A stretch of 64,000 nt of DNA. Source: Edaphobacter lichenicola (GTDB lineage Bacteria; Acidobacteriota; Terriglobia; Terriglobales; Acidobacteriaceae). The stretch is taken from contig NZ_JACHDY010000004.1 of the NCBI RefSeq assembly GCF_014201315.1, forward strand, positions 62,001-126,000. The letters run 5' to 3'. The first letter of the stretch is position 1. Each line of letters begins with the position of its first letter. The notes beneath the pieces are model-generated. The model did not search any database and was not told where the DNA came from. It worked only from the letters and a program-made list of their open reading frames with translations. The translations under genes were made by a program, and so were the position numbers. Positions 1 through 64,000 of the stretch are shown one piece after another.

Positions 1-1
1 C

Positions 2-2113
2 GCCCCCAGCTCAGCCCGCGTAGCCGACTACTTCACCCTCCTCGGCCAGAAACAAATCTCCAACGCCGTCGACGCCTCCAACTTCGTCCTCCTCGGCATG
101 GGCCATCCCACCCACGCCTTCGACCTCGACAAGATCGAAGGCGGCATCGTCGTCCGCCTCGCCCACAAGGGAGAGAAGTTAAAACTCCTCGACGGCACCG
201 ACCGCACCCTAGAAGCCGACGACCTCGTAGTAGCCGACGAAAAGAAGGCCCTCGCGCTGGCCGGAGTCATGGGTGGCTGGGACTCCATGATCACCCCCGA
301 GACAAAGAACATCCTCGTCGAATCCGCCTGGTTCGACCCCGCCACCGTCCGCCGCAGCTCGCGTCGCCACGGCCTCCACACCGACGCCTCCCACCGCTTC
401 GAGCGCGGCGCAGACTTCAACGCTGCCCCCATCGCCAACGCCCTCGTCACCCAGCTCATCCTGCAAAGTGGAGTAGCCGAAGCCCCGCAGAACGGCAAAC
501 CCGAAGGCGAACTCATCGACCTCATCGACCCCGAAGTCGAAGCCCGTACAGCATCGCGTCCACCCATCGAGCTCTCCGTCAAACAAGTCCAGCGCCACCT
601 CGGCACCACCATCGACCCGCAAGGCATCACCTCCGAGATCGTCGCCCAGTACCTCACCTCGCTAGGCTGCAATCTCCTCCTCCACGGCCTGCGTGACGAT
701 CAAGCCGTCTACTCCACCAGACTCCCAAGCTGGCGTCTCGACCTCGAGCGCGAGATCGACCTCATCGAAGAGGTAGCCCGCGTCTACGGCTACAACCGCT
801 TCGCCAACACCCTCCCCGCACCCGGCGTAGTCCTCACCCAACCCACCGCAGCCAAAGAAGCCGCCGTCCGCACCCGCCTCCTCGCCCTGGGTTTCAGCGA
901 ATCCATCTCCAGCACCTTCGCCAGCCAACAAGACTCCGACCTCTTCTACGCAGCCGCGCGCGCACAAAATCCGGGTGCCCCACATCTCGACTCTGAGATG
1001 TGGGCATCGTCCGAACCGGGGTCCCCGACGAGCGCCTTTGCTCGTGGGGGTGGAGAAGGACGACCGCTCCCTTCCACTCCCCGCGCAATCGTCCCCCTCG
1101 AGAACCCCCTCTCCGAAGAGGCCTCCCTCCTCCGCCCCTCACTCATCCCCGGCATGGTCACCATGCTCGCCCACAACCTCAACCGCGACGTCCGCGAGGT
1201 CCGCCTCTTCGAGCAGGGCCAGGTCTTCACCGCCACCATCCCCGCCGACGCCAGCTACATCTCCAACGTCCACGAGTCCCCTCAGCTCTCCCTCGGTCTC
1301 ACCACCGCCACGCCTCAACCCACAGCCCCGCTCCAAGTCGCCGCCGATGCCCCCTTCTTCGAGCTCAAGGGCGCCATCGAATCCCTCCTCTCCCTCTTCG
1401 ACCTGAACGCGGCAAGGGACACCTTTCCACCCCGCGTTCTAGCGTCAGAGAAAGAGTCGTCATCTCAACCGGAGGCAGCAAGTAACGTCTTTGCACCCCA
1501 AGGTCAAATGTCAGAGAAAGAATTGTCATCTCGAACGGAGGCGGCGCTTTTGCCGCCGGAGCGGAGAGACCCCCGCATTTCGTCCGTACAACCGCTTACC
1601 TTCTCGGCGACCGCCCCCGACTGGCTCCAGCCCGGCCGCCGCGCAACCACTCTCGTGAACAACCACCCCATCGCCCACTTCGGCGAACTCGCCCACACCC
1701 AGCGCGAAGCCCACAAACTCCGCCAGCCCCTCTACCTCGCGCAGCTCGACCTCGCCGCCCTCTACGTGCTCCCCCTCAAGAAAATTACAGCCCACGATCT
1801 CTCGCGCTACCAGGCCGTCGAGCGCGACTTCTCCTTCGTCTTCCCCGACGCCACTCAATGGCAAACCGTCTCCGACGCCATACACGCCCTCGCCATTCCA
1901 GAACTCCAAAGCCTCAAGCCAATAGAAGTCTGGCGCGACCAGAAGAAGCACCCCGGCGTCTACTCGCTCCTCCTCCGCACGGTCTTCCAATCCAACGACC
2001 GCACCCTCCGCGAAGACGAGCTCACCGACTGGTGGACCCGCATCATAGCCGCCCTCACCGCGCTCGGCGGCACCATCCGCGACGGCGCAGAAACCACCGC
2101 CAAAACAAGCTGA
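2..2113 (+). CDS. pheT: Phenylalanine--tRNA ligase beta subunit, 5'-truncated by the window edge
   Basis: The frame is open from the first bases of the window, so only the C-terminal ~703 residues are visible. The PheT beta subunit works with PheS as an alpha2beta2 tetramer that charges tRNA-Phe. Seen: the B3/B4-like stretch with MGHPTHAFDLDKI near the start, the B5-like region (VARVYGYNRF) and a C-terminal FDX-ACB anticodon-binding domain (about 1795-2090, with RDFSFVFPD). Two low-complexity segments, about 962-1079 and 1445-1605, do not look like PheT. Their DNA folds into hairpins and resembles intergenic REP-like repeats, yet the reading frame stays open through both. The usual partner pheS would lie upstream, outside the window. 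Identity is secure; tolerance of the insertions by the protein is inference. Confidence 0.95.
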   Translation, partial: APSSARVADYFTLLGQKQISNAVDASNFVLLGMGHPTHAFDLDKIEGGIVVRLAHKGEKLKLLDGTDRTLEADDLVVADEKKALALAGVMGGWDSMITPETKNILVESAWFDPATVRRSSRRHGLHTDASHRFERGADFNAAPIANALVTQLILQSGVAEAPQNGKPEGELIDLIDPEVEARTASRPPIELSVKQVQRHLGTTIDPQGITSEIVAQYLTSLGCNLLLHGLRDDQAVYSTRLPSWRLDLEREIDLIEEVARVYGYNRFANTLPAPGVVLTQPTAAKEAAVRTRLLALGFSESISSTFASQQDSDLFYAAARAQNPGAPHLDSEMWASSEPGSPTSAFARGGGEGRPLPSTPRAIVPLENPLSEEASLLRPSLIPGMVTMLAHNLNRDVREVRLFEQGQVFTATIPADASYISNVHESPQLSLGLTTATPQPTAPLQVAADAPFFELKGAIESLLSLFDLNAARDTFPPRVLASEKESSSQPEAASNVFAPQGQMSEKELSSRTEAALLPPERRDPRISSVQPLTFSATAPDWLQPGRRATTLVNNHPIAHFGELAHTQREAHKLRQPLYLAQLDLAALYVLPLKKITAHDLSRYQAVERDFSFVFPDATQWQTVSDAIHALAIPELQSLKPIEVWRDQKKHPGVYSLLLRTVFQSNDRTLREDELTDWWTRIIAALTALGGTIRDGAETTAKTS
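977..1050. repeat. Repeat-like double hairpin inserted in frame in pheT
   Basis: There are two successive perfect hairpins. CCCACATCTC at 979-988 pairs with GAGATGTGGG at 995-1004. ACGAGC at 1028-1033 pairs with GCTCGT at 1040-1045, flanked by CCCC (1023-1026) and GGGG (1047-1050). From memory, similar two-hairpin units are common between genes in Acidobacteriaceae. Here the unit is translated as part of PheT. Confidence 0.6.
1445..1580. repeat. REP-like tandem element inserted in frame in pheT
   Basis: Two related half-units start with a similar motif (gtcagagaaag, then tgtcatctc.aacggagg) at about 1445 and 1508. The second holds a GGCGGC/GCCGCC hairpin (1540-1545 with 1552-1557) and ends in ccccgcatttcgtc. 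That ending matches the intergenic repeat near 4770-4835 (ccctgtatttcgtc). The element is translated in frame without a stop. Confidence 0.6.
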
Positions 2114-2126
2114 TCAACTCACCCAA

Positions 2127-2305
2127 TGTCCGCCGGACGAGCGCCCTACGCGGGCAGCGGTCACTTCGTGACATGTATACCCCTTCGGTTGGTCCTCCCG
2201 ATGGTCGGAATGATGATCCCTCGCGACCAACGGGAGCGCCAAGCGAAGCGGTATACCCACCACGAAGTGGTCGCCGCCCGCGCAGGGCGCTCGTCCGGCA
2301 GGACA
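2127..2305. repeat. 179-bp near-perfect palindromic repeat, copy 1
   Basis: The left arm (about 2127-2214) is nearly the reverse complement of the right arm (about 2217-2305). Both outer ends read tgtcc.gccggacgagcgccct, and both arms contain a cacttcgtg box followed by gtatacc.cttcg. It lies 14 bp after the pheT stop and could fold into a very long mRNA hairpin. A second, partly truncated copy is at 9800-9948. I see no coding sequence in it. The rest of this gap (2306-2576) is A/C-rich, G-poor DNA with a TATACT box at 2562-2567 that could serve the next gene. Confidence 0.75.
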
Positions 2306-2576
2306 AGTCTCTGAACCCAAAAATAAATCCCAAAACCCTGTCACATTTTTCACCACTCAAAAACACGCGGCGAAACACCACACTCAGCCACACAAATCAC
2401 CACACTCACACCACACATTCGCCACATCAAAACCACCCAGAATCGCAAAAACCCCCTGAAAAACAGCCACTCCACCACGACCAGAAAAAAATCCGCAAAA
2501 ATCCGCACCCAAATAGATTCCACCCCGTTTTTCCCCAGCAAATATCCTCGTCTCCGCCGTCTATACTGAAGACAAT

Positions 2577-2834
2577 ATGAGCACCTCCTCAATCAGCATC
2601 GATGAATTCCAGGCCCTCGAACAAAAAGTCCTCCGCGCCGTAGAAGTCGTCAAGCGCGAACGTGAAGCCCGCGCCACCGCCGAAGCCGAAGTAGCCACCC
2701 TCCGCGCTCAGCTAGCCGAGCAGCAAACCCTCTCCACCATGGTCGAATCCGAACTCACCACCCTCACCAAAGAGCGTGAAGCCGTCCGCCAGCGCGTCGA
2801 AAAGATGCTCCAGCAGATGGACGAACTCCTCTAA
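2577..2834 (+). CDS. Small coiled-coil protein, ZapB-like cell-division accessory candidate
   Basis: 85 residues, almost entirely predicted alpha-helical coiled coil, rich in Glu, Lys, Arg, Ala and Leu (for example LRAQLAEQQT), with no signal peptide or membrane segment. The length and the position 23 bp upstream of zapA suggest a ZapB-like FtsZ-ring accessory protein acting in the cytoplasm at the division site. Sequence similarity alone would not prove this, since any short coiled coil would look alike. ATG 2577 is the only good start. A two-gene operon with zapA is likely. Confidence 0.6.
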   Translation: MSTSSISIDEFQALEQKVLRAVEVVKREREARATAEAEVATLRAQLAEQQTLSTMVESELTTLTKEREAVRQRVEKMLQQMDELL

Positions 2835-2857
2835 CCCACTACCGCCAAGGAGACCCG

Positions 2858-3256
2858 ATGGCTCAGACTGTAGATGCACAGACTCTCGAAGCTCAGACTC
2901 GCGAAACCGCCCAGGCCAGTCAGCCCGCCGCCGAGCCCACGCAGAGCCAGTCCATCGCCGTCGAAATCTACGACCAGATCTACCACCTCCGCGGCACCGA
3001 CCCCGTCTACATCGAGCGCATCGCCGCCATGGTCGACGCCAAGATGCGCGCCGTCTCCGCCCACGGCAACACCGTCGACTCGCTCCGCGTAGCCGTCCTC
3101 GCCGCCCTCAACATCGCCGACGAACTCTGCTGCGCCCGCGACCGCAGCGACAACCTCGCCGGCAGCCTTCAGAACTCCCAGCAATCCCTCCGCTCCCGCG
3201 CCGGCAACCTATCCCACCTCCTCGACGAACTCCTCGAAGACCGCAAAGTCGGCTAA
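2858..3256 (+). CDS. zapA: Cell division protein ZapA
   Basis: 132 residues. The core matches the ZapA family: VEIYDQIYHLRGTDPVYIERIAAMVD at about residues 34-59, followed by the conserved Ala/Leu helix (VAVLAALNIADEL) and a C-terminal coiled coil. ZapA binds and bundles FtsZ at the division ring in the cytoplasm. The first ~30 residues are a Gln/Ala/Thr-rich extension not usual for the family. An AAGGAG ribosome-binding site sits 5 bp before ATG 2858. The coiled-coil gene just upstream supports a divisome role for both. Confidence 0.9.
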   Translation: MAQTVDAQTLEAQTRETAQASQPAAEPTQSQSIAVEIYDQIYHLRGTDPVYIERIAAMVDAKMRAVSAHGNTVDSLRVAVLAALNIADELCCARDRSDNLAGSLQNSQQSLRSRAGNLSHLLDELLEDRKVG

Positions 3257-3299
3257 AGCGAATAAGCCGCGATGCCCAGTTGATGCCAGCACGTCCACC

Positions 3300-3345
3300 C
3301 ATAAGGTTGGATAGCATCTTGAATAGCATCAAGGTTGCATAGCAT
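3300..3345 (+). repeat. Short reiterated 'tagcatc' motif
   Basis: Between zapA and the next gene, tagcatc occurs three times within about 35 bp (near 3313, 3325 and 3338), spaced by A/T-rich or aaggttg sequence. Function is unknown. It could be a short tandem protein-binding site or chance. Confidence 0.3.
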
Positions 3346-3412
3346 CCAGGAAAAACTCAGATAAACTTGGTCCGCATCCAGACTTCCCTGTAGAGAAAGA
3401 ACGGGCCAGACC

Positions 3413-4447
3413 ATGAGTCAGTGGAACAAGATCACCTCCGCCGTAACTGTCCTCCTTCTCGCCACCGCCGCCCACCCTCTCTTCTCTCAAAGCACACCAC
3501 TCGACCCAACCGTCAGCGCCGCCCTCGACGAAGGCAAGAAGTTTGAGCAGCGCCATCAGCTCACCTCTGCGCTCGACAGCTACCGCAAGGCCCTCAAGCT
3601 AACCAAAGGCAAGTGCGCCGACTGCCTCCAGGCCATCTCCAACCTGCAGCTCGCGATGGAGCTGCCAAAAGACGCCGCCTCCTCCGCCGCTGCATGGGCC
3701 GTGCAAGCCGCAGCTCCAGCCGACAAGGCCAACGCCGAGTACCTCCAGGCCTACGCGCTTCTCCTCCAAAGCCGTCAAAAACCCAAACCGAATGACCCGC
3801 TGCTCCTCCAGGCCGATGAGGTCTTGAAGCGCGCCGCAGCCGACAACCCAGCCAACCCCAACATTCACATGCTCGACGGCCGCATCCTCGCCACTCTCAA
3901 AAAGGATGCCGAAGCAAAGGAAGAATTCACAGCCTGCGCCGCGAACTCACAGGCAACCTCCGCCGACTGCCTCCGAGCCAAAAACTTTGCCAACGATGTG
4001 AGCCTCGCGCGAGGCGAACTGGCTCCAGGCTTCTCCATCACCAAAGCCGACGGGTCCGCCGTCACCCTCGACTCCCTCGCCGGCAAAGTCGTACTCATCG
4101 ACTTCTGTGCTACCTGGTGCCCAGCCTGCGTCAAAGATCTCGACTACATCCAGTCCATCGCCGAAGAGTTCGACAAAGATCACTTCGTCCTGCTCGGCAT
4201 CAGCTCCGACGGCGATGAAGCCAAGTGGAAGCGCTATCTCGCAGACAACCGCATGCTCGGCCTTCAGGTTCGCGACGGCAATCACTCCGTCTCCGACACC
4301 TTTCACGTCTCCGGCATCCCCACCTACGTCGTTCTCGATGTCAACGGCATGGTGCAGATGCGCGCCACCGGAGCCGAAGGCGACCTCCGCGCCAAAGTAC
4401 GTTCTCTCCTCGCAAAACCCGCCGTCCAGACCGCCTCGTCTCATTGA
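3413..4447 (+). CDS. TlpA-family thiol-disulfide oxidoreductase with N-terminal TPR-like region
   Basis: 344 residues. A signal peptide (residues 1-26, ending near HPLFSQ) sends it across the inner membrane. Residues ~35-190 are Ala-rich helical repeats of TPR type (DEGKKFEQRHQLTSALDSYRKAL). Residues ~200-335 form an AhpC/TSA-Redoxin/TlpA thioredoxin fold with the active site WCPAC (Cys236 and Cys239) and a cis-Pro loop GIPTY. Such proteins usually reduce disulfides in periplasmic proteins, for example in cytochrome c maturation or oxidative-stress defence. No haem-lyase genes are nearby, so the substrate is unknown. No strong Shine-Dalgarno is visible before ATG 3413. Confidence 0.85.
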   Translation: MSQWNKITSAVTVLLLATAAHPLFSQSTPLDPTVSAALDEGKKFEQRHQLTSALDSYRKALKLTKGKCADCLQAISNLQLAMELPKDAASSAAAWAVQAAAPADKANAEYLQAYALLLQSRQKPKPNDPLLLQADEVLKRAAADNPANPNIHMLDGRILATLKKDAEAKEEFTACAANSQATSADCLRAKNFANDVSLARGELAPGFSITKADGSAVTLDSLAGKVVLIDFCATWCPACVKDLDYIQSIAEEFDKDHFVLLGISSDGDEAKWKRYLADNRMLGLQVRDGNHSVSDTFHVSGIPTYVVLDVNGMVQMRATGAEGDLRAKVRSLLAKPAVQTASSH

Positions 4448-4571
4448 AAACAAAACGCAATACTCCCGGCAGGACGCCGTCGAGTTGCGAATCTCCTCAC
4501 ATCCCGTTAGCATCCAAACTAAGAACGCCGGCCTGCAAAGCAGGTACGCGAACAACGCTGGTTGAACCAAC

Positions 4572-4728
4572 ATTCATTGAACAGGGGCCTGGCTCGTAGA
4601 CATGGTTCGGTGTGCAGTCCTCCAGTCAGGAACGCCTAAAGAGCCACGGCAGGGTCCCGCCGTCTTAGGACGGGTTCACCAGCGCTTCGACGTACGGCCC
4701 AGTGGGTCGGTCTTCTTCCTTCACACCC
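4572..4728 (+). ncRNA. ssrS: Candidate 6S RNA
   Basis: A non-coding, structure-rich stretch downstream of zapA, the usual neighbourhood of 6S RNA in many bacteria. The ends pair through CTGGCTCGTA (about 4589) and TACGGCCCAG (about 4693), with one mismatch. Inside are alternative hairpins (ACGGC/GCCGT and CCGTC/GACGG) around ttaggacgggttcacc, which recalls the apical arm of proteobacterial 6S RNAs. 6S RNA mimics an open promoter and binds sigma-70 RNA polymerase. RNase P, tmRNA and SRP signature motifs are absent. The boundaries are approximate and the family call is inference. Confidence 0.45.
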
Positions 4729-4770
4729 CGCGAATCCTTCCTGCCATCTGAGGGAACAAACCAGATGCGT

Positions 4771-4836
4771 CATCCAGAGCGAAGTGGCTCACGCACTTTG
4801 TGAGCCACGCAGTCGAAGGATCCCTGTATTTCGTCT
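4771..4836. repeat. REP-like element upstream of the Lgt-family gene
   Basis: The unit starts gtcatccagagcgaa, has a central hairpin (GTGGCTCAC at ~4785 with GTGAGCCAC at ~4800), then agtcgaaggatccctgtatttcgtc. The tail matches the element inside pheT. It contains a GTG at 4800 in frame with the next gene that could be taken for its start. Confidence 0.6.
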
Positions 4837-4850
4837 TCGCAAATTCAGAC

Positions 4851-5615
4851 GTGCACCCCTACCTCCTCCACTCCGGCCATCTCCTCCTCCCCACCTTCGG
4901 CGTACTCGCCGCACTTGGCCTCATGGCCGCACTCACACTCAGCCTCCGCACCGCCGCCCTCGTCGGCCTCAACCCCGACAGCCTCTGGAACGCCGCCCTC
5001 TTCACCCTCCTCTCCGCCTTCGCTCTCTCCCGCATCCTTCTCATCGCCACCAATCTCCACAACTTCCTCGCCTATCCCATCCTTCTGCTCACGGTACCCT
5101 CCCTCACCTCCACCGGAATCCTCCTCACCCTTCTAGCCACGCTGATCTATCTCCGCATCCGCAACCTCCCGCTCCTCGACACCCTCGACGCCTGGAGCCC
5201 CCCCGCCGCGCTCATCTGGGCCTTCCTCGCCCTCGGCCACTTCGCCGAAGGAAGCGACGCCGGCCTCCCCACCACCCTCCCCTGGGGCATTCACATCCCG
5301 CCCATCCGCATCCCGCCCGACCACACCCGCCTTCACCCCGTCGCACTCTACGCCGCCATCGCCGCTGCAATCCTCACGCTGCTCCTCCTCCGCCAACTCA
5401 AACACCGCCGTCAACCCGGAGACACAGTCGCCCTGGCCCTGGCCTCCGCAGGCACCCTCCAGTTCCTCCTCACCTTCGTCCGCCAGCCCTACCCGTACAC
5501 CAGCAGCGCGACCTACATCCTCCTCGACCCCATCCAGTGGATCGCCCTCGGTATGATCGTTGTAGCGGCCATCATCCTGCTGCTGCCAAGAAAGCTGGTC
5601 ACCCATGCCGTCTAA
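4851..5615 (+). CDS. Prolipoprotein diacylglyceryl transferase (Lgt) family membrane protein
   Basis: About 254 residues with seven or so hydrophobic segments. Lgt-like signatures are RLHPVALYAAI (family pattern HPxxLYE), the helix around DAWSPPAALIWAFLALGHFAEG (position of the family's GRxGNFxNGE) and DPIQWIALGMI at the end. Lgt transfers diacylglyceryl from phosphatidylglycerol to the lipobox cysteine of prelipoproteins. The canonical Arg/Gly of the GRIGN motif and the Glu of LYE are not preserved, so this may be a divergent paralogue. I chose GTG 4851 (VHPYLLHSG) because the upstream in-frame GTG at 4800 lies in a repeat. The 3' end overlaps the next gene by 11 bp. Confidence 0.7.
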   Translation: MHPYLLHSGHLLLPTFGVLAALGLMAALTLSLRTAALVGLNPDSLWNAALFTLLSAFALSRILLIATNLHNFLAYPILLLTVPSLTSTGILLTLLATLIYLRIRNLPLLDTLDAWSPPAALIWAFLALGHFAEGSDAGLPTTLPWGIHIPPIRIPPDHTRLHPVALYAAIAAAILTLLLLRQLKHRRQPGDTVALALASAGTLQFLLTFVRQPYPYTSSATYILLDPIQWIALGMIVVAAIILLLPRKLVTHAV

Positions 5616-6720
5616 GAACATGCTCCCCAAGGGCCAGCGCCGCCGCACCGTAAAACCCGAGTACCGCGCCAGCCGCGGCGTAGAAGAGACCGCCCCGCCC
5701 CCAGTGCCCGTCCTTGAGTTCGACGAAGTCGAAGAAGACGCCGACGCAGTCCGCACCTTCCTCGCCGACCCTGCCGCCGCCAACCTCCGCCTCGATCTCT
5801 ACCTCGCCCAGGCCCTCCCAGACATCTCCCGCGCCCGCGTCCAGCTCCTCATCGAAGCCGGCCAGGTTCGTGTCGATGGCAACCCCGCCAAGCCCAAACA
5901 AAAGCTCCGCGGCGGCGAGTCCATCGAGATCGAAGGCTCCCCCCAGCCCGCGCCCCTCCACGCCATCCCCGAGGACATCCCCCTCCACATCCTCCACGAA
6001 GACAAGTACCTCGCCGTCATCAACAAGCCCGCCGGCATGATGGTCCACGCCGGAGCCGGGACAACGGACGACGTCCGCAACCGCGGCACCCTCGTCAACG
6101 CTCTCCTCTTCCACTTCGCCAAGCTCTCCGACGTCGGCGGCGATCTCCGCCCCGGTATCGTCCATCGCCTCGACAAGCTCACCAGCGGCCTCATCCTCGT
6201 CGCCAAAGACGACAGCACCCACCGCAAGCTCGGCGACATGTTCTCCCGCCGCCAGGTCACGAAAACCTACCTCGCCCTCCTCCACGGCCACCTCAAAAAA
6301 GACGACACCACCGTCAGCCTCCCCATCGCCCGCGACCTCATTCGCCGCACCCGCATGACCACTCGCCGCGCCGATGGCCGCACCGCCGTCTCCCACTTCC
6401 ACGTCCTCGAACGTCTAACGACTCCCCAGGGTCCCTTCACCCTCGTCGAAGTCCGCATCGAGACTGGCCGCACCCACCAGATCCGCGTCCACGCCCAATC
6501 CCTCGGCCATCCCGTCGTCGGCGACACCCTCTACGGCGCCCCCCACCTCATCCCCGGCCTCGCCCCCGCCCTCAACCTCGAGCGAAACTTCCTCCACGCC
6601 GCGCATCTCTCCTTCACCCACCCGCAGACCGGCAAACCGATGGATCTCGCCGCACCCCTCCCTGTCGAACTAGAGTCGTTTTTGCAAGCAATTCGCACCA
6701 ATTCGTCCACAATTGAGTAG
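5605..6720 (+). CDS. rluD: RluD-family 23S rRNA pseudouridine synthase
   Basis: 371 residues. An N-terminal S4 RNA-binding domain (about residues 50-110, NLRLDLYLAQALPDISRARVQLLIEAGQVRVDG) is followed by the RluA/RluD catalytic domain with HRLDKLTSG. Asp190 is the expected catalytic residue, and the nearby ETGRTHQIRVH motif is also present. Such enzymes isomerise uridines in rRNA helix 69 or related sites in the cytoplasm. A basic and acidic extension of ~45 residues precedes the S4 domain. ATG 5605 overlaps the end of the lgt-like gene, implying translational coupling. The exact target (RluD, RluC or RluA type) cannot be fixed from sequence alone. Confidence 0.88.
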   Translation: MPSKNMLPKGQRRRTVKPEYRASRGVEETAPPPVPVLEFDEVEEDADAVRTFLADPAAANLRLDLYLAQALPDISRARVQLLIEAGQVRVDGNPAKPKQKLRGGESIEIEGSPQPAPLHAIPEDIPLHILHEDKYLAVINKPAGMMVHAGAGTTDDVRNRGTLVNALLFHFAKLSDVGGDLRPGIVHRLDKLTSGLILVAKDDSTHRKLGDMFSRRQVTKTYLALLHGHLKKDDTTVSLPIARDLIRRTRMTTRRADGRTAVSHFHVLERLTTPQGPFTLVEVRIETGRTHQIRVHAQSLGHPVVGDTLYGAPHLIPGLAPALNLERNFLHAAHLSFTHPQTGKPMDLAAPLPVELESFLQAIRTNSSTIE

Positions 6721-6748
6721 AATCATCCGAGTGACCGCCCCCAACCGA

Positions 6749-8020
6749 ATGAACCACGCCTCAAGGGTAAAACTCCCCGTGTTTTTACGATCCGCCCTGC
6801 TCCCCCTCCTCCTCGCCGCCCCGTCTCTCCATGTGCAGACACTCCATGCGCAGACTACGCTGACTCAAAGGCCCGGCTGGCTGCACCGCCTCTTCGTCTC
6901 GTCCAGCGACTCCGCCGCCCCATCCTCCGCTGAAGTCGCCCAGTCTGCGACCACACCAGCGCCAGTATCAACACCAGCGCCCGCGTCCACACCTGCGCCG
7001 GCCTCAGCCACACCAACCCCCGCAGCCCAGACTCCGCAGCCCACCTCCTCACTCCAGCCCGCGGCGACTGCAACCCAGACTCCCGCGACCCAAACCCCCG
7101 CAACCACAACGCCCACTCAGACCCCAGGCCAAACCACCCCACCCGCTACCGGAGCCCCCCAGGCCCCGCAAGACCAGCCCGTCGACACCATCCGCGTTCA
7201 GGTCAACGAAGTCAATCTCATCTTCACCGTCACCGACAAGCACGGAAAGTTCATCACCGGCCTCAAGCGCGAAAACTTCGGTCTCCTCGACGACGGCCGT
7301 CCCCCCACCGCCGTTCTCCGCTTCACCCAGCAGACCAACCTCCCCCTGCGCGTCGGCATCATGCTCGACACCTCCAGCTCGATCCGCCAGCGCTTCCAGT
7401 TCGAGCAGGACTCCGCTATCGAGTTCCTCCTCCAGATTCTCCACCTCAACGACCGCGCCTTCGTCGAGGGCTTCGACATCGAAACCGACGTCGCCCAGGA
7501 CTTCACCAACAACGTCGATCTCCTCAACCAGGGCATCCGCAAGCTCCGTCCCGGCGGCGGTACCGCACTCTTCGACGCCCTCTACAAAACCTGCAAAGAC
7601 CAGATGCTCCCTCTGCAAGAGACCGGAGCCGTCCGCCGCGCCCTCATCCTCGTCTCCGACGGCGACGACAACTACTCCCGCGTCCAGGAGTCCGACGCCA
7701 TCAAAATGTGCCAGCGCGCCGACACCATCGTCTACACCATCAGCACCAACATCAGCCCCAGCAAAGACAAGGGCGACGACGTTCTCAAAGCCATCTCCGA
7801 CGCCACCGGCGGCCAGGCCTTCTACCCCACCAGGCTCGAAGACGTAGCCATCGGCTTCCGCAACATCGAAGAGGAGTTGCGCAGCCAGTACCACCTCGTC
7901 TACCGCCCCGCCGGTCTCCGCATGGACGGCTCCTTCCGCACCATCTACCTCCAGGCCAACGACCCCCGCTTCAAAGTCCGCGCCCAGAAGGGCTACTTCT
8001 CCCCCCGCCCACCCCAATAA
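6749..8020 (+). CDS. Secreted VWFA-related Acidobacterial-domain protein
   Basis: About 423 residues. A signal peptide (ends near LHVQTLHAQ) is followed by a ~100-residue Pro/Thr/Ala-rich linker (repeated TPAPAS and TQTP units). Then comes a von Willebrand factor A-type domain with the MIDAS-like DTSSS and a later SDGDDNY, of the kind annotated as 'VWFA-related Acidobacterial domain'. Likely exported and involved in protein or metal-dependent ligand binding; the partner is unknown. In-frame upstream starts exist at TTG 6713 and GTG 6731; ATG 6749 gives the cleanest signal peptide and avoids overlap with rluD. A second family member is at 40804. Confidence 0.8.
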   Translation: MNHASRVKLPVFLRSALLPLLLAAPSLHVQTLHAQTTLTQRPGWLHRLFVSSSDSAAPSSAEVAQSATTPAPVSTPAPASTPAPASATPTPAAQTPQPTSSLQPAATATQTPATQTPATTTPTQTPGQTTPPATGAPQAPQDQPVDTIRVQVNEVNLIFTVTDKHGKFITGLKRENFGLLDDGRPPTAVLRFTQQTNLPLRVGIMLDTSSSIRQRFQFEQDSAIEFLLQILHLNDRAFVEGFDIETDVAQDFTNNVDLLNQGIRKLRPGGGTALFDALYKTCKDQMLPLQETGAVRRALILVSDGDDNYSRVQESDAIKMCQRADTIVYTISTNISPSKDKGDDVLKAISDATGGQAFYPTRLEDVAIGFRNIEEELRSQYHLVYRPAGLRMDGSFRTIYLQANDPRFKVRAQKGYFSPRPPQ

Positions 8021-8048
8021 ACCCCCAGCCACACGACGGAGAACGAAG

Positions 8049-9083
8049 ATGAGAAAAACGCACCGCGTCGCCGTGGCTTTCCTGCTCCTTTCTGTCTTCC
8101 CTCTACGTTCGCGTGCTCAACAGAACTCCGCCGCTGTCCCCGGCGCCCCGATGATCCTCACCGGAGCCATCCCTCTTCCAAACGTCAAAGGTCGCATCGA
8201 CCACTTCGCGTTCGACCCCGCCCACAACCGCCTCTTCGTCTCCGCCCTCGGCAACAACACCGAAGAGATCGTCAGTCTGAGCGCCCAGACCGTCACCCAC
8301 ACCATCCCCGGCATCCCCGCCCGACAAGGCGTCGTCTACTCGCCCGAGATCAACAAGCTCTTCGTCGGAAGCGACCAGGGCAAGCTCTACATCTACGACG
8401 GCTCAACCTTCGCGCTCCTCGCCACCCTCGACTTCGGCGAGGACGTCGACAACCTCCGCTACGACCCCGCCGACAAGCGTGTCTACGTCGGCTACGGCGA
8501 CGAAAAGACTGGCGCCATCGCCATGGTCGATGCAGCCTCCAACCAGCGCCTCCCCGAAGAGTTCAAGCTCGGTGCGCACCCAGAGTCCTTTCAGCTCGCC
8601 TCCTCCGGCCCCGAGATCTATGTCAATCTCCCCGGCCTCAAGCAGATCGCCGTCATCAATCGCCACACCCGGGCCATCGCACGTTGGCCCTTGCAGTTTG
8701 AGAGCAACTTCCCCATGGCGCTCGACGAGGCAGGCCACCGGCTCTTCGTCGCCACGCGCAGGCCAGCCCGCCTGGCCGTCTTTGACACCAGCACCAGCCA
8801 CATGGTCGCCGCCCTCCCCGCCGTCCAGGACGCCGACGATCTCTACTTCGACTCCGCCCGCAAGCGCATCTACATCCCCGGCGGTGAAGGCTCCATCAGC
8901 ATCTTCCAGCAGGACGATCCCGACCACTACAAGCTCCTCGTCAAGCTACCCACCGCCCTCGGCGCACGCACCGCCGGATACTTCGGCAAAGGCAGGAAAG
9001 GCTTCGACCGCCTCTACTTAGCCGTCCCCGCCCGCGCCGACCACGGGGCCGAGCTCTGGATCTACACCCTGCAAGACGAGTAA
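8049..9083 (+). CDS. Secreted YncE/YVTN-type beta-propeller protein
   Basis: 344 residues. A signal peptide (MRKTHRVAVAFLLLSVFPLRSRAQ) precedes repeated ~40-residue blades of YVTN-like character: DPAHNRLFVSALGNNTEEIVSL, PEINKLFVGSDQGKLYIYD, DPADKRVYVGYG, DEAGHRLFVATR and DSARKRIYIPGGEG. Such seven-bladed propellers are common periplasmic or extracellular binding scaffolds without a fixed enzymatic function. A GGAG lies 8-9 bp before ATG 8049. It follows the VWFA gene by 28 bp, so the two may be co-transcribed. Confidence 0.8.
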   Translation: MRKTHRVAVAFLLLSVFPLRSRAQQNSAAVPGAPMILTGAIPLPNVKGRIDHFAFDPAHNRLFVSALGNNTEEIVSLSAQTVTHTIPGIPARQGVVYSPEINKLFVGSDQGKLYIYDGSTFALLATLDFGEDVDNLRYDPADKRVYVGYGDEKTGAIAMVDAASNQRLPEEFKLGAHPESFQLASSGPEIYVNLPGLKQIAVINRHTRAIARWPLQFESNFPMALDEAGHRLFVATRRPARLAVFDTSTSHMVAALPAVQDADDLYFDSARKRIYIPGGEGSISIFQQDDPDHYKLLVKLPTALGARTAGYFGKGRKGFDRLYLAVPARADHGAELWIYTLQDE

Positions 9084-9214
9084 GGATCCGCCCAGATCCC
9101 CCCGCGCATCCCCCTCGTACTCCGCTTCGTACTCTCTAGATCGCTGAATAATACTCACAAACCAGGGAAACTCCCGCCTCAGAGTGGTGTCTAATCACCC
9201 AGGGGTTCTCTGCC

Positions 9215-9799
9215 ATGAAAATGCGTCCCGTCCTTTTCACTCTCGCCCTCTTCACCGCTGTGGCTATCGCGCAACCACCCGCCGGCCCACCGCCTCCGCC
9301 GCTCGACCTCCAGGGCGCGCTCATGAACCTCGCCGACCAGCCCGCCACCCACACCTCCTTCAGCTTCGACCGCAGCATGATCCAGATCGCGCAGAATCTC
9401 CTTGAGTCCAACGGCCTCGACGCCAACCGCGCTCCCGCTGCGCTCACCGGCATCTCGATCGACAACTATCGCTATCCGCGCCCGGCCTTCTACACCCCTG
9501 AGGCCATGGACGCCATCATCGCCTCCTACAACGCGGCCGGCTGGAAGCATCTCGTCAACGCCAACCAGAACTCCGCCAACACTGCGCAGCCCCGCAACAC
9601 CGTCACCGATCTCTGGCTCCATTTCGCCGGCGCCGACATCACCGGAGTCACCGTCATCAACCGCTCCGCCCGCGATATGAGCGTCATCCAGATCGCCTGC
9701 GAGCTTCGCCCTCTGGACCTCGTCCATCTCAGTGGACACTTCGGTATCCCCAGGGTTGACCCCGACGCCGTCATGGTCCCCGCGCCCCCAGGCCGCTAA
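9215..9799 (+). CDS. DUF4252-like secreted protein
   Basis: 194 residues with a signal peptide cleaved after AVAIAQ and a short Pro-rich stretch. The pattern of a helical N-half, an AGWKHLV segment and the terminal LDLVHLSGHFGIP resembles DUF4252, a small exported domain of unknown function. Its stop codon directly abuts the second copy of the palindromic repeat, so the mRNA end may be shaped by that element. Family assignment is from motif recall, not alignment. Confidence 0.6.
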   Translation: MKMRPVLFTLALFTAVAIAQPPAGPPPPPLDLQGALMNLADQPATHTSFSFDRSMIQIAQNLLESNGLDANRAPAALTGISIDNYRYPRPAFYTPEAMDAIIASYNAAGWKHLVNANQNSANTAQPRNTVTDLWLHFAGADITGVTVINRSARDMSVIQIACELRPLDLVHLSGHFGIPRVDPDAVMVPAPPGR

Positions 9800-9948
9800 G
9801 TCACTTCGTGACGTGTATACCCCTTCGGTTAGCGCTCCCGTTGGTCGCGAAGAAAGATCTTGTGCCGACCATCGGGAGACCCGGGCGAAGCCGGTATACA
9901 AGTCACGAAGTGACCGCCCCACGCGCAGTGGGCCCGTCCGGCCGGACA
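9800..9948. repeat. Palindromic repeat, copy 2 (left arm shortened)
   Basis: It shares gtcacttcgtgac.tgtataccccttcgg and the right-arm end gtccggccggaca with copy 1 at 2127-2305. Arms 9800-9871 and about 9875-9948 are inverted, but the outer ~30 bp of the left arm is missing or replaced by the end of the preceding gene. The repeat begins one base after that stop codon. Confidence 0.7.
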
Positions 9949-9989
9949 GTCCCCAGACAGCATAGGTTATCTTGGGTTTAGCGGAAACC

Positions 9990-12749
9990 ATGCCCACTCG
10001 CCCCCACCTGGCCGTACTCGTTGACGACTTCCGTCGCTTCGGCCACCAGACAGCCATCGTCCAGTACACCGGCAACCGCCGCAAAGCCACCACCTACGCA
10101 GAGATCGCAACCCTGGCCGGACGCTTCGCCGCACTCCTTGCCTCCCGTAACCTCCAATCAGGCGACCGCCTCATCCTCTGGGCACAGAACAGCGCCGAAT
10201 GGGTAGCCGCCTTCTACGGCTGCATCCTGCGCGGCGTCATCGCCGTCCCCCTCGACGCCTACGGCACCCCCGACTTCGCCGCCAGAGTAGCCTCCGACGT
10301 CCGCCCCTCCCTCATCGTCGGCGACGCCACCCTCCTCCAAACCCTCCCCAACGACTGGCCACGTCTCTCCTTCGAAGACTGGCCCACCATCCTCCCCCCC
10401 ACAGTAACGGCAGATCAAGCCGGCCCCATCCCCACCCTCTCCCACGACACGCCCCTCCAGATCCTCTTCACCTCCGGCACCACCGGCGACCCCAAAGGCA
10501 TCGTCCACACCCACGGCAACATCCTCGCCAGCTTCGAGCCCATCCGCAACGCCGCCCAGCCCTACCTCCGCTACGAGCGCATCGTCCACCCCCTGCGCTT
10601 CCTCCACACCCTCCCGCTCAGCCACGTCTTCGGCCAGATGATGGGCCTCTGGGTCCCCTCCATCTTCGCCGCCGAGGTCCACTTCGAATCCCGTCTCACC
10701 GCCCCGCGTCTCATCGAAGTCATCCGCCGCGAACGCATCTCCGTCCTCGCCGGAGTCCCCCGCGTCCTCGCCCTCCTCAAAACCCACCTCGAGACCGAAC
10801 ACCCAAACCTCACCGCACGCCTCGCAGCAGCTCAAGGCATCTCCGCACAAAAGCGCTGGTGGCGCTTCCGCGACATCCACTCCCTCTTCGGCTTCAAGTT
10901 CTGGGCCTTCGTCACCGGCGGAGGCGCACTCCCGCCACCCATCGAACAGTTCTGGAACGCCCTCGGCTTCGTCCTCGTCCAGGGCTACGGCATGACCGAA
11001 ACCTCCGCCCTCATCACACTCAACCACCCCTTCAAAGTAGCTCGCGGCACCATGGGCAAGCCCCTCCCCGGTCGCGAGGTCAAGATCCAGCCCGACGGCG
11101 AGGTCCTCGTCCGCGGCCCCATGATCTCCCCCGCCACCTGGTCCGCAGGCGTCCTCCAACCCCGCGCCGACGAGTGGCTCGCCACCGGCGACCTCGCCGA
11201 AGTCCAGCCCACCGGCGAGCTCCGCTTCCTCGGCCGCAAAAGCGAAACCATCGTCACCGCCACCGGCGTCAACCTTCATCCCGAAGACCTCGAAGCCGCC
11301 TTCGAGCCGGAGCCCGAGGTCACCGCCTGCGCCGTTGTCCCCATCGAAACCCCCGCCGGCCCCGAACCCTGCGCCGTCCTCGCCCTGCGCACCACACCCG
11401 ACCGCGCCCCCGCCATCCTGCAACGCGCCAACACCCACCTCGCCGAGTTCCAGCGCATCCGCCGCCTGGCCCTCTGGCCCGAACCCGATCTCCCGCGCAC
11501 CTCCACCGGCAAAGTCAAACGCGCCGCCGTAGCCAGTTGGCTGGCCAGCAGGGAAGCCAACGACGGAAGAGCCTCTGCCGCAGCATGCACCGACTGGCTC
11601 CTAACCCTCATCACTCAAATCACCGGCGAAGGCCTACCCTCCGAGCCATCCCAAGATCAGCCAGCCTCAAACAACAAAACCCAAACCCAAACCCAAGCCC
11701 GGGACCTCCGCCTCGCCGAAGACCTCCGCCTCGACAGCCTCGGCCGCATCGAGCTCCAGGACGCCCTCGAGCAGCGCCTCGGCATCGCCCTCCCCCAGGA
11801 CCAATACGACAAAGCCGAGACGCTAAACGAGCTACGCCAGCTCCTCACGCCCTCCGGCAACAAGGCACTCGAGCCAAACCAGCCACCCCCCGCGCACGAC
11901 ACTCCATCGTCCACGATCCCCAGCGCAACCGCCCCGCCCCCCACCCCCAAAGCCAGCTTCGAAGCCACCCCCGAACCCAGAACCTCCCCAACCACGCACT
12001 ACCTCTACCCTCACTGGCCCTGGCAACTGCCCATCCGCTGGATTCGCGCCGCATTCATCGAGTGTGTAGCCCAACCCCTGGTCTGGTTTTTAGCCGCACC
12101 CCGCGTGTCACCAGCAGACCGAACACACCAAACAATCCAGCCGCACCCAACAGACACAAAGCCATCAGACACGCAGCCAACCGGCCCGTTCCTCATCATC
12201 GCCAACCACGTCACCGCCTACGATCTCCCCCTCCTCCTCTACGCCCTCCCCCGTCCCATCCGCCTCCGCACTGCCGTAGCCATGTCGGGCGAGATGCTCG
12301 AAGACTTCCGCCACGCCCGCAACCAGCATCCACGCTGGCTCAACCCCCTCGGTCCGCCCACCTGGCTTCTCCTCACCGCACTGTTCAACGTCTTTCCCCT
12401 CCCGCGTCTGCGCGACTTCCAGCGCAGCTTCGCCCACATCGGCAATGCGCTCGATCACGGCCTCCACGTAGTCGTCTTCCCCGAAGGCACCCGCTCCCCC
12501 GACGGCACCCTCGCTCCCTTCCGCCTCGGAATCGGCCTCCTCGTAAAACAATCTCAGGCGGCAGTCCTGCCCATGGCCCTCCAGGGCTTAGGCGAACTCA
12601 AGACCCGCCGCCGCCGCTGGTTCCGCTCCGGCACCCTTCAGGTCAGCTTAGGTCAACCCATCCGCTTCGCCCCAGGCGACACCGAAGCTGCTATCACCGC
12701 CCGCCTCCACGCCGAGGTAGAAACGCTCCTCGCAAAAAATCAACTATAA
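9990..12749 (+). CDS. Acyl-CoA/ACP synthetase - acyl carrier - acyltransferase fusion (Aas-like)
   Basis: 919 residues with three parts. (1) An AMP-binding adenylation domain (~1-515) with the P-loop FTSGTTGDPKG near residue 160, QGYGMTET and the ATGDLAE core motif. (2) An acyl-carrier-like domain (~535-620) with DSLGRIEL, where Ser583 is the candidate phosphopantetheine site. (3) After a Pro/Thr-rich linker, a PlsC glycerolipid acyltransferase domain (~690-919) with NHVTAYD (His740, HX4D) and FPEGTRSPDG. A fatty acid could be activated, tethered to the built-in carrier and transferred to a lysophospholipid or another acceptor. E. coli Aas has the domains in the opposite order and no carrier. 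ATG 9990 is preferred over the in-frame TTG 9972. Confidence 0.85.
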   Translation: MPTRPHLAVLVDDFRRFGHQTAIVQYTGNRRKATTYAEIATLAGRFAALLASRNLQSGDRLILWAQNSAEWVAAFYGCILRGVIAVPLDAYGTPDFAARVASDVRPSLIVGDATLLQTLPNDWPRLSFEDWPTILPPTVTADQAGPIPTLSHDTPLQILFTSGTTGDPKGIVHTHGNILASFEPIRNAAQPYLRYERIVHPLRFLHTLPLSHVFGQMMGLWVPSIFAAEVHFESRLTAPRLIEVIRRERISVLAGVPRVLALLKTHLETEHPNLTARLAAAQGISAQKRWWRFRDIHSLFGFKFWAFVTGGGALPPPIEQFWNALGFVLVQGYGMTETSALITLNHPFKVARGTMGKPLPGREVKIQPDGEVLVRGPMISPATWSAGVLQPRADEWLATGDLAEVQPTGELRFLGRKSETIVTATGVNLHPEDLEAAFEPEPEVTACAVVPIETPAGPEPCAVLALRTTPDRAPAILQRANTHLAEFQRIRRLALWPEPDLPRTSTGKVKRAAVASWLASREANDGRASAAACTDWLLTLITQITGEGLPSEPSQDQPASNNKTQTQTQARDLRLAEDLRLDSLGRIELQDALEQRLGIALPQDQYDKAETLNELRQLLTPSGNKALEPNQPPPAHDTPSSTIPSATAPPPTPKASFEATPEPRTSPTTHYLYPHWPWQLPIRWIRAAFIECVAQPLVWFLAAPRVSPADRTHQTIQPHPTDTKPSDTQPTGPFLIIANHVTAYDLPLLLYALPRPIRLRTAVAMSGEMLEDFRHARNQHPRWLNPLGPPTWLLLTALFNVFPLPRLRDFQRSFAHIGNALDHGLHVVVFPEGTRSPDGTLAPFRLGIGLLVKQSQAAVLPMALQGLGELKTRRRRWFRSGTLQVSLGQPIRFAPGDTEAAITARLHAEVETLLAKNQL

Positions 12750-12858
12750 GGTTGTCGCTCCGTCAGAGAGGATCAGTCGAAGGTCGTGACTATCCCATAG
12801 TGCGCAGATCGTCGCATAATGTCTTGGCGCATTGTCGGACCGGGCACAGGAGTTGCGA

Positions 12859-14460
12859 ATGAATCAGACAGCCTTCGAACGATATGTCCTCAACCTCTTC
12901 TTTGTAGCTCTCGAGCCGTTCGTTCGAAGCCAGCCTGGCTGGCAAAGTAGGTCCGTTGAATCGCTCCTGAATGGCCACATTCTCTCCCAGTTCTATGAGA
13001 TGACGGAACGCTTGTTCTCCAGGCTCATCAGCCTCAACAGTCACGGGCGGTTGGGAGCCGACAAAGCCCGTCAGCAGGCGGCCGAAATCCTCACCAGCAA
13101 AAGGGAGATCCAGACGCCACGTTCGTTGGCCGAAGCTCTTGCAGGCGTCATCCTCTCCAACTCCCCGCGCCAGCAACAACAGCAACAGCAACAACAGCAG
13201 CAGCAACAGCAACAACAGCAACAGCAACAGCAGCAGCAGCAACAGCAGCAACAACAGCAACAGCAACAGCAGCAGTACCAGGACTTCAGCTTCACCGGCC
13301 TCCTCCCCACGGACCAGTTCGAGTTGGACGCCGTCGGCGCTTTCGGCGCGGGGCTGGATCTGCACCCTCCAGCCGCCGCCGCACCGCCACCGTCTGCCGC
13401 ACCGCCACCCCCGCCTGCACCGTCACGGTCTGTCGCACCGCCACCCGCGCCTGTTCCATTCAAGCTCCCCGACAACTGCACCGCCGTTCGGATCTTCTAT
13501 GCAACCGACCGCGAACGCACACGCGATAAGCTTCTGGGATTCAACTTCACCGCGAAAAGGTCGTCTGACGAGAACCTGCGCTACGGCCAATGCACGGTAA
13601 GCATTCCCGCTAAGCACAAGCTTGGCGAACTGGAATCTCCTTCCTTCTTCCGATTCGAGTTCCGGCCCAATCCTGAAAAACACATCGTGTTGCAGGAGAT
13701 CACCAGCCTCGAGGAAGATGCCTTCTTCGACAGGGTCAAGCAACGAGTCGACAGTTCGCCGGCCAAGGACGCCTTCGTCTTCGTTCATGGTTACAACGTC
13801 GACTTCGAGACCGCAGCTCGCCGTGCCGGTCAGTTCGCCTTCGATCTCGGCTTCATCGGAGCTCCTGTCCTCTACAGCTGGCCCTCCAACGGCACCTTCG
13901 AGGACTATGCCAGCGATGCCGCAAACGTTGGCTGGACGGCCAGTCATCTGGAACGCTTCCTGCGCCTTCTTGAGGCTCGCAGCGGCGCACAGAAGATTCA
14001 CCTCATCGCCCACAGCATGGGCAATCGCGCAGTATGCGACGCCCTCAAGGCGCTAAGCTACGACCGCACGGCGCAACCCCATCCCCTGCTCCACCACCTC
14101 GTGCTGGCCGCGCCCGACATCGATGCGGAGACCTTCCGCCAACTGGCATCGGCCCTCCACCAGGTCTCCGATCACATCACCCTCTACGCCTCTTCCAAAG
14201 ACAAAGCACTCGCGGCCTCGGCCAAGCTGCACAAATACCCAAGAGCAGGAGGCGTCCCGGTACTCGTCCTCCCAGACGTCGAGAGCATCGACGCCTCCGC
14301 CGTCGCAAGTGACTTCCTGGCGCACTCCTACTTTGCCGGAACCTACCCGCTTCTCTCCGACATCTACGAGCTCCTGTCCGACGACAAGCCCGCATCGAAG
14401 AGATTCGCTCTCCGATCCGCAACCGGCACCGACGGCGTCTACTACATGTTCAAGCCATAA
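12859..14460 (+). CDS. DUF900-type alpha/beta hydrolase with 35-residue poly-glutamine tract
   Basis: 533 residues. The N-terminal ~104 residues are an unrecognised helical domain. Residues 105-139 are 35 uninterrupted glutamines (13171-13275, mixed CAG/CAA). A Pro/Ala-rich linker with repeated APPP follows. Residues ~205-500 are a DUF900-like esterase domain: VFVHGYNVDFE (oxyanion region), then AHSMG nucleophile elbow (GxSxG type), and late Asp and His candidates in AAPDID and LAHSYF. No signal peptide, so probably cytoplasmic. AGGAG lies 6 bp before ATG 12859, which decides the start over the earlier in-frame GTG at 12832. Confidence 0.8.
   Translation: MNQTAFERYVLNLFFVALEPFVRSQPGWQSRSVESLLNGHILSQFYEMTERLFSRLISLNSHGRLGADKARQQAAEILTSKREIQTPRSLAEALAGVILSNSPRQQQQQQQQQQQQQQQQQQQQQQQQQQQQQQQQQQQYQDFSFTGLLPTDQFELDAVGAFGAGLDLHPPAAAAPPPSAAPPPPPAPSRSVAPPPAPVPFKLPDNCTAVRIFYATDRERTRDKLLGFNFTAKRSSDENLRYGQCTVSIPAKHKLGELESPSFFRFEFRPNPEKHIVLQEITSLEEDAFFDRVKQRVDSSPAKDAFVFVHGYNVDFETAARRAGQFAFDLGFIGAPVLYSWPSNGTFEDYASDAANVGWTASHLERFLRLLEARSGAQKIHLIAHSMGNRAVCDALKALSYDRTAQPHPLLHHLVLAAPDIDAETFRQLASALHQVSDHITLYASSKDKALAASAKLHKYPRAGGVPVLVLPDVESIDASAVASDFLAHSYFAGTYPLLSDIYELLSDDKPASKRFALRSATGTDGVYYMFKP
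13171..13275 (+). repeat. CAG/CAA trinucleotide repeat coding for Gln35
   Basis: 35 consecutive CAR codons, with CAG and CAA interleaved rather than a pure CAG run. The mixing should limit slippage, which suggests that the amino-acid tract, not the DNA, is maintained. Confidence 0.95.
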
Positions 14461-14598
14461 CCGATCGACCAGAACACAGTCGATAGAAGTCGTTAGCGTG
14501 TTGGCAAAAAAGATCGCCGAGATAGAACGAGTCTCGCTGAGCGCATTGCCCTGTTAGCGTCAACTGAAATCCGATCGGATCACCGCAGAGAAATTCGT

Positions 14599-16227
14599 TC
14601 ATCGACTCTGCCCTTTTATTAACCAGTTCAACTTGATCTTTTGCCGAAACAAGACGCGCTGGTAAGGGCCATGGTTTTCGTCCGATCGTACGTAATAGAG
14701 ATAAGGAGTGTCCGTAATCGTCATGAAGTTCGAATCCGTCGACCTCGGATCAATCAGAGAAAAGTACGCGTACGACCAATTGCCTTCAGGCTCCCGCCGG
14801 AGCATCTGGTTCATGGTTAGCGCCAGTGCAGGCTTGCTCCAATGCACAAAGTCCGGCGAAGTCGTGAAGTACACGCCCGGCGGACCATACGCGGTCTCCA
14901 CCGGAGTAAATTGCGTCCCAATGAACAAATGCGCTGGCTCGTAGTAGTTGAACCCCGTCAAGAACTCGATATTCGGCACCTGAGGACAGAGATGTGACGC
15001 GGGATTCGTTATCAGTTCGCGATAGGGATCGGCGAACACCATATTGAATCCCTTTCCATCCCAACCGCGCCAGGACGATGCATCCAGGATATTCGCTGTG
15101 CGAATCGGGCAGGTGCCGCCGGGATTCAGACAAGGCCGCAACCCCTTGCCGTCGCCGCAATTGGGCGGCCACGGCCATCCGCTCATAGCGGTGTAATACC
15201 AGTCGCCTACCTTCACGATGTTGGCGTCGACACTGACACCTTCCGGACCCTGATTTACCTGATACTTGTATGGAAGGCTCAAAAAATAGTTCGCAGGTGG
15301 CTTCGGCCGAGCGAAATGATAGCCGCCATCTTCCGATAGGTTGAATGTCTGCACGTTGTACCAGCAGGTAATGGTGTCCGTCTTCCCCGCGCACTGGCCA
15401 TGCTCCCAGCCGTGATATTCCATGTGCCCAAGCGCTACCACACGCTTGCCGTCCACGTTGTAGAACGCATTGAGCCAGGTGTAGTCGTTGAAGTCTGCAA
15501 TGTTCCCGTCATGCGGAGTCTGGTAGACAACCTGACAATTGTGCTTCACGGTTTCGAGTGTTGGCCCGAGCCCCGCGCGCGTGACATAGTGCGAAGCGAT
15601 CAGGTGGATCGTTCCTTTGTTGTCGCGGAATGCGCGGGCCGCGGCGTCTGGAATATCGATTTGCTCGCACGAATCCTTCCTTGTGTCGAACGCCGCCACA
15701 GCGGGACCATCGAGAAAGTTGGGCGTCGGCGGATCGGGCGGCCATTTAGGTGTGGGCAAGCTAAAATTTCCCGACCCTGCCAGGAGGGAATTGTCGACGT
15801 TGCCCGCAAGCGCGATTCCGTGGATGAAGAGCTTCTTGTTCTGGAAGCTTCTCAGCAGTTGGTTCGGCAGTGCAGTCCTGAATCTGTGCTTGCCGCCATT
15901 GGCGTCATGGCACTCGCGGTCAACAGCCGGTTCGTTGTCCAGATTGGCCGTGTCTGCGATGACGTACACACCTGGTGGCTTGCCACCCGCCGCGCCGTCT
16001 GCGTAGAGATTGATGCTAATTGCGCCCCGAATGCCCTCCTGGCAGGCCCACCCGTGGACGTAGTACTGGTCGCCCTCGAAGGCCACGCCATCGATGACGC
16101 CGGTCACCGATCCCGTGTGAGAGTTCTGTGCTTGCGTTGCCGAAGAGCCGGCTGCAAAATCGATTCCTCCCATTGCAAGGCACACAAACAGCCAAAACAA
16201 CCTTAACTCACGTGTAGCCCTGGACAT
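14599..16227 (-). CDS. Secreted protein of unknown function, propeller-like
   Basis: 542 residues. A signal peptide (ends near FAAGSSATQAQ) is followed by a ~110-residue beta-sandwich-like domain (GVIDGVAFEGDQYYVHGWAC, then a NGGKHRFRTALP core). The long C-terminal region is rich in Trp, Tyr and Gly and has blade-like stretches (HLFIGTQFTPVETAYG and TSPDFVHWSKP). Phrases such as FVHW and WYYTAMSGWPW recall GH32/GH43-type five-bladed propellers, but I cannot place catalytic residues, so no enzyme is claimed. ATG 16227 has GAGAGG just upstream and replaces a TTG at 16230. No partner gene is adjacent on the same strand. Confidence 0.6.
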   Translation of the reverse strand: MSRATRELRLFWLFVCLAMGGIDFAAGSSATQAQNSHTGSVTGVIDGVAFEGDQYYVHGWACQEGIRGAISINLYADGAAGGKPPGVYVIADTANLDNEPAVDRECHDANGGKHRFRTALPNQLLRSFQNKKLFIHGIALAGNVDNSLLAGSGNFSLPTPKWPPDPPTPNFLDGPAVAAFDTRKDSCEQIDIPDAAARAFRDNKGTIHLIASHYVTRAGLGPTLETVKHNCQVVYQTPHDGNIADFNDYTWLNAFYNVDGKRVVALGHMEYHGWEHGQCAGKTDTITCWYNVQTFNLSEDGGYHFARPKPPANYFLSLPYKYQVNQGPEGVSVDANIVKVGDWYYTAMSGWPWPPNCGDGKGLRPCLNPGGTCPIRTANILDASSWRGWDGKGFNMVFADPYRELITNPASHLCPQVPNIEFLTGFNYYEPAHLFIGTQFTPVETAYGPPGVYFTTSPDFVHWSKPALALTMNQMLRREPEGNWSYAYFSLIDPRSTDSNFMTITDTPYLYYVRSDENHGPYQRVLFRQKIKLNWLIKGQSR

Positions 16228-16670
16228 CAAGACCTCTCAGTGCCTTCGATAACAAGCAGCGGGACTGTTTACGTTACATGGTTCAAGCCTATGGCAGACT
16301 CGAAGAGGAAATTGAACCTTCGGTTCTTAGAACCCAAAAAGAAGTCGAGGGTTTTCGTCAGATTCGACAAACTAGGCAAACCGTAAATCGACTTCCTGGA
16401 TAGGGAGGAAATGGAGATCACTCGCTTGCTCCTCGATTGACGTCAAATCGCCGATTCACTCAGCGAGAATCGCAAATAACCCCGGAAGGCTAATGCGTTG
16501 CTGATGCCATCAGGCGCCGGACTATGGTCGAATGACACTGGCCGCCGAAGAGACTTCCAGCTCTCGTCGGAGCCAAACGTTGTCAAGCCCTGAAATCGCG
16601 AAAACCCGCGCCAATCCAGCACATTCGCGTGGCGTATCAGTTATGGTCAAACCGCTATACTGGATACAGA

Positions 16671-16700
16671 TCAAAAAAGCCCCGGCGAACTCCGGGGCTT
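16671..16700 (-). terminator. Intrinsic terminator, - strand
   Basis: Read on the - strand: perfect 9-bp stem AAGCCCCGG/CCGGGGCTT, loop AGTTCG, followed by a run of Ts. It lies ~160 bp after the adenosine deaminase stop. The interval holds a GTTTGCT/AGCAAAC hairpin, so a long structured 3' UTR or a small RNA may end here. The rest of the gap 16228-16860 shows only a G8-T-G4 tract at 16837-16849. Confidence 0.8.
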
Positions 16701-16860
16701 GATTGCTTAAAGGAGAGAACTAACCCGTAACCCCTTTGTTTGCTCGAATCTGCAAGCAAACCCTTTAGAATCTGATTTTTGCGGCCTGTGGCATCCTGTA
16801 AACCATTAAAAACAAATAGGTTACACGCGGGTAATAGGGGGGGGTGGGGACGTCATGGAA

Positions 16861-17901
16861 TCAGTACCCGTACTGCTCCACCTGCCGCAGCAGATTGAGC
16901 TTCCGCTCCGGCGGCAGAAAGCTGGCCTCCACCGCATTGGCCGCCAGCTCCCGCATCTGCTCCAGCGAAAACCCGAACCGGCTCTCGACCAGCACGTACT
17001 CCTCCAGCAGATTGCTCCCGAACATCGGAGGATCATCCGAGTTGATCGTCACCATCAGCCCCGACTCGAAGTAATGCTTCACCGGATGTTCGTCGAAGCT
17101 CCCGCAACAGCCCGTCCGGATGTTGCTGGTCACATTCAGCTCCAGCGGAATCTGTCGCTCCGCCAGCACCTCCAGCAACTCCGCATCATGCTGCGCCGAG
17201 AGCGCATGACCCACCCGCTCCGCCCCGATGTTGATTGCTGCCCAGATGCTCTCCGGCCCGATCGTCTCACCCGCATGAGCCGTAAGCCGCAGCCCGGCCG
17301 TCTTGGCCTCCGCGTACGACTCCTTGAAGAGATCCGCACTCCCCCGCGCCTCATCCCCGCCGATCCCGATCCCAACGATGTTCGGATACAGCCTCCGCAA
17401 CTCGGCCGCCTTCCGAAACACCTTCACCGCCTCCTCCGCCCCGAAGTGCCGCACCGCATCGATCAGCCAGTAGACGGTAGTGCCAAAGTCCTTCTCGCCC
17501 CGAATCCGCCCCCGCTCGATCGCCTCGACGTAAGGCTCCACCTCCGCGTTCTTCCAGTAATAGATAATCCCGAACGAGATATACACCTCGGCATGAACCA
17601 CCCCCTGTGCCGCCAGGTCCCGAACCATGTTGTAAGTAATCAACTCATAGTCGTCCGGCCCCACCAGACGAGCCGAAACCGCCTTGAACGAGTCCATGAA
17701 TCCAAGAAAATTCTCATAGACATAGAGCTTCTTCGCCGCCTCGCTCGTCAGCGGCTCTGCATCATGCCGCTTGCTCAACTCCAGCAGCGTATCGAGTTGA
17801 ATTGTTCCTTCGAGATGCAGATGGAGCTCAACCTTCGGCAGCTTTCGCAGCCAATCAACCACATCGATCTCAGCGTCTTGTCTCGTCTGTTTTCGCGCCA
17901 T
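16861..17901 (-). CDS. add: Adenosine deaminase
   Basis: 346 residues of the metal-dependent amidohydrolase fold. Zinc and catalytic motifs: HLHLEG (metal His pair), GIGGDEARG (substrate binding), HAGE (catalytic Glu), an intermediate GHALS and the terminal NSDDPPMFG (metal Asp). It converts adenosine to inosine in the cytoplasm (purine salvage). A subset of this family acts on adenine or modified nucleosides, so the substrate is not fully fixed. ATG 17901. The permease gene upstream on the same strand ends 73 bp away and may feed it, although that family carries amino acids. Confidence 0.88.
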   Translation of the reverse strand: MARKQTRQDAEIDVVDWLRKLPKVELHLHLEGTIQLDTLLELSKRHDAEPLTSEAAKKLYVYENFLGFMDSFKAVSARLVGPDDYELITYNMVRDLAAQGVVHAEVYISFGIIYYWKNAEVEPYVEAIERGRIRGEKDFGTTVYWLIDAVRHFGAEEAVKVFRKAAELRRLYPNIVGIGIGGDEARGSADLFKESYAEAKTAGLRLTAHAGETIGPESIWAAINIGAERVGHALSAQHDAELLEVLAERQIPLELNVTSNIRTGCCGSFDEHPVKHYFESGLMVTINSDDPPMFGSNLLEEYVLVESRFGFSLEQMRELAANAVEASFLPPERKLNLLRQVEQYGY

Positions 17902-17973
17902 CTATCTATCTTAGACTTCTTGGACCTACTTCTTTGACCGACTCGTTAGCTCCGGCTCGTTGCCCAGACATGC

Positions 17974-19581
17974 CTAAACCTTCGGCCCGTAGAACTCACT
18001 CCGCTTTCGGCTGTAGAAGAAGTAGATCAACAACCCAATTCCAAGCCACACGAAGAAGCGCATCCAGGTGATAATCGGCAATCCCATCATCAGCAGCACA
18101 CAGAAGACAACCGAAAGCATCGGAATCACAGGCCCAAACGGAACCCGAAACCTGCGCCGCCGCTCCGGCTCGCGATATCGCAGAATGATTACGCCAATCG
18201 AGACCAGAGCGAACGCGAAGAGCGTCCCGATGTTCGACAGATCCGTCAAGGTACCGATATCAAACAACCCAGCAGGAACGCCGACCACGATTCCAGCCAC
18301 CCAGGTCGCAACCGCAGGCGTCCGGAACTTGGGATGTACCTTCCCGAAGAACGCAGGCAGCAGCCGATCCCGCGACATGGCGAACCAAACCCGCGACTGC
18401 CCGAGCTGGAACACCAGGATCGAGGAGATCATGCCCATCATCGCACCCAGCAGAACCGCAAGCCTCACCCAGTGCAAACTGTGTCCGCCCGGCTGCAACG
18501 ATAGCTTCTTGAGCGCATTCACCACCGGAGCAGCATCGTCGACCATGCTCTGCCATGGCACCAGCCCAGTCAGAATCGTCGCCACACCGATGTACAGGAT
18601 CGTGCACACAACCAGCGTCGCGATGATCCCGATCGGAACGTCCTTCTGGGGGTTCCTGCACTCCTCCGCCGCGGTCGATACCGAATCAAACCCGATATAG
18701 GTGAAGAAGATGATCGAGCCGCCCGTCAGCACACCCGACCAGCCGTTCGGCGAGTAAGGATGATAGAGCGCAGGTTTGATGAAGTGCGCGCCAGCGAAGA
18801 TGAACAGCAGAATCGCGGCGAGCTTCAGCAGCACCATGATGTTGTTGGTTCGCGCCGACTCTCGAATCCCGCGTACCAACACCACGGTGAGCAGCATAAC
18901 GACCAGAAACGCTGGCCAATCGAAGCCGAAGTGCCATCCTGGGAGATAGAGATCGTGTCCCTGGAGGTCCTGTAATCCACCCGGCAAAAAGGCAGGTGAG
19001 ATCCAGCGGAGTGCAGGATGGAATCCGAACCAGTCGAGCAGATCCACCATATGGGCTGCGAAGCCCACCGAAACAGCCATATTGCTGCCGGCATACTCCA
19101 GGATCAAGTCCCACCCGATGATCCAGGCAACGAGCTCCCCCAGCGTCGCATAGGTATAGGTGTACGCTGACCCCGCAATAGGAATCATCGAAGCCAGCTC
19201 TGCATAGCACAGTCCTGTCAGACCGCAGACGATCGCAACCAGCACGAGCGAGATTGCCAGTGCCGGCCCCGCTCCCGGTCGTCCCGCCAGTGCCGAGTGG
19301 TGAATCAGATAGTCCAGCACAGGGGCACGCAGGATCGAAGTAGTGTCGAACTTCTCGCCCGCAATCGCGGTTCCTACGACCGTAAAGATACCCGAACCAA
19401 TTACCGCGCCAATACCTAGCGCAGTCAGCGAGACAGGGCCCAGCGTCTTCTTCAGCGCGTGCTCCGGCCTCTCCGATTCTGAGATCAGCTTGTCGATCGA
19501 CTTGGTTGCAAAGATTTGCCTGGCCAGCGCGCTCGCTCCTGCTTGCAGATGAATTGGTGCGGGGCGTTTCCGACTGCACAA
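17974..19581 (-). CDS. APC-superfamily amino acid permease
   Basis: 535 residues with about 12-14 membrane segments. TALGIGAVIGSGIFTVVG is the glycine-rich TM1 signature of the amino acid-polyamine-organocation superfamily, and the layout resembles the cationic amino acid transporter (CAT/YhdG) subgroup, with the typical FFTYIGFDSVSTAAEE motif. It imports amino acids across the inner membrane; the substrate is unknown. The only start giving a complete N-terminus is TTG 19581, which is weak. A shorter protein beginning nearer to TM1 is possible. Confidence 0.88.
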   Translation of the reverse strand: MCSRKRPAPIHLQAGASALARQIFATKSIDKLISESERPEHALKKTLGPVSLTALGIGAVIGSGIFTVVGTAIAGEKFDTTSILRAPVLDYLIHHSALAGRPGAGPALAISLVLVAIVCGLTGLCYAELASMIPIAGSAYTYTYATLGELVAWIIGWDLILEYAGSNMAVSVGFAAHMVDLLDWFGFHPALRWISPAFLPGGLQDLQGHDLYLPGWHFGFDWPAFLVVMLLTVVLVRGIRESARTNNIMVLLKLAAILLFIFAGAHFIKPALYHPYSPNGWSGVLTGGSIIFFTYIGFDSVSTAAEECRNPQKDVPIGIIATLVVCTILYIGVATILTGLVPWQSMVDDAAPVVNALKKLSLQPGGHSLHWVRLAVLLGAMMGMISSILVFQLGQSRVWFAMSRDRLLPAFFGKVHPKFRTPAVATWVAGIVVGVPAGLFDIGTLTDLSNIGTLFAFALVSIGVIILRYREPERRRRFRVPFGPVIPMLSVVFCVLLMMGLPIITWMRFFVWLGIGLLIYFFYSRKRSEFYGPKV

Positions 19582-19606
19582 TGCGATTTAGAAGACTTCA
19601 ATCTAG

Positions 19607-19646
19607 GCCGGGGGTCACGGCGCAATACCATTCGAGCGACCCCGGC
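19607..19646 (-). terminator. Hairpin after the 51-aa basic protein gene
   Basis: GCCGGGGTC and GACCCCCGGC pair (one bulge) around a ~21-base loop, beginning 5 bp after the stop of the small gene on the - strand. There is no T-tract, so it may act as an mRNA 3'-end stabiliser rather than an intrinsic terminator. Confidence 0.4.
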
Positions 19647-19651
19647 AGGGG

Positions 19652-19807
19652 CTACCGCTTGCTTTGACCGCGAGCTGCCTTCTTAACCTTTTGCTTGTTC
19701 TCGCCACGAGCACCGGTGCGTGGACCCTTCGCTGGCGCGGCTTTGCGTGCTGCGCGCTTTACCTTCTTGCGCTCTTGTGTGTCGGTGATGCTCTTGGTGT
19801 TTGCCAT
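19652..19807 (-). CDS. Small lysine/arginine-rich protein (51 aa)
   Basis: Translation from ATG 19807 gives MANTKSITDTQERKKVKRAA and continues to QSKR before TAG. Over a third of the residues are Lys or Arg, with many Ala and no hydrophobic core. This composition suits a nucleic-acid-binding or ribosome-associated protein. It lies 42 bp downstream of pcrA on the same strand and is likely co-transcribed. Codon usage matches its neighbours and a strong hairpin follows the stop, both of which support a real gene. Function unknown. Confidence 0.6.
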   Translation of the reverse strand: MANTKSITDTQERKKVKRAARKAAPAKGPRTGARGENKQKVKKAARGQSKR

Positions 19808-19849
19808 GTATCTTTGCCAATCTTTCTTATAGACGCGATTTTCGAAACT

Positions 19850-22660
19850 TTAGAGGCGTTCCAGCTGGGCAAACTTCTCCACCAGCTTCTTTACGCCGTG
19901 CTGTTGGAATTGTACTGTAATCTTCGCGTCATCCCCATCGCCTTCGCGACGAAACACCGTGCCTTCCCCATATTTAGGATGCCTGACCCGCGAACCCTGC
20001 TTCAACCCAGTCTTTCCAGTCTGCTCCTGAACTTCCGGCTTCGGGCGCGAAATCTTCTGTCCCCGTGCGGCGAAGAAGCTGGCAATGTTATCCATTGATT
20101 GCCCCGGCGGCGCGGTTTTAGCGGTGTATCCGGCGCGACGGTTCACGCCGGGAAGCCCAGAAGGCCGGGCCGGAGTTCGCTCACCGCTTTGATCTTCGTC
20201 TTCATAGCTATAGTGCTGATCGCCCTGCTCGGTACTCGGACGGTCGAACCTGTTTGCCTTGGGATAGGGCGTCGCGTACGCTCCACCGTAACCCGAACCA
20301 TAATCCGATCCGGAAAACTGCGGTCGCGCAGGCGGACTTCCCAAGTCCTCCACCAGTCGGCTTGGAACCTCTTCCAGAAATCGCGAAGCGATGCTCGACT
20401 CCGGCATATCGCTTCCGTATCGCCGTCGATATCTGGCGCGAGTCATTATCAGCGTATCCATCGCCCTTGTCATTCCGACGTAGCAAAGGCGACGTTCTTC
20501 CTCTAGCCCAGTTGGATCGGTCAGCGTTCGAGAGTGAGGGAACAGGCCCTCTTCCATCCCACTCAAAAAGACCAGCGGAAATTCCAAACCTTTGGCAGCA
20601 TGCAACGTCATAAGCGTTACCCTGGCCTCTTCGCTGTAACTATCTGCATCGCTGACCAGCGCGGCGTGATCCAGAAACTCATGCAATGTTTCGCCACGTT
20701 CTTGTGCGTCCTGCGCGGCGTTGGCAAGTTCCTTCAGGTTTTCGATCCGCGAGAAAGACTCCGGGGTCGCCTCTTCCTCCAGCGCTCGAATATATCCACT
20801 CCGATCGTTCAAAAACTTGATCAGCTCAGGCAGTGTGGCGACATCGCCCGGTTTGCGAAACGCCGGCTTCTCGTCAGCCATCTTGACTTCAGCGGCTCTT
20901 TCCGTTGTCGTCCCTGCGGACTTCTTGAGTACCACCGGTGCAAACGGATTGAAACTCGCTGAATCGATCCCGTGCGCAGCATCAGAGTCTAAAGAGTTTT
21001 CAGCAGCGATCGTGGAGAACTCTTCGCTCGGACCAAAGTCGAAGCCGAAGTTAAAACTCGTGTCGAACGAAGTATTCGCGCCCGTGTCCTCAGATTCCGG
21101 ATCACCAAACCCGAACGAAACATCCGCTTCAGCGTCTTCAACATCCTCGGGGAGCAGGGAAGTGTCATCGTCCTGTGCGACGTCCTCAGCTAGTTTTTCT
21201 GCAAAACCGGGACCCAGCATTGCCCGCGCGTCTTCAATCAGCCGTCTGAAGCTACTCAGAGCCTGCAAGGCTCGCGCAGGTAGCAGCTTATCTTCAATGG
21301 CGCGTCTTATAGCGTCCCAAGTGCTCATACCGCTTGACAGAGCCATTCGCTCCAGCGTCTCCATCGTTGTTTTGCCAATTCCGCGAGGCGGCGAGTTCAC
21401 CACCCGTCCCAGCGCGACCGAGTCATGCACATTCTGCACCAGCTTCAGGTAGCTCAGAATGTCTTTCACCTCGGCGCGGTCATAAAAGCTGAATCCACCC
21501 ACCATGTGGTACTGAATCTGGTACCGGCGCAGAGCCTCTTCAAAGAGCCGCGACTGTGAGTTGGTTCGGTATAGTACGGCGCATCTCGGCATATCTACCT
21601 GTCCCCCAGCCTCGCGCAGATACCGTTGAATTCGATCGGAAATAAACAGCGCTTCGTTCTCGCCATCGGGGGCTTCGTAGTAGCCGATAAGACTTCCACC
21701 CTCTCGCGTGGTGAACAGATTCTTGCCCTTCCGCTGCGTATTCTGTGCAACAACCGCTCCCGCACCTTCCAGGATTACCTGCGTGGAACGGTAGTTCTGC
21801 TCGAGCCGGATCGTCTTTGTCTCGGGAAAGTCCTTCTCAAACTCCAATATGTTTTTAATGTCTGCGCCGCGCCAGCTATAGATCGACTGATCTTCATCGC
21901 CTACCACGCAGACGTTGGCGTCAGGTCCGGCCAGCAGCTTCATCAACTCATATTGAGGCCGGTTCGTGTCCTGATACTCGTCGATTAGAAGATATTTGTA
22001 GCGTCGGTTGTATCTTTCTCTAGTTTCCTCAGACGACTTCAGCAGACGGACAGTCTCAAGGAGTAGATCGTCGAAGTCCAGCGCATTCGCTTTAAATAGC
22101 TCCTTCTTATAAATCTCAAAGATGTGAGCAATCTTCTCCTCCATCGGGTTAGTGCTCGCAAGAAAATATTCCTGCGGGTCAATCATGTGGTTCTTCGCCC
22201 ATGAGATTCGCCCAAGCGCAACACGCGGTTTCAGAGACTTGTCGTCAATGGCAAGCCGCTTCAGTGCCTGCTTCACTACCGCTTGTTGATCGGTCTCATC
22301 GTAGATTGCGAAGGTCTTTGTCAACCCAACGCCTCCTACGCGGAGCGCCTCAATATCTCGCCGGAGCACGCGGACACAAAAGCTATGAAATGTGGCCAGC
22401 ATTGGTTTAGCCAGACTGGTGTGCCCTAAAATCTTATCCACCCGCTCGGCCATTTCTTTGGCAGCCTTGTTCGTAAAGGTCACAGCGAGAATCGCGTCGG
22501 CCGGTACACCCCGCTCCTGAATCAGATAGGCAATGCGATGCGTAATGACGCGCGTCTTGCCAGATCCCGCTCCTGCCAGCAGCAACACCGGCCCATCCAC
22601 CGATCGGATGCCTTCCTGCTGTTGCGGATTCATATTCTCTAAAAGTCGACTCAACTGCAC
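19850..22660 (-). CDS. pcrA: ATP-dependent DNA helicase PcrA/UvrD
   Basis: About 936 residues of superfamily 1A 3'-5' helicase. Motif I GAGSGKT, motif Ia TFTNKAAKEM, motif II DEYQDTN, motif III EDQSIYSWRGAD, motif IV LEQNYRS, motif V TLHAAKGLEF and motif VI RLCYVGMTRA are all present. The C-terminal GSRVRHPKYGEGTV is the PcrA Tudor-like RNA-polymerase-binding motif. It unwinds DNA in repair and rolling-circle replication. A ~110-residue acidic, Phe/Gly-rich segment (about 20880-21190) interrupts the 2B region where relatives have none. The start is uncertain: GTG 22660 fits family length (QLSRLLENMNPQQQEGI), with TTG 22669 upstream and an internal ATG at NPQQQ. Confidence 0.93.
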   Translation of the reverse strand: MQLSRLLENMNPQQQEGIRSVDGPVLLLAGAGSGKTRVITHRIAYLIQERGVPADAILAVTFTNKAAKEMAERVDKILGHTSLAKPMLATFHSFCVRVLRRDIEALRVGGVGLTKTFAIYDETDQQAVVKQALKRLAIDDKSLKPRVALGRISWAKNHMIDPQEYFLASTNPMEEKIAHIFEIYKKELFKANALDFDDLLLETVRLLKSSEETRERYNRRYKYLLIDEYQDTNRPQYELMKLLAGPDANVCVVGDEDQSIYSWRGADIKNILEFEKDFPETKTIRLEQNYRSTQVILEGAGAVVAQNTQRKGKNLFTTREGGSLIGYYEAPDGENEALFISDRIQRYLREAGGQVDMPRCAVLYRTNSQSRLFEEALRRYQIQYHMVGGFSFYDRAEVKDILSYLKLVQNVHDSVALGRVVNSPPRGIGKTTMETLERMALSSGMSTWDAIRRAIEDKLLPARALQALSSFRRLIEDARAMLGPGFAEKLAEDVAQDDDTSLLPEDVEDAEADVSFGFGDPESEDTGANTSFDTSFNFGFDFGPSEEFSTIAAENSLDSDAAHGIDSASFNPFAPVVLKKSAGTTTERAAEVKMADEKPAFRKPGDVATLPELIKFLNDRSGYIRALEEEATPESFSRIENLKELANAAQDAQERGETLHEFLDHAALVSDADSYSEEARVTLMTLHAAKGLEFPLVFLSGMEEGLFPHSRTLTDPTGLEEERRLCYVGMTRAMDTLIMTRARYRRRYGSDMPESSIASRFLEEVPSRLVEDLGSPPARPQFSGSDYGSGYGGAYATPYPKANRFDRPSTEQGDQHYSYEDEDQSGERTPARPSGLPGVNRRAGYTAKTAPPGQSMDNIASFFAARGQKISRPKPEVQEQTGKTGLKQGSRVRHPKYGEGTVFRREGDGDDAKITVQFQQHGVKKLVEKFAQLERL

Positions 22661-22930
22661 ACACTCCAATACCCTATTTTAAGCTCTCAGGGCTGGCTCC
22701 TTTTGCAACCGCCAGAAAGCTATCGAATGTCCAGTCCGTTGTTCATTTGCGAACAGCTTGTCCACTCTTGGACATTGGGAAATCAAATTAAGACTGGCTG
22801 GTTAATTCGAAAACCAAAATTGATTTTTCGGGGAACTAGCATCGTCTAACTTGCGTAACTCAATTCACGACGGGCTCCCTGATCCATGGCAGAGAACTTC
22901 AGTCGAAATCTTGAAGTAATGGAGCGTAGT

Positions 22931-23275
22931 ATGAAACGTCACAATCTCTTGACCGTCGCAGTTGTCGCTACCTCTCTTGTTGCAGTTCCGGCCATATACG
23001 CGGCTCCCACAAGCATCTCATCTCCTGTTCATGCAATGTTCGGCAAAACAAAGACCAATACGGTCAAACTGAATCTTCGCAATGACACCGGCGCTTCTCT
23101 GCAGGTCCTGGTCGGGGATAAACCTATGACGCTTGAGCCCGGCAAATTAGTTAACCTGGATGTTCCAGTGGGAACACGCATCGTTGCCAATAGTGCCACA
23201 CCAAACCACGCGGTAGGATCTCTCATCGAAGAGGTCATTAAAGATCATAACGGTGCCACGATCGCAATTCGTTAG
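22931..23275 (+). CDS. Small secreted protein of unknown function
   Basis: 114 residues: a signal peptide (MKRHNLLTVAVVATSLVAVPAIYAA) and a ~70-residue beta-rich domain (VKLNLRNDTGASLQVLVGDKPMTLEPGKLVNLDV). No family recognised; the layout suggests a small beta-sandwich. GGAG is 6 bp before ATG 22931, so I prefer this start to the upstream ATG 22886. An AGGCCGA/TCGGCCT hairpin (23306-23338) follows the stop and may be a terminator. Confidence 0.7.
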   Translation: MKRHNLLTVAVVATSLVAVPAIYAAPTSISSPVHAMFGKTKTNTVKLNLRNDTGASLQVLVGDKPMTLEPGKLVNLDVPVGTRIVANSATPNHAVGSLIEEVIKDHNGATIAIR

Positions 23276-23305
23276 GACCGAGACGATATCGCTGAATGAC
23301 TCCAA

Positions 23306-23338
23306 AGGCCGATCGCTTCTATCAAGTCCGGTCGGCCT
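23306..23338 (+). terminator. Possible terminator hairpin
   Basis: 7-bp stem AGGCCGA/TCGGCCT with a ~19-base loop, 30 bp after the small secreted gene. The following sequence is T-rich but not a clean T-run. Confidence 0.35.
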
Positions 23339-23407
23339 GCAGGGTTCTTTCCTCTTTGATGGATCAACTCCGACTATCCATGTGACGCGCTTGATATCCT
23401 CAGCAGT

Positions 23408-23980
23408 ATGATTCGCAATGTCGCCGTCTTTTGTGCTTCCGCCAATGGTTTTCATTCTGCCTACCGAGCCGCTGCCGAGGACCTCGGGCGTGCCCTTGCT
23501 GCCCGCAATATTGGCGTAATTTATGGAGGCGCAAACGTCGGCCTGATGGAGGCCGTTGCCGAGGCTGCCCTATCCGCTGACGGCAAAGTCATCGGTGTTA
23601 TTCCTGAAGTGCTCGTCGATCTCGAAGTGGCCCATCGCGGTATCACCGAGCTTCACATCACCAGCACCATGCACACCCGTAAGGCGCTGATTGGAGAAAA
23701 GGCCGACGCGTTCATCGCGCTACCGGGCGGTTTCGGTACCTTCGAGGAACTCTTCGAAGTCCTCGCCTGGCACACCCTTAGGCTCCACGCGAAACCTATC
23801 CTCTTGCTCAATACGCACGGCTTCTACGACAAACTCCTTACCTTTCTTGATCACTGCGTAACCGAGGGGATGCTCAAGCCGAAGAACCGCCAACTCCTTC
23901 TCGTCGCAGATACTGTTGAAGAGGCATTTACCATGTTGAAGTTAGACGAGCAGGGAGCGTCTGCAGACAAACTCGACTGA
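23408..23980 (+). CDS. LOG-family (TIGR00730) protein, putative cytokinin-riboside-phosphate hydrolase-like
   Basis: 190 residues with a Rossmann-like fold. Motifs: FCASANGF near the N-terminus, YGGANVGLMEAVA, and the signature LPGGFGTFEELFEVL (PGGxGTxxE) with the catalytic Arg/Glu context. Family members release adenine-type bases from nucleoside monophosphates; in bacteria the physiological role is often unclear. ATG 23408 gives the usual family length. It is convergent with the DUF971 gene downstream. Confidence 0.88.
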   Translation: MIRNVAVFCASANGFHSAYRAAAEDLGRALAARNIGVIYGGANVGLMEAVAEAALSADGKVIGVIPEVLVDLEVAHRGITELHITSTMHTRKALIGEKADAFIALPGGFGTFEELFEVLAWHTLRLHAKPILLLNTHGFYDKLLTFLDHCVTEGMLKPKNRQLLLVADTVEEAFTMLKLDEQGASADKLD

Positions 23981-24033
23981 ATCTCGACAGGCTAACAGAG
24001 CTCGGCAATCATTCGCAGTGCCATCGGCCCTCG

Positions 24034-24471
24034 CTATAGCCCTTGCTTTGCCATACAGCTTTCACAATGGCACACTCGCCGCAGATATGCCCAGGAGTAG
24101 ATTCCGCTTTCGTGTCCATCATTCCACTTGAACCTCAGCGCATATTTGCCAACCGGTGTCACCTCCAGCGGTTTCACCGGAGCCTCATACATCTTCAGCA
24201 GAGTCTGGTCTTTGGCTTTCGCCTCCCCTGGTAACCTGCCTGTCTTCTCCCGATCTTCGTGGCATGTGGCGCACGGACAAGCATTCCGCAACCACGCGAA
24301 GCTCCACGCACTTCGGTGCCCGTCCTGCCACTCGATTTCGACCCCAGTTCCCTCGGTCTTCTTCACTCGCACTTTTCTCGGAGTCACCGAGCCCGTGGGC
24401 ATCTGCTCGTGCTCCGCGTCTTCCCGGCGCGCCTGCTCTGCGCTGACAATACGAATTCCTTCATGACTCAT
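24034..24471 (-). CDS. DUF971 domain protein
   Basis: 145 residues. The DUF971 pattern appears twice-folded: IEWQDGHRSAWSFAWLRNACPCATC and LRFKWNDGHESGIYSWAYLRRVCHCESC. Relatives include the N-terminal part of gamma-butyrobetaine hydroxylase-type proteins and MRP/Fe-S-assembly-linked proteins. The Cys pairs CPCATC and CHCESC may bind metal or an Fe-S cluster. It lies 66 bp downstream of a TauE-family transporter gene. Confidence 0.8.
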   Translation of the reverse strand: MSHEGIRIVSAEQARREDAEHEQMPTGSVTPRKVRVKKTEGTGVEIEWQDGHRSAWSFAWLRNACPCATCHEDREKTGRLPGEAKAKDQTLLKMYEAPVKPLEVTPVGKYALRFKWNDGHESGIYSWAYLRRVCHCESCMAKQGL

Positions 24472-24537
24472 TGCGCGCTCTCCTCATGCCGTTGTTCCGA
24501 ACGACATCTTCAAATCTCTCCACTCTGATACCGCTGG

Positions 24538-25317
24538 TTAGCCATTTCTCCAGAAGAAATAAGCAGCCATCATGCATCCAGTAATCACAACGATCGTTCG
24601 CAGCACATTCGCACTCATTCGCCGAGCATACTGCGCTCCAACATATCCGCCAACGCCGGCAAATATCATTGAGATCAGGCAGTAACGCCAGATGACTGCG
24701 CCACTCACTACAAACGTAACCACGGCGCAGAAGTTGGACAAACACGCCGCAAGCACCTTCAGTGAGTTCAACGCGTTCATCTCCTCTACTCCAAATAACG
24801 CCAGCGCGCTCATGATCAAAAAGCCAGCACCTGCGCCAAAGTAGCCAATGTAAAAGCATACCGGCAGCAGCACAAAAAACAGGGACTTCACTGCAGGGGA
24901 TCTCTTGATATGAGGCTCGGACGACCGCTTCCTCAGCCACTGAGATACCGGACCACTGATTCCAAACAGCAGGGAAGCGACCAGCAGCAGCCAGGGAACC
25001 ATATGCAGAAACGTGATTTGCCGGGTATTCAGCAGTACGACAGCTCCGCTGACTCCTCCTAGAACTGAAGCCGCACAGACAACCGGCAAGAGTTCCCGGA
25101 TTAGGTCTCCGCGTAACGCAGCAACCGAGGTCAGCTGTCCCGGCCATAGCGCGACCGTATTCGTCGCATTTGCCTGAATGGGGGCCACCCCAATGGAGAG
25201 CATAGCCGGAAAGGATACGAACGATCCTCCACCAGCCATCGCATTCATCACACCAGCGACAAGAGATGCTGTGACCAGCCAAACGTAGTGCCAATGCGAA
25301 CTAAGATTCGAGATCAT
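24538..25317 (-). CDS. TauE/SafE-family permease
   Basis: 259 residues, about eight membrane helices. The opening LVAGVMNAMAGGGSFVSFPAML and a mirrored GYFGAGAGFLIMSALA in the second half are the paired glycine-rich signatures of the TauE/SafE (sulfite, taurine-derived sulfonate or organic-acid export) family. Substrate unknown. A second member (26294-27058) lies in the cys operon, so a link to sulfur metabolism is plausible for that copy, less so here. Confidence 0.85.
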   Translation of the reverse strand: MISNLSSHWHYVWLVTASLVAGVMNAMAGGGSFVSFPAMLSIGVAPIQANATNTVALWPGQLTSVAALRGDLIRELLPVVCAASVLGGVSGAVVLLNTRQITFLHMVPWLLLVASLLFGISGPVSQWLRKRSSEPHIKRSPAVKSLFFVLLPVCFYIGYFGAGAGFLIMSALALFGVEEMNALNSLKVLAACLSNFCAVVTFVVSGAVIWRYCLISMIFAGVGGYVGAQYARRMSANVLRTIVVITGCMMAAYFFWRNG

Positions 25318-25380
25318 CCATCTTCCATTGTATCCAGTCGCGGTTGGCCGTTTGATCCTGAGCCTTAACCCTCTTAGGGT

Positions 25381-26160
25381 TCACATTGCTGCTGGCATCT
25401 CCGGAGTCGCCGCAATCAAGCGGCGCGTATATTCTTCTCGTGGCGCCTCGCAAACCTGTTCGCACTCCCCCAACTCCACCAACCGTCCGCGTTGCATCAC
25501 TGCCACCCTGTCGCACAAGTACCGCACCAGCGGCATAGAATGCGAGATAAACAGATACGTCAGCCCATATTCTCTCTGTAACTCTCTTAGCAAATTCACA
25601 ACCTGCGCGCCCACGCTTACATCCAGTGCACTCACCGGTTCATCCAACACCACGAACTCGGGTCTGAGCGCCAACGCGCGCGCAATGTTAATTCTCTGTC
25701 GTTGCCCACCGCTGAATTCATGAGGAAACCGCTCCAACGCCGACTCATCCAAACCAACCGTCAGCAACATCCCTTTCAGCCGCGAGGCTAGACCTGCGGG
25801 TGGTCTCTCCCCGTGGATTTCAAATGGCTCGGTCAGAATCTGCTTCACTCGCATCCTGGGATTCAACGCCGCGTAGGGATCTTGAAATACGATCTGCATA
25901 CGTCGTCGCATGTCTCGCATCTCGTGTGAAGTCATGGACAGTAGGTCCCGCCCCCTGTATCGCACTTCCCCTACAGAAGGTTCTTCCAATTGCAGCAAAA
26001 GGCGAGCAACAGTGCTTTTTCCAGACCCGGATTCGCCGACCAATCCTAATGTCTCTCCCGGCCGAATCACGAACGAAACGTCGTCCACCACGCGGCGTCC
26101 CCTTACGAACTCTTTCGTCAGGCTTCGAGCCTGCACCAGTGCCGTCTCATCGATTTGCAT
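25381..26160 (-). CDS. Oligopeptide/dipeptide-type ABC transporter ATPase (orphan)
   Basis: 259 residues. Walker A GESGSGKST, Q-loop QDPYAALNPR, signature FSGGQRQRIN and Walker B FVVLDEP are all intact, and the chain ends in a short oligopeptide-transporter-type region. This is the OppF/DppF type. No permease, binding protein or partner ATPase gene is adjacent, so it either serves a distant transporter or is a relic. ATG 26160 (MQIDETALVQARSLTKEF) gives family length; an upstream in-frame start would add 87 unlikely residues. Confidence 0.85.
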   Translation of the reverse strand: MQIDETALVQARSLTKEFVRGRRVVDDVSFVIRPGETLGLVGESGSGKSTVARLLLQLEEPSVGEVRYRGRDLLSMTSHEMRDMRRRMQIVFQDPYAALNPRMRVKQILTEPFEIHGERPPAGLASRLKGMLLTVGLDESALERFPHEFSGGQRQRINIARALALRPEFVVLDEPVSALDVSVGAQVVNLLRELQREYGLTYLFISHSMPLVRYLCDRVAVMQRGRLVELGECEQVCEAPREEYTRRLIAATPEMPAAM

Positions 26161-26293
26161 AGCCGGATGGTAGCATCCGACGTCGGTGCGCTCCGCAATG
26201 CCATGCGCTGATAGGTGCAAAACCATACTGTGCGGACCGGTTGACACAAAAGAACCCCACGAACAAGTGGACAAAGTGCGGTCAGCGCGAGCT

Positions 26294-27058
26294 CTAATGG
26301 TGCGATGCGGCGAAAGCGTTCGTATAGATGAACTGCGATCCGACGACCAGAAGCCAGACCCAAAGAGCGAATCGCAGGGGCCTTTTGGGTATCCAGCGCA
26401 CAGTAACTGTTCCAAGAGCAACTCCCGCGAGTCCTCCGAGAATCAAGTGCCGAAGAAGACTCGAGTTAGTTCCATGAAAGAAGCCATGGGCACCACTACC
26501 GATGAGCGAGAGGAGAAAACCAAAGACAATATCCGTTCCAACTACTTGCGCCGGTGAGAGAGAAGTCAGGCTGAGCAGCGCCGCAGTGCCCAATGCTCCA
26601 GCTCCTGCAGAAGAAAATCCCACCTCAACTCCAAGGGGCAGCATCAGAAAAGGGAGTAGGCGGCTGCGATCCTTTGGTGGCGCTTCGGTTCGTTCTGGTC
26701 GAAAGGAGAAAAAAATCTGCCAGAGTGCTGTTAGAACCAATACGCCGCCCAGAAGACCGTTCAGCAGAAGTTGCGGGCCGTGGACGTCAAGGTGGCGGAG
26801 CACGAGCGAGCCAATAAGAACCCCCGGCAACCCGCCGACCAGCATAAGGCTAAGGACACGCCATGAAACCTGCTTGCGAGCGATCTGCGATGGCACCAGA
26901 ACAAGTTTGACCGCGGCAGAGAACATGAGCCCCGTGGCCACAGCCATCGGCGCAGGAACTCCAAGAAACAAGATGAGCAGCGGCGTTGTGATCGTGCCAG
27001 CGCCAACGCCGGTCAAGGCAATGAAGACGGCGATAATAAATCCGATGGCGTATTCCAT
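26294..27058 (-). CDS. TauE/SafE-family permease of the cys operon
   Basis: 254 residues, about eight membrane helices. IAVFIALTGVGAGTITTPLLILFLGVP and GFSSAGAGALGTAALLSLT are the family's paired signatures. It starts 33 bp after cysH, so it is very likely the last gene of cysD-cysN-cysH-tauE. A role in moving sulfate, sulfite or another sulfur anion fits this context but direction and substrate are inferred from neighbours only. Confidence 0.85.
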   Translation of the reverse strand: MEYAIGFIIAVFIALTGVGAGTITTPLLILFLGVPAPMAVATGLMFSAAVKLVLVPSQIARKQVSWRVLSLMLVGGLPGVLIGSLVLRHLDVHGPQLLLNGLLGGVLVLTALWQIFFSFRPERTEAPPKDRSRLLPFLMLPLGVEVGFSSAGAGALGTAALLSLTSLSPAQVVGTDIVFGFLLSLIGSGAHGFFHGTNSSLLRHLILGGLAGVALGTVTVRWIPKRPLRFALWVWLLVVGSQFIYTNAFAASHH

Positions 27059-27091
27059 GAGTCTTCCTTTCGGCGACCGTATCGACGCGGA

Positions 27092-27796
27092 TCACCGGTT
27101 TGGAGCGGCCTGAATGTGAATGCCGCACTCGACCTTGCGGCCAGCCCACCGACCAGAGCGTGGGTCGTTGGGATCTGTAGGGATCGAGGTGCAGGGTTTG
27201 CAGCCGATGCTGGTGTAGCCGACGTCGTAGAGCGGCAGGAGCGGAATATCGTAGAAAACGCATGCCTGCCAGATGTCCCGCGTAGTCCAGTCGGCGAAGG
27301 GGCTGAGCTTGCGTACGGTGATGCCGCTGGGCAGCGTGAAGTCTGCAATCTCTTCAAGCGCAGCGCGGCTACGCGCCTGTTCGCGGCGCAGACCGGTAAG
27401 CCAGATCCTGTAGTTGCCGACCGCAGAGAAAAGCGGCTCGACTTTGCGTAAGGCACAACAGCGATCGGGTGCGGTCTGGTAGAGCAGTCCATGCTCAAGT
27501 TCCTGTTCCGTAACTGTACGGGTTGGAAGAAGATTAGTAAGGTTCAGCTTCCAGTCGACTGCAATCCGGTCGCGGTAGGCATATGTTTCCGGGAAATGGT
27601 AGCCCGTGTCCAGAAAGAGGACCGGGATATCGGGCCACAGTTCGCGAGCCAGATGGAGGAGGAGAACATCCTCGGCCTGAAAGCTGCAGGTGAGGCAGGC
27701 ATCATTCTCGACAGGTGTTTCTGGCAACTCTCGGATGAGAAGTTCGCGGACGTGTGCAAGTTTGGCATCAGGAACGTGGGATTGGAGAATGGTCAT
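27092..27796 (-). CDS. cysH: Assimilatory APS/PAPS reductase, Fe-S type
   Basis: 234 residues. PP-loop-like adenosine phosphosulfate reductase fold with the Cys pairs DRCCALRKVEPL and GCKPCT, which in this family ligate a [4Fe-4S] cluster, and the C-terminal ECGIH with the catalytic Cys. The Cys pairs favour APS (not PAPS) as substrate: APS + thioredoxin gives sulfite + AMP. No cysC (APS kinase) is seen nearby, which agrees. Its ATG shares one base with the cysN stop codon (TAATG), so translation is probably coupled. Confidence 0.93.
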   Translation of the reverse strand: MTILQSHVPDAKLAHVRELLIRELPETPVENDACLTCSFQAEDVLLLHLARELWPDIPVLFLDTGYHFPETYAYRDRIAVDWKLNLTNLLPTRTVTEQELEHGLLYQTAPDRCCALRKVEPLFSAVGNYRIWLTGLRREQARSRAALEEIADFTLPSGITVRKLSPFADWTTRDIWQACVFYDIPLLPLYDVGYTSIGCKPCTSIPTDPNDPRSGRWAGRKVECGIHIQAAPNR

Positions 27797-29472
27797 TATC
27801 TGTTTCCTCCCGTAATGATTGCTTGGGCTTCGAGGAAGCGAAGGAGATCATCAACGTCGGAGAGAGCGATCTCCCTTTCACCAAAACGAACTGCCTTCCC
27901 CTCAGACGTATCGTGAGTCAAGACCAGGGCTCCACCAGCGGTAAGCGCGGCAATGGATTCCTCAGAGGGTAACTCTGGGCGAACGATGAAAGCACCCCGA
28001 AGAAAGAGAGTTCGTTCCACCACGTCGGCGAAATCAATTGGACTGAAGAGATGGATGTGCGCTCCAGAGTGGCCCCAACGCTCGCGTCGGTCAGCCTCTG
28101 TCACTACGTTTGTCGTTTTGGCAATCGTTTCAGCGCCGATAGACCGGATCATTCCTGCGGCGACAGTCAAATTAGTTACCGGATCGATCAGAACGAAGCT
28201 TCCGGTGATGCGGTTTGTGGAGTAGCTATCAACAAAGAGCGGCAGAACGGATTCAATCTCCACTAGGCCGATATCGTTAAACTTCAGTGTTTCGGCGGCG
28301 CCTTGCTCCAGGGTTTCTACGTCAAGGCGGTATCGAATATCAGTGATCAGAACCTGAACGGTCCTGCTGGTGTGCTTCAGTAAGTAGCGGCAAGCAAGGT
28401 TGAGAGGCTTTTCGTCCATCCAAACAAGGGAAGCAGTGAAGTTCCTTGTCGTGATCGCCGGCGATTCAGGAGCGACGATCAAGTCGCCTCTACTAATGTC
28501 CAGCTCATCTGTAAGGGTAAGAGTTATAGATTGGGGAGTCTGTGCCTGCGCAAGATCGCCATCGAAGGTAACGATGCTGCGCACGCGGCTCATTCGGCGT
28601 GACGGGAGCACCATGACGGTATCCCCGGGGTGGATTGTTCCCGCTGCGATCTGTCCGGAAAATCCACGAAAGTCCTGGTTGGGACGAAGGACTCGCTGGA
28701 CCGCGAAACGAAAAGGGTCAGCGACTCCGACCTCCGCCGCAGGGACCGATTCAAGCAGTTCGAGCAGCGAAGGCCCTTCGTACCAGGGCATGGCAGCGGT
28801 TGGGCGAACGACATTGTCACCGGTCAGCGCGCTGACTGGAACGAAGTAAAGGTGCGGCGGACGCATATCGCCAAGTTCATCAAAAAATGCGGTGAAGTCA
28901 GCACGAATCGCATTAAAAATCTCTTCGTCGTAGTTGACGAGATCCATCTTATTGACTGCGACGACGATGTGGCGAACGCCAAGGAGCGCGGTTATGCAGG
29001 CGTGGCGGCGAGACTGAGTGAGCACACCCTTTCGCGCATCGACAAGAACGATGGCAAGCGAAGCCGTTGAGGCGCCAGTAGCCATATTGCGGGTGTACTG
29101 CTCGTGGCCCGGTGTGTCGGCGATGATGAATTTGCGGTTGGCGTTGGAAAAATAGCGATAGGCGACATCGATGGTTATACCCTGCTCGCGCTCGGCACGG
29201 AGCCCGTCTGTCAGGAGTGCAAGATCGACGCTGTCTGCGCCCGTGGTGCCCTTGCCCGTGATCGAACGGACCTGATCTTCGTAGACACTCTGCGTGTCGT
29301 AGAGTAATCGGCCGATGAGGGTCGACTTCCCATCGTCGACCGAACCGGCGGTGGCGAAGCGAAGCAGATCGCGGGCATGCTCGTTCGCAAGAAAACTGGA
29401 AAGAGAAAACGTTGAGTCTTCTTCAAACTGTGTCTCCACGTCCAGCTTCAGAATGGATTCGCTGATAGGCAT
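27796..29472 (-). CDS. cysN: Sulfate adenylyltransferase subunit 1 (GTPase)
   Basis: 558 residues. G1 GSVDDGKST, G3 DTPGHEQYTRNM and G4 NKMD identify an EF-Tu-like GTPase that drives sulfate activation by CysD. The protein ends after the beta-barrel domains and lacks the CysC kinase found in NodQ/CysNC fusions. It begins directly after the cysD stop with no spacer. CysD-CysN makes APS from sulfate and ATP at the cost of GTP. Confidence 0.94.
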   Translation of the reverse strand: MPISESILKLDVETQFEEDSTFSLSSFLANEHARDLLRFATAGSVDDGKSTLIGRLLYDTQSVYEDQVRSITGKGTTGADSVDLALLTDGLRAEREQGITIDVAYRYFSNANRKFIIADTPGHEQYTRNMATGASTASLAIVLVDARKGVLTQSRRHACITALLGVRHIVVAVNKMDLVNYDEEIFNAIRADFTAFFDELGDMRPPHLYFVPVSALTGDNVVRPTAAMPWYEGPSLLELLESVPAAEVGVADPFRFAVQRVLRPNQDFRGFSGQIAAGTIHPGDTVMVLPSRRMSRVRSIVTFDGDLAQAQTPQSITLTLTDELDISRGDLIVAPESPAITTRNFTASLVWMDEKPLNLACRYLLKHTSRTVQVLITDIRYRLDVETLEQGAAETLKFNDIGLVEIESVLPLFVDSYSTNRITGSFVLIDPVTNLTVAAGMIRSIGAETIAKTTNVVTEADRRERWGHSGAHIHLFSPIDFADVVERTLFLRGAFIVRPELPSEESIAALTAGGALVLTHDTSEGKAVRFGEREIALSDVDDLLRFLEAQAIITGGNR

Positions 29473-30384
29473 TTAGAAGTAGCCCTCACGTTTTTTGAGT
29501 TCCATCGATCCTTCTTGATCGTGGTCGATCACACGATTCGCCCGCTCCGACGAACGGAAGGAAAGCAACTCTTCGATAATCTTGGGCAGCGTGTCGGCGT
29601 CCGAGCGAATCGCTCCGGTGCACGGACTGCAGCCAAGCGATCGAAGCCTCGAGAGCACCATCTGTGGTTGCTCCCCAGGCCATGCAACAAAGCTCTGTTC
29701 AACCGGAAGAAGCGCGCCTTCGCGTACATACATCGGCCGTTCTCTGGCGAAGTAAAGGTCGACGATGGGAATGTTTTCTTGCAGGATGTACTGCCAGACG
29801 TCCATCTCAGTCCAGTTCGAGAGAGGAAAGACACGGATCGACTCACCGGGGTGAATCCGCGAGTTGTAGAGGTTCCAGAGCTCAGGACGTTGGGCCTTCG
29901 GGTCCCATTGGCCAGCTTTATCGCGAAAAGAGTAGATGCGTTCCTTGGCGCGAGACTTCTCTTCGTCGCGACGAGCGCCACCAAACGCAGCATCAAAGCC
30001 GTAATGACTAAGGCCATCGAGCAGCGCCTGTGTTTTGAGCAGGCCACAGCACCGTTTGGTGTCGAGCGCGATCGGATTCGTTCCTGAAGCAATGGCAGGC
30101 TCGTTACGCCAGACAAGAAGTTCAGCTCCAACTTCAGCTGCCATGCGATCGCGAAACTCGATCATCTCGCGGAATTTGAAACCCGTATCGATATGGAGAA
30201 GAGGAAACGGGATCGGAGCGGGATAAAAGGCTTTTTGCGCAAGCCGCAGCATCACAGAGGAGTCTTTCCCGATGGAGTAGAGCATGACGGGACGTTCAAA
30301 CTCGGACGCAACCTCGCGAAGGATATGAATGCTCTCGGCTTCGAGAAGCTGTAGATGCGTAAGTGCCGGTGCGGCCAATGCCAT
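29473..30384 (-). CDS. cysD: Sulfate adenylyltransferase subunit 2
   Basis: 303 residues. The PP-loop [13 protein letters not shown] and the downstream [13 protein letters not shown] typify the ATP-binding small subunit of the ATP sulfurylase pair. It forms the first step of sulfate assimilation with CysN. GGAG lies 6 bp before ATG 30384; a TTG upstream at 30423 would add 13 residues without a ribosome-binding site. A 5-bp hairpin ACTCC/GGAGT (30390-30403) covers that ribosome-binding site, which could make translation initiation conditional. Confidence 0.94.
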
Positions 30385-30389
30385 GACAG

Positions 30390-30403
30390 ACTCCAGAGGG
30401 AGT
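30390..30403 (-). promoter_or_regulatory. Hairpin sequestering the cysD ribosome-binding site
   Basis: On the - strand, ACTCC (30403-30399) pairs with GGAGT (30394-30390) around a 4-base loop. The 3' arm is the ribosome-binding site of cysD. The stem is short, so its stability is modest. Confidence 0.45.
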
Positions 30404-30474
30404 TTCGGATGCAACTTACCCAAAGCACAAAGCTCAGGAGAAGTGTCTGAAAAACAGTTTTTTAGAGTGGAAGA

Positions 30475-30546
30475 CTAGCGCGTGAGTCGACACGCCTGCT
30501 CGACGTTGAAAGGGCAACAACAACGGAGCTGGCATGAGATGCGCAT
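30475..30546 (-). CDS. Cysteine-rich leader peptide candidate of the cysDNH operon (23 aa)
   Basis: From ATG 30546 the frame reads MRISCQLRCCCPF, then continues to a TAG at 30475. Five of 23 residues are Cys, with three consecutive Cys codons at 30522-30514. A -10-like TATTCT lies only 11 bp upstream, so the transcript would start near the ATG. The hairpin GCGTG/CACGC (30480-30495) overlaps the end of the ORF. The first operon gene begins 90 bp after its stop. The layout fits an attenuator sensing charged tRNA-Cys; no peptide evidence is available. Confidence 0.6.
   Translation of the reverse strand: MRISCQLRCCCPFNVEQACRLTR
30480..30495 (-). promoter_or_regulatory. Hairpin overlapping the end of the cysDNH leader ORF
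   Basis: Perfect 5-bp stem GCGTG/CACGC with a 6-base loop, 18 bases after the last of the three consecutive Cys codons and ending near the leader stop. A ribosome stalled at the Cys codons or released at the stop could change its folding. Confidence 0.45.
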
Positions 30547-30557
30547 TTTCTACCCCC

Positions 30558-30586
30558 AGAATAGCAAAGCCCAGAAGCAGAGGCAA
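30558..30586 (-). promoter_or_regulatory. Promoter for the cysDNH leader
   Basis: TTGCCT (30586-30581) and TATTCT (30563-30558) are separated by exactly 17 bp on the - strand. The predicted start of transcription is about 5 bp before the leader ATG. Confidence 0.5.
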
Positions 30587-30642
30587 ATCTTGGTCAGTCG
30601 GTTCGAGAGTCTGCTCACTCAAAAAGCGAGACTGAGATCCGG

Positions 30643-30670
30643 TTGAATAAAAAAGTCTCTGTGCTACTAT
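30643..30670 (+). promoter_or_regulatory. Promoter for the Oar/TonB-side leader
   Basis: TTGAAT (30643-30648) and TACTAT (30665-30670) are 16 bp apart. The leader ATG begins 7 bp after the -10 box, implying a leaderless or nearly leaderless transcript. It is divergent from the promoter at 30558-30586, with 56 bp between the two -35 boxes. Confidence 0.5.
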
Positions 30671-30677
30671 TTGGTTT

Positions 30678-30758
30678 ATGGCTCTGACCTTCCACTATGC
30701 CGTTACTGGCTGTTGTTGTTGTGAAGCAGGTCTGCGCCTCTCGCCGTCGAGAAGCTAG
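30678..30758 (+). CDS. Tetracysteine leader peptide candidate upstream of the Oar/TonB receptor (26 aa)
   Basis: From ATG 30678 the frame reads MALTFHYAVTGCCCCEAG and ends at TAG 30758. Four consecutive TGT codons occupy 30711-30722. The hairpin TCTCG/CGAGA (30739-30752) follows, ending just before the stop. This mirrors the - strand leader: promoter box close to the ATG, poly-Cys run, then hairpin at the end of the ORF. It is not homologous in sequence to the other leader, which suggests selection for the Cys codons themselves. Confidence 0.6.
   Translation: MALTFHYAVTGCCCCEAGLRLSPSRS
30739..30752 (+). promoter_or_regulatory. Hairpin at the end of the + strand leader ORF
   Basis: 5-bp stem TCTCG/CGAGA with loop CCGT, extendable past one mismatch by two further pairs, 16 bases after the Cys codon run. 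Confidence 0.45.
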
Positions 30759-30990
30759 TCTCCTCCAAAGCAAACTCACATCGACCAGTTGCTAGAGCGG
30801 GTTATCGTTCTTTCGAGAATTCAATGTATTCAAGAATTTCAAGGCAGTTCCGGCAGACCAGCATCATAGTTTCCTCTCTGGAAACGATGCCAACCTGTTG
30901 TCGACGCTAGCCTTTCCATTTCTCGAAACTTTATAAAGCCATTCCCCACCTACATGCGTGTCCTGCTCAAGGCGCTTGGAGATATCTTCA

Positions 30991-33900
30991 ATGTTCCGTC
31001 GATCAATTTTTCTCATAGCCCCATTTCTACTTGCAACGGTTTCGAGCGCCCAGATCGTAGGTGGGACCATTAGCGGTATTATCACGGATCCCGCGGGTGC
31101 AGTCGTTCCCGGTGCCCAGATCACGATCCGAAATCAAGAGACAGGCGGGGAGCGCCACCTCATCTCCGATGCAGACGGAGCATATGCTGCACCTTCGATT
31201 CCCATTGGTGTTTATGCGATCAACGTGGTGCGCGAGGGCTTCGCTCCGCAGACACGCGCCGGGATTTCTCTCACTGTAGGTCAAGCCACGCGCATCGATC
31301 TCACGCTGCATCCGGGTAATATCACAGAACAGATCACCGTTACGGATGTGCCCTCGTCTGTCAATCTTTCCACCCAGCAGATCTCTGGCCTCGTCAACGA
31401 GCGTCAAGTCAAGGACCTCCCGCTCAATGGCCGCTCTTACGATCAACTCATCACGCTGAATCCTGCGGCGGTGAACTACACAGCGCAACGCAGCGGATCG
31501 GTTGGGACCTCCAACTCCTCCGTGGGTAGTATGTTTGCGATCTCTGGTCGACGCCCGCAGGACAATCTCTATTTGCTCAATGGCATAGAATACACTGGCG
31601 CATCGCTGATCAACGTCACCCCGGGCGGTACCAGCGGTCAGCTGCTCGGCGTCGATGCGGTGCGTGAGTTCAACGTCGTCAGTGACACGTACGCGGCAAG
31701 TTATGGGAAGCGTCAGGGAGCCCAGATCTCCATCGTAACGGCCTCGGGCACCAATAACGTCCACGGTTCGGCGTACGAGTTTCTTCGTAACTCTTTCTTC
31801 GATGCACGCAATTATTTCGACCAGGCCCACATCCCGAACTTTCAGCGCAATAACTATGGTGCCTCTCTCGGCGGCCCCATTCGCACCAACCGGCTCTTTC
31901 TCTTTGGCAACTACGAAGGCTATCGGCAGAACCTCGGGATCACCGACGTCACGCTCGTTCCTGACGCTCAAGCTCGACAAGGTCTGCTTCCCGACCCGGC
32001 TAATCCGAGCGGACCGCGGAAAAACTATGGCGTCGCGAACGGAGTTAGAGCTTTGCTTAATCTCTGGCCCGCACAAAACGGCCCAGAGCTGCTCGATGCC
32101 AAGGGCAACCCGACCGGAATAGGTGAAGCCTTCTCCAATCCCACCCAGCACATCCGCGAGGACTTCGGCACCGCACGTTTTGACGCTAACCTCACCTCGC
32201 GCGACCTCCTATTTGCTGTCTACACCGCAGATGATTCTACCGCCAACACGCCGACGCAAAACCCCTTCTCGCTCATCAACGAATCGCTTCGTGAACAAGT
32301 CGTCAGCGTCCAGGAGCAACACGTCTTCTCCGCTCACCTGCTAAACACGGCCCGCGTTGGCTACTCTCGCGCTAGCTTCTTCTTCCTCGGCAATATTCCC
32401 TCTTCAATCCAGACCGACACTCCCGGCTTCCTCGCGGGCAAGCCGACTGGAGCTATCGTGATCGCGGGTTCTACCGCCTCCAACGGCTCGTCGCAGATCA
32501 CCGGCGCCGGTGCGAACGTTGGATCGAACAATGCCACGGCGCGCAATCTCTACACCTTCGACGACCACGTCTTCTATTCCCGCTCGCGTCACCAGATTGA
32601 GGCCGGAGTGTGGCTTCAGTCGCTTCAGTCGAACGATAATCTCGCCCAGAACCAGTACGGCCAAGCCTCCTTCGCTTCACTCACTACCTTCCTGCAAGGA
32701 ACTGTCAAAACCTTCACCGTCGTGCCCAATCCCACGCCGCTTAATTGGCGGAGCTTCATGAGCGCTGCTTACCTCGAAGATACCTGGCAACTTACGCCAG
32801 TGTTCGAGATTCGCGGCGGGATTCGCTTCGAATCCACCAATGGCTGGAACGAATCCCACGGTCGCGCCTCGCAATATGGCTTTACAAACGGCATCATCAA
32901 TTCCAGTCCAACGACAGGAACCTCCGCCCTGTCGGACAATCACGCGAAGATTCTCCCCGAACCGCGAGTCGGCATTGCATGGAACGTCTTCGGCAATGGC
33001 AAAACCTCGCTTCGCTCAAGTATTGGCCTTCATCACTCTCTTCTCGACAATCTCGACTATCGCCTCGACCAGGCGGCGCCCTACAACACAACTCTCTCCT
33101 ACTCCAACGTGCCTATTGCAAGTCCGATCAGCGGCGCACCAGGGCTCATCTCTCCGTCTAACGTTCAACCCGATATCTCGACTCCGAGCGTTGTCTCTTA
33201 CGCACTCAGCATCGAACAGCAGCTCGATCAAACGACCTCAATCACGGTTGGCTATGTAGGCTCTCACGGCTATCACCAGATCCTTTCGGAAGATCAAAAC
33301 GAACCGGGTTCCACCATCTGCTCTCCGAACTCAATCTGCCCTGTAGGCACATCGGCCGGAACGATTTACTACCCTACGACGGTCAAAGCGAACCCTCTGG
33401 TAGCGAACACCACGTCATGGGTCTCCGGCGGCTCGAGCAGCTACAACGCCGTCGAGGTTGATCTTCGCCGCAACCTGACACACGGGTTACAGCTTCGAGC
33501 CAACTACACCTTCGCCAAGAATCTCGACACTGGCTCTGCCTGGAATACAAGCGTCTCGGCCAACACTCCCGCGTTTGTTTCCTATCCGGCAAATCCTTCG
33601 TTGGACTACGGCCCCGCGGCGACTGATATTCGCCACCTCGCCGCCTTCAACGCCACATACGAACTACCCGTCGGCCGTGGCCACTTTCTTCTGTCCACCG
33701 TGTCGCCGTTGATCAACCACGCGGTATCGGGATGGAGTCTCAGCACCATCGCAACACTCCAAACCGGATTTCCCTTCAGCCCTCAACTCGGCTATAACCC
33801 TACCGGATCAGGTGACACCCGAAACCCCGTCCGCCCCAACCTCAATCCCGACTTCCATGGGAGGCTTTACGCTAGCGGCACCACCTCAACTCGCGTTGCG

Positions 33901-34242
33901 CAATTCTTCTCGCCTGCCGCCTTCTCTGCACCCGCCTATGGCACCATCGGGAACCTCGGCCGCGACACTCTTACTGGCCCAGGTTATGCAGACTGGGATC
34001 TCTCTCTCCTAAAATCTACCGCGCTGACTGAGGGGACCAGGCTCCAGTTTCGCGCCGAGTTCTTCAACGTTCTCAACCACACCAACCTGCAGACACCCAA
34101 CGAAGTCGTTTACACAAGCGGTCCTACTCAGGGCACAATCGCTAACCAGACTGCAGCCGCTGTTCAAAGCCCCACTGCCGGTGTCGTTACCGCAGCCTCT
34201 ACCAGTCGTCAGATCCAACTCGCGCTCAAGCTCATATTTTAA
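30991..34242 (+). CDS. Oar-like TonB-dependent receptor with carboxypeptidase-regulatory domain
   Basis: 1083 residues. A signal peptide (ends near LATVSSAQ) is followed by a CarboxypepD-reg-like beta-sandwich (~25-110, ISGIITDPAGAVVPGAQITIRN), a plug domain (~120-250, with ISGRRPQDNLYLLNG) and a large outer-membrane beta-barrel ending in the typical final strand RQIQLALKLIF. This type is abundant in Acidobacteria and is thought to import large or scarce substrates with TonB energy; ligand unknown. GGAG sits 9 bp before ATG 30991. The cysteine-rich leader ORF 232 bp upstream and the divergent cys operon hint at a sulfur-containing substrate. Confidence 0.9.
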   Translation: MFRRSIFLIAPFLLATVSSAQIVGGTISGIITDPAGAVVPGAQITIRNQETGGERHLISDADGAYAAPSIPIGVYAINVVREGFAPQTRAGISLTVGQATRIDLTLHPGNITEQITVTDVPSSVNLSTQQISGLVNERQVKDLPLNGRSYDQLITLNPAAVNYTAQRSGSVGTSNSSVGSMFAISGRRPQDNLYLLNGIEYTGASLINVTPGGTSGQLLGVDAVREFNVVSDTYAASYGKRQGAQISIVTASGTNNVHGSAYEFLRNSFFDARNYFDQAHIPNFQRNNYGASLGGPIRTNRLFLFGNYEGYRQNLGITDVTLVPDAQARQGLLPDPANPSGPRKNYGVANGVRALLNLWPAQNGPELLDAKGNPTGIGEAFSNPTQHIREDFGTARFDANLTSRDLLFAVYTADDSTANTPTQNPFSLINESLREQVVSVQEQHVFSAHLLNTARVGYSRASFFFLGNIPSSIQTDTPGFLAGKPTGAIVIAGSTASNGSSQITGAGANVGSNNATARNLYTFDDHVFYSRSRHQIEAGVWLQSLQSNDNLAQNQYGQASFASLTTFLQGTVKTFTVVPNPTPLNWRSFMSAAYLEDTWQLTPVFEIRGGIRFESTNGWNESHGRASQYGFTNGIINSSPTTGTSALSDNHAKILPEPRVGIAWNVFGNGKTSLRSSIGLHHSLLDNLDYRLDQAAPYNTTLSYSNVPIASPISGAPGLISPSNVQPDISTPSVVSYALSIEQQLDQTTSITVGYVGSHGYHQILSEDQNEPGSTICSPNSICPVGTSAGTIYYPTTVKANPLVANTTSWVSGGSSSYNAVEVDLRRNLTHGLQLRANYTFAKNLDTGSAWNTSVSANTPAFVSYPANPSLDYGPAATDIRHLAAFNATYELPVGRGHFLLSTVSPLINHAVSGWSLSTIATLQTGFPFSPQLGYNPTGSGDTRNPVRPNLNPDFHGRLYASGTTSTRVAQFFSPAAFSAPAYGTIGNLGRDTLTGPGYADWDLSLLKSTALTEGTRLQFRAEFFNVLNHTNLQTPNEVVYTSGPTQGTIANQTAAAVQSPTAGVVTAASTSRQIQLALKLIF

Positions 34243-34451
34243 GGAAAAACATTAACTTCTCGGATATTCCGCGGATGCATCGAAGCTCAAGACGGCGATG
34301 CTGAACCGTAGGTGCGTGGTACGTGGTAGCGGAACTCTTACCGCACGATCTATAGATATACTTCTCCGGGGAAATAAAATCAGTCATTTCCTTCCTGTGA
34401 AATAGAAAGCTTTTACAGGAACCCAATTCACTCAGGCCGGAGCTCCTCGAA

Positions 34452-37037
34452 ATGTTTATGCGCAACCGTCCCTTCTTCACATGCAGCGCCATCGTAGTTG
34501 GCGCTCTCTTTCTGACGAGTCTTTCCAGTTCTGCACAGTTCGTCGGCAACAACCCCCAGGCTGTCGACAAGCGCGTCGATGATCTCCTCGCCAAGATGAC
34601 GCTCGATGAAAAAATTGATCTCATCGGTGGTGACACTCCTTTTCGGACCCATTCTATTCCGCGGCTGGATATCCCCTACTTCCAAATGGCGGACGGTCCT
34701 GTGGGCGCACACATCCCTGCACCTACTATTGCGTATGCCGCTGGCATTGGTCTCGCGGCTTCGTGGGACAGGGCGCTCGCTCTCAGCGTCGGCCAGCAAC
34801 TGGGCCGCGATTCACGCTCTCGTGGCGCAGCTTTTCTCCTCGGCCCAGGAGTAAACATCTATCGCGCGCCCATGAATGGTCGCAACTTCGAATACTTCGG
34901 AGAGGATCCTTTTCTGGCAAGTGCGATCGCCGTCGGCTACATACGAGGCGTCCAGCAGGAAGGAGTTTCGGCGACCGTCAAGCACTACCTGGGTAACAAC
35001 TCCGAGTATCTTCGCCACGATTCAGACTCGATCATCGATGAACGAACACTTCGTGAGATCTACATGCCCGTCTTTGAGGCTGCCGTGAAGACTGCCAAGG
35101 TAGGCGCGATCATGGACTCCTACAACATTACCAATGGAGAGCACATGACGCAGAACGGGCGTCTTAACATCACCGTCGCAAAGGATCAGTGGCATTTTCC
35201 AGGGATCATTATGTCGGATTGGGTCTCAACCTACGACACCGCAGCAACCGCCAAAGGCGGCCTTGATCTCGAGATGCCCTTTGGCGTCTACTTCTCCAAA
35301 GAAAAAATACTCCCCCTACTGAAAGATGGCACCATTACTCAGGCCGAGATCGATGAGAAGGTGCGCCGAATCCTCCGCGTAGCAGTCGACTTCGGTTGGC
35401 TCGACCGACCACAGATGGACACCAGTATCCCGCGCTATAACCTCGACGGCCGCACGGCGTCTTTGCAGGCCGCGCTTGAAGGGGCAGTCCTGCTCAAGAA
35501 TGACAACAACGCACTTCCTCTTAACAAAACTGCACTTAAGACGATCGCAGTCATCGGACCGACGGCAACCCAGACCGTCACTACCGGCGGCGGTAGCGGC
35601 GAAGTAGTCAGCTTTGCCAACGCCAATCTTCTGGTAGGCATCAGCAACTTCGTTGGCCCGCAGACAAAAGTTCTCTACGCTCGCGGTCTTCACAGCGTCA
35701 ACCAGATGTCACGTTTGACACGCTTCACAACCGATGCGCAGGGCACAACACCGGGAGTTAGCCACACTACCTTCGCAAAAGCGAACCTTGAAGGAGATGT
35801 CACAGGCACAGTCACAGAGACGGCCATGCTGACCGCTGGCTCCACTCGCCGCGAACCTGAAGAACAAGAGCTCAATGCGCTTACCTCCCATAAGAGCGCA
35901 TCTCCCTACGTGCGCACCACCACCAGCAGCCGCTGGACCGGTTATTACACCCCCGCCGAGGCAGGCAAGTTCGCGATCTTCGTCCAGACCGATGGGAAAT
36001 ATCGGCTTCTAGTGGACGACGCGATTGTCTTCGACAGCTCCGTGGTCCCCAAATACATCCTCAACCAAACAACTTTGGCCCTCACCCAGGCTCCGCACAA
36101 GGTGGTTCTAGAGCAACTCTCCCAGCAGATCGGTTCCGTCTCCGGCATGCGAGTCGGCATTGCTCCTCTCAGTACGATCGTAGAGAAAGACGCTCTTGAG
36201 ATGGCTTCGCACGCTGACACGGTCGTCCTCGCAGTGGGGTTCAATGCATCCTCCGAGTCGGAAGGTGGAGACCGTACCTTCGAGCTTCCCGTCGGCCAGG
36301 AGCAGCTTATCCAGCAAATCACCGCCCTCGGCAAAAAGACAATCGTCTTCATCACCTCTGGCGGCAGTGTCGATATTTCAAACTGGAAAGATAAGGTTCA
36401 GGGAATCTTCGAGACCTGGTATGCAGGGGAGGAGGGTGGCACCGCAGCGGCTCGCCTCCTCTTTGGCGAAGATAATCCTTCCGGTCATTTGCCCATCAGC
36501 TGGGAAAAGAAGATCACGGATAATCCCAGCTATCGCAACTATTATCCGGACGCCGGCACCAACAAAATCGTCTATCGAGAGGGTATCTTCGTAGGCTATC
36601 GAGGTTATGAGCACAATCACGTAGAGCCCCAGTACCCGTTTGGATTCGGCCTCTCCTACACGACCTTTTCTTTCAGTAAGCTAAAGAGCACTGCGTCGGT
36701 CGATGGCCACATGACTATAACGTGCGATGTCACAAATACGGGAAATCGCTTAGGCGCAACTGTGGCCCAGCTTTACGTTGGTCAGGAGTCAGCCACGGTT
36801 GATCGCCCGTCAAAAGAACTAAAAGGGTTTGAACGAATTGTTTTGCAACCCGGCGAGACAGAGCACGTCTCCTTTAGCCTCGACCCTCGCAGCTTCAGCT
36901 ACTTTGACGTCAAATCTTCAAGCTGGCGGGCAGATGCTGGAGCCTACGATCTGACGTTGGGCGATTCCTCCCAAGACACCCAGCAGAAAATTACTGTCAG
37001 ACTTGAAAAGCCTTTGACATCATCCATCAGCGAGTAG
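34452..37037 (+). CDS. Glycoside hydrolase family 3 (beta-glucosidase type) with PA14-like insert
   Basis: 861 residues, with signal peptide (ends near SLSSSAQ). The GH3 N-domain has the catalytic nucleophile in IIMSDW (Asp256) and the substrate-binding KHYLGNNSE. The C-domain (~360-700) is split by a PA14-type carbohydrate-binding insert (RWTGYYTPAEAGKFAIFVQTDG). A fibronectin III-like domain ends the protein (TNTGNRLGATVAQLYV). It probably cleaves beta-glucosides or xylosides outside the cytoplasm. It follows the Oar receptor by 209 bp, in the same direction, though the two may be transcribed separately. Confidence 0.92.
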   Translation: MFMRNRPFFTCSAIVVGALFLTSLSSSAQFVGNNPQAVDKRVDDLLAKMTLDEKIDLIGGDTPFRTHSIPRLDIPYFQMADGPVGAHIPAPTIAYAAGIGLAASWDRALALSVGQQLGRDSRSRGAAFLLGPGVNIYRAPMNGRNFEYFGEDPFLASAIAVGYIRGVQQEGVSATVKHYLGNNSEYLRHDSDSIIDERTLREIYMPVFEAAVKTAKVGAIMDSYNITNGEHMTQNGRLNITVAKDQWHFPGIIMSDWVSTYDTAATAKGGLDLEMPFGVYFSKEKILPLLKDGTITQAEIDEKVRRILRVAVDFGWLDRPQMDTSIPRYNLDGRTASLQAALEGAVLLKNDNNALPLNKTALKTIAVIGPTATQTVTTGGGSGEVVSFANANLLVGISNFVGPQTKVLYARGLHSVNQMSRLTRFTTDAQGTTPGVSHTTFAKANLEGDVTGTVTETAMLTAGSTRREPEEQELNALTSHKSASPYVRTTTSSRWTGYYTPAEAGKFAIFVQTDGKYRLLVDDAIVFDSSVVPKYILNQTTLALTQAPHKVVLEQLSQQIGSVSGMRVGIAPLSTIVEKDALEMASHADTVVLAVGFNASSESEGGDRTFELPVGQEQLIQQITALGKKTIVFITSGGSVDISNWKDKVQGIFETWYAGEEGGTAAARLLFGEDNPSGHLPISWEKKITDNPSYRNYYPDAGTNKIVYREGIFVGYRGYEHNHVEPQYPFGFGLSYTTFSFSKLKSTASVDGHMTITCDVTNTGNRLGATVAQLYVGQESATVDRPSKELKGFERIVLQPGETEHVSFSLDPRSFSYFDVKSSSWRADAGAYDLTLGDSSQDTQQKITVRLEKPLTSSISE

Positions 37038-37081
37038 TCGACTGATCAAGGTCGCATCAAAATTTACTGAGAAGAAAAGCT

Positions 37082-37120
37082 GCCTGCAATCGTTTGTCGT
37101 GATGGGGAACGGTTGCAGGC
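37082..37120 (+). terminator. Strong hairpin after the GH3 gene
   Basis: GCCTGCAATCGTT (37082-37094) pairs with AACGGTTGCAGGC (37108-37120), 13 bp with one G-T pair. No T-run follows, so it is either a weak terminator or an mRNA-end stabiliser. The remaining gap (37121-37631) shows no gene or known motif. Confidence 0.5.
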
Positions 37121-37631
37121 GACTTAGTTGTAGTTGAAGTCGCACCATAAGTTCCCTGATCACTTTTGGCCGCAGATGAAACCTCTCCACTGTTCTGCAG
37201 TAGCTCAAACAAGACATTCTGAATACGCGGCTGAAAGCCGACTTGGATCGGTTAGAGAGAACGAATCGACCAATGATGCGCCAATAAAGCTGAAAAAAGA
37301 TCACAATGTGGGTGACGTGTGAGAGATGCCGCCTAGCTGAATCTCTTCCAAAGGGGTTAATTGTAAAATTTATGTCTTCACTCTGGCAAATTGCGGTACG
37401 GAGGTAGTACAGTACCCTCCAAACACTGTACGACCATATATCTTTTTGATCAAAGTGTTGAGGCATAGCCGGATAGGGTATCTGCCTACCCGTAGATTTG
37501 CGAATCAACGCGATTTAGTGTACAGTCCCGTTTCTTAGTTTTACATCCAAGTCAATTTCGCTCTTTGATTGGGTTTACGCCCGTTGTCATCGGCACCATT
37601 AGTCTTCCAGCTTCTTAGAAGGTGTCCAGCG

Positions 37632-40600
37632 ATGAAATCTCCGCTCCGTCTGTCGCCCATTTCCCTAGCAGGATGGCTATGTCTATGTATCTATTGCCTG
37701 ATTCACCCCTGCAGCACGATCCAGGCGGTGTCCCCAGCGGCTTCGGAAAACACCCAGTCGCTGGCTACAAAGACGCCAGCTTCTAAAAGAGATAATGTCA
37801 CCATCCCCGGCCCTCTTCGATCTTTTCTCCGCATGGCTGGTATTAGTCAGAAGGTCTCCAAGGACGATGTGCTGGCTCTCCTAGCCCGAAACGTCTATCT
37901 TCGTGGTTATCAGCAGAGCAGCCCGACCGAATTCCTTATCTTGATTGATCGTTATGTGAATCAGGCGAGAGAGCTTCAAGTTCTGGCAGGGGCGAGTAGC
38001 ACGATCCGGGTCGCCGGCTGTGACGACGCTGGTACCCTCGTTCATATCCTCGGGTATCGTCTTCGGGAAGGGTGCGGTCAGAAAAACTTCACATTAGAGA
38101 CGGCAAATCCGGAGAGAGCTTTTCTTACGATCGATTCGGGCTTTCCTCTGGTCGAACTGGAAGAAGCTCTCCAGAAAGGCACTCCATTCACGTATCAGTA
38201 TCGAGCTTCTCGAGTTCCAGCGCTGTTCCACGAAGGCGATTGGATTGGGTTAAGCCAAAATGCGAGGGCAAGCTCGGGGAACCTGTTAGACGTGCTACTC
38301 AGCGATCCTTCCGTGGCCCGTCTGTATTGGGCCCTAGCCAAAACAGACGACGAAACCAGCCTCGCATTGCGGGATTCGCCAGGCCTCAGGAAACTGCTTC
38401 CGTTTGGAAGCATCCTGGATTTTTATGGAAGCCAGATATGTATCCGCTCTGGGCGCGTAGTTGTCCCCGGAGGGGAGAGTGTAGGCGCGGATTGGAAGGA
38501 ACTGGTCGGTGCGAGTCCAGAGAAGTCGGGGGAGTTCGTTACCAACTTGCTTGCAAAGGATAACGGCTGGCTTGCTGCCTACTTCGATACCTTGTCCCGT
38601 GTCAGTCGGACGCAGCAGATACACCTTACAGAAGCTCCACGCCTGAAGCAACTTTACGACGTCTTTCGCAAAGCAGCTAATGGCACCAATGCGGTTAGCG
38701 GAGTATTTCCAAAAGCGCCCGATCTGTTAGTGCTGTTTACGCGTATTCAATGGGAGCCTAACGGCGACCCACACGTACCGGGAAATCTCGAGGTTTGGAA
38801 AGAGATTCTTCTCCAAAAGTCCGACTCTAAAACCGTTCGCAGCTGGGTCAAGCGAGCTCGGAGCTGGGATCGCCCGGAACAGCTGCTCGAGACGATGACC
38901 GCACTTTCCTCAATAGACAGTGATAACGGACCGCTCCAGATTTATCTCACGTTAAGTGAATTAGATCGCGGACGACAGCCAGCGAATCGCTTATCCGCCG
39001 AGACAGTGCGTCAATTGGCCGATCGATTTTCAAAACTGAACAACTGGTACCTGGTGTTCGCTGAGTTTCCGGCTCTGAACGACGCTGGCATCGCCAGCTT
39101 CATGAAATCGACGGACGTGATCGAAAAAATTTCAAATCAGACACTGCGTGGGAATGCCCTGGGAGCATTTCAAGCGACCGTCGGGCTCTGGCAGATCCTT
39201 GCCCGGCAAGGACAAATTCCAGAGAGCGAATTGAACACGTCCTGGCAGAAAGTGGTCGAGCCATTCACCACGATCTCTTCCTCTACTCAACTCTTCGACA
39301 GTACTCAAAAATCCCTCCAGGAACTTCTGCTTACAGTAGGCGCAAAGGCGGACTCCTCTCAAGGCGAACTCGTTGAGTTGCTTGCAGGTCCACGTCAAGC
39401 GACCCCGGACGGACTACGCGAGCACATCGCATTGACCGCGAGAATCAATTCGGTTTTAGAAGACCAGCGGCTGGTTTCTCTTGATACGTTATTCGCCCTT
39501 AGTGAAGGCCTTGAAGAGATGGCCCAGGGGAAGGGCAAAAGCGACGCTCTGATTCCACTTGCAGCAGAGCTCCGAGAATTTGACCTGCCTCGCCCGATCT
39601 TCACCAACAGCGAAAAGATCAGTTGGGCACCTCCGAACTACACCGCCCATCACGCGGAACTGCAGGTACGCACGGATTTGACGAAGGTCATTAAAGAGAA
39701 AGGTTCGCACGCCCAGCTCGAAACAGCTCGTGGCCAGCTCATGCCTTTTTTGAGGGATACTCTGGTTGGTTTGAACTACGCGTACTATGAACCCCCCGGC
39801 GCTCAAATGCTTCACCATAATCCGCTCTTCGTCCGCTCACACGACTTTCTTGGCGTTTCGATACAGAGCCCGGATCGACTCTGGAGTGCACCCATACTCT
39901 TGGGTGCGGGATCGCCTGCCGGCGGCGGAGCGTATCTCGTCGGATCTCTAGTCGATCTGTCTTATGCCTTGGCAACGACGGAGCAGGATTTTATCTCTCC
40001 GGAAAATATACAAGCTCTAATTTGGAAAGATTTAGTGCCGGAACTTCTGGTCGGCGCCACGCTTCCGCGTTGGTGGAGCGTGACCCCGATTGAACTTCAT
40101 GCCGCCACACTTTATCAGAAGTCCGGCGAAGAGTTGTTGACGGCATCAGCAGGAAACGACCAAATCAGAGAAAAAGTAATCGCCATCCTCTCTGATCGTT
40201 TGACATCGCAACGACTAGAACGAGTTCAACAGTCACTGTTTCGTTCGGAGGATGTAGCTGCCATGCTTCCGCAAATGACGCCAGCCGAAACCGCCTACCT
40301 TGCTGCCGAGTATGAAAGTAGGTTTCCCGAAGAAAATAGCTCCTGGGGGGCGGCTGGTCAACAACTTCAGGAGCTGCAACGGCGATACCCAGCCGAGGTA
40401 AGCTGGGAGCATCTCTCAAGAGACTTCGGCGTGCCCCATCCGACGATGGCCCGAACGAACGCTTGCCAGCTGCTGAATGTAAAACCCTTTCCCTTCTTTG
40501 GCTCCTATTCCAGCCGCCTCTTTGGAGAGTCTTGGGAGTCCAGCAACTTATATTGGGCTCGCCTGGCAGATGAGATGGGTTATTCCCCTGTGGCGCTAAA

Positions 40601-40796
40601 CAGCCTTGTCCCGGAGCTGAGCCGACGTGCGGTCAGTAAGATATTTGCGACCGAGCCCGACGATTGGCCTGCAATCCTTCGTGCTATTCAAGAAACAGGA
40701 GATGAGTTTCGACAGAGCAAAACTGCCGGGGTCCTAGGGGTCAATATTACTTCTACTATGTCGGAGCGGACGGGAGCCGATGCCAACACACATTAG
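37632..40796 (+). CDS. Large secreted protein of unknown function
   Basis: 1054 residues, no family recognised. A hydrophobic N-terminus (about residues 1-35, AGWLCLCIYCLIHPCSTIQA) resembles a signal peptide. The rest is mostly helical with scattered Trp-rich stretches, no clear repeats, Cys motifs or catalytic signature. It ends 7 bp before the next gene, a VWFA-domain protein, so the two form a likely operon and may work together. The most useful clue is this pairing. Start at ATG 37632 chosen because upstream codons give no signal peptide. Confidence 0.7.
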   Translation: MKSPLRLSPISLAGWLCLCIYCLIHPCSTIQAVSPAASENTQSLATKTPASKRDNVTIPGPLRSFLRMAGISQKVSKDDVLALLARNVYLRGYQQSSPTEFLILIDRYVNQARELQVLAGASSTIRVAGCDDAGTLVHILGYRLREGCGQKNFTLETANPERAFLTIDSGFPLVELEEALQKGTPFTYQYRASRVPALFHEGDWIGLSQNARASSGNLLDVLLSDPSVARLYWALAKTDDETSLALRDSPGLRKLLPFGSILDFYGSQICIRSGRVVVPGGESVGADWKELVGASPEKSGEFVTNLLAKDNGWLAAYFDTLSRVSRTQQIHLTEAPRLKQLYDVFRKAANGTNAVSGVFPKAPDLLVLFTRIQWEPNGDPHVPGNLEVWKEILLQKSDSKTVRSWVKRARSWDRPEQLLETMTALSSIDSDNGPLQIYLTLSELDRGRQPANRLSAETVRQLADRFSKLNNWYLVFAEFPALNDAGIASFMKSTDVIEKISNQTLRGNALGAFQATVGLWQILARQGQIPESELNTSWQKVVEPFTTISSSTQLFDSTQKSLQELLLTVGAKADSSQGELVELLAGPRQATPDGLREHIALTARINSVLEDQRLVSLDTLFALSEGLEEMAQGKGKSDALIPLAAELREFDLPRPIFTNSEKISWAPPNYTAHHAELQVRTDLTKVIKEKGSHAQLETARGQLMPFLRDTLVGLNYAYYEPPGAQMLHHNPLFVRSHDFLGVSIQSPDRLWSAPILLGAGSPAGGGAYLVGSLVDLSYALATTEQDFISPENIQALIWKDLVPELLVGATLPRWWSVTPIELHAATLYQKSGEELLTASAGNDQIREKVIAILSDRLTSQRLERVQQSLFRSEDVAAMLPQMTPAETAYLAAEYESRFPEENSSWGAAGQQLQELQRRYPAEVSWEHLSRDFGVPHPTMARTNACQLLNVKPFPFFGSYSSRLFGESWESSNLYWARLADEMGYSPVALNSLVPELSRRAVSKIFATEPDDWPAILRAIQETGDEFRQSKTAGVLGVNITSTMSERTGADANTH

Positions 40797-40803
40797 GAAG
40801 AGT

Positions 40804-41883
40804 ATGGTGAAACGACATCTTCTATTTCTCTGGTTACTTTTATTCCCTCTCTACGGCGACGGTTCTGGCGCTGCCCAGAATGATACCTCGCGCATCCGCG
40901 TAAGCGTCGTCCTTGTGCAACTGAATGTCGCCGTGACTGATGGAAAGGGGAACTATGTTAGCGGTCTCAGTCCAGAAGACTTCTCTATAACCGAAGACAA
41001 AATTCCTGAAAAAACTGCCACCTTCGAGGAGGGAAACGAACCACCTCGGAGACTGATTGACGTTTCTCCGTCTGGCGGTCACCCTTCTCAGGACACTGGC
41101 AAAGGTGCGGTAACGATAGTCCAGAAATCCACTGCCGGGGATCAAGGGAAGACTCCAGACTTGTGGTCGGCGGGGGCTAACGTTTTTATTCTCTTTGACA
41201 CCAGCAACTACATGTACCGGGGATTTGTATTCGCTCAGGATTCCATCGCAGATTTCATTCGATCTCTCGAGGGCGTTAGCAAGGTGGCCCTTTATTCCTA
41301 TAGTCGAGATCTTTCCCGCGTATCTACACTTACGTCCGATCGGTCGCAAGTCTTGCGTGGCGTTCGCAACACGGTTGCTGGTGATGACGCTGCACTCTAT
41401 AACTCCCTCTTGTTGACGGTAAAGGATGCCGCTCGTTTGACCGGAAAAAAAGCTATCGTTGTCTTTTCTAATGGTCCCGACAATGCGAGCCTGGTGCCGC
41501 CCGAGGACGTAGCGGAGTTGGCTCAATCCACCGGCACAATTATTTACATGATCAGCACTCAGCAAGCCGAAGATGAACCAGTTTCTACCGCTGTCTTTGA
41601 GCGAATGAGCAAGGTCACAGGTGGTAAAGCCTATTTCTCGAAGAGTTGGAGAGACGAGAAACAGGCGTTTGCCTCCATCCGGGATGACCTGGCTCATCTC
41701 TACACTCTCAGCTACTATCCCCAACCCAATCCAAATCGGGGCTGGCGCACGATAACGGTAAAGCTCGTTGGCAAAAACCTGCAGAAGTATCACATCCGGA
41801 CTCGGGATGGTTATCGCTTCCTTCAGCAGACACCGTCTACAGACAATCTACCGTTGCCGGGGCCGGACCCTCTTTCGCAGTGA
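40804..41883 (+). CDS. VWFA-related Acidobacterial-domain protein
   Basis: 359 residues. A signal peptide (KRHLLFLWLLLFPLYGDGSGAAQ) precedes a beta-rich segment (VVLVQLNVAVTDGKGNYVSGLSPEDFSI) and a VWA-like domain with the DTSNYMYRG MIDAS position and AIVVFSNGPDNA. Same family as 6749-8020, but without the long Pro/Thr linker. AGGA lies 6-9 bp before ATG 40804. It follows the large unknown gene with a 7-bp gap, implying co-translation and perhaps a complex on the cell surface. Confidence 0.82.
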   Translation: MVKRHLLFLWLLLFPLYGDGSGAAQNDTSRIRVSVVLVQLNVAVTDGKGNYVSGLSPEDFSITEDKIPEKTATFEEGNEPPRRLIDVSPSGGHPSQDTGKGAVTIVQKSTAGDQGKTPDLWSAGANVFILFDTSNYMYRGFVFAQDSIADFIRSLEGVSKVALYSYSRDLSRVSTLTSDRSQVLRGVRNTVAGDDAALYNSLLLTVKDAARLTGKKAIVVFSNGPDNASLVPPEDVAELAQSTGTIIYMISTQQAEDEPVSTAVFERMSKVTGGKAYFSKSWRDEKQAFASIRDDLAHLYTLSYYPQPNPNRGWRTITVKLVGKNLQKYHIRTRDGYRFLQQTPSTDNLPLPGPDPLSQ

Positions 41884-42065
41884 TCCAAGTCGGAGAACAG
41901 CAATCGTCCTGCACGAGGTTATGTAAAAGCTCGCCATCCTGTGGGCAAATGCGCGAGTCCAGCGAAATTTCTACTAAACACAGCGTTGCGTACATCTGGC
42001 CTTTCCAAGGCGGCGTAATCCGTTTGTAGGATCGAACTACACAGCGCGAGGGGTAGATTGGCCTG

Positions 42066-45000
42066 ATGAGCGATCGAGTAATTCGTTTGGCGGTGCTGAC
42101 CGCAACGGTGGCCTTTGCTTCGGCCTGGGGTTGGAGTCAGGTTGGCGTAGCGGCGGAGGCGACGGCGGCCCAACGGCCGATAAAATTCGAGGACTTGGCG
42201 CGGATGAAGCAGGTGAGCGATCCTCAGATTTCTCCATCGGGCAAGTGGGTGGTGTTCTCGGTGGCAGAGACAGATCTTGATAGGAATGTGATCGTCAACC
42301 ATCTCTGGGTGGTGCCGCTGGAAGGCGCGACTGCAGCTACAGCGTCTGAATCGCATGAGCGGCAGATCACGTTTACCAAGGATGGAGAATCCGGAGGCAG
42401 GTTATCGCCGGACGGCAAGATGCTGCTGTTTGTGGCGAACGATGAGGAGGCTGGCCGTTCGCAGATCTTTGTCGCGCCCTGGGACGATAGGGCAGGCAAG
42501 CCCGGTACGCCGAAGCGCCTGACAAGTGTGATCACAGGGGCGGATGGGGCCGTATGGTCACCGGACTCGCAACGGATACTGTTTACATCGCAGGTATATC
42601 CGGAGTGCAGTGATGAAGCGGCGTGGGCAACGGAAAATGCATGCGATAAAACCAGGGATGAAGCTAATGGTGTGAGCCCCATGAAGGCGCAGGTTTTGGA
42701 CCATTTGCAGTACCTGCGCCCAGATCAAGAGGTTGGACCGAAACGCAGCCACATGTTAGTAGTGTTTGCCGCGAATGGCGACGCGATACGCGACCTGACG
42801 CCGCGCCGAAGTATCGGAGAGGCGGACATTGCTGCGTTTTCATCGGATGGCCGAATCGGATATGCGTGGGCTCCTGATTCGATGGAAGTTGCTTTTGTCA
42901 CCAGCTCGAACAGATTCTCTGCAGCGACCACAAACAACGAGGTCTTTATATTGAGACTGAATAACGCGGGCGCGCGGCCGGAAAAGGTTTCGAGACCGGC
43001 AGGAAGTGATGAAGCGCCAGCCTACTCACCCGATGGAAAATGGCTGGCGTTTCGTTCGCAGGCGCGTGCGGAATACAGCAGCACCCAGTTTCGGTTGGTG
43101 CTCTTCGATCGCCAGATGGGGACAACTACCGTTGTTCTGCCGCACTTCGATCGCTCGATCAATGAATTTACTTGGGCATCCGATTCGGCCTCGATCTTCT
43201 TTGCAATCCATGATCGCGGAGAGGGACAAATTTATTCCGTCGCGGTGGCAGACGAAAACACGATCCACTACATCGCCGTACCGACCGGCCATCTGACTCT
43301 GCTGGTATCGGAGACAAAGTCCAACTTCAGCGAACTGCAGATCTCAAATGACGGAACGTGGCTCGTTTCGAGCGCAACGAATGTCGAGCGACCGTCTGAG
43401 ATATTTCGTACCAGCCTCAGAATCCTCGCCGACGAGGACCCTGAGGTAAAAAAGAAGACAATAGGTCTAAAGTTAGCGATCGCGGCGGACAAGACGGCTC
43501 CGCCGATAGATAGTGCTGTCCCTGTTGTGCCCGAAGCTTTGACTCATTTGAACAATAAAATGCTGGACAGAATTGCACTCGAGAAGATGGAGTCGTTCTG
43601 GTTTACGGGAGCAGATGGCGCAAAAATGCAGGGATTTGTGATTCGCCCCCCGGGGTTCGACTCCGCGCGGAGATACCCGGTAAAGTTTTTGATTCATGAG
43701 AATCCGTATCGGGCGTGGGGTGATAACTGGAGTTACCGGTGGAACCCGGAACTAATGGCGGCGAGTGGTTACGTTGTTGTGATGGTGAATCCTCGCGGAT
43801 CCATCGGATACGGCCACGCATTTATCGACGGGATGAACGGGGATTGGGGCGGGAAGGCGTACGTGGACCTGATGAAAGGGATGGACTACGCGGAGCAGCA
43901 CTATGGCTTCATTGACAAGACGCGGGAGTGCGCACTTGGCGCAGGCTTTGGCGGGTTCATGGCGGATTGGATCCTAACGCACACAAACCGGTTTGCGTGC
44001 ATCGTGACACAGGATGGGATCTTCAATCCCGACGCCGAATACGGGACGTCGGCGGAGCCGCGGCTCAACGGGGAGAATTCTCCTGCGAAGGACGCAAAGG
44101 ACGTGAAGAGTGCACGGAATGAATCTTCGGCGCAGGATCCTTCCCAAAAGTGGTCACCGATGTTGTCGATCCGAAACGCGAAGACGCCAACGCTGATAGT
44201 TCATTCTGGCAACCGCTTGGATGTGTCAGAGTCGACCCAGTTGTTTAAGGCGCTCCAGCAGCTGAACGTGCAGAGCAGCATACTGTCTCTACCTGGGACA
44301 GGGCATTGGCTAAATAGGCCTCAAGACTCAAGGCTGTGGTACGAGTCAGTGGCAGACTGGTGTGATCGATGGACGAGAACAAATAGATATGCAGCGGGCT
44401 TTTCGCAGCCTGCGTTGACGGCAACCGTCTCCGAGTCAAAGAAGTTGCCCCTGAAACCCCAGTCTATCCCGGTCCCATCTCAATCTGCAGCATCGACTAT
44501 GACGGAACCTGCGAAGCCCCAGCCACAATTATCCTTACCAACCAAGTCAGCGGAATCGACGATTCAACGGGTGCCTACGCCTGTGCCATCTGCGCCCGTG
44601 CGAGCGGCAACCGCACCTCCGGAGGTGCAGTCGCGTCCGCAGGCGGTGCCTACCCCCATCGCTCCCGTGGTTACACCTGACGTGCTTGTAATACCAAAGC
44701 CGCAACCTGATCTCCAGGCAACAAACCCGGTCATTCCGAGGATCGTGTTGCCAACAGAACCCCCAAAGCCAGAGGCGGCTCCGGTTGCGTCTGCGATCCA
44801 CAACACCTCGCAGGGATCGTTTGTGATTGCGATCAATGCTCCTGCTGACGAGCTAAGGGTTGGAGAGGATGCACGCGTGTTGATTACTTTGACGAATGTC
44901 TCAGGTCATCCAATCCTGTTTTCTCATCGAGTGGGAACAGAGAATCCAGAGTTCTCGTTTATTTTCCTGGTGCGGAATTCGACGGGCCGCCTGATGGGAG

Positions 45001-45221
45001 AGAATATCGCTGGTGGGCTACGTGCTTCAGACCCTCTCCAAGTGGACCAGGTACCGTCAGGCGGAACGCTGACACAGACCGCTCATTTGTCGAGGTTGGT
45101 AAACTTGAGCCAACCAGGTCGGTACACGGTGCGAGTGTATCGGAGAGACGTCGACACCAATCAGGTGGTGCAGTCGAACGAGGTCATGTTAAACATTGGT
45201 ACGTCAATGCATGCCCGGTGA
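42066..45221 (+). CDS. S9-family peptidase homologue, predicted catalytically inactive
   Basis: 1051 residues: a possible signal segment, a WD40-like PD40 propeller (~40-500, for example ADGAVWSPDSQRILF and APAYSPDGKWLAFRS), an alpha/beta-hydrolase domain of prolyl-oligopeptidase type (~500-780), then a Pro/Gln-rich linker and a C-terminal beta-sandwich (~915-1045). Active members have GxSxGG at the nucleophile; here the residues are GAGFGG, with Gly627 (codon 43944-43946) in place of Ser. The Asp position (HGxxDxRV) is Arg717, while the later His (GTGHWL) is kept. I infer loss of peptidase activity. The linker and final domain suggest retention as a binding protein. Confidence 0.88.
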   Translation: MSDRVIRLAVLTATVAFASAWGWSQVGVAAEATAAQRPIKFEDLARMKQVSDPQISPSGKWVVFSVAETDLDRNVIVNHLWVVPLEGATAATASESHERQITFTKDGESGGRLSPDGKMLLFVANDEEAGRSQIFVAPWDDRAGKPGTPKRLTSVITGADGAVWSPDSQRILFTSQVYPECSDEAAWATENACDKTRDEANGVSPMKAQVLDHLQYLRPDQEVGPKRSHMLVVFAANGDAIRDLTPRRSIGEADIAAFSSDGRIGYAWAPDSMEVAFVTSSNRFSAATTNNEVFILRLNNAGARPEKVSRPAGSDEAPAYSPDGKWLAFRSQARAEYSSTQFRLVLFDRQMGTTTVVLPHFDRSINEFTWASDSASIFFAIHDRGEGQIYSVAVADENTIHYIAVPTGHLTLLVSETKSNFSELQISNDGTWLVSSATNVERPSEIFRTSLRILADEDPEVKKKTIGLKLAIAADKTAPPIDSAVPVVPEALTHLNNKMLDRIALEKMESFWFTGADGAKMQGFVIRPPGFDSARRYPVKFLIHENPYRAWGDNWSYRWNPELMAASGYVVVMVNPRGSIGYGHAFIDGMNGDWGGKAYVDLMKGMDYAEQHYGFIDKTRECALGAGFGGFMADWILTHTNRFACIVTQDGIFNPDAEYGTSAEPRLNGENSPAKDAKDVKSARNESSAQDPSQKWSPMLSIRNAKTPTLIVHSGNRLDVSESTQLFKALQQLNVQSSILSLPGTGHWLNRPQDSRLWYESVADWCDRWTRTNRYAAGFSQPALTATVSESKKLPLKPQSIPVPSQSAASTMTEPAKPQPQLSLPTKSAESTIQRVPTPVPSAPVRAATAPPEVQSRPQAVPTPIAPVVTPDVLVIPKPQPDLQATNPVIPRIVLPTEPPKPEAAPVASAIHNTSQGSFVIAINAPADELRVGEDARVLITLTNVSGHPILFSHRVGTENPEFSFIFLVRNSTGRLMGENIAGGLRASDPLQVDQVPSGGTLTQTAHLSRLVNLSQPGRYTVRVYRRDVDTNQVVQSNEVMLNIGTSMHAR

Positions 45222-45460
45222 TGAGTAATTCCTTAGCATCGACGATCACAAATAACGCAAATTGTCTGGTATTCCGCCCGTTTGCCGAGATTTTTTTGCA
45301 CCGGATACTTCCCGCATCGCTCTCGAGCGGATACGCCTTTCCAAACGTATTTTGGATTCCCGGTTCCGGCCTTTACTTTTTCCAGGCCCATTGCTATCGT
45401 CTCCCAAACCTTCAAGCGCAAATTTTTTACGGGGAAGTTAGTATTCGAATGTAGGTGAAG

Positions 45461-46315
45461 ATGACAAATACCAATCAACGCCCTGTCGAACCAAACATCG
45501 TAAGCGACTTCTCTGACAGGCTAAGCTACTCGGGCTACCTGTCCCTTGACGGCCTGCTGGCGCAACAGCGACCGCTATCCCAACCGCCGCATCATGATGA
45601 GATGTTGTTTATCGTTCAGCACCAGGTTTCGGAGTTATGGATTAAGCTGGTGATCCACGAGCTTACTGCTGCGATCGACCACATACGCCATGACCGACTT
45701 CCACCCACCCTCAAAATTCTGTCGCGCGTAAAGCTCATTCAGATGCAGCTCTTCGAGCAGTGGTCCGTGCTCGAAACTCTCACGCCATCTGAGTATATGG
45801 AGTTTCGATCCGTCCTTGGAAGTGCTTCGGGCTTTCAATCATTTCAATATCGCAAACTTGAATTTCTACTGGGCAATAAGAACGTCGATAATATCAAAGT
45901 CTTCGCGCACGACAAGACGATCCACGACGACCTCAAGCGCACCCTTGAATCTCCTAGCTTGTATGACGAATTCTTACGGTATCTTGCTCGTCATGGCTAT
46001 AGCATTCCCGACGAATGCCGCGACCGCGACTGGTCTAAGCCCCACAGCAGGAATGAGGCTCTCGTAGAAGTCTTCCGCGAAATATATCGCAACCCAAAAC
46101 AACACTGGGTGGCGTATGAGATGTGCGAGAAACTGGTAGACGTTGAAGAATACTTTCAACTCTGGCGCTTCCGTCATCTCAAAACCGTCGAACGCATCAT
46201 CGGCTTTCGGCACGGCACCGGCGGCTCCTCGGGCGTAGGCTTTCTACGCCAGGCGTTGGAGCTAACTTTCTTTCCTGAACTTCTGGCTTCGCGGACCGAG
46301 GCACCACGGGAATGA
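45461..46315 (+). CDS. kynA: Tryptophan 2,3-dioxygenase
   Basis: 284 residues. [15 protein letters not shown] and [16 protein letters not shown] at the N-terminus, [16 protein letters not shown] in the core and [15 protein letters not shown] at the end are signatures of the haem-dependent TDO family. It opens the indole ring of L-tryptophan to N-formylkynurenine. The start may be GTG 45455 or ATG 45461; I use ATG. It overlaps kynU by 4 bp (ATGA), so they are translationally coupled. No arylformamidase (kynB) lies between or beside them. Confidence 0.94.
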
Positions 46316-47514
46316 GACTTACAGATGCTCTCGCAGCCATAGGCCCAGGTGCGCTCACAGAAGATGCTCTGCGCCTTCATGTCTTTCCGCTCTTCTCCAA
46401 CACGCTCGCAGCAACCGGAATTTATCTGGCGAATCATTCGTTGGGCCGTCCACTCAATCAAACAGAGGAGGATCTTCGCGAAGGCTTTCACCTCTGGCAA
46501 ACTAAGCTTGGAGAGGCGTGGGACCCTTGGCTCGAAGAAGAGCACGCACATCGCGCGAGACTCGCTCAACTCATTGGCGCTTCCAGGCCCGATTGTGTGG
46601 TCCCAAAAACTTCAGCAGGGCAAGGACTGCGAACAGTTCTCAACGCGCTTCCCGGTATTCCCCGCGTCGTCTCTACGACAGGAGAGTTCGATTCAATTGA
46701 TGTAATTCTCAAGCAGTATGCAGCCTTAGGAAGAATCAACCTTCAGTTCGTTTCTTGTGAAGCGCCTGATGGTGCCATGGATCTTTCGCAACTGATCCAG
46801 AAAGTCCACGACGGTGCGGATCTCGTCGTCATCTCTCAGGTAATGTTTATGACCGGGCGGGTCGTACCGAATCTTGATCTTCTCGCCGACCAATGTCATA
46901 CGGCGGGAGCTCGTCTCCTTGTGGATGCTTACCATGCTGTCGGGGTATTCCCAGTTGCTGTCACCGACATGAAGGCCGACTTCATGATCGGAGGCAGTTA
47001 CAAATATCTGCGCGGCGGTCCTGGGGCGGCGTTTCTCTATCTATCTCCGGACGCTCTCTCCAGTGGCCTAAGGCCGATTGACATCGGCTGGTTCGCCAAA
47101 GACCAACCTTTTCTCTACGATCGGCCCGATCCACCACGCTTCGCATACGGTGGAGATGCGTTCCTTGAATCAACCCCACCGATTCTAACCTACTATCAGG
47201 CCCGGGCTGGTCAGCAGTTCGCGCTTCAGATGGGAGTAGCCCGAATCCGGGCATATTGCATCGACCGTCTCAGCAATCTCAAACGATATCTCGCGGCCGT
47301 TGGGATTACAGCGGAGGGCGCAGACGACCTGCACGGTGGATTCCTTACAATAGAAAACCCAGCAGCGGTGTCGCTCGCAGAAACCCTCGAACGCACCGGC
47401 ATTACGGCAGATGCACGCAGTAATCGGCTGAGGCTCTCACCCGACTACCTCACGCCAGACAGCGCGTTACGCACTGTGGCAACCACCCTGGCATCTATCT
47501 GCGCAGCAGTCTAG
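46312..47514 (+). CDS. kynU: Kynureninase
   Basis: 400 residues, a PLP fold type I enzyme. Lys231 in [10 protein letters not shown] is the expected PLP Schiff-base lysine, and [12 protein letters not shown] carries the PLP-binding Asp. Kynureninase converts kynurenine to anthranilate and alanine. With kynA the pair makes the anthranilate branch of tryptophan breakdown, perhaps with a formamidase encoded elsewhere. The ATG lies within the kynA stop (ATGA). Confidence 0.93.
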
Positions 47515-47521
47515 GCAAACA

Positions 47522-47549
47522 ATTCAGAAGGCCGAGTTCGGTTCTGAAT
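47522..47549. terminator. Bidirectional hairpin between convergent genes
   Basis: ATTCAGAA (47522-47529) pairs with TTCTGAAT (47542-47549), with an inner CCGA/TCGG. It lies between kynU (+) and the zinc-finger gene (-). No T-run follows the stem on either strand. Confidence 0.45.
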
Positions 47550-47567
47550 CGGTGCTCTCGCTCAAGC

Positions 47568-48224
47568 TTAATTGACGTGAAAGGAATATCGTGCAACTGT
47601 CGTGAAGGGATCTTTCTCTTCTGACCTGCCCAGAATCTGGAGGCTGTATTCCCCCCTGACCAGGATCCAGGGAGAAATCAGGAACGGTACAGTGTTCTGC
47701 GCGATTTTATCCGGCACCTCATCTGCGAATACTTCGACCCCGGCTGCATTTGAAATTACAAATCGGATGCGGTAACGCTCGTCGTGAGGTGGAATATCAA
47801 CCAAAAGAAGAAAAGGCTTGCCCGGAACAGGCGAGATGGCTGTTTGCTCCCCACCCCGGGATGCGGCATTTGTCATCGGAAAGACTTCGACCGCCTGAGG
47901 AGCAGCGGCTGTCTTGAGTCGTGGAATGACGATCAGATTTTGATAGAGCATGAATGAGAGGCACGCGACGGAGGCCGCAATGGCATATCTTGCAGAGCGC
48001 CATCGTGAGAGGGCGGATTTCTTGATGAACGCTTGGCCGACGCCCTTATCTTCCTTGATTACCGTTCTCGTAACATCAAGAAACAATGAAGTCATCTTCA
48101 GATCTTCGGCACATTCTGAGCAGGAGAAAAAGTGTGCAGCAAAGTCTTCCTGAGACGCAGCAGGCATGTCACCCAGCAGATATCTTTCTACCGCTTGGCT
48201 TTTGACTGCGCCTTCGTGGTCCAT
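47568..48224 (-). CDS. Zinc-finger membrane protein, anti-sigma-factor-like
   Basis: 218 residues. The N-terminus (RYLLGDMPAASQEDFAAHFFSCSECAEDL) resembles the HxxxCxxC zinc-binding anti-sigma domain (zf-HC2). A membrane segment follows (about 80-100, YAIAASVACLSFMLYQNLIVI), then a periplasmic beta-rich part. Such proteins hold ECF sigma factors, but no ECF sigma gene is present in the window. AGGAG lies 5 bp before ATG 48224. It is last in a three-gene - strand operon behind the CHAT gene, so its partner may be the CHAT protein or an unlinked regulator. Confidence 0.7.
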   Translation of the reverse strand: MDHEGAVKSQAVERYLLGDMPAASQEDFAAHFFSCSECAEDLKMTSLFLDVTRTVIKEDKGVGQAFIKKSALSRWRSARYAIAASVACLSFMLYQNLIVIPRLKTAAAPQAVEVFPMTNAASRGGEQTAISPVPGKPFLLLVDIPPHDERYRIRFVISNAAGVEVFADEVPDKIAQNTVPFLISPWILVRGEYSLQILGRSEEKDPFTTVARYSFHVN

Positions 48225-48273
48225 TCTGACTCCTGCCTTCATATTAGATGGTGATACGCAGAATCTAAACGTT

Positions 48274-50817
48274 TCATTGATTGTGGGTCATCTTTTGGGT
48301 TGAAGGATACTCATAGGATGATCCGGCGCCCTCGTATAAGACAAAGGGGGCCCAAAAGAAAGGCCGGCTGTAAGCGCTTTGGGAGTGCAATAGCGATAGT
48401 TTTGCTGATCGAAGAGCCAGTTCTGGCTCCTCCCCTCGGGCGATTGCGGCATAGAAAACGTCCATCAGCTTAGGAGTTGAAGCGTCGTTTACCTCCCATA
48501 AGGATGCGACCACATTCTGCGCGCCAGCGCGCAGGAACGCCCACGAGAGTCCGACCAACCCTTCCGAGGAATAGATTCTTTTGCCGGCGCTATCACAAGC
48601 TGAAATCGTTACCAGCTTGGCATACAGCCTTGTACTGGCAATATCGCGAGCGAGCAGGTTCGGAGAGCTGGCCTGCCCTGAAAGTAGAATGGCTGAGTTG
48701 AGAGGGGTTACCCGGTCCGCTTTGCCATGAGCGACAAAGTGTATGAGATCGTATTGCTCTGGCTTTGCGCGAAAGTAAGCCTCAGGAGTGGCTTTTCCGC
48801 CCGAGACAATGGTCTCCTGTTCAGGTACAAAGTGACTTTTGATCAGCATGATCTCTTCCTCTGCATGAGGAAGAGGCGGATAGTACGCAAGCGGCAAAGG
48901 GTCCCCGATCAAAAGCAATTTCCTTTGTTTCTGCCTTGATGCCTCTCTCTCCTGATGGCCTCCGTAAGCCAGTAATGCAGCAGAACTTGCAGTTGTAACG
49001 GACACGTCTTCAATCCAGTAGTGCGGAACCTTCGATGTCGTTATGAGAGTCTCGAAGTTCACGCCACATAGCTCCTCGTCCGGAACGATGACGACTCTTG
49101 ACTGCGGCGCGATCAGGGATTCAACCGGAGCGATCAGGATCTGGTACAACTCCTTGCCCTCTTCATCACCTCTATCCAGCGAACTGAGCGCGCCGGTCAG
49201 ATGATTCCGATAGGCATCAACCAGCGGCCGAATCCTATCCTCGCCCGGAAGAATATATAAGTGTGATTCTTTTGCCTGAAACATCCATAGGTAGCTTCTC
49301 TCGGGCCCCAACCAGTACGAGAGGATCGTATGCCCCGATCGGCCTGCAACTTTCCTTGCCTGAGCCAGACTTATACCTCGAGAACCTGGCCGATTCCTCG
49401 AGTAGAATTCTTCGGTCAGTGTCCGGGCCTTATGCATCTCGGTCACTCTGAACGCTTTATCGGTCAGCTTCCTTTCGATAAGAAAATCGATGTAATCGTC
49501 ATAGATAGCTTTTTCATTCGTGGGAAAGGAGAGTTTAAACTCTTCGCGACTCAGCAAACCACGTTGAGTTTCCAGCGATGCGATAGCTTCCTCGAAGTGC
49601 ATTTCTGCTGCTCGGAAATGATTCTGCTGAGTGTCCAGCGTAGCAAACGTAGATAGCGCTTGGGCCTCCAGAATCGGACTGGCTTTTCGATCATGGACAA
49701 CCCTCATCAAACATCGCTCAGCGGTTTCATAATCCTGCCTCAGGGAGGCGATCTGCGCCTCATTGACCAGCGAGTACAGCTCTGTGTCATGATCACCCAT
49801 CGCGCTCTCGATCTCTAGAGATCGTTTGTTGTAGCCTTCCGCCGCCCCATAATTTTTCCGTTCGATCTCAATTTGAGCAAGATCTATCAGGGCAAACGCC
49901 TCTTCCTGGCGGTTGCCCAATTGTTCTGCCAGTTCCAACGCTCGCTGGTAAGAGGTCTCTGCGGTTATGAAATCGTGTCGCATAAAGTGGATCGCAGCAA
50001 TGCTCATCAGCGCCGTCTTTTCGTCAGCTGGTAATCCAAGCCGATGGGATTCGCTGGCTGATTCATCGAAAAGTTCAGAAGCACGTTCAAGGTCGCCCAT
50101 CTGAAGGTAAGCCCAGCCCAGGTTGCCCGTCGTTCTGACGATCAAGGATTGCGCATTCAATTTCTTAGCCGCCGCTAGCGATTCACTAAAGTAGTCCGCC
50201 GCGTCGACGTAGCGGTTTTGGGACATTTTAAGCATCCCGAGATTTCCCAGTGCCTTGCTTGCCCCAAATGTGAGGCCACTATCCAGCGCAAGGTTGAGTG
50301 CGTTATGAAAGAGCCGCTCTGATCCAACCGGATCGTGCCGGAAAACTGCCAACTTCCCTTCACCCAGATCAAGGTCGACCCTGACACCAGGCAATCTCGC
50401 ACCGGGCATACTCTCTGTACGCGCGAACGTCTCCGCGGCTTGAGGAAGCATCTGTAAATTGCTTTCAGCGGTACCCTGTAGTGTGCTTCTCCGGGCTTGA
50501 AGTTCGGAATCACTCGGTTCGCCAGGGTCCACAGCCTTCAGCACGGTTAGAGAGTCCTGGGAACGGCCCTGCCACATCAGTATCTCGGCTTCAAGCAAGC
50601 GAAAGCGCCAGATCGAATTAGCATCTCTTTTGTCTATCTTCGCAAGCGCATCACTAGTTTCACTCAGTGACTCCCTTAGGTCGCCGCGCTGCAGAGAACC
50701 TTCCGCCGCTCGATAAGCAGTGCTCAGGACAAAGGGGCTTGGTGCTCTGCTGCACCCTGTATCCAGCAGTAAAGACAGTACGAGCGAAGTTTTCAGCTTA
50801 CGGATACCAGTTGCCAT
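48274..50817 (-). CDS. TPR-repeat CHAT-domain lipoprotein
   Basis: 847 residues. Lipobox LLLDTGC near residue 22 suggests lipid anchoring. About 12 TPR-type repeats fill residues ~40-480 (for example SKALGNLGMLKMSQNRYVDA and FALIDLAQIEIERKNYGAAE). The C-terminal CHAT domain (~560-840) has VAHGKAD and ISACDSAG, the His/Cys pair of caspase-like peptidases. CHAT proteins act as proteases triggered by a partner, in some cases in defence or regulated death. It overlaps the upstream gene by 20 bp and precedes a zinc-finger membrane protein. Substrate unknown. Confidence 0.88.
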   Translation of the reverse strand: MATGIRKLKTSLVLSLLLDTGCSRAPSPFVLSTAYRAAEGSLQRGDLRESLSETSDALAKIDKRDANSIWRFRLLEAEILMWQGRSQDSLTVLKAVDPGEPSDSELQARRSTLQGTAESNLQMLPQAAETFARTESMPGARLPGVRVDLDLGEGKLAVFRHDPVGSERLFHNALNLALDSGLTFGASKALGNLGMLKMSQNRYVDAADYFSESLAAAKKLNAQSLIVRTTGNLGWAYLQMGDLERASELFDESASESHRLGLPADEKTALMSIAAIHFMRHDFITAETSYQRALELAEQLGNRQEEAFALIDLAQIEIERKNYGAAEGYNKRSLEIESAMGDHDTELYSLVNEAQIASLRQDYETAERCLMRVVHDRKASPILEAQALSTFATLDTQQNHFRAAEMHFEEAIASLETQRGLLSREEFKLSFPTNEKAIYDDYIDFLIERKLTDKAFRVTEMHKARTLTEEFYSRNRPGSRGISLAQARKVAGRSGHTILSYWLGPERSYLWMFQAKESHLYILPGEDRIRPLVDAYRNHLTGALSSLDRGDEEGKELYQILIAPVESLIAPQSRVVIVPDEELCGVNFETLITTSKVPHYWIEDVSVTTASSAALLAYGGHQEREASRQKQRKLLLIGDPLPLAYYPPLPHAEEEIMLIKSHFVPEQETIVSGGKATPEAYFRAKPEQYDLIHFVAHGKADRVTPLNSAILLSGQASSPNLLARDIASTRLYAKLVTISACDSAGKRIYSSEGLVGLSWAFLRAGAQNVVASLWEVNDASTPKLMDVFYAAIARGEEPELALRSAKLSLLHSQSAYSRPFFWAPFVLYEGAGSSYEYPSTQKMTHNQ

Positions 50818-51640
50818 TTGTGACCGGCCCACTGACTGCCAAAGATCCAACCACGGGACTTCCCAATTCTACCCGTAGCATAGTGAGACGCTTCGTGTCA
50901 CCCGAACAAAACAGCTCTGCGAGATAAACACTGCCAAAGTGTGGTATGTGGATTGCGTAACCGTAGGGAAGTTCCTGTAGAGAACCTGTTGATTTCGCCG
51001 TTCGGACGCTCTTCACCAAACTGCTATGTAAAACGCCGTGGGAATGTTCCCAGCCCGTCCCGGCTGGCGCCAACATTCCCTTATCCAGCTTTGCGGGGAT
51101 ATCAGAGTCAACACCATTCCACATATATCGAACTTTGGCAGGGGCATTTTTCGTGGCTTTTGCCTTCGAGCTACTACTTTGGTGCTGGTAGTGATCTAGC
51201 AGAGTCGAGTAGGTTTTTTGACGTGCAAACAGATCGTTATCTAGCTCTACTTCAACAGGTTGACCTGCAATTTTCAGATTCACAAAAGAGCTGCCGAGCG
51301 GTATTATCTCCGGCTCATCGACTCCATTATGACTTGAAGATAACCGCCCAATGACAGCATCGGCGGTAACTACGTCAAGAATGTTCAGGCCTTCCACCAC
51401 ACAACTTACCGATGTGTTGTGAGACCCGTCTTCGCCCTTGATACCACTGATGTGGGTGCGAGCTGAACGATAAGAGATCAAATTGTTAAGATTGTAACTA
51501 CCTGCTTCTGCAGAGGCTGCGCCTCCGACAACAGGGAGAGAGGTCGCGGCATGGCTGCCTAATTCTGCCTGATAAGGTTGCGTGATCCTGCCACCGATTG
51601 CGAAACCATGCGCGTTGAAAAGAAAAACCTTTCCACTCAT
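50798..51640 (-). CDS. Protein of unknown function, first gene of CHAT operon
   Basis: 280 residues, no confident family. Beta-rich, with AASAEAGSYNLNNLISYRSARTHI and VVEGLNILDVVTADAVIGRLSS, which weakly recalls 'choice-of-anchor P' proteins of surface or secreted type. No obvious signal peptide from ATG 51640, which has GGAG 8 bp upstream. Its 3' end overlaps the CHAT lipoprotein start by 20 bp. As the leading gene it may be the sensor, substrate or target of the CHAT protease. Confidence 0.65.
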   Translation of the reverse strand: MSGKVFLFNAHGFAIGGRITQPYQAELGSHAATSLPVVGGAASAEAGSYNLNNLISYRSARTHISGIKGEDGSHNTSVSCVVEGLNILDVVTADAVIGRLSSSHNGVDEPEIIPLGSSFVNLKIAGQPVEVELDNDLFARQKTYSTLLDHYQHQSSSSKAKATKNAPAKVRYMWNGVDSDIPAKLDKGMLAPAGTGWEHSHGVLHSSLVKSVRTAKSTGSLQELPYGYAIHIPHFGSVYLAELFCSGDTKRLTMLRVELGSPVVGSLAVSGPVTNGNWYP

Positions 51641-51687
51641 ACCGAACGCTCCATTCTTTGGGGTGTCAAAGTGCTTACAAGAGGATG

Positions 51688-51714
51688 GTGTCATGAAACG
51701 ATGATTCGTGACAC
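51688..51714. promoter_or_regulatory. Palindrome upstream of the CHAT operon
   Basis: GTGTCA.GAA (51688-51697) is mirrored by TTC.TGACAC (51705-51714). It lies 48 bp upstream of the first gene's ATG (- strand), where a regulator operator would be expected. The protein that would bind it is unknown. Confidence 0.4.
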
Positions 51715-51846
51715 CGCCGACGCCTTAATGAATGAATTCTGCGTTCATGGCCGGTTTTCTCGTAGAGGCTATCGTCACCATTCTTCAATAGCAGAGTATC
51801 GCCTCTCGCAGAAATGGCAGCTGCAAAAAAATGCAGAGCCATGACG

Positions 51847-52950
51847 TCATTTGAACCCTTCGCCTGCGCAATTCTTATATCGAGCTGCGACTCCAGTCAC
51901 CAGTGATTTCAATAACTCATTAACGTCGATTTCATGGGCCAAGGATGCACTCTGTCCTGCCCAAAGGGCCAGCAAATCTGCCCGCCCGGCCTTTTGTGCC
52001 GGGATCGCCAGATTACGCATCAAGGCTCTCTGCAGCGGATAGGGCAGAATCTCTGTGCCGGGCTGGTTCATGACATCAAGTAAATTGTTCTTGATCCCGC
52101 GAGCCAATCTTCCCGTAAACCCGCGCGTGAGTGCTGTCGGTCGAGCCTTACCCGTAAGAATCGCTTCGCGATGCAGCGGGTGAGCGCCAGAGTCTTCCGT
52201 CGCCAGAAATACGGTTCCCATCTGAACGCCCTCAGCGCCGAGCGCAAGAGCGGCAATGATTCCACGTGCGTCTGCAATCCCACCTGCTGCTACTACGGGA
52301 ATAGAGACCGCATCCACAGTCTGCGGCACGAGAGATATGGTGCCTGTCAGCGAATCTTCTGAGCTTTGCTGGAAGGAGCCTCGATGTCCTCCGGCCTCAA
52401 AGCCCGATGCGACGACGATATCGACTCCAGCTTGCTCCAATGCTGTCGCTTCGTCCACAGTTGTGGCCGTGCCGAGGGTCACCATCCCCTGTCTCTTGGC
52501 CTCTTCGAGGATCTCCGCCGGAGGAATGCCATAGATAAAAGAGAACGCCGGCACCTTTGCGTCTAGAAGGATGCGAGCTTGTGCCTCGAAGCGAATTGGC
52601 TTGTAAGGACTATGGCTAGGTTGTGAACCTCCGACTTCAGAGATATACGGAGCCAGATGCGACGCAGCCCTTTGAAAGGCGGCCGCATCCGAGGTGCGTG
52701 CTCCATCGTCCTCCATCGAGACCCAGAGATTCATCGCAAATGGCTTCACCGTGAGCGAGCGAATCTCTGCGATAATGTCGCTGATTGCGCCGCGCTCGAG
52801 CCCATGAGCACCAAATGAGCCAAGCCCGCCGAAGTTTGAAACGGCTGCAGCTAATCTCTGCGAAGAGAAGCCGCCAAGCGGACCTTGGATGATCGGATAC
52901 TCAATGCCGAGAATCTCTGCAACGCGCGTCTGATTCCATGCTTTACCCAT
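51847..52950 (-). CDS. Nitronate monooxygenase (2-nitropropane dioxygenase family)
   Basis: 367 residues, FMN-binding TIM barrel. IIQGPLGGFSSQRLAAAVSNFGGLGSFG is the N-terminal signature; the ASGFEAGGHRG loop, the VVAAGGIADARGIIAALALGAEGVQMGT stretch and the FLATEDSGAHPLHREA end are typical. It oxidises propionate-3-nitronate or related nitronates to carbonyl and nitrite; some relatives are enoyl-reductases, so the exact substrate is open. ATG 52950 gives full family length. The next upstream sequence (53032-53310) is a degraded ridA-like gene. Confidence 0.9.
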   Translation of the reverse strand: MGKAWNQTRVAEILGIEYPIIQGPLGGFSSQRLAAAVSNFGGLGSFGAHGLERGAISDIIAEIRSLTVKPFAMNLWVSMEDDGARTSDAAAFQRAASHLAPYISEVGGSQPSHSPYKPIRFEAQARILLDAKVPAFSFIYGIPPAEILEEAKRQGMVTLGTATTVDEATALEQAGVDIVVASGFEAGGHRGSFQQSSEDSLTGTISLVPQTVDAVSIPVVAAGGIADARGIIAALALGAEGVQMGTVFLATEDSGAHPLHREAILTGKARPTALTRGFTGRLARGIKNNLLDVMNQPGTEILPYPLQRALMRNLAIPAQKAGRADLLALWAGQSASLAHEIDVNELLKSLVTGVAARYKNCAGEGFK

Positions 52951-53031
52951 ACACCTGCTCCCCGTTGAACTCTTCGCCGAAGTGGTCGGTCACTTTCGTT
53001 CCGTACCGACGACATACCAGCTTCTCATGGG

Positions 53032-53310
53032 CTAGCCCTTGACCTCGAAGATGACCTCCAATTCCACAGGCAGACCAAGCGGAAGGCTGGCGACACCGAT
53101 CACGAGACGGACAGGTAGGTTTTCTGTACCGAATACATCTCGAAACAGATCCGAAGCACCATCGGCGACACGCGGCTGATCGAAGAAATCGCCTAATGTC
53201 GCCATGAAGATGCCCTATCCGAACGACGCGTGTCACACGATCAAGAGAACCGAGGTGTCACATCGGATTCTGTGTATCGTGGTGAAGATTTGCAGGAGGC
53301 TTGATACTTT
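53032..53310 (-). pseudogene. Degraded RidA/YjgF-family gene
   Basis: The last ~57 codons read MATLGDFFDQPRVADGASDL and end in VRLVIGVASLPLGLPVELEV, the C-terminal half of a RidA-type imine deaminase. Upstream, SLDRVTRVVRIG continues the same protein but in another frame: an extra base near 53212-53215 breaks the frame. Farther on there is an in-frame TGA at 53258-53260. No intact start is found, so this is a pseudogene. Confidence 0.6.
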
Positions 53311-53339
53311 GGTATTGTCCCGTGTGCCCTTCGTATTCC

Positions 53340-53510
53340 TACGAGAGTCCAGGCGACCTCCTTCATGGAACACTGTATCGGCATAGGACAACTACGGGCG
53401 GCATCGGTCACAATTTACCTCAGGAAGCTCCCGAGGCCTTTGCCAAAGCCATCATTGACGTTGATGCTTTCTACTCCCAGCCCTGCAAACCCACTACGGA
53501 GCTTGATGCC
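53340..53510 (+). pseudogene. Remnant of an alpha/beta-hydrolase C-terminus
   Basis: Read on the + strand, this frame gives YESPGDLLHGTLYRHRT then GGIGHNLPQEAPEAFAKAII, which matches the terminal His loop and final helix common to alpha/beta hydrolases. No N-terminal domain is present and the frame runs on into the cusA antisense region, so it is a fragment. Confidence 0.4.
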
Positions 53511-53519
53511 ATATTGCGT

Positions 53520-56500
53520 TCAACAACCGAGTGTTCCGCGCTTCAGTGCCCGCTCCTTCATCATGACAAAGAAGACAGGCACCAGAATCAGAACGTGGAT
53601 CGTCGAGGTAATCATGCCCCCGACGATTGGTGCAGCAATCGGCTTCATTACGTCGGAGCCGATGCCGGACTCCCAGAGGATCGGGACCAGGCTGGCAAGG
53701 ACTGCGCAGACCGTCATCAGCTTTGGACGCAGGCGGTGCACTGCTCCCTCGATTGCGGCTTCTTCCACGTCTGCAGCCGTCAACGGTCTTCCCGATTGCT
53801 GCCTGCGCTCAAGCGATTCGTGGAGGTAGACCACCATGACCACTCCGGTTTCCACCGCAATTCCAAACAGTGCGATGTAACCCACTGCAACCGCGACGCT
53901 GAAGTTGTACTTCAGCAGCCATTGCAGTAGTAGACCGCCGCTCACTGCGTAGATTGTCGGAAAGATGAGCACAAGTGCTTCGCTGACCGAGTGAAACACA
54001 AGATACAGCAAGAGGAAGATCACAACAAACACAATCGGAAGAATGAGCTGCAGACGTCGTTTGGCGCGTAGCTCCAGTTCATACTCCCCCGACCATTGGA
54101 AAGAATAGTTAGCGGGCAGGACGAGCTTGTCATGCAAGAACCTGTCCGCCTTGGCGACGAAGCCGCCGTAGTCCGTGTTCTTAAGATCGACGTAGATGTA
54201 GCCCGTGAGCGCGCCGTCTTCGTCCCGAATCATCGCGGGACCACGGCTGAAGGAAATGCGCGCCACCTGCCCCAACGGGATCTGTGCGCCGGAGGGAGTT
54301 GCGATCAGAACCCCGCGCATCTTGTCGATGTTGTCGCGGAAGTCGCGTTGATAGCGCACCGTGACTGGATACCGTTCGCGGCCCTCGATGTTCTCCACTA
54401 TGTTCTGGCCGCCAATGCCCGAGGCAACTGCGGTCTGAATGTCGGCCACGGTAAGACCGTAGCGCGCAGTCTCTGGCCGGTTGACCTCAACATTGACGTA
54501 GAAACCTTGCGCGACCTTTTCCGCAAAGACCGACCGCGTCTCTGGCAGGCCGGAGAGAAGATGTTGTATCTGCGAAGCGAGTTGCTGAATGCCATCCACA
54601 TTCGGTCCCTGCACCTTCAAACCCAGCGGGGTCTTGATGCCGGTCAATTCCATGTCCAGACGGTTCTCAACGGGCATCGTCCAGGTGTTCGAGAGTCCGG
54701 GAAATTGGAGTTTATCGTCCATCTCCTGAATGAGCTTTTCGTAAGTCATCCCTGCCGCCCACTGCTCTCGCGGTTTGAGCATGACCGTGGTGTCGTACAT
54801 ATCGAGCGGAGCATTATCGGTTGCGCTGTCGGAACGGCCAACCGCTCCGAATACGCTCGCTACCTCTGGGAAGCTACGAAGAATCCTGTCCTGTTGCTGG
54901 AGCAGAACCTTCGCTTGCTCAATCGAAATGCCTGGAAGTGCTGTTGGCATATACAAGACGGAGCCTTCAAAAAGCGGCGGCATGAACTGGCTGCCCAACT
55001 TGGTTGCCAATGGAAATGTGACGATAAGGAAGCCCAGATTGGCTGCGATAGTGAGCCAGCGGTGGCGCAGGCACCAGCGAAGGATGGGCAGATAGATCGC
55101 TTGAGTAATGCGCGAGATGGGGTTTACTCGTTCTGGACGAAGCCTCCCACGGATGAGCATCACCATCAGCACGGGAACCAGGGTAATGGCGAGAATGGAT
55201 GACGAGCCTACCGCGAGTGTCTTCGTCCACGCCAGAGGACGGAACATCCGTCCTTCCTGTGCTTCGAGCAGGAAGACCGGCAGGAAGGAGACGACAATAA
55301 TCAAGAGCGAGAAGAACAATGCGGGCCCGACTTGTTTGGCTGCGTTGATGAGGATCGTTCTTCGCTCTGATTCCGAAACCGGCTCCGCACCTTGTTCCTG
55401 ACGCTCGGAGAGATGACGATAGCCGTTTTCGACCATCACAATCGAGGCATCGACGAGCACACCAATCGCCAGCGCGATGCCGCCAAGCGACATAATGTTA
55501 GAGGTTACCCCAAGCCAGTACATCGGAATGAAGGAGACCAACACCGCGATAGGTAAAGCCAGGATGGCAATCAACGCAGACCGGAAGTGGAAGAGGAAAA
55601 CGAAGATGACGACGCTAACGATGAGAGCCTCTTCCAGCAGATCACGTTGCAGTGTCTTGATCGAGGCATCAATCAGGCCGGAACGGTCATATCCCGGCAT
55701 GATGACGACGCCTGCGGGTAGAGATGGCGCGATCTCACTGAGCTTCTGTTTGACGCCGTTGATGACGTTCAGCGCGTTCATGCCCTGGCGCATGACGATA
55801 ATGCCGCCGACGGTCTCGCCTCCACCATTCCACTCAGCAACCCCTTCGCGGATGTCTGGACCGAAGCTCACAGTTCCCAGGTCGCGCAGCAGGATCGGCG
55901 TTCCATTTTTGCTGCCAACAGCAACGGTTGCCAGATCGTCCAACGAACGCAGGTAGCCCAGGCCGCGAATCATATACTCCGCGCCGCTCAGATCGAGTAC
56001 ACGTCCGCCAACTTCATTCGTGCTGGTCTTTACCCGATCGATCACCGTGGAGAGCGGAATGCTATAAGCAAGCAGCTTGTTGGGATCGAGCTGAACCTGA
56101 TACTGGCGCACGAAGCCGCCGATGCTGGCGACCTCCGCGACGCCGGGAACGGTTTCGAGAGCATAGCGCAAACGCCAGTCCTGCAAACTGCGCAGGTCGG
56201 AAAGGCTATGCTTGCCGCTCTTATCTAAGATGACATACTCGTAGACCCAGCCAGCACCTGTCGCATCGGGACCAATGGAAGGGTGCACGTTCTCTGGCAG
56301 CCGTCCGCTGATCTGTTGCAGGTATTCGATGACGCGGGAGCGCGCCCAATAGAGATCGGTGCCGTCCTGAAAGACAACATAGACGTAAGAGTCTCCTAAC
56401 ATGGTCTGCGCACGAACTGCTTTGACGTGTGGCGCCGCCAGGAGGCTGGTCACAATTGGGTACGTCACCTGGTCTTCGATGACATCAGGAGGCTGGCCCA

Positions 56501-56660
56501 TCCAGTTCGTATGAACGATAACCTGCACATCGGAAATATCCGGAAGGGCGTCCAGCGGAATGTGCTGCAACGACCAGATGCCTGCGAGTGTCAGCATCAG
56601 AACAGCCGTAAAAACAAGGAAGCGATTGCGCGCGCAGGTTTCGATAATCTTCGATAGCAT
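53520..56660 (-). CDS. cusA: CusA/CzcA-type RND heavy-metal efflux pump
   Basis: 1046 residues with 12 membrane helices and two large periplasmic loops. Family motifs include the N-terminal PDISDVQVIV, ATGAGWVYEYVI, DLRSLQDWRLRYALETVPGVAEVASIGG and the periplasmic WTMPVENRLDMELTGIKTPLG, which matches the RxDM Met-site region of Cu/Ag pumps. It drives proton-linked efflux of Cu(I)/Ag(I) through CusB and CusC across both membranes. GGAGG lies 6 bp before ATG 56660, where the start overlaps the stop of cusB by one base. Confidence 0.92.
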   Translation of the reverse strand: MLSKIIETCARNRFLVFTAVLMLTLAGIWSLQHIPLDALPDISDVQVIVHTNWMGQPPDVIEDQVTYPIVTSLLAAPHVKAVRAQTMLGDSYVYVVFQDGTDLYWARSRVIEYLQQISGRLPENVHPSIGPDATGAGWVYEYVILDKSGKHSLSDLRSLQDWRLRYALETVPGVAEVASIGGFVRQYQVQLDPNKLLAYSIPLSTVIDRVKTSTNEVGGRVLDLSGAEYMIRGLGYLRSLDDLATVAVGSKNGTPILLRDLGTVSFGPDIREGVAEWNGGGETVGGIIVMRQGMNALNVINGVKQKLSEIAPSLPAGVVIMPGYDRSGLIDASIKTLQRDLLEEALIVSVVIFVFLFHFRSALIAILALPIAVLVSFIPMYWLGVTSNIMSLGGIALAIGVLVDASIVMVENGYRHLSERQEQGAEPVSESERRTILINAAKQVGPALFFSLLIIVVSFLPVFLLEAQEGRMFRPLAWTKTLAVGSSSILAITLVPVLMVMLIRGRLRPERVNPISRITQAIYLPILRWCLRHRWLTIAANLGFLIVTFPLATKLGSQFMPPLFEGSVLYMPTALPGISIEQAKVLLQQQDRILRSFPEVASVFGAVGRSDSATDNAPLDMYDTTVMLKPREQWAAGMTYEKLIQEMDDKLQFPGLSNTWTMPVENRLDMELTGIKTPLGLKVQGPNVDGIQQLASQIQHLLSGLPETRSVFAEKVAQGFYVNVEVNRPETARYGLTVADIQTAVASGIGGQNIVENIEGRERYPVTVRYQRDFRDNIDKMRGVLIATPSGAQIPLGQVARISFSRGPAMIRDEDGALTGYIYVDLKNTDYGGFVAKADRFLHDKLVLPANYSFQWSGEYELELRAKRRLQLILPIVFVVIFLLLYLVFHSVSEALVLIFPTIYAVSGGLLLQWLLKYNFSVAVAVGYIALFGIAVETGVVMVVYLHESLERRQQSGRPLTAADVEEAAIEGAVHRLRPKLMTVCAVLASLVPILWESGIGSDVMKPIAAPIVGGMITSTIHVLILVPVFFVMMKERALKRGTLGC

Positions 56661-58258
56661 CACATGCCTCCAGTCACGTTCACGTGCAGTTGTTTCGTGG
56701 CGATGGGCTTTCCGTTCTTCTGGGCCGTGATGGTCACCAGCCATGTACCGCCAGAATCGAGCGTGCTACCGCCTTCATAGAGGCCGTTGCCTTTTTCTGC
56801 AAGGGTGGCAGAGGTGTTCATCGGCGCCATGCCCATCGCAGGCATCGCGGCCATATAGAACGTGACTGTGACGGATGCACCAGTGAACGGCGTGTTTCCC
56901 GGCCCGGTCAGCCGCACGCGGAAGATATTGTTTCCTCTGTTCAGCGGGTTCGGATCCGTGGTGAAGTCAATGTTGGCCTGTGCCACGGAAGGAGCATTTG
57001 CCGAGGAACTGTTGGCGCCCGCGCCTGGTGGAGGTGGAACAAATGAACCTGCTGCCGCCTGTAACTGGCTCTCCGAATCGATGAGGAAGTTCGCGGAGGT
57101 AACAATCGATTGATTTGCTCCCAATCCTCTTAGAACGACGAAATTGTCCCCGACGCGAAGACCAACTGCTATCTCCTTGGGCTCAAGATTGCCATTGCCG
57201 TGGTTCAGAAAGACAATCTGCCGCGTACCAGATTCGAAAACCGCCGAAGCGGGCACGACGAGCTGGCGACCCAGGCTGCTTTTCACCTCAACATTGACGA
57301 ACATGCCGGGCTTCAGCTTGAGGCCGGGATTGGCAATCGCCAGACGCACTCGCACCGTGCGCGTTGCCATGTCCACTTGCGGCAGAATCTCTTCGATCTG
57401 GCCTGTGAATGTGCGGCCTGGATACGAGTCCACCGTGATGGAAGCAGCGTCGCCCTGCTTGAGCCGTCCGATGTCGTCCTGAAAGATCTGCGCGTTAACC
57501 CAAACACGCGAGAGATCCGCAACCGTGTACAACCGCGTTGATGGCTCAACGTAGAGATTGGGCAGAGCGTTGCGCTCCGTAATAAACCCCGAAACCGGCG
57601 AGTAGATGGTGAGATCCGTGACTGGCTTACCTGTCTCCTTCAATTTGGCGAGCTCACTTGCAGGAACATCCCACTGCGCTAAACGGTGCTCGGCAGCCTC
57701 AGAAAGTGTGTTTGCGCCCGCGGCTACGCCATCCACGGTGCTCGATTGCAATAGCTCCTGGTTCTGCTGCGCAAGAAGATATTCCTGCTGTGTCGCTACC
57801 AGATCGGGACTGTACACCGTAAACAGTGGCTCGCCCTTGCGTATATATTGATAGGTCGCGTTGGCAAAGACCTTACGGATGTAGCCCGGAAAACGTACCT
57901 GGACGTAAGAGAGCAAGCGTTCATCGATGTCCACCGTACCGGTCGCACGAAGGTCATCACTGAGTTGCTTGTATTCGACTGTGCCAGTCTTCACGCCAAT
58001 ACTCTGCATCCGCTCCGGCGTGAGCTGTACAGGAACAAGAGCGGCGTCCTTCGACTCCGGCATGGACATTCCGGGAATCGACGATGCAGGCGCAGCCGCG
58101 TCCGAAGTTGGTCCCGCAGCTACCGGCTGTACGTCGCTGGACATCGGCATGTTCATCACGTGAGGCTCCTTCCAGGGAGCGCGGTAGGCCCAAATCCCCA
58201 CAAGAACAGCCAGAACTGCCATCCAGACGAGAGAGGTTCTCAAGACATACTTGTTCAT
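56660..58258 (-). CDS. cusB: CusB-type periplasmic adaptor with extra C-terminal domain
   Basis: 532 residues. N-terminal membrane anchor, a Met-rich segment (MNMPMSSDV and PGMSMPES) as in Cu-binding adaptors, a barrel-sandwich/lipoyl-type region (RFPGYIRKVFANATYQYIRKGEPLFTVYSPDL), a helical hairpin and a beta-barrel. Residues ~430-532 form an extra immunoglobulin-like domain of YtkA type (GPGNTPFTGASVTVTFYM) with MPAMGMAPM, probably metal-binding. It links CusA to the outer-membrane channel. The 5' end overlaps cusC by 4 bp. Confidence 0.9.
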   Translation of the reverse strand: MNKYVLRTSLVWMAVLAVLVGIWAYRAPWKEPHVMNMPMSSDVQPVAAGPTSDAAAPASSIPGMSMPESKDAALVPVQLTPERMQSIGVKTGTVEYKQLSDDLRATGTVDIDERLLSYVQVRFPGYIRKVFANATYQYIRKGEPLFTVYSPDLVATQQEYLLAQQNQELLQSSTVDGVAAGANTLSEAAEHRLAQWDVPASELAKLKETGKPVTDLTIYSPVSGFITERNALPNLYVEPSTRLYTVADLSRVWVNAQIFQDDIGRLKQGDAASITVDSYPGRTFTGQIEEILPQVDMATRTVRVRLAIANPGLKLKPGMFVNVEVKSSLGRQLVVPASAVFESGTRQIVFLNHGNGNLEPKEIAVGLRVGDNFVVLRGLGANQSIVTSANFLIDSESQLQAAAGSFVPPPPGAGANSSSANAPSVAQANIDFTTDPNPLNRGNNIFRVRLTGPGNTPFTGASVTVTFYMAAMPAMGMAPMNTSATLAEKGNGLYEGGSTLDSGGTWLVTITAQKNGKPIATKQLHVNVTGGM

Positions 58259-59514
58259 CGCAGTGTCGCTCCTGTCAGGGATTCGAGATGGGCCAGCGCA
58301 GTCTCGTGATCGAGAAGTGTCCGCGCGTATTCGAACTTCAGGTTGAGGAGATCGGTGAAGTATGAGAGCACATGCGTGAACTGCTCTTTGTTCGAGGCAT
58401 AGGCGCTCAGTGTGGCCCGGTACGCTGCGTCGGACTGAGGGGCCAGTCCCTCGCGGTACTCCTTCAGTTGCTCCTCATCGCTCGATGCCTCGACATAGAG
58501 CTGCTGAACCTGGGCGAGCTGCTGCGCGAGATGGGCGTCGAGTGTCTGCCTCGATGCGATAAGCTTTTCCTGCGCCCCCGCGATCTCCGCGTCGACCCGC
58601 TTCTTGCGCGGAAAGCGAACGTCGAAGGTGAGCATGTAGTAGTCCCGATACTTGCGGTCGGTGTTCTGATACATATAGCCGAGTTCAAAATCGGGCTTGC
58701 CCTCGCGTTTTGCGGATGCGACCTGCGCATCTTGCTTTTGAATGACCTTCGCATCGACCTGAATCTGAGGATTGTTTTTTTTCACCAGAACCAGAAGCTC
58801 ATCGGAGGCTACCTTCATCGGTGTTTCCGTCAAGTCTTCGGTGACGATGTCGAGCGATTCCTGGTCGCGGTTGAGCAATCCCTTGAGATGAGCTTGTAGC
58901 TCTCCCATCTGCTGATGGTGCATGGTGATCTCATGCACGATCTTTGTGCGTTTTATCTGTGCTTCGAGCACGTCCTGCTGCATCCCTTGGCCAACCTGAT
59001 AGTGGGCCGTCGCATCCTGAATGAGCTGGTCGAGAACGACTTCATTTTGACGGAAGATTCCGAGCGTATCTTGCAGGTAGGCAAGCTGGAGATAGTCGGC
59101 CTTCACCGCGTCGGCGATGCCGGCGCCGATCACTTTGACTTCCGCCTGCTTGGTATCGGCATCGCGGTCTGCCACCTGTCCACGTAGTCGCAGTTTTCCA
59201 GCATAGGGCAGTTCTTGCGAAGCACCGACGCCGAGGTAAGCGAAGTCGCTGTTGGGGTATCCGGCAAACGGCTTCGGGCTGCCAACACTCAACTGCTGAT
59301 AGGTAAACTTTGGATCCGGCAGGGTAGTTACTTGCGGAGCCACCTGTCTTGCGGCCCGCGCCTCATGCTCGGCGACGGAGATTTGTGGGTTATTTGCTTG
59401 TACCTCAGCCAGGAGCTGAGACAACGGTGTGGGCGCACTTGCAGCCGTCTCCTGCCCGAAGGCAGAGAATGCGCTGGCAAGCATGAGAGCGGCGGTCCAA
59501 AAGACCACGTTCAT
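58255..59514 (-). CDS. cusC: TolC/CusC-family outer-membrane efflux protein
   Basis: 419 residues. A signal peptide (ends near SAFSAFGQ) precedes two homologous coiled-coil/OEP regions (LAEVQANNPQISVAEHEARAARQ; VLDQLIQDATAHYQVGQGMQQD). It forms the outer-membrane trimeric channel for CusA-CusB. GGAG is 5 bp before ATG 59514; an in-frame start at 59568 would add 18 residues ahead of the signal peptide. The stop lies within the cusB ATG (ATGA), so translation is coupled. Confidence 0.88.
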   Translation of the reverse strand: MNVVFWTAALMLASAFSAFGQETAASAPTPLSQLLAEVQANNPQISVAEHEARAARQVAPQVTTLPDPKFTYQQLSVGSPKPFAGYPNSDFAYLGVGASQELPYAGKLRLRGQVADRDADTKQAEVKVIGAGIADAVKADYLQLAYLQDTLGIFRQNEVVLDQLIQDATAHYQVGQGMQQDVLEAQIKRTKIVHEITMHHQQMGELQAHLKGLLNRDQESLDIVTEDLTETPMKVASDELLVLVKKNNPQIQVDAKVIQKQDAQVASAKREGKPDFELGYMYQNTDRKYRDYYMLTFDVRFPRKKRVDAEIAGAQEKLIASRQTLDAHLAQQLAQVQQLYVEASSDEEQLKEYREGLAPQSDAAYRATLSAYASNKEQFTHVLSYFTDLLNLKFEYARTLLDHETALAHLESLTGATLR

Positions 59515-59607
59515 ACTGACTCCAATCTCGATGCGGTTCAGAGCATTACCGGCACGCGCAGACACCAATGCGCCTGCTCGGCAAACACAGAGCGAGAAAG
59601 GAGCGGA

Positions 59608-59979
59608 CTAGATTCTGAGAACGGAGATAGAACTCGGTGGGGACTGTGGAGGCGAATAGTCTGCCTGTTCAGCCCAGCCCACGGCGAAAGAAGTCGGATG
59701 GAGCCACTCCGTTGCCGTCAGCCAGATTATGGCAACCGCAATCGGATGATAGCTTACCGCCTTCGTATCCAGCGCATCGTCATGAGAACTTCGAGGAGCC
59801 TTCTGGCAGCAGCCATGTGAGGCTTGCATCCCCATCGGTTCACAGTGGTTCTGCATCGTCCGGCAGCAGGCACGTTCCTCGGCATTCATCTGCACATCGG
59901 AAACCATGCAGGCCATTGCCGGAGTCAGATAGGACACCAGCAATAGAAGAACAATACCGAGTTGGCGTGCCGACTTCAT
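59608..59979 (-). CDS. Small Cys/Met/His-rich secreted protein, first gene of cus operon
   Basis: 123 residues. After a signal peptide (SYLTPAMA), residues ~24-62 carry CMVSDVQMN, RACCRTMQNHCEPMG and SHGCCQKAP: seven Cys plus several Met and His, which is expected of a soft-metal ligand set. A hydrophobic stretch then leads to a Pro/Ser tail. No named family recognised. Its place directly ahead of cusC suggests a periplasmic Cu/Ag-binding partner, analogous in position to CusF but unrelated in sequence. Confidence 0.65.
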   Translation of the reverse strand: MKSARQLGIVLLLLVSYLTPAMACMVSDVQMNAEERACCRTMQNHCEPMGMQASHGCCQKAPRSSHDDALDTKAVSYHPIAVAIIWLTATEWLHPTSFAVGWAEQADYSPPQSPPSSISVLRI

Positions 59980-60040
59980 GTCTTATTAAAATAGAATAGA
60001 CGAAGTTGCCAATAGCCGGATGCAGGTTTATACACTCTAG

Positions 60041-62785
<2,745 letters not shown>

Positions 62786-62985
62786 TTACACACGTTCTAG
62801 CCTGACTCTCAGTGTCTTAAGTATAGCACGCTGAAGGAGGTTTGGAGCCGGTTGGGCACCTAGTTAGAGGCTGCCCTGAAGCAATTGCTGGCCCATTGGT
62901 AACCGTGGCCGGTGCTCCGAAAGTTGTACTCCCCTAACCCAAGTGGCTTGTTATGCTTCGGCTCGTAACTCCCCGAGGTGAACCA

Positions 62986-63306
62986 ATGAAATTGAACCGT
63001 TTGATCGCAGTCTCGATCGTTGGATTCTCACTGCTTACAACCTCCAGCTCAGCCTTCGCCTGTGACCATGATCACGATAGCGGCAGCTCGTGGTCCTGGT
63101 TCGGCTGGTGCCATCACGACCATGACCATGACCATGACCACGACCATGACCACGACGGCGGTGGCAACGGCGGCAACGGCGGTAACTGTCCCGGCCACGG
63201 TGGCAGCAGCACTGGCGGTGGTGGCAGCAGCACCGGCGGTGGCGGCAGCAGCACTGGCGGCGGCTCCAGCTCTGGTGGTGGTTCCTCTGTTGGTCCAAAG
63301 GGATAA
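62986..63306 (+). CDS. His-Asp-repeat, Gly/Ser-rich secreted protein
   Basis: 106 residues: a signal peptide (NRLIAVSIVGFSLLTTSSSAFA), then a short Trp-rich segment (SSWSWFGWC), a run of seven alternating His-Asp pairs (63114-63155) and a long Gly/Ser tail (repeats of GGSST). The His-Asp array probably binds divalent metal; the tail looks disordered. Two Cys flank the Trp segment. AGGTGA lies 4 bp before ATG 62986, which decides the start over ATG 62953. Lies ~290 bp from the divergent gyrB. Confidence 0.75.
   Translation: MKLNRLIAVSIVGFSLLTTSSSAFACDHDHDSGSSWSWFGWCHHDHDHDHDHDHDHDGGGNGGNGGNCPGHGGSSTGGGGSSTGGGGSSTGGGSSSGGGSSVGPKG
63114..63155 (+). repeat. CAYGAY-type hexanucleotide repeat (His-Asp)n
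   Basis: Seven repeats of a 6-bp unit (cat/cac gac) encode alternating His and Asp. The synonymous third bases vary, so selection is on the protein. Confidence 0.8.
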
Positions 63307-63355
63307 AGGAACACGCAATCCTGACCACCTGACAAACGCTCGCGAGAGCCCAACG

Positions 63356-63382
63356 ATGACCCTCTTCGGAGGGTCATTTTTA
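63356..63382 (+). terminator. Intrinsic terminator after the His-Asp protein
   Basis: Stem ATGACCCTC/GAGGGTCAT with loop TTCG, followed by TTTT. It lies ~50 bp after the stop and 46 bp before the GNAT gene. Confidence 0.85.
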
Positions 63383-63427
63383 TAGTTCAGGAGATTTTTC
63401 AGCCAGAGCCATCCTTTCCAGCCAGAG

Positions 63428-63979
63428 ATGGTGAAGGCATACTTATTGAAGATGATCTTTGTTCCTACTACCTCTGTTGACGTCGACGAACTCGTCACCT
63501 TTGTTAACAATGCCTACCGAGGCAAAAGCGCTGAAGCCGGATGGGCAAGCGAAGCGAAGGTGATAGGCGGGCAGAGAATCGACTCGACCATCCTTGCCGA
63601 GACATTCGCAAACGGTAAAGCCACCGTTCTTTTGATGCGGGACCACGACAAAGCCCCTCTCGCGGGGTGTGTATCGCTTGAGCCCACTGACGAACCGGTG
63701 GTGTGGTATCTCTCGATGCTTGCGATCGACCCGCAGCGCCAGGCCGATGGACTTGGCCGGACGCTCTTGTCTTATGCCGAGGATTACGCGAAAGCCCGTG
63801 GTGCGCAACGAGTCAGGATTACCGTGATCTGGCTTCGTCATACTCTCGTCGAGTGGTATGAGCGTCGCGGATATCGCCGCACGGGCAAGACAGAGCCATT
63901 CCCCTACGGCGACCAACGCTTCGGAATGCCGCTTCGTGACGACCTGTACTTTGAGATACTCGAGAAAACCCTCGTCTAG
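63428..63979 (+). CDS. GNAT-family acetyltransferase
   Basis: 183 residues. The acetyl-CoA-binding motif A region WYLSMLAIDPQRQADGLGRTLLSYAEDYAKARG (R/Q-x-x-G-x-G/A pattern as RQADGLG) and a C-terminal VEWYERRGYRRTGKTEPFPYG are typical. Acceptor unknown. The family start might be ATG 63452 (MIFVPTTSVDVDEL), eight codons downstream; I keep ATG 63428 because neither has a clear ribosome-binding site. Confidence 0.85.
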   Translation: MVKAYLLKMIFVPTTSVDVDELVTFVNNAYRGKSAEAGWASEAKVIGGQRIDSTILAETFANGKATVLLMRDHDKAPLAGCVSLEPTDEPVVWYLSMLAIDPQRQADGLGRTLLSYAEDYAKARGAQRVRITVIWLRHTLVEWYERRGYRRTGKTEPFPYGDQRFGMPLRDDLYFEILEKTLV

Positions 63980-64000
63980 CATCTCCCCGAAGGGCCCTAA

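Follow-up and report, generated by a model that had tools for sequence, protein, structure and literature searches.

What are two short, cysteine-rich open reading frames (ORFs) doing in the space between a cysteine biosynthesis operon and an outer-membrane receptor gene? The question is raised by the window analyzed here, a stretch of 64,000 nucleotides from Edaphobacter lichenicola, in which the divergent cysD-cysN-cysH-tauE operon and the gene for an Oar-like receptor are separated by a gap of 606 bp, measured from the ATG of cysD (30384) to that of the receptor (30991). An earlier note on this DNA had described two opposite-facing short ORFs in the gap, with three consecutive Cys codons on the minus strand and four on the plus strand, and both were found where it had placed them (Table 1). 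The gap is highly likely, judging from its sequence and that of its relatives, to hold cysteine-codon attenuators, one that would act on cysDNH-tauE and a further two that would follow each other on the receptor transcript.

Table 1. Positions of the genes, leader ORFs, and candidate signals (coordinates of the window unless a contig is given)
Feature	Position	Strand	Remarks
TauE/SafE permease gene	26294..27058	-	Last gene of the conserved operon
cysH	27092..27796	-	
cysN	27796..29472	-	
cysD	29473..30384	-	PAPS_reduct domain; starts operon cysD-cysN-cysH-tauE
Shine-Dalgarno GGAG of cysD	30391..30394	-	
cysD leader ORF	30475..30546	-	MRISCQLRCCCPFNVEQACRLTR; aligned with orthologues
Hairpin GCGUG/CACGC	30480..30495	-	End of cysD leader; no U run after it
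Hairpin GCUCCGUUG/CAACGUCGAGC	30498..30529	-	Cys codons of cysD leader in 5′ arm and loop; consensus fold, 13 sequences
Three consecutive Cys codons	30514..30522	-	cysD leader; run kept, flanks drift
-10-like box TATTCT	30558..30563	-	11 nt 5′ of cysD leader ATG; position kept in 13 relatives
-35-like box TTGCCT	30581..30586	-	cysD leader; 17-nt spacer; TTG invariant in alignment
Possible -35 box TTGAAT	30643..30648	+	Receptor leader 1; 16-nt spacer; poorly conserved
-10-like box TACTAT	30665..30670	+	7 nt 5′ of receptor leader 1 ATG (probably leaderless); same spacing in relatives
Receptor leader ORF 1	30678..30758	+	MALTFHYAVTGCCCCEAGLRLSPSRS
Hairpin GACCU/AGGUC + CAC/GUG	30686..30732	+	Around Cys run of receptor leader 1
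Four consecutive Cys codons	30711..30722	+	Receptor leader 1
Receptor leader ORF 2	30824..30910	+	MYSRISRQFRQTSIIVSSLETMPTCCRR; Cys codons 30896-30901
Shine-Dalgarno GGAG of receptor	30978..30981	+	
Oar-like outer-membrane receptor gene	30991..34242	+	CarboxypepD_reg + OMP_b-brl_4
Cys leader of sulfite reductase	G000:C1:80390-80488	-	MVSLTQLMPMACRTCCHDRVRRCLCLSCRLTR; locus L154; with terminator
Sulfite reductase gene	C1:78583-80304		Leader preceded by TTGACG-17-TATCTT-6-ATG
Cys leader of thioredoxin-like gene	G000:C1 about 6093-6143	+	MPMQHSFCCCRRSPLA; L340/L370; TAACCT six bases 5′ of ATG

The earlier note had also regarded such Cys runs as very rare by chance, which is borne out by dinucleotide shuffles of the gap. 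Among 3000 of these, a minus-strand run of at least three Cys codons arose in 1.2% and a plus-strand run of at least four in 0.07%, and both runs together were never obtained (0/3000). The conservation of the runs was then examined upstream of cysD at 54 loci, the one in the window included, from 62 genomes of the GTDB genus Edaphobacter. A short sense-strand ORF with CCC or a longer run lies within 300 bp of cysD at 43 of the 54 loci, which as relatives are not statistically independent, and a dense Cys cluster in such an ORF is present at 48; the antisense controls gave 1 and 2 of 54, and the shuffle controls 0.7% and 6%, respectively. TGY repeats occur frequently in this genome, on which ground the runs could be dismissed as accidents of TGT/TGC repetition in noncoding DNA, but the shuffles, the imbalance between sense and antisense strands, and the in-frame conservation at a fixed distance from promoter-like boxes all stand against it. 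A chance origin is already contradicted in silico, and its probability is close to nil. Elsewhere in the window, a long TGC/TGT trinucleotide repeat run is located at about 13173-13274 on the minus strand.

The earlier note had counted Cys runs kept in homologous gaps amid drifting sequence as support, and had named the loss of the runs in close relatives as evidence to the contrary; the 54 loci display the supporting pattern, and a few of them have no detectable leader. At least three types of cysD leader peptide can be distinguished, namely QLRCCC, ACR-CCCMAC-GCECCR, and ACCCCRMLPCPC-CCR, which have little in common beyond the Cys clusters. Beyond this set, a Cys leader is found at about two-thirds of 36 further cysD loci, most of which belong to other genera in the family, and at none of 56 non-acidobacterial loci, drawn from below the Acidobacteriota-rich head of the list. 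In one genome (locus L118, G021:C2), a further cysD-cysN copy, which has diverged, lacks a convincing Cys leader.

The boxes in front of the two ORFs were likewise compared. The earlier note had placed promoter boxes close to each ATG, and the distances of 11 nt (minus) and 7 nt (plus) are kept in relatives, but neither box is part of a strict sigma-70 match. Because a strict consensus scan of the gap gives neither a sigma-70 promoter nor a terminator, the promoter assignment is grounded in conservation: in 13 aligned cysD loci, a TTG and a TG-TA...T box stand at a constant distance from the leader ATG, and a distance of 7 nt separates the -10-like box from the ATG in most receptor loci of an alignment of 10. 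For the leaders considered here, the -10-like boxes are situated 6-11 nt 5′ of the ATG with conserved spacing, suggesting that the RNA starts at the AUG or within a few bases of it. For three acidobacterial genomes, about 13% of the genes have been predicted to be leaderless (PMC3160421).

On the receptor side, own Cys leaders are present at most receptor orthologues near cysD. The leader is kept at loci with both genes on one strand and the receptor upstream of cysD (L073, L078, and L079), and also where about 2 kb of extra DNA separates the receptor from cysD (L066 compared to L067). No CCC run was found upstream of 38 paralogous receptors in the same genome. In addition, a second leader ORF, missed by the earlier note, ends in TCCRR and is conserved, being present in related clades too; several relatives likewise have another Cys ORF closer to the receptor, with CCC at L066, L067, L074, and L075. 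The Granulicella-like clade shows the order of leader 1, a strong terminator, the second Cys ORF (L080, L084, L088, and L089), and the receptor, and the second ORF is absent from three loci of this clade (L081, L087, and L091). At L087 and L091, which are among these three, CCTGAGAG/CTCTCAGG just 5′ of the receptor can mask its Shine-Dalgarno sequence. The comparison strongly supports Cys-codon leaders ahead of sulfur genes, and the joint switch of cysDNH and receptor proposed in the earlier note is supported in part. Co-regulation of both is likely, because each is preceded by a sensor of this kind, also where they are separated. The divergent pair does not form one unit, however, since each leader moves with its own gene, the receptor is preceded by two of them in series, and the set extends to two or more additional operons.

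The first of these additional operons encodes sulfite reductase in the same genome. Its Cys leader recurs in 28 of 30 relatives by inspection and in 29 of 30 by a looser count, and the leader is followed in nearly all of them, by eye, by GCCCACT..AGTGGGC and a T run. A strict scan recognizes the intrinsic terminator in 21 of the 30, compared to 3% in shuffles. In an alignment of 24 sequences, the antiterminator has eight pairs changed on both sides, a number matched by none of 500 shuffles, and the covariation score of the terminator was likewise reached by 0/500; the antiterminator shares only two pairs with the terminator stem, so the two need not exclude each other. In its sequence, the sulfite reductase leader has the build of a transcription attenuator. 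A 1:2 hairpin further upstream in this leader is not supported, as it shows no covariation.

The second emerged from a pattern search of the genome based on the shared layout (-35, leaderless ATG, CC), which re-found the sulfite reductase leader and predicted a new one before a thioredoxin-like gene, subsequently supported by its recurrence in 27 of 30 relatives. Leaders of the same kind thus precede several operons in one genome, those of cysD, the receptor, sulfite reductase, and the thioredoxin-like gene, and, as in mycobacterial-type attenuators, a short ORF with a run of Cys codons stands before a cysteine or sulfur gene. The sequence data therefore indicate that this is very probably a multi-operon regulon of cysteine-codon attenuators in Acidobacteriota, with at least four such switches, through which the ribosome would respond to a lack of cysteine by switching on sulfur genes. 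Short Cys-rich ORFs can also be precursors of small proteins or peptide natural products, and on such general grounds the leaders might encode functional products of this kind. However, beyond the Cys clusters the peptides differ from clade to clade, an NCBIfam search with the peptides of the cysD leader and receptor leader 1 gave no match, and the same design precedes sulfur or thiol genes of four different kinds, all of which render this explanation very improbable. An Rfam search of the gap and of three loci returned nothing relevant.

How could such a leader control the genes behind it? In the attenuator reading, the RNA would start at the leader AUG or a few bases 5′ of it, and the leader would be translated immediately. 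With ample Cys-tRNA, the ribosome would pass the Cys codons and downstream expression would be shut off; with scarce Cys-tRNA, it would stall at the Cys run, an alternative RNA fold could form, and the downstream genes would be switched on. The output step appears to differ between clades. In the Granulicella-like sister clade, an intrinsic terminator follows the cysD leader at 9 of 12 loci, and in most of them late leader codons complement the 5′ arm of the terminator. By comparison, none of 15 window-type cysD loci has an intrinsic terminator, nor was one found for the receptor leaders of the window. Pairing of the leader with downstream RNA gives a mean z of about 0 over all cysD loci and is strong in a few sister-clade loci only.

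In the window clade, both leaders have a conserved hairpin that contains the Cys run. These hairpins are weak proof because their pairs are invariant or changed mostly on one side: the cysD hairpin shows weak covariation, with mostly one-sided G-U changes in the consensus fold of 13 sequences, and the one in receptor leader 1 is paired in 8/8 sequences but invariant, hence without covariation. With regard to the hairpins that the earlier note had drawn over or near both stop codons, the minus-strand one is conserved in the closest relatives, but the one near the plus-strand stop is not clearly so.

The sensor might also work as proposed with a purely translational output in the window, in which stalling of the ribosome would expose the ribosome-binding site, as it reportedly does in mycobacteria. 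The lack of a terminator in the window group is consistent with this, as is the ability of the cysD leader around codons 4-6 to pair with the start region. However, masking of a stalled ribosome in folding calculations hardly alters the accessibility of the ribosome-binding site (from 0.48 to 0.49 at 48 cysD loci and from 0.52 to 0.55 at 27 sulfite reductase loci). This leaves a general relief of a sequestered site unsupported and makes a purely translational output possible but doubtful. Downstream of the cysD leader, the RNA is rich in C and poor in G, with C and G fractions of 0.32 and 0.17 as against 0.25 and 0.24 in controls. Owing to this C-rich RNA and to the absence of a terminator, Rho-dependent termination and translational control are the likely candidates for the window output. 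Taken together with the conserved hairpins and the masked folding, these features leave the sensor well supported and place Rho slightly ahead of translation.

The same C-rich RNA brings CruR to mind. This is a protein of Bordetella (DUF2946) with 145 residues, predicted to be exported, which carries CXXC and RAPP motifs and senses copper; it is itself an upstream ORF with a Cys motif, heads an operon for a TonB-dependent transporter, and exerts its effect by way of Rho (PMC9426467). The Edaphobacter leaders could accordingly sense copper, another metal, or the redox state through a Cys-rich nascent peptide, and the two systems are alike in having a Cys-containing upstream ORF ahead of an outer-membrane transporter and a region with C in excess of G (PMC9426467); a receptor and a thioredoxin-like protein among the targets would also suit this explanation. 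On the other hand, the Edaphobacter-type leaders comprise about 14-45 codons with Cys runs, and the peptides from the window and the receptor orthologues, with 23-28 residues, are short and devoid of the RAPP arrest motif. The position and number of Cys residues drift, and two of the targets are sulfate-assimilation operons with cysteine as the end product. Metal or redox sensing is thus improbable, and a response to cysteine is preferred. On balance, Acidobacteriaceae probably possess a cysteine regulon sensed by the ribosome, in which at least four transcription units each begin with a leaderless Cys-codon ORF and two leaders in series gate the outer-membrane receptor. The sensor would have been kept in it while close relatives exchanged the output, with intrinsic terminators in some and a different mechanism in others.

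If this holds true, mycobacteria are not alone in sensing cysteine through the ribosome: a phylum abundant in soil does so too, and there the control ties sulfate assimilation and sulfite reduction to a thiol protein and an outer-membrane receptor. This link suggests, as a guess, that the receptor, one member of a family with dozens of copies in the genome, imports a sulfur source. The clades with and without a terminator would also offer a natural comparison of one sensor wired to different outputs. No acidobacterial case of cysteine-codon leaders was found in the open-licence literature.

Among known systems, attenuators of the trp/his type share with the sulfite reductase and sister-clade cysD leaders a leader with regulatory codons, a putative antiterminator, and an intrinsic terminator. 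They differ in that the codons are here those of Cys, the start is probably leaderless, and the two operons of the window itself have no terminator. The closest likeness is to the polycysteine attenuators of mycobacteria, which, as far as the papers citing them describe, are leaderless short ORFs with consecutive Cys codons before several sulfur operons (Canestrari et al. 2020, as cited in PMC9031893, PMC9094748, PMC13236596). The Edaphobacter leaders, probably leaderless as well, appear to resemble this design in their working, a likeness for which homology is not claimed. The differences lie in the phylum, in the intrinsic terminators with putative antiterminators found here for sulfite reductase and sister-clade cysD, and in targets that include a thioredoxin-like gene and a receptor with two serial leaders.
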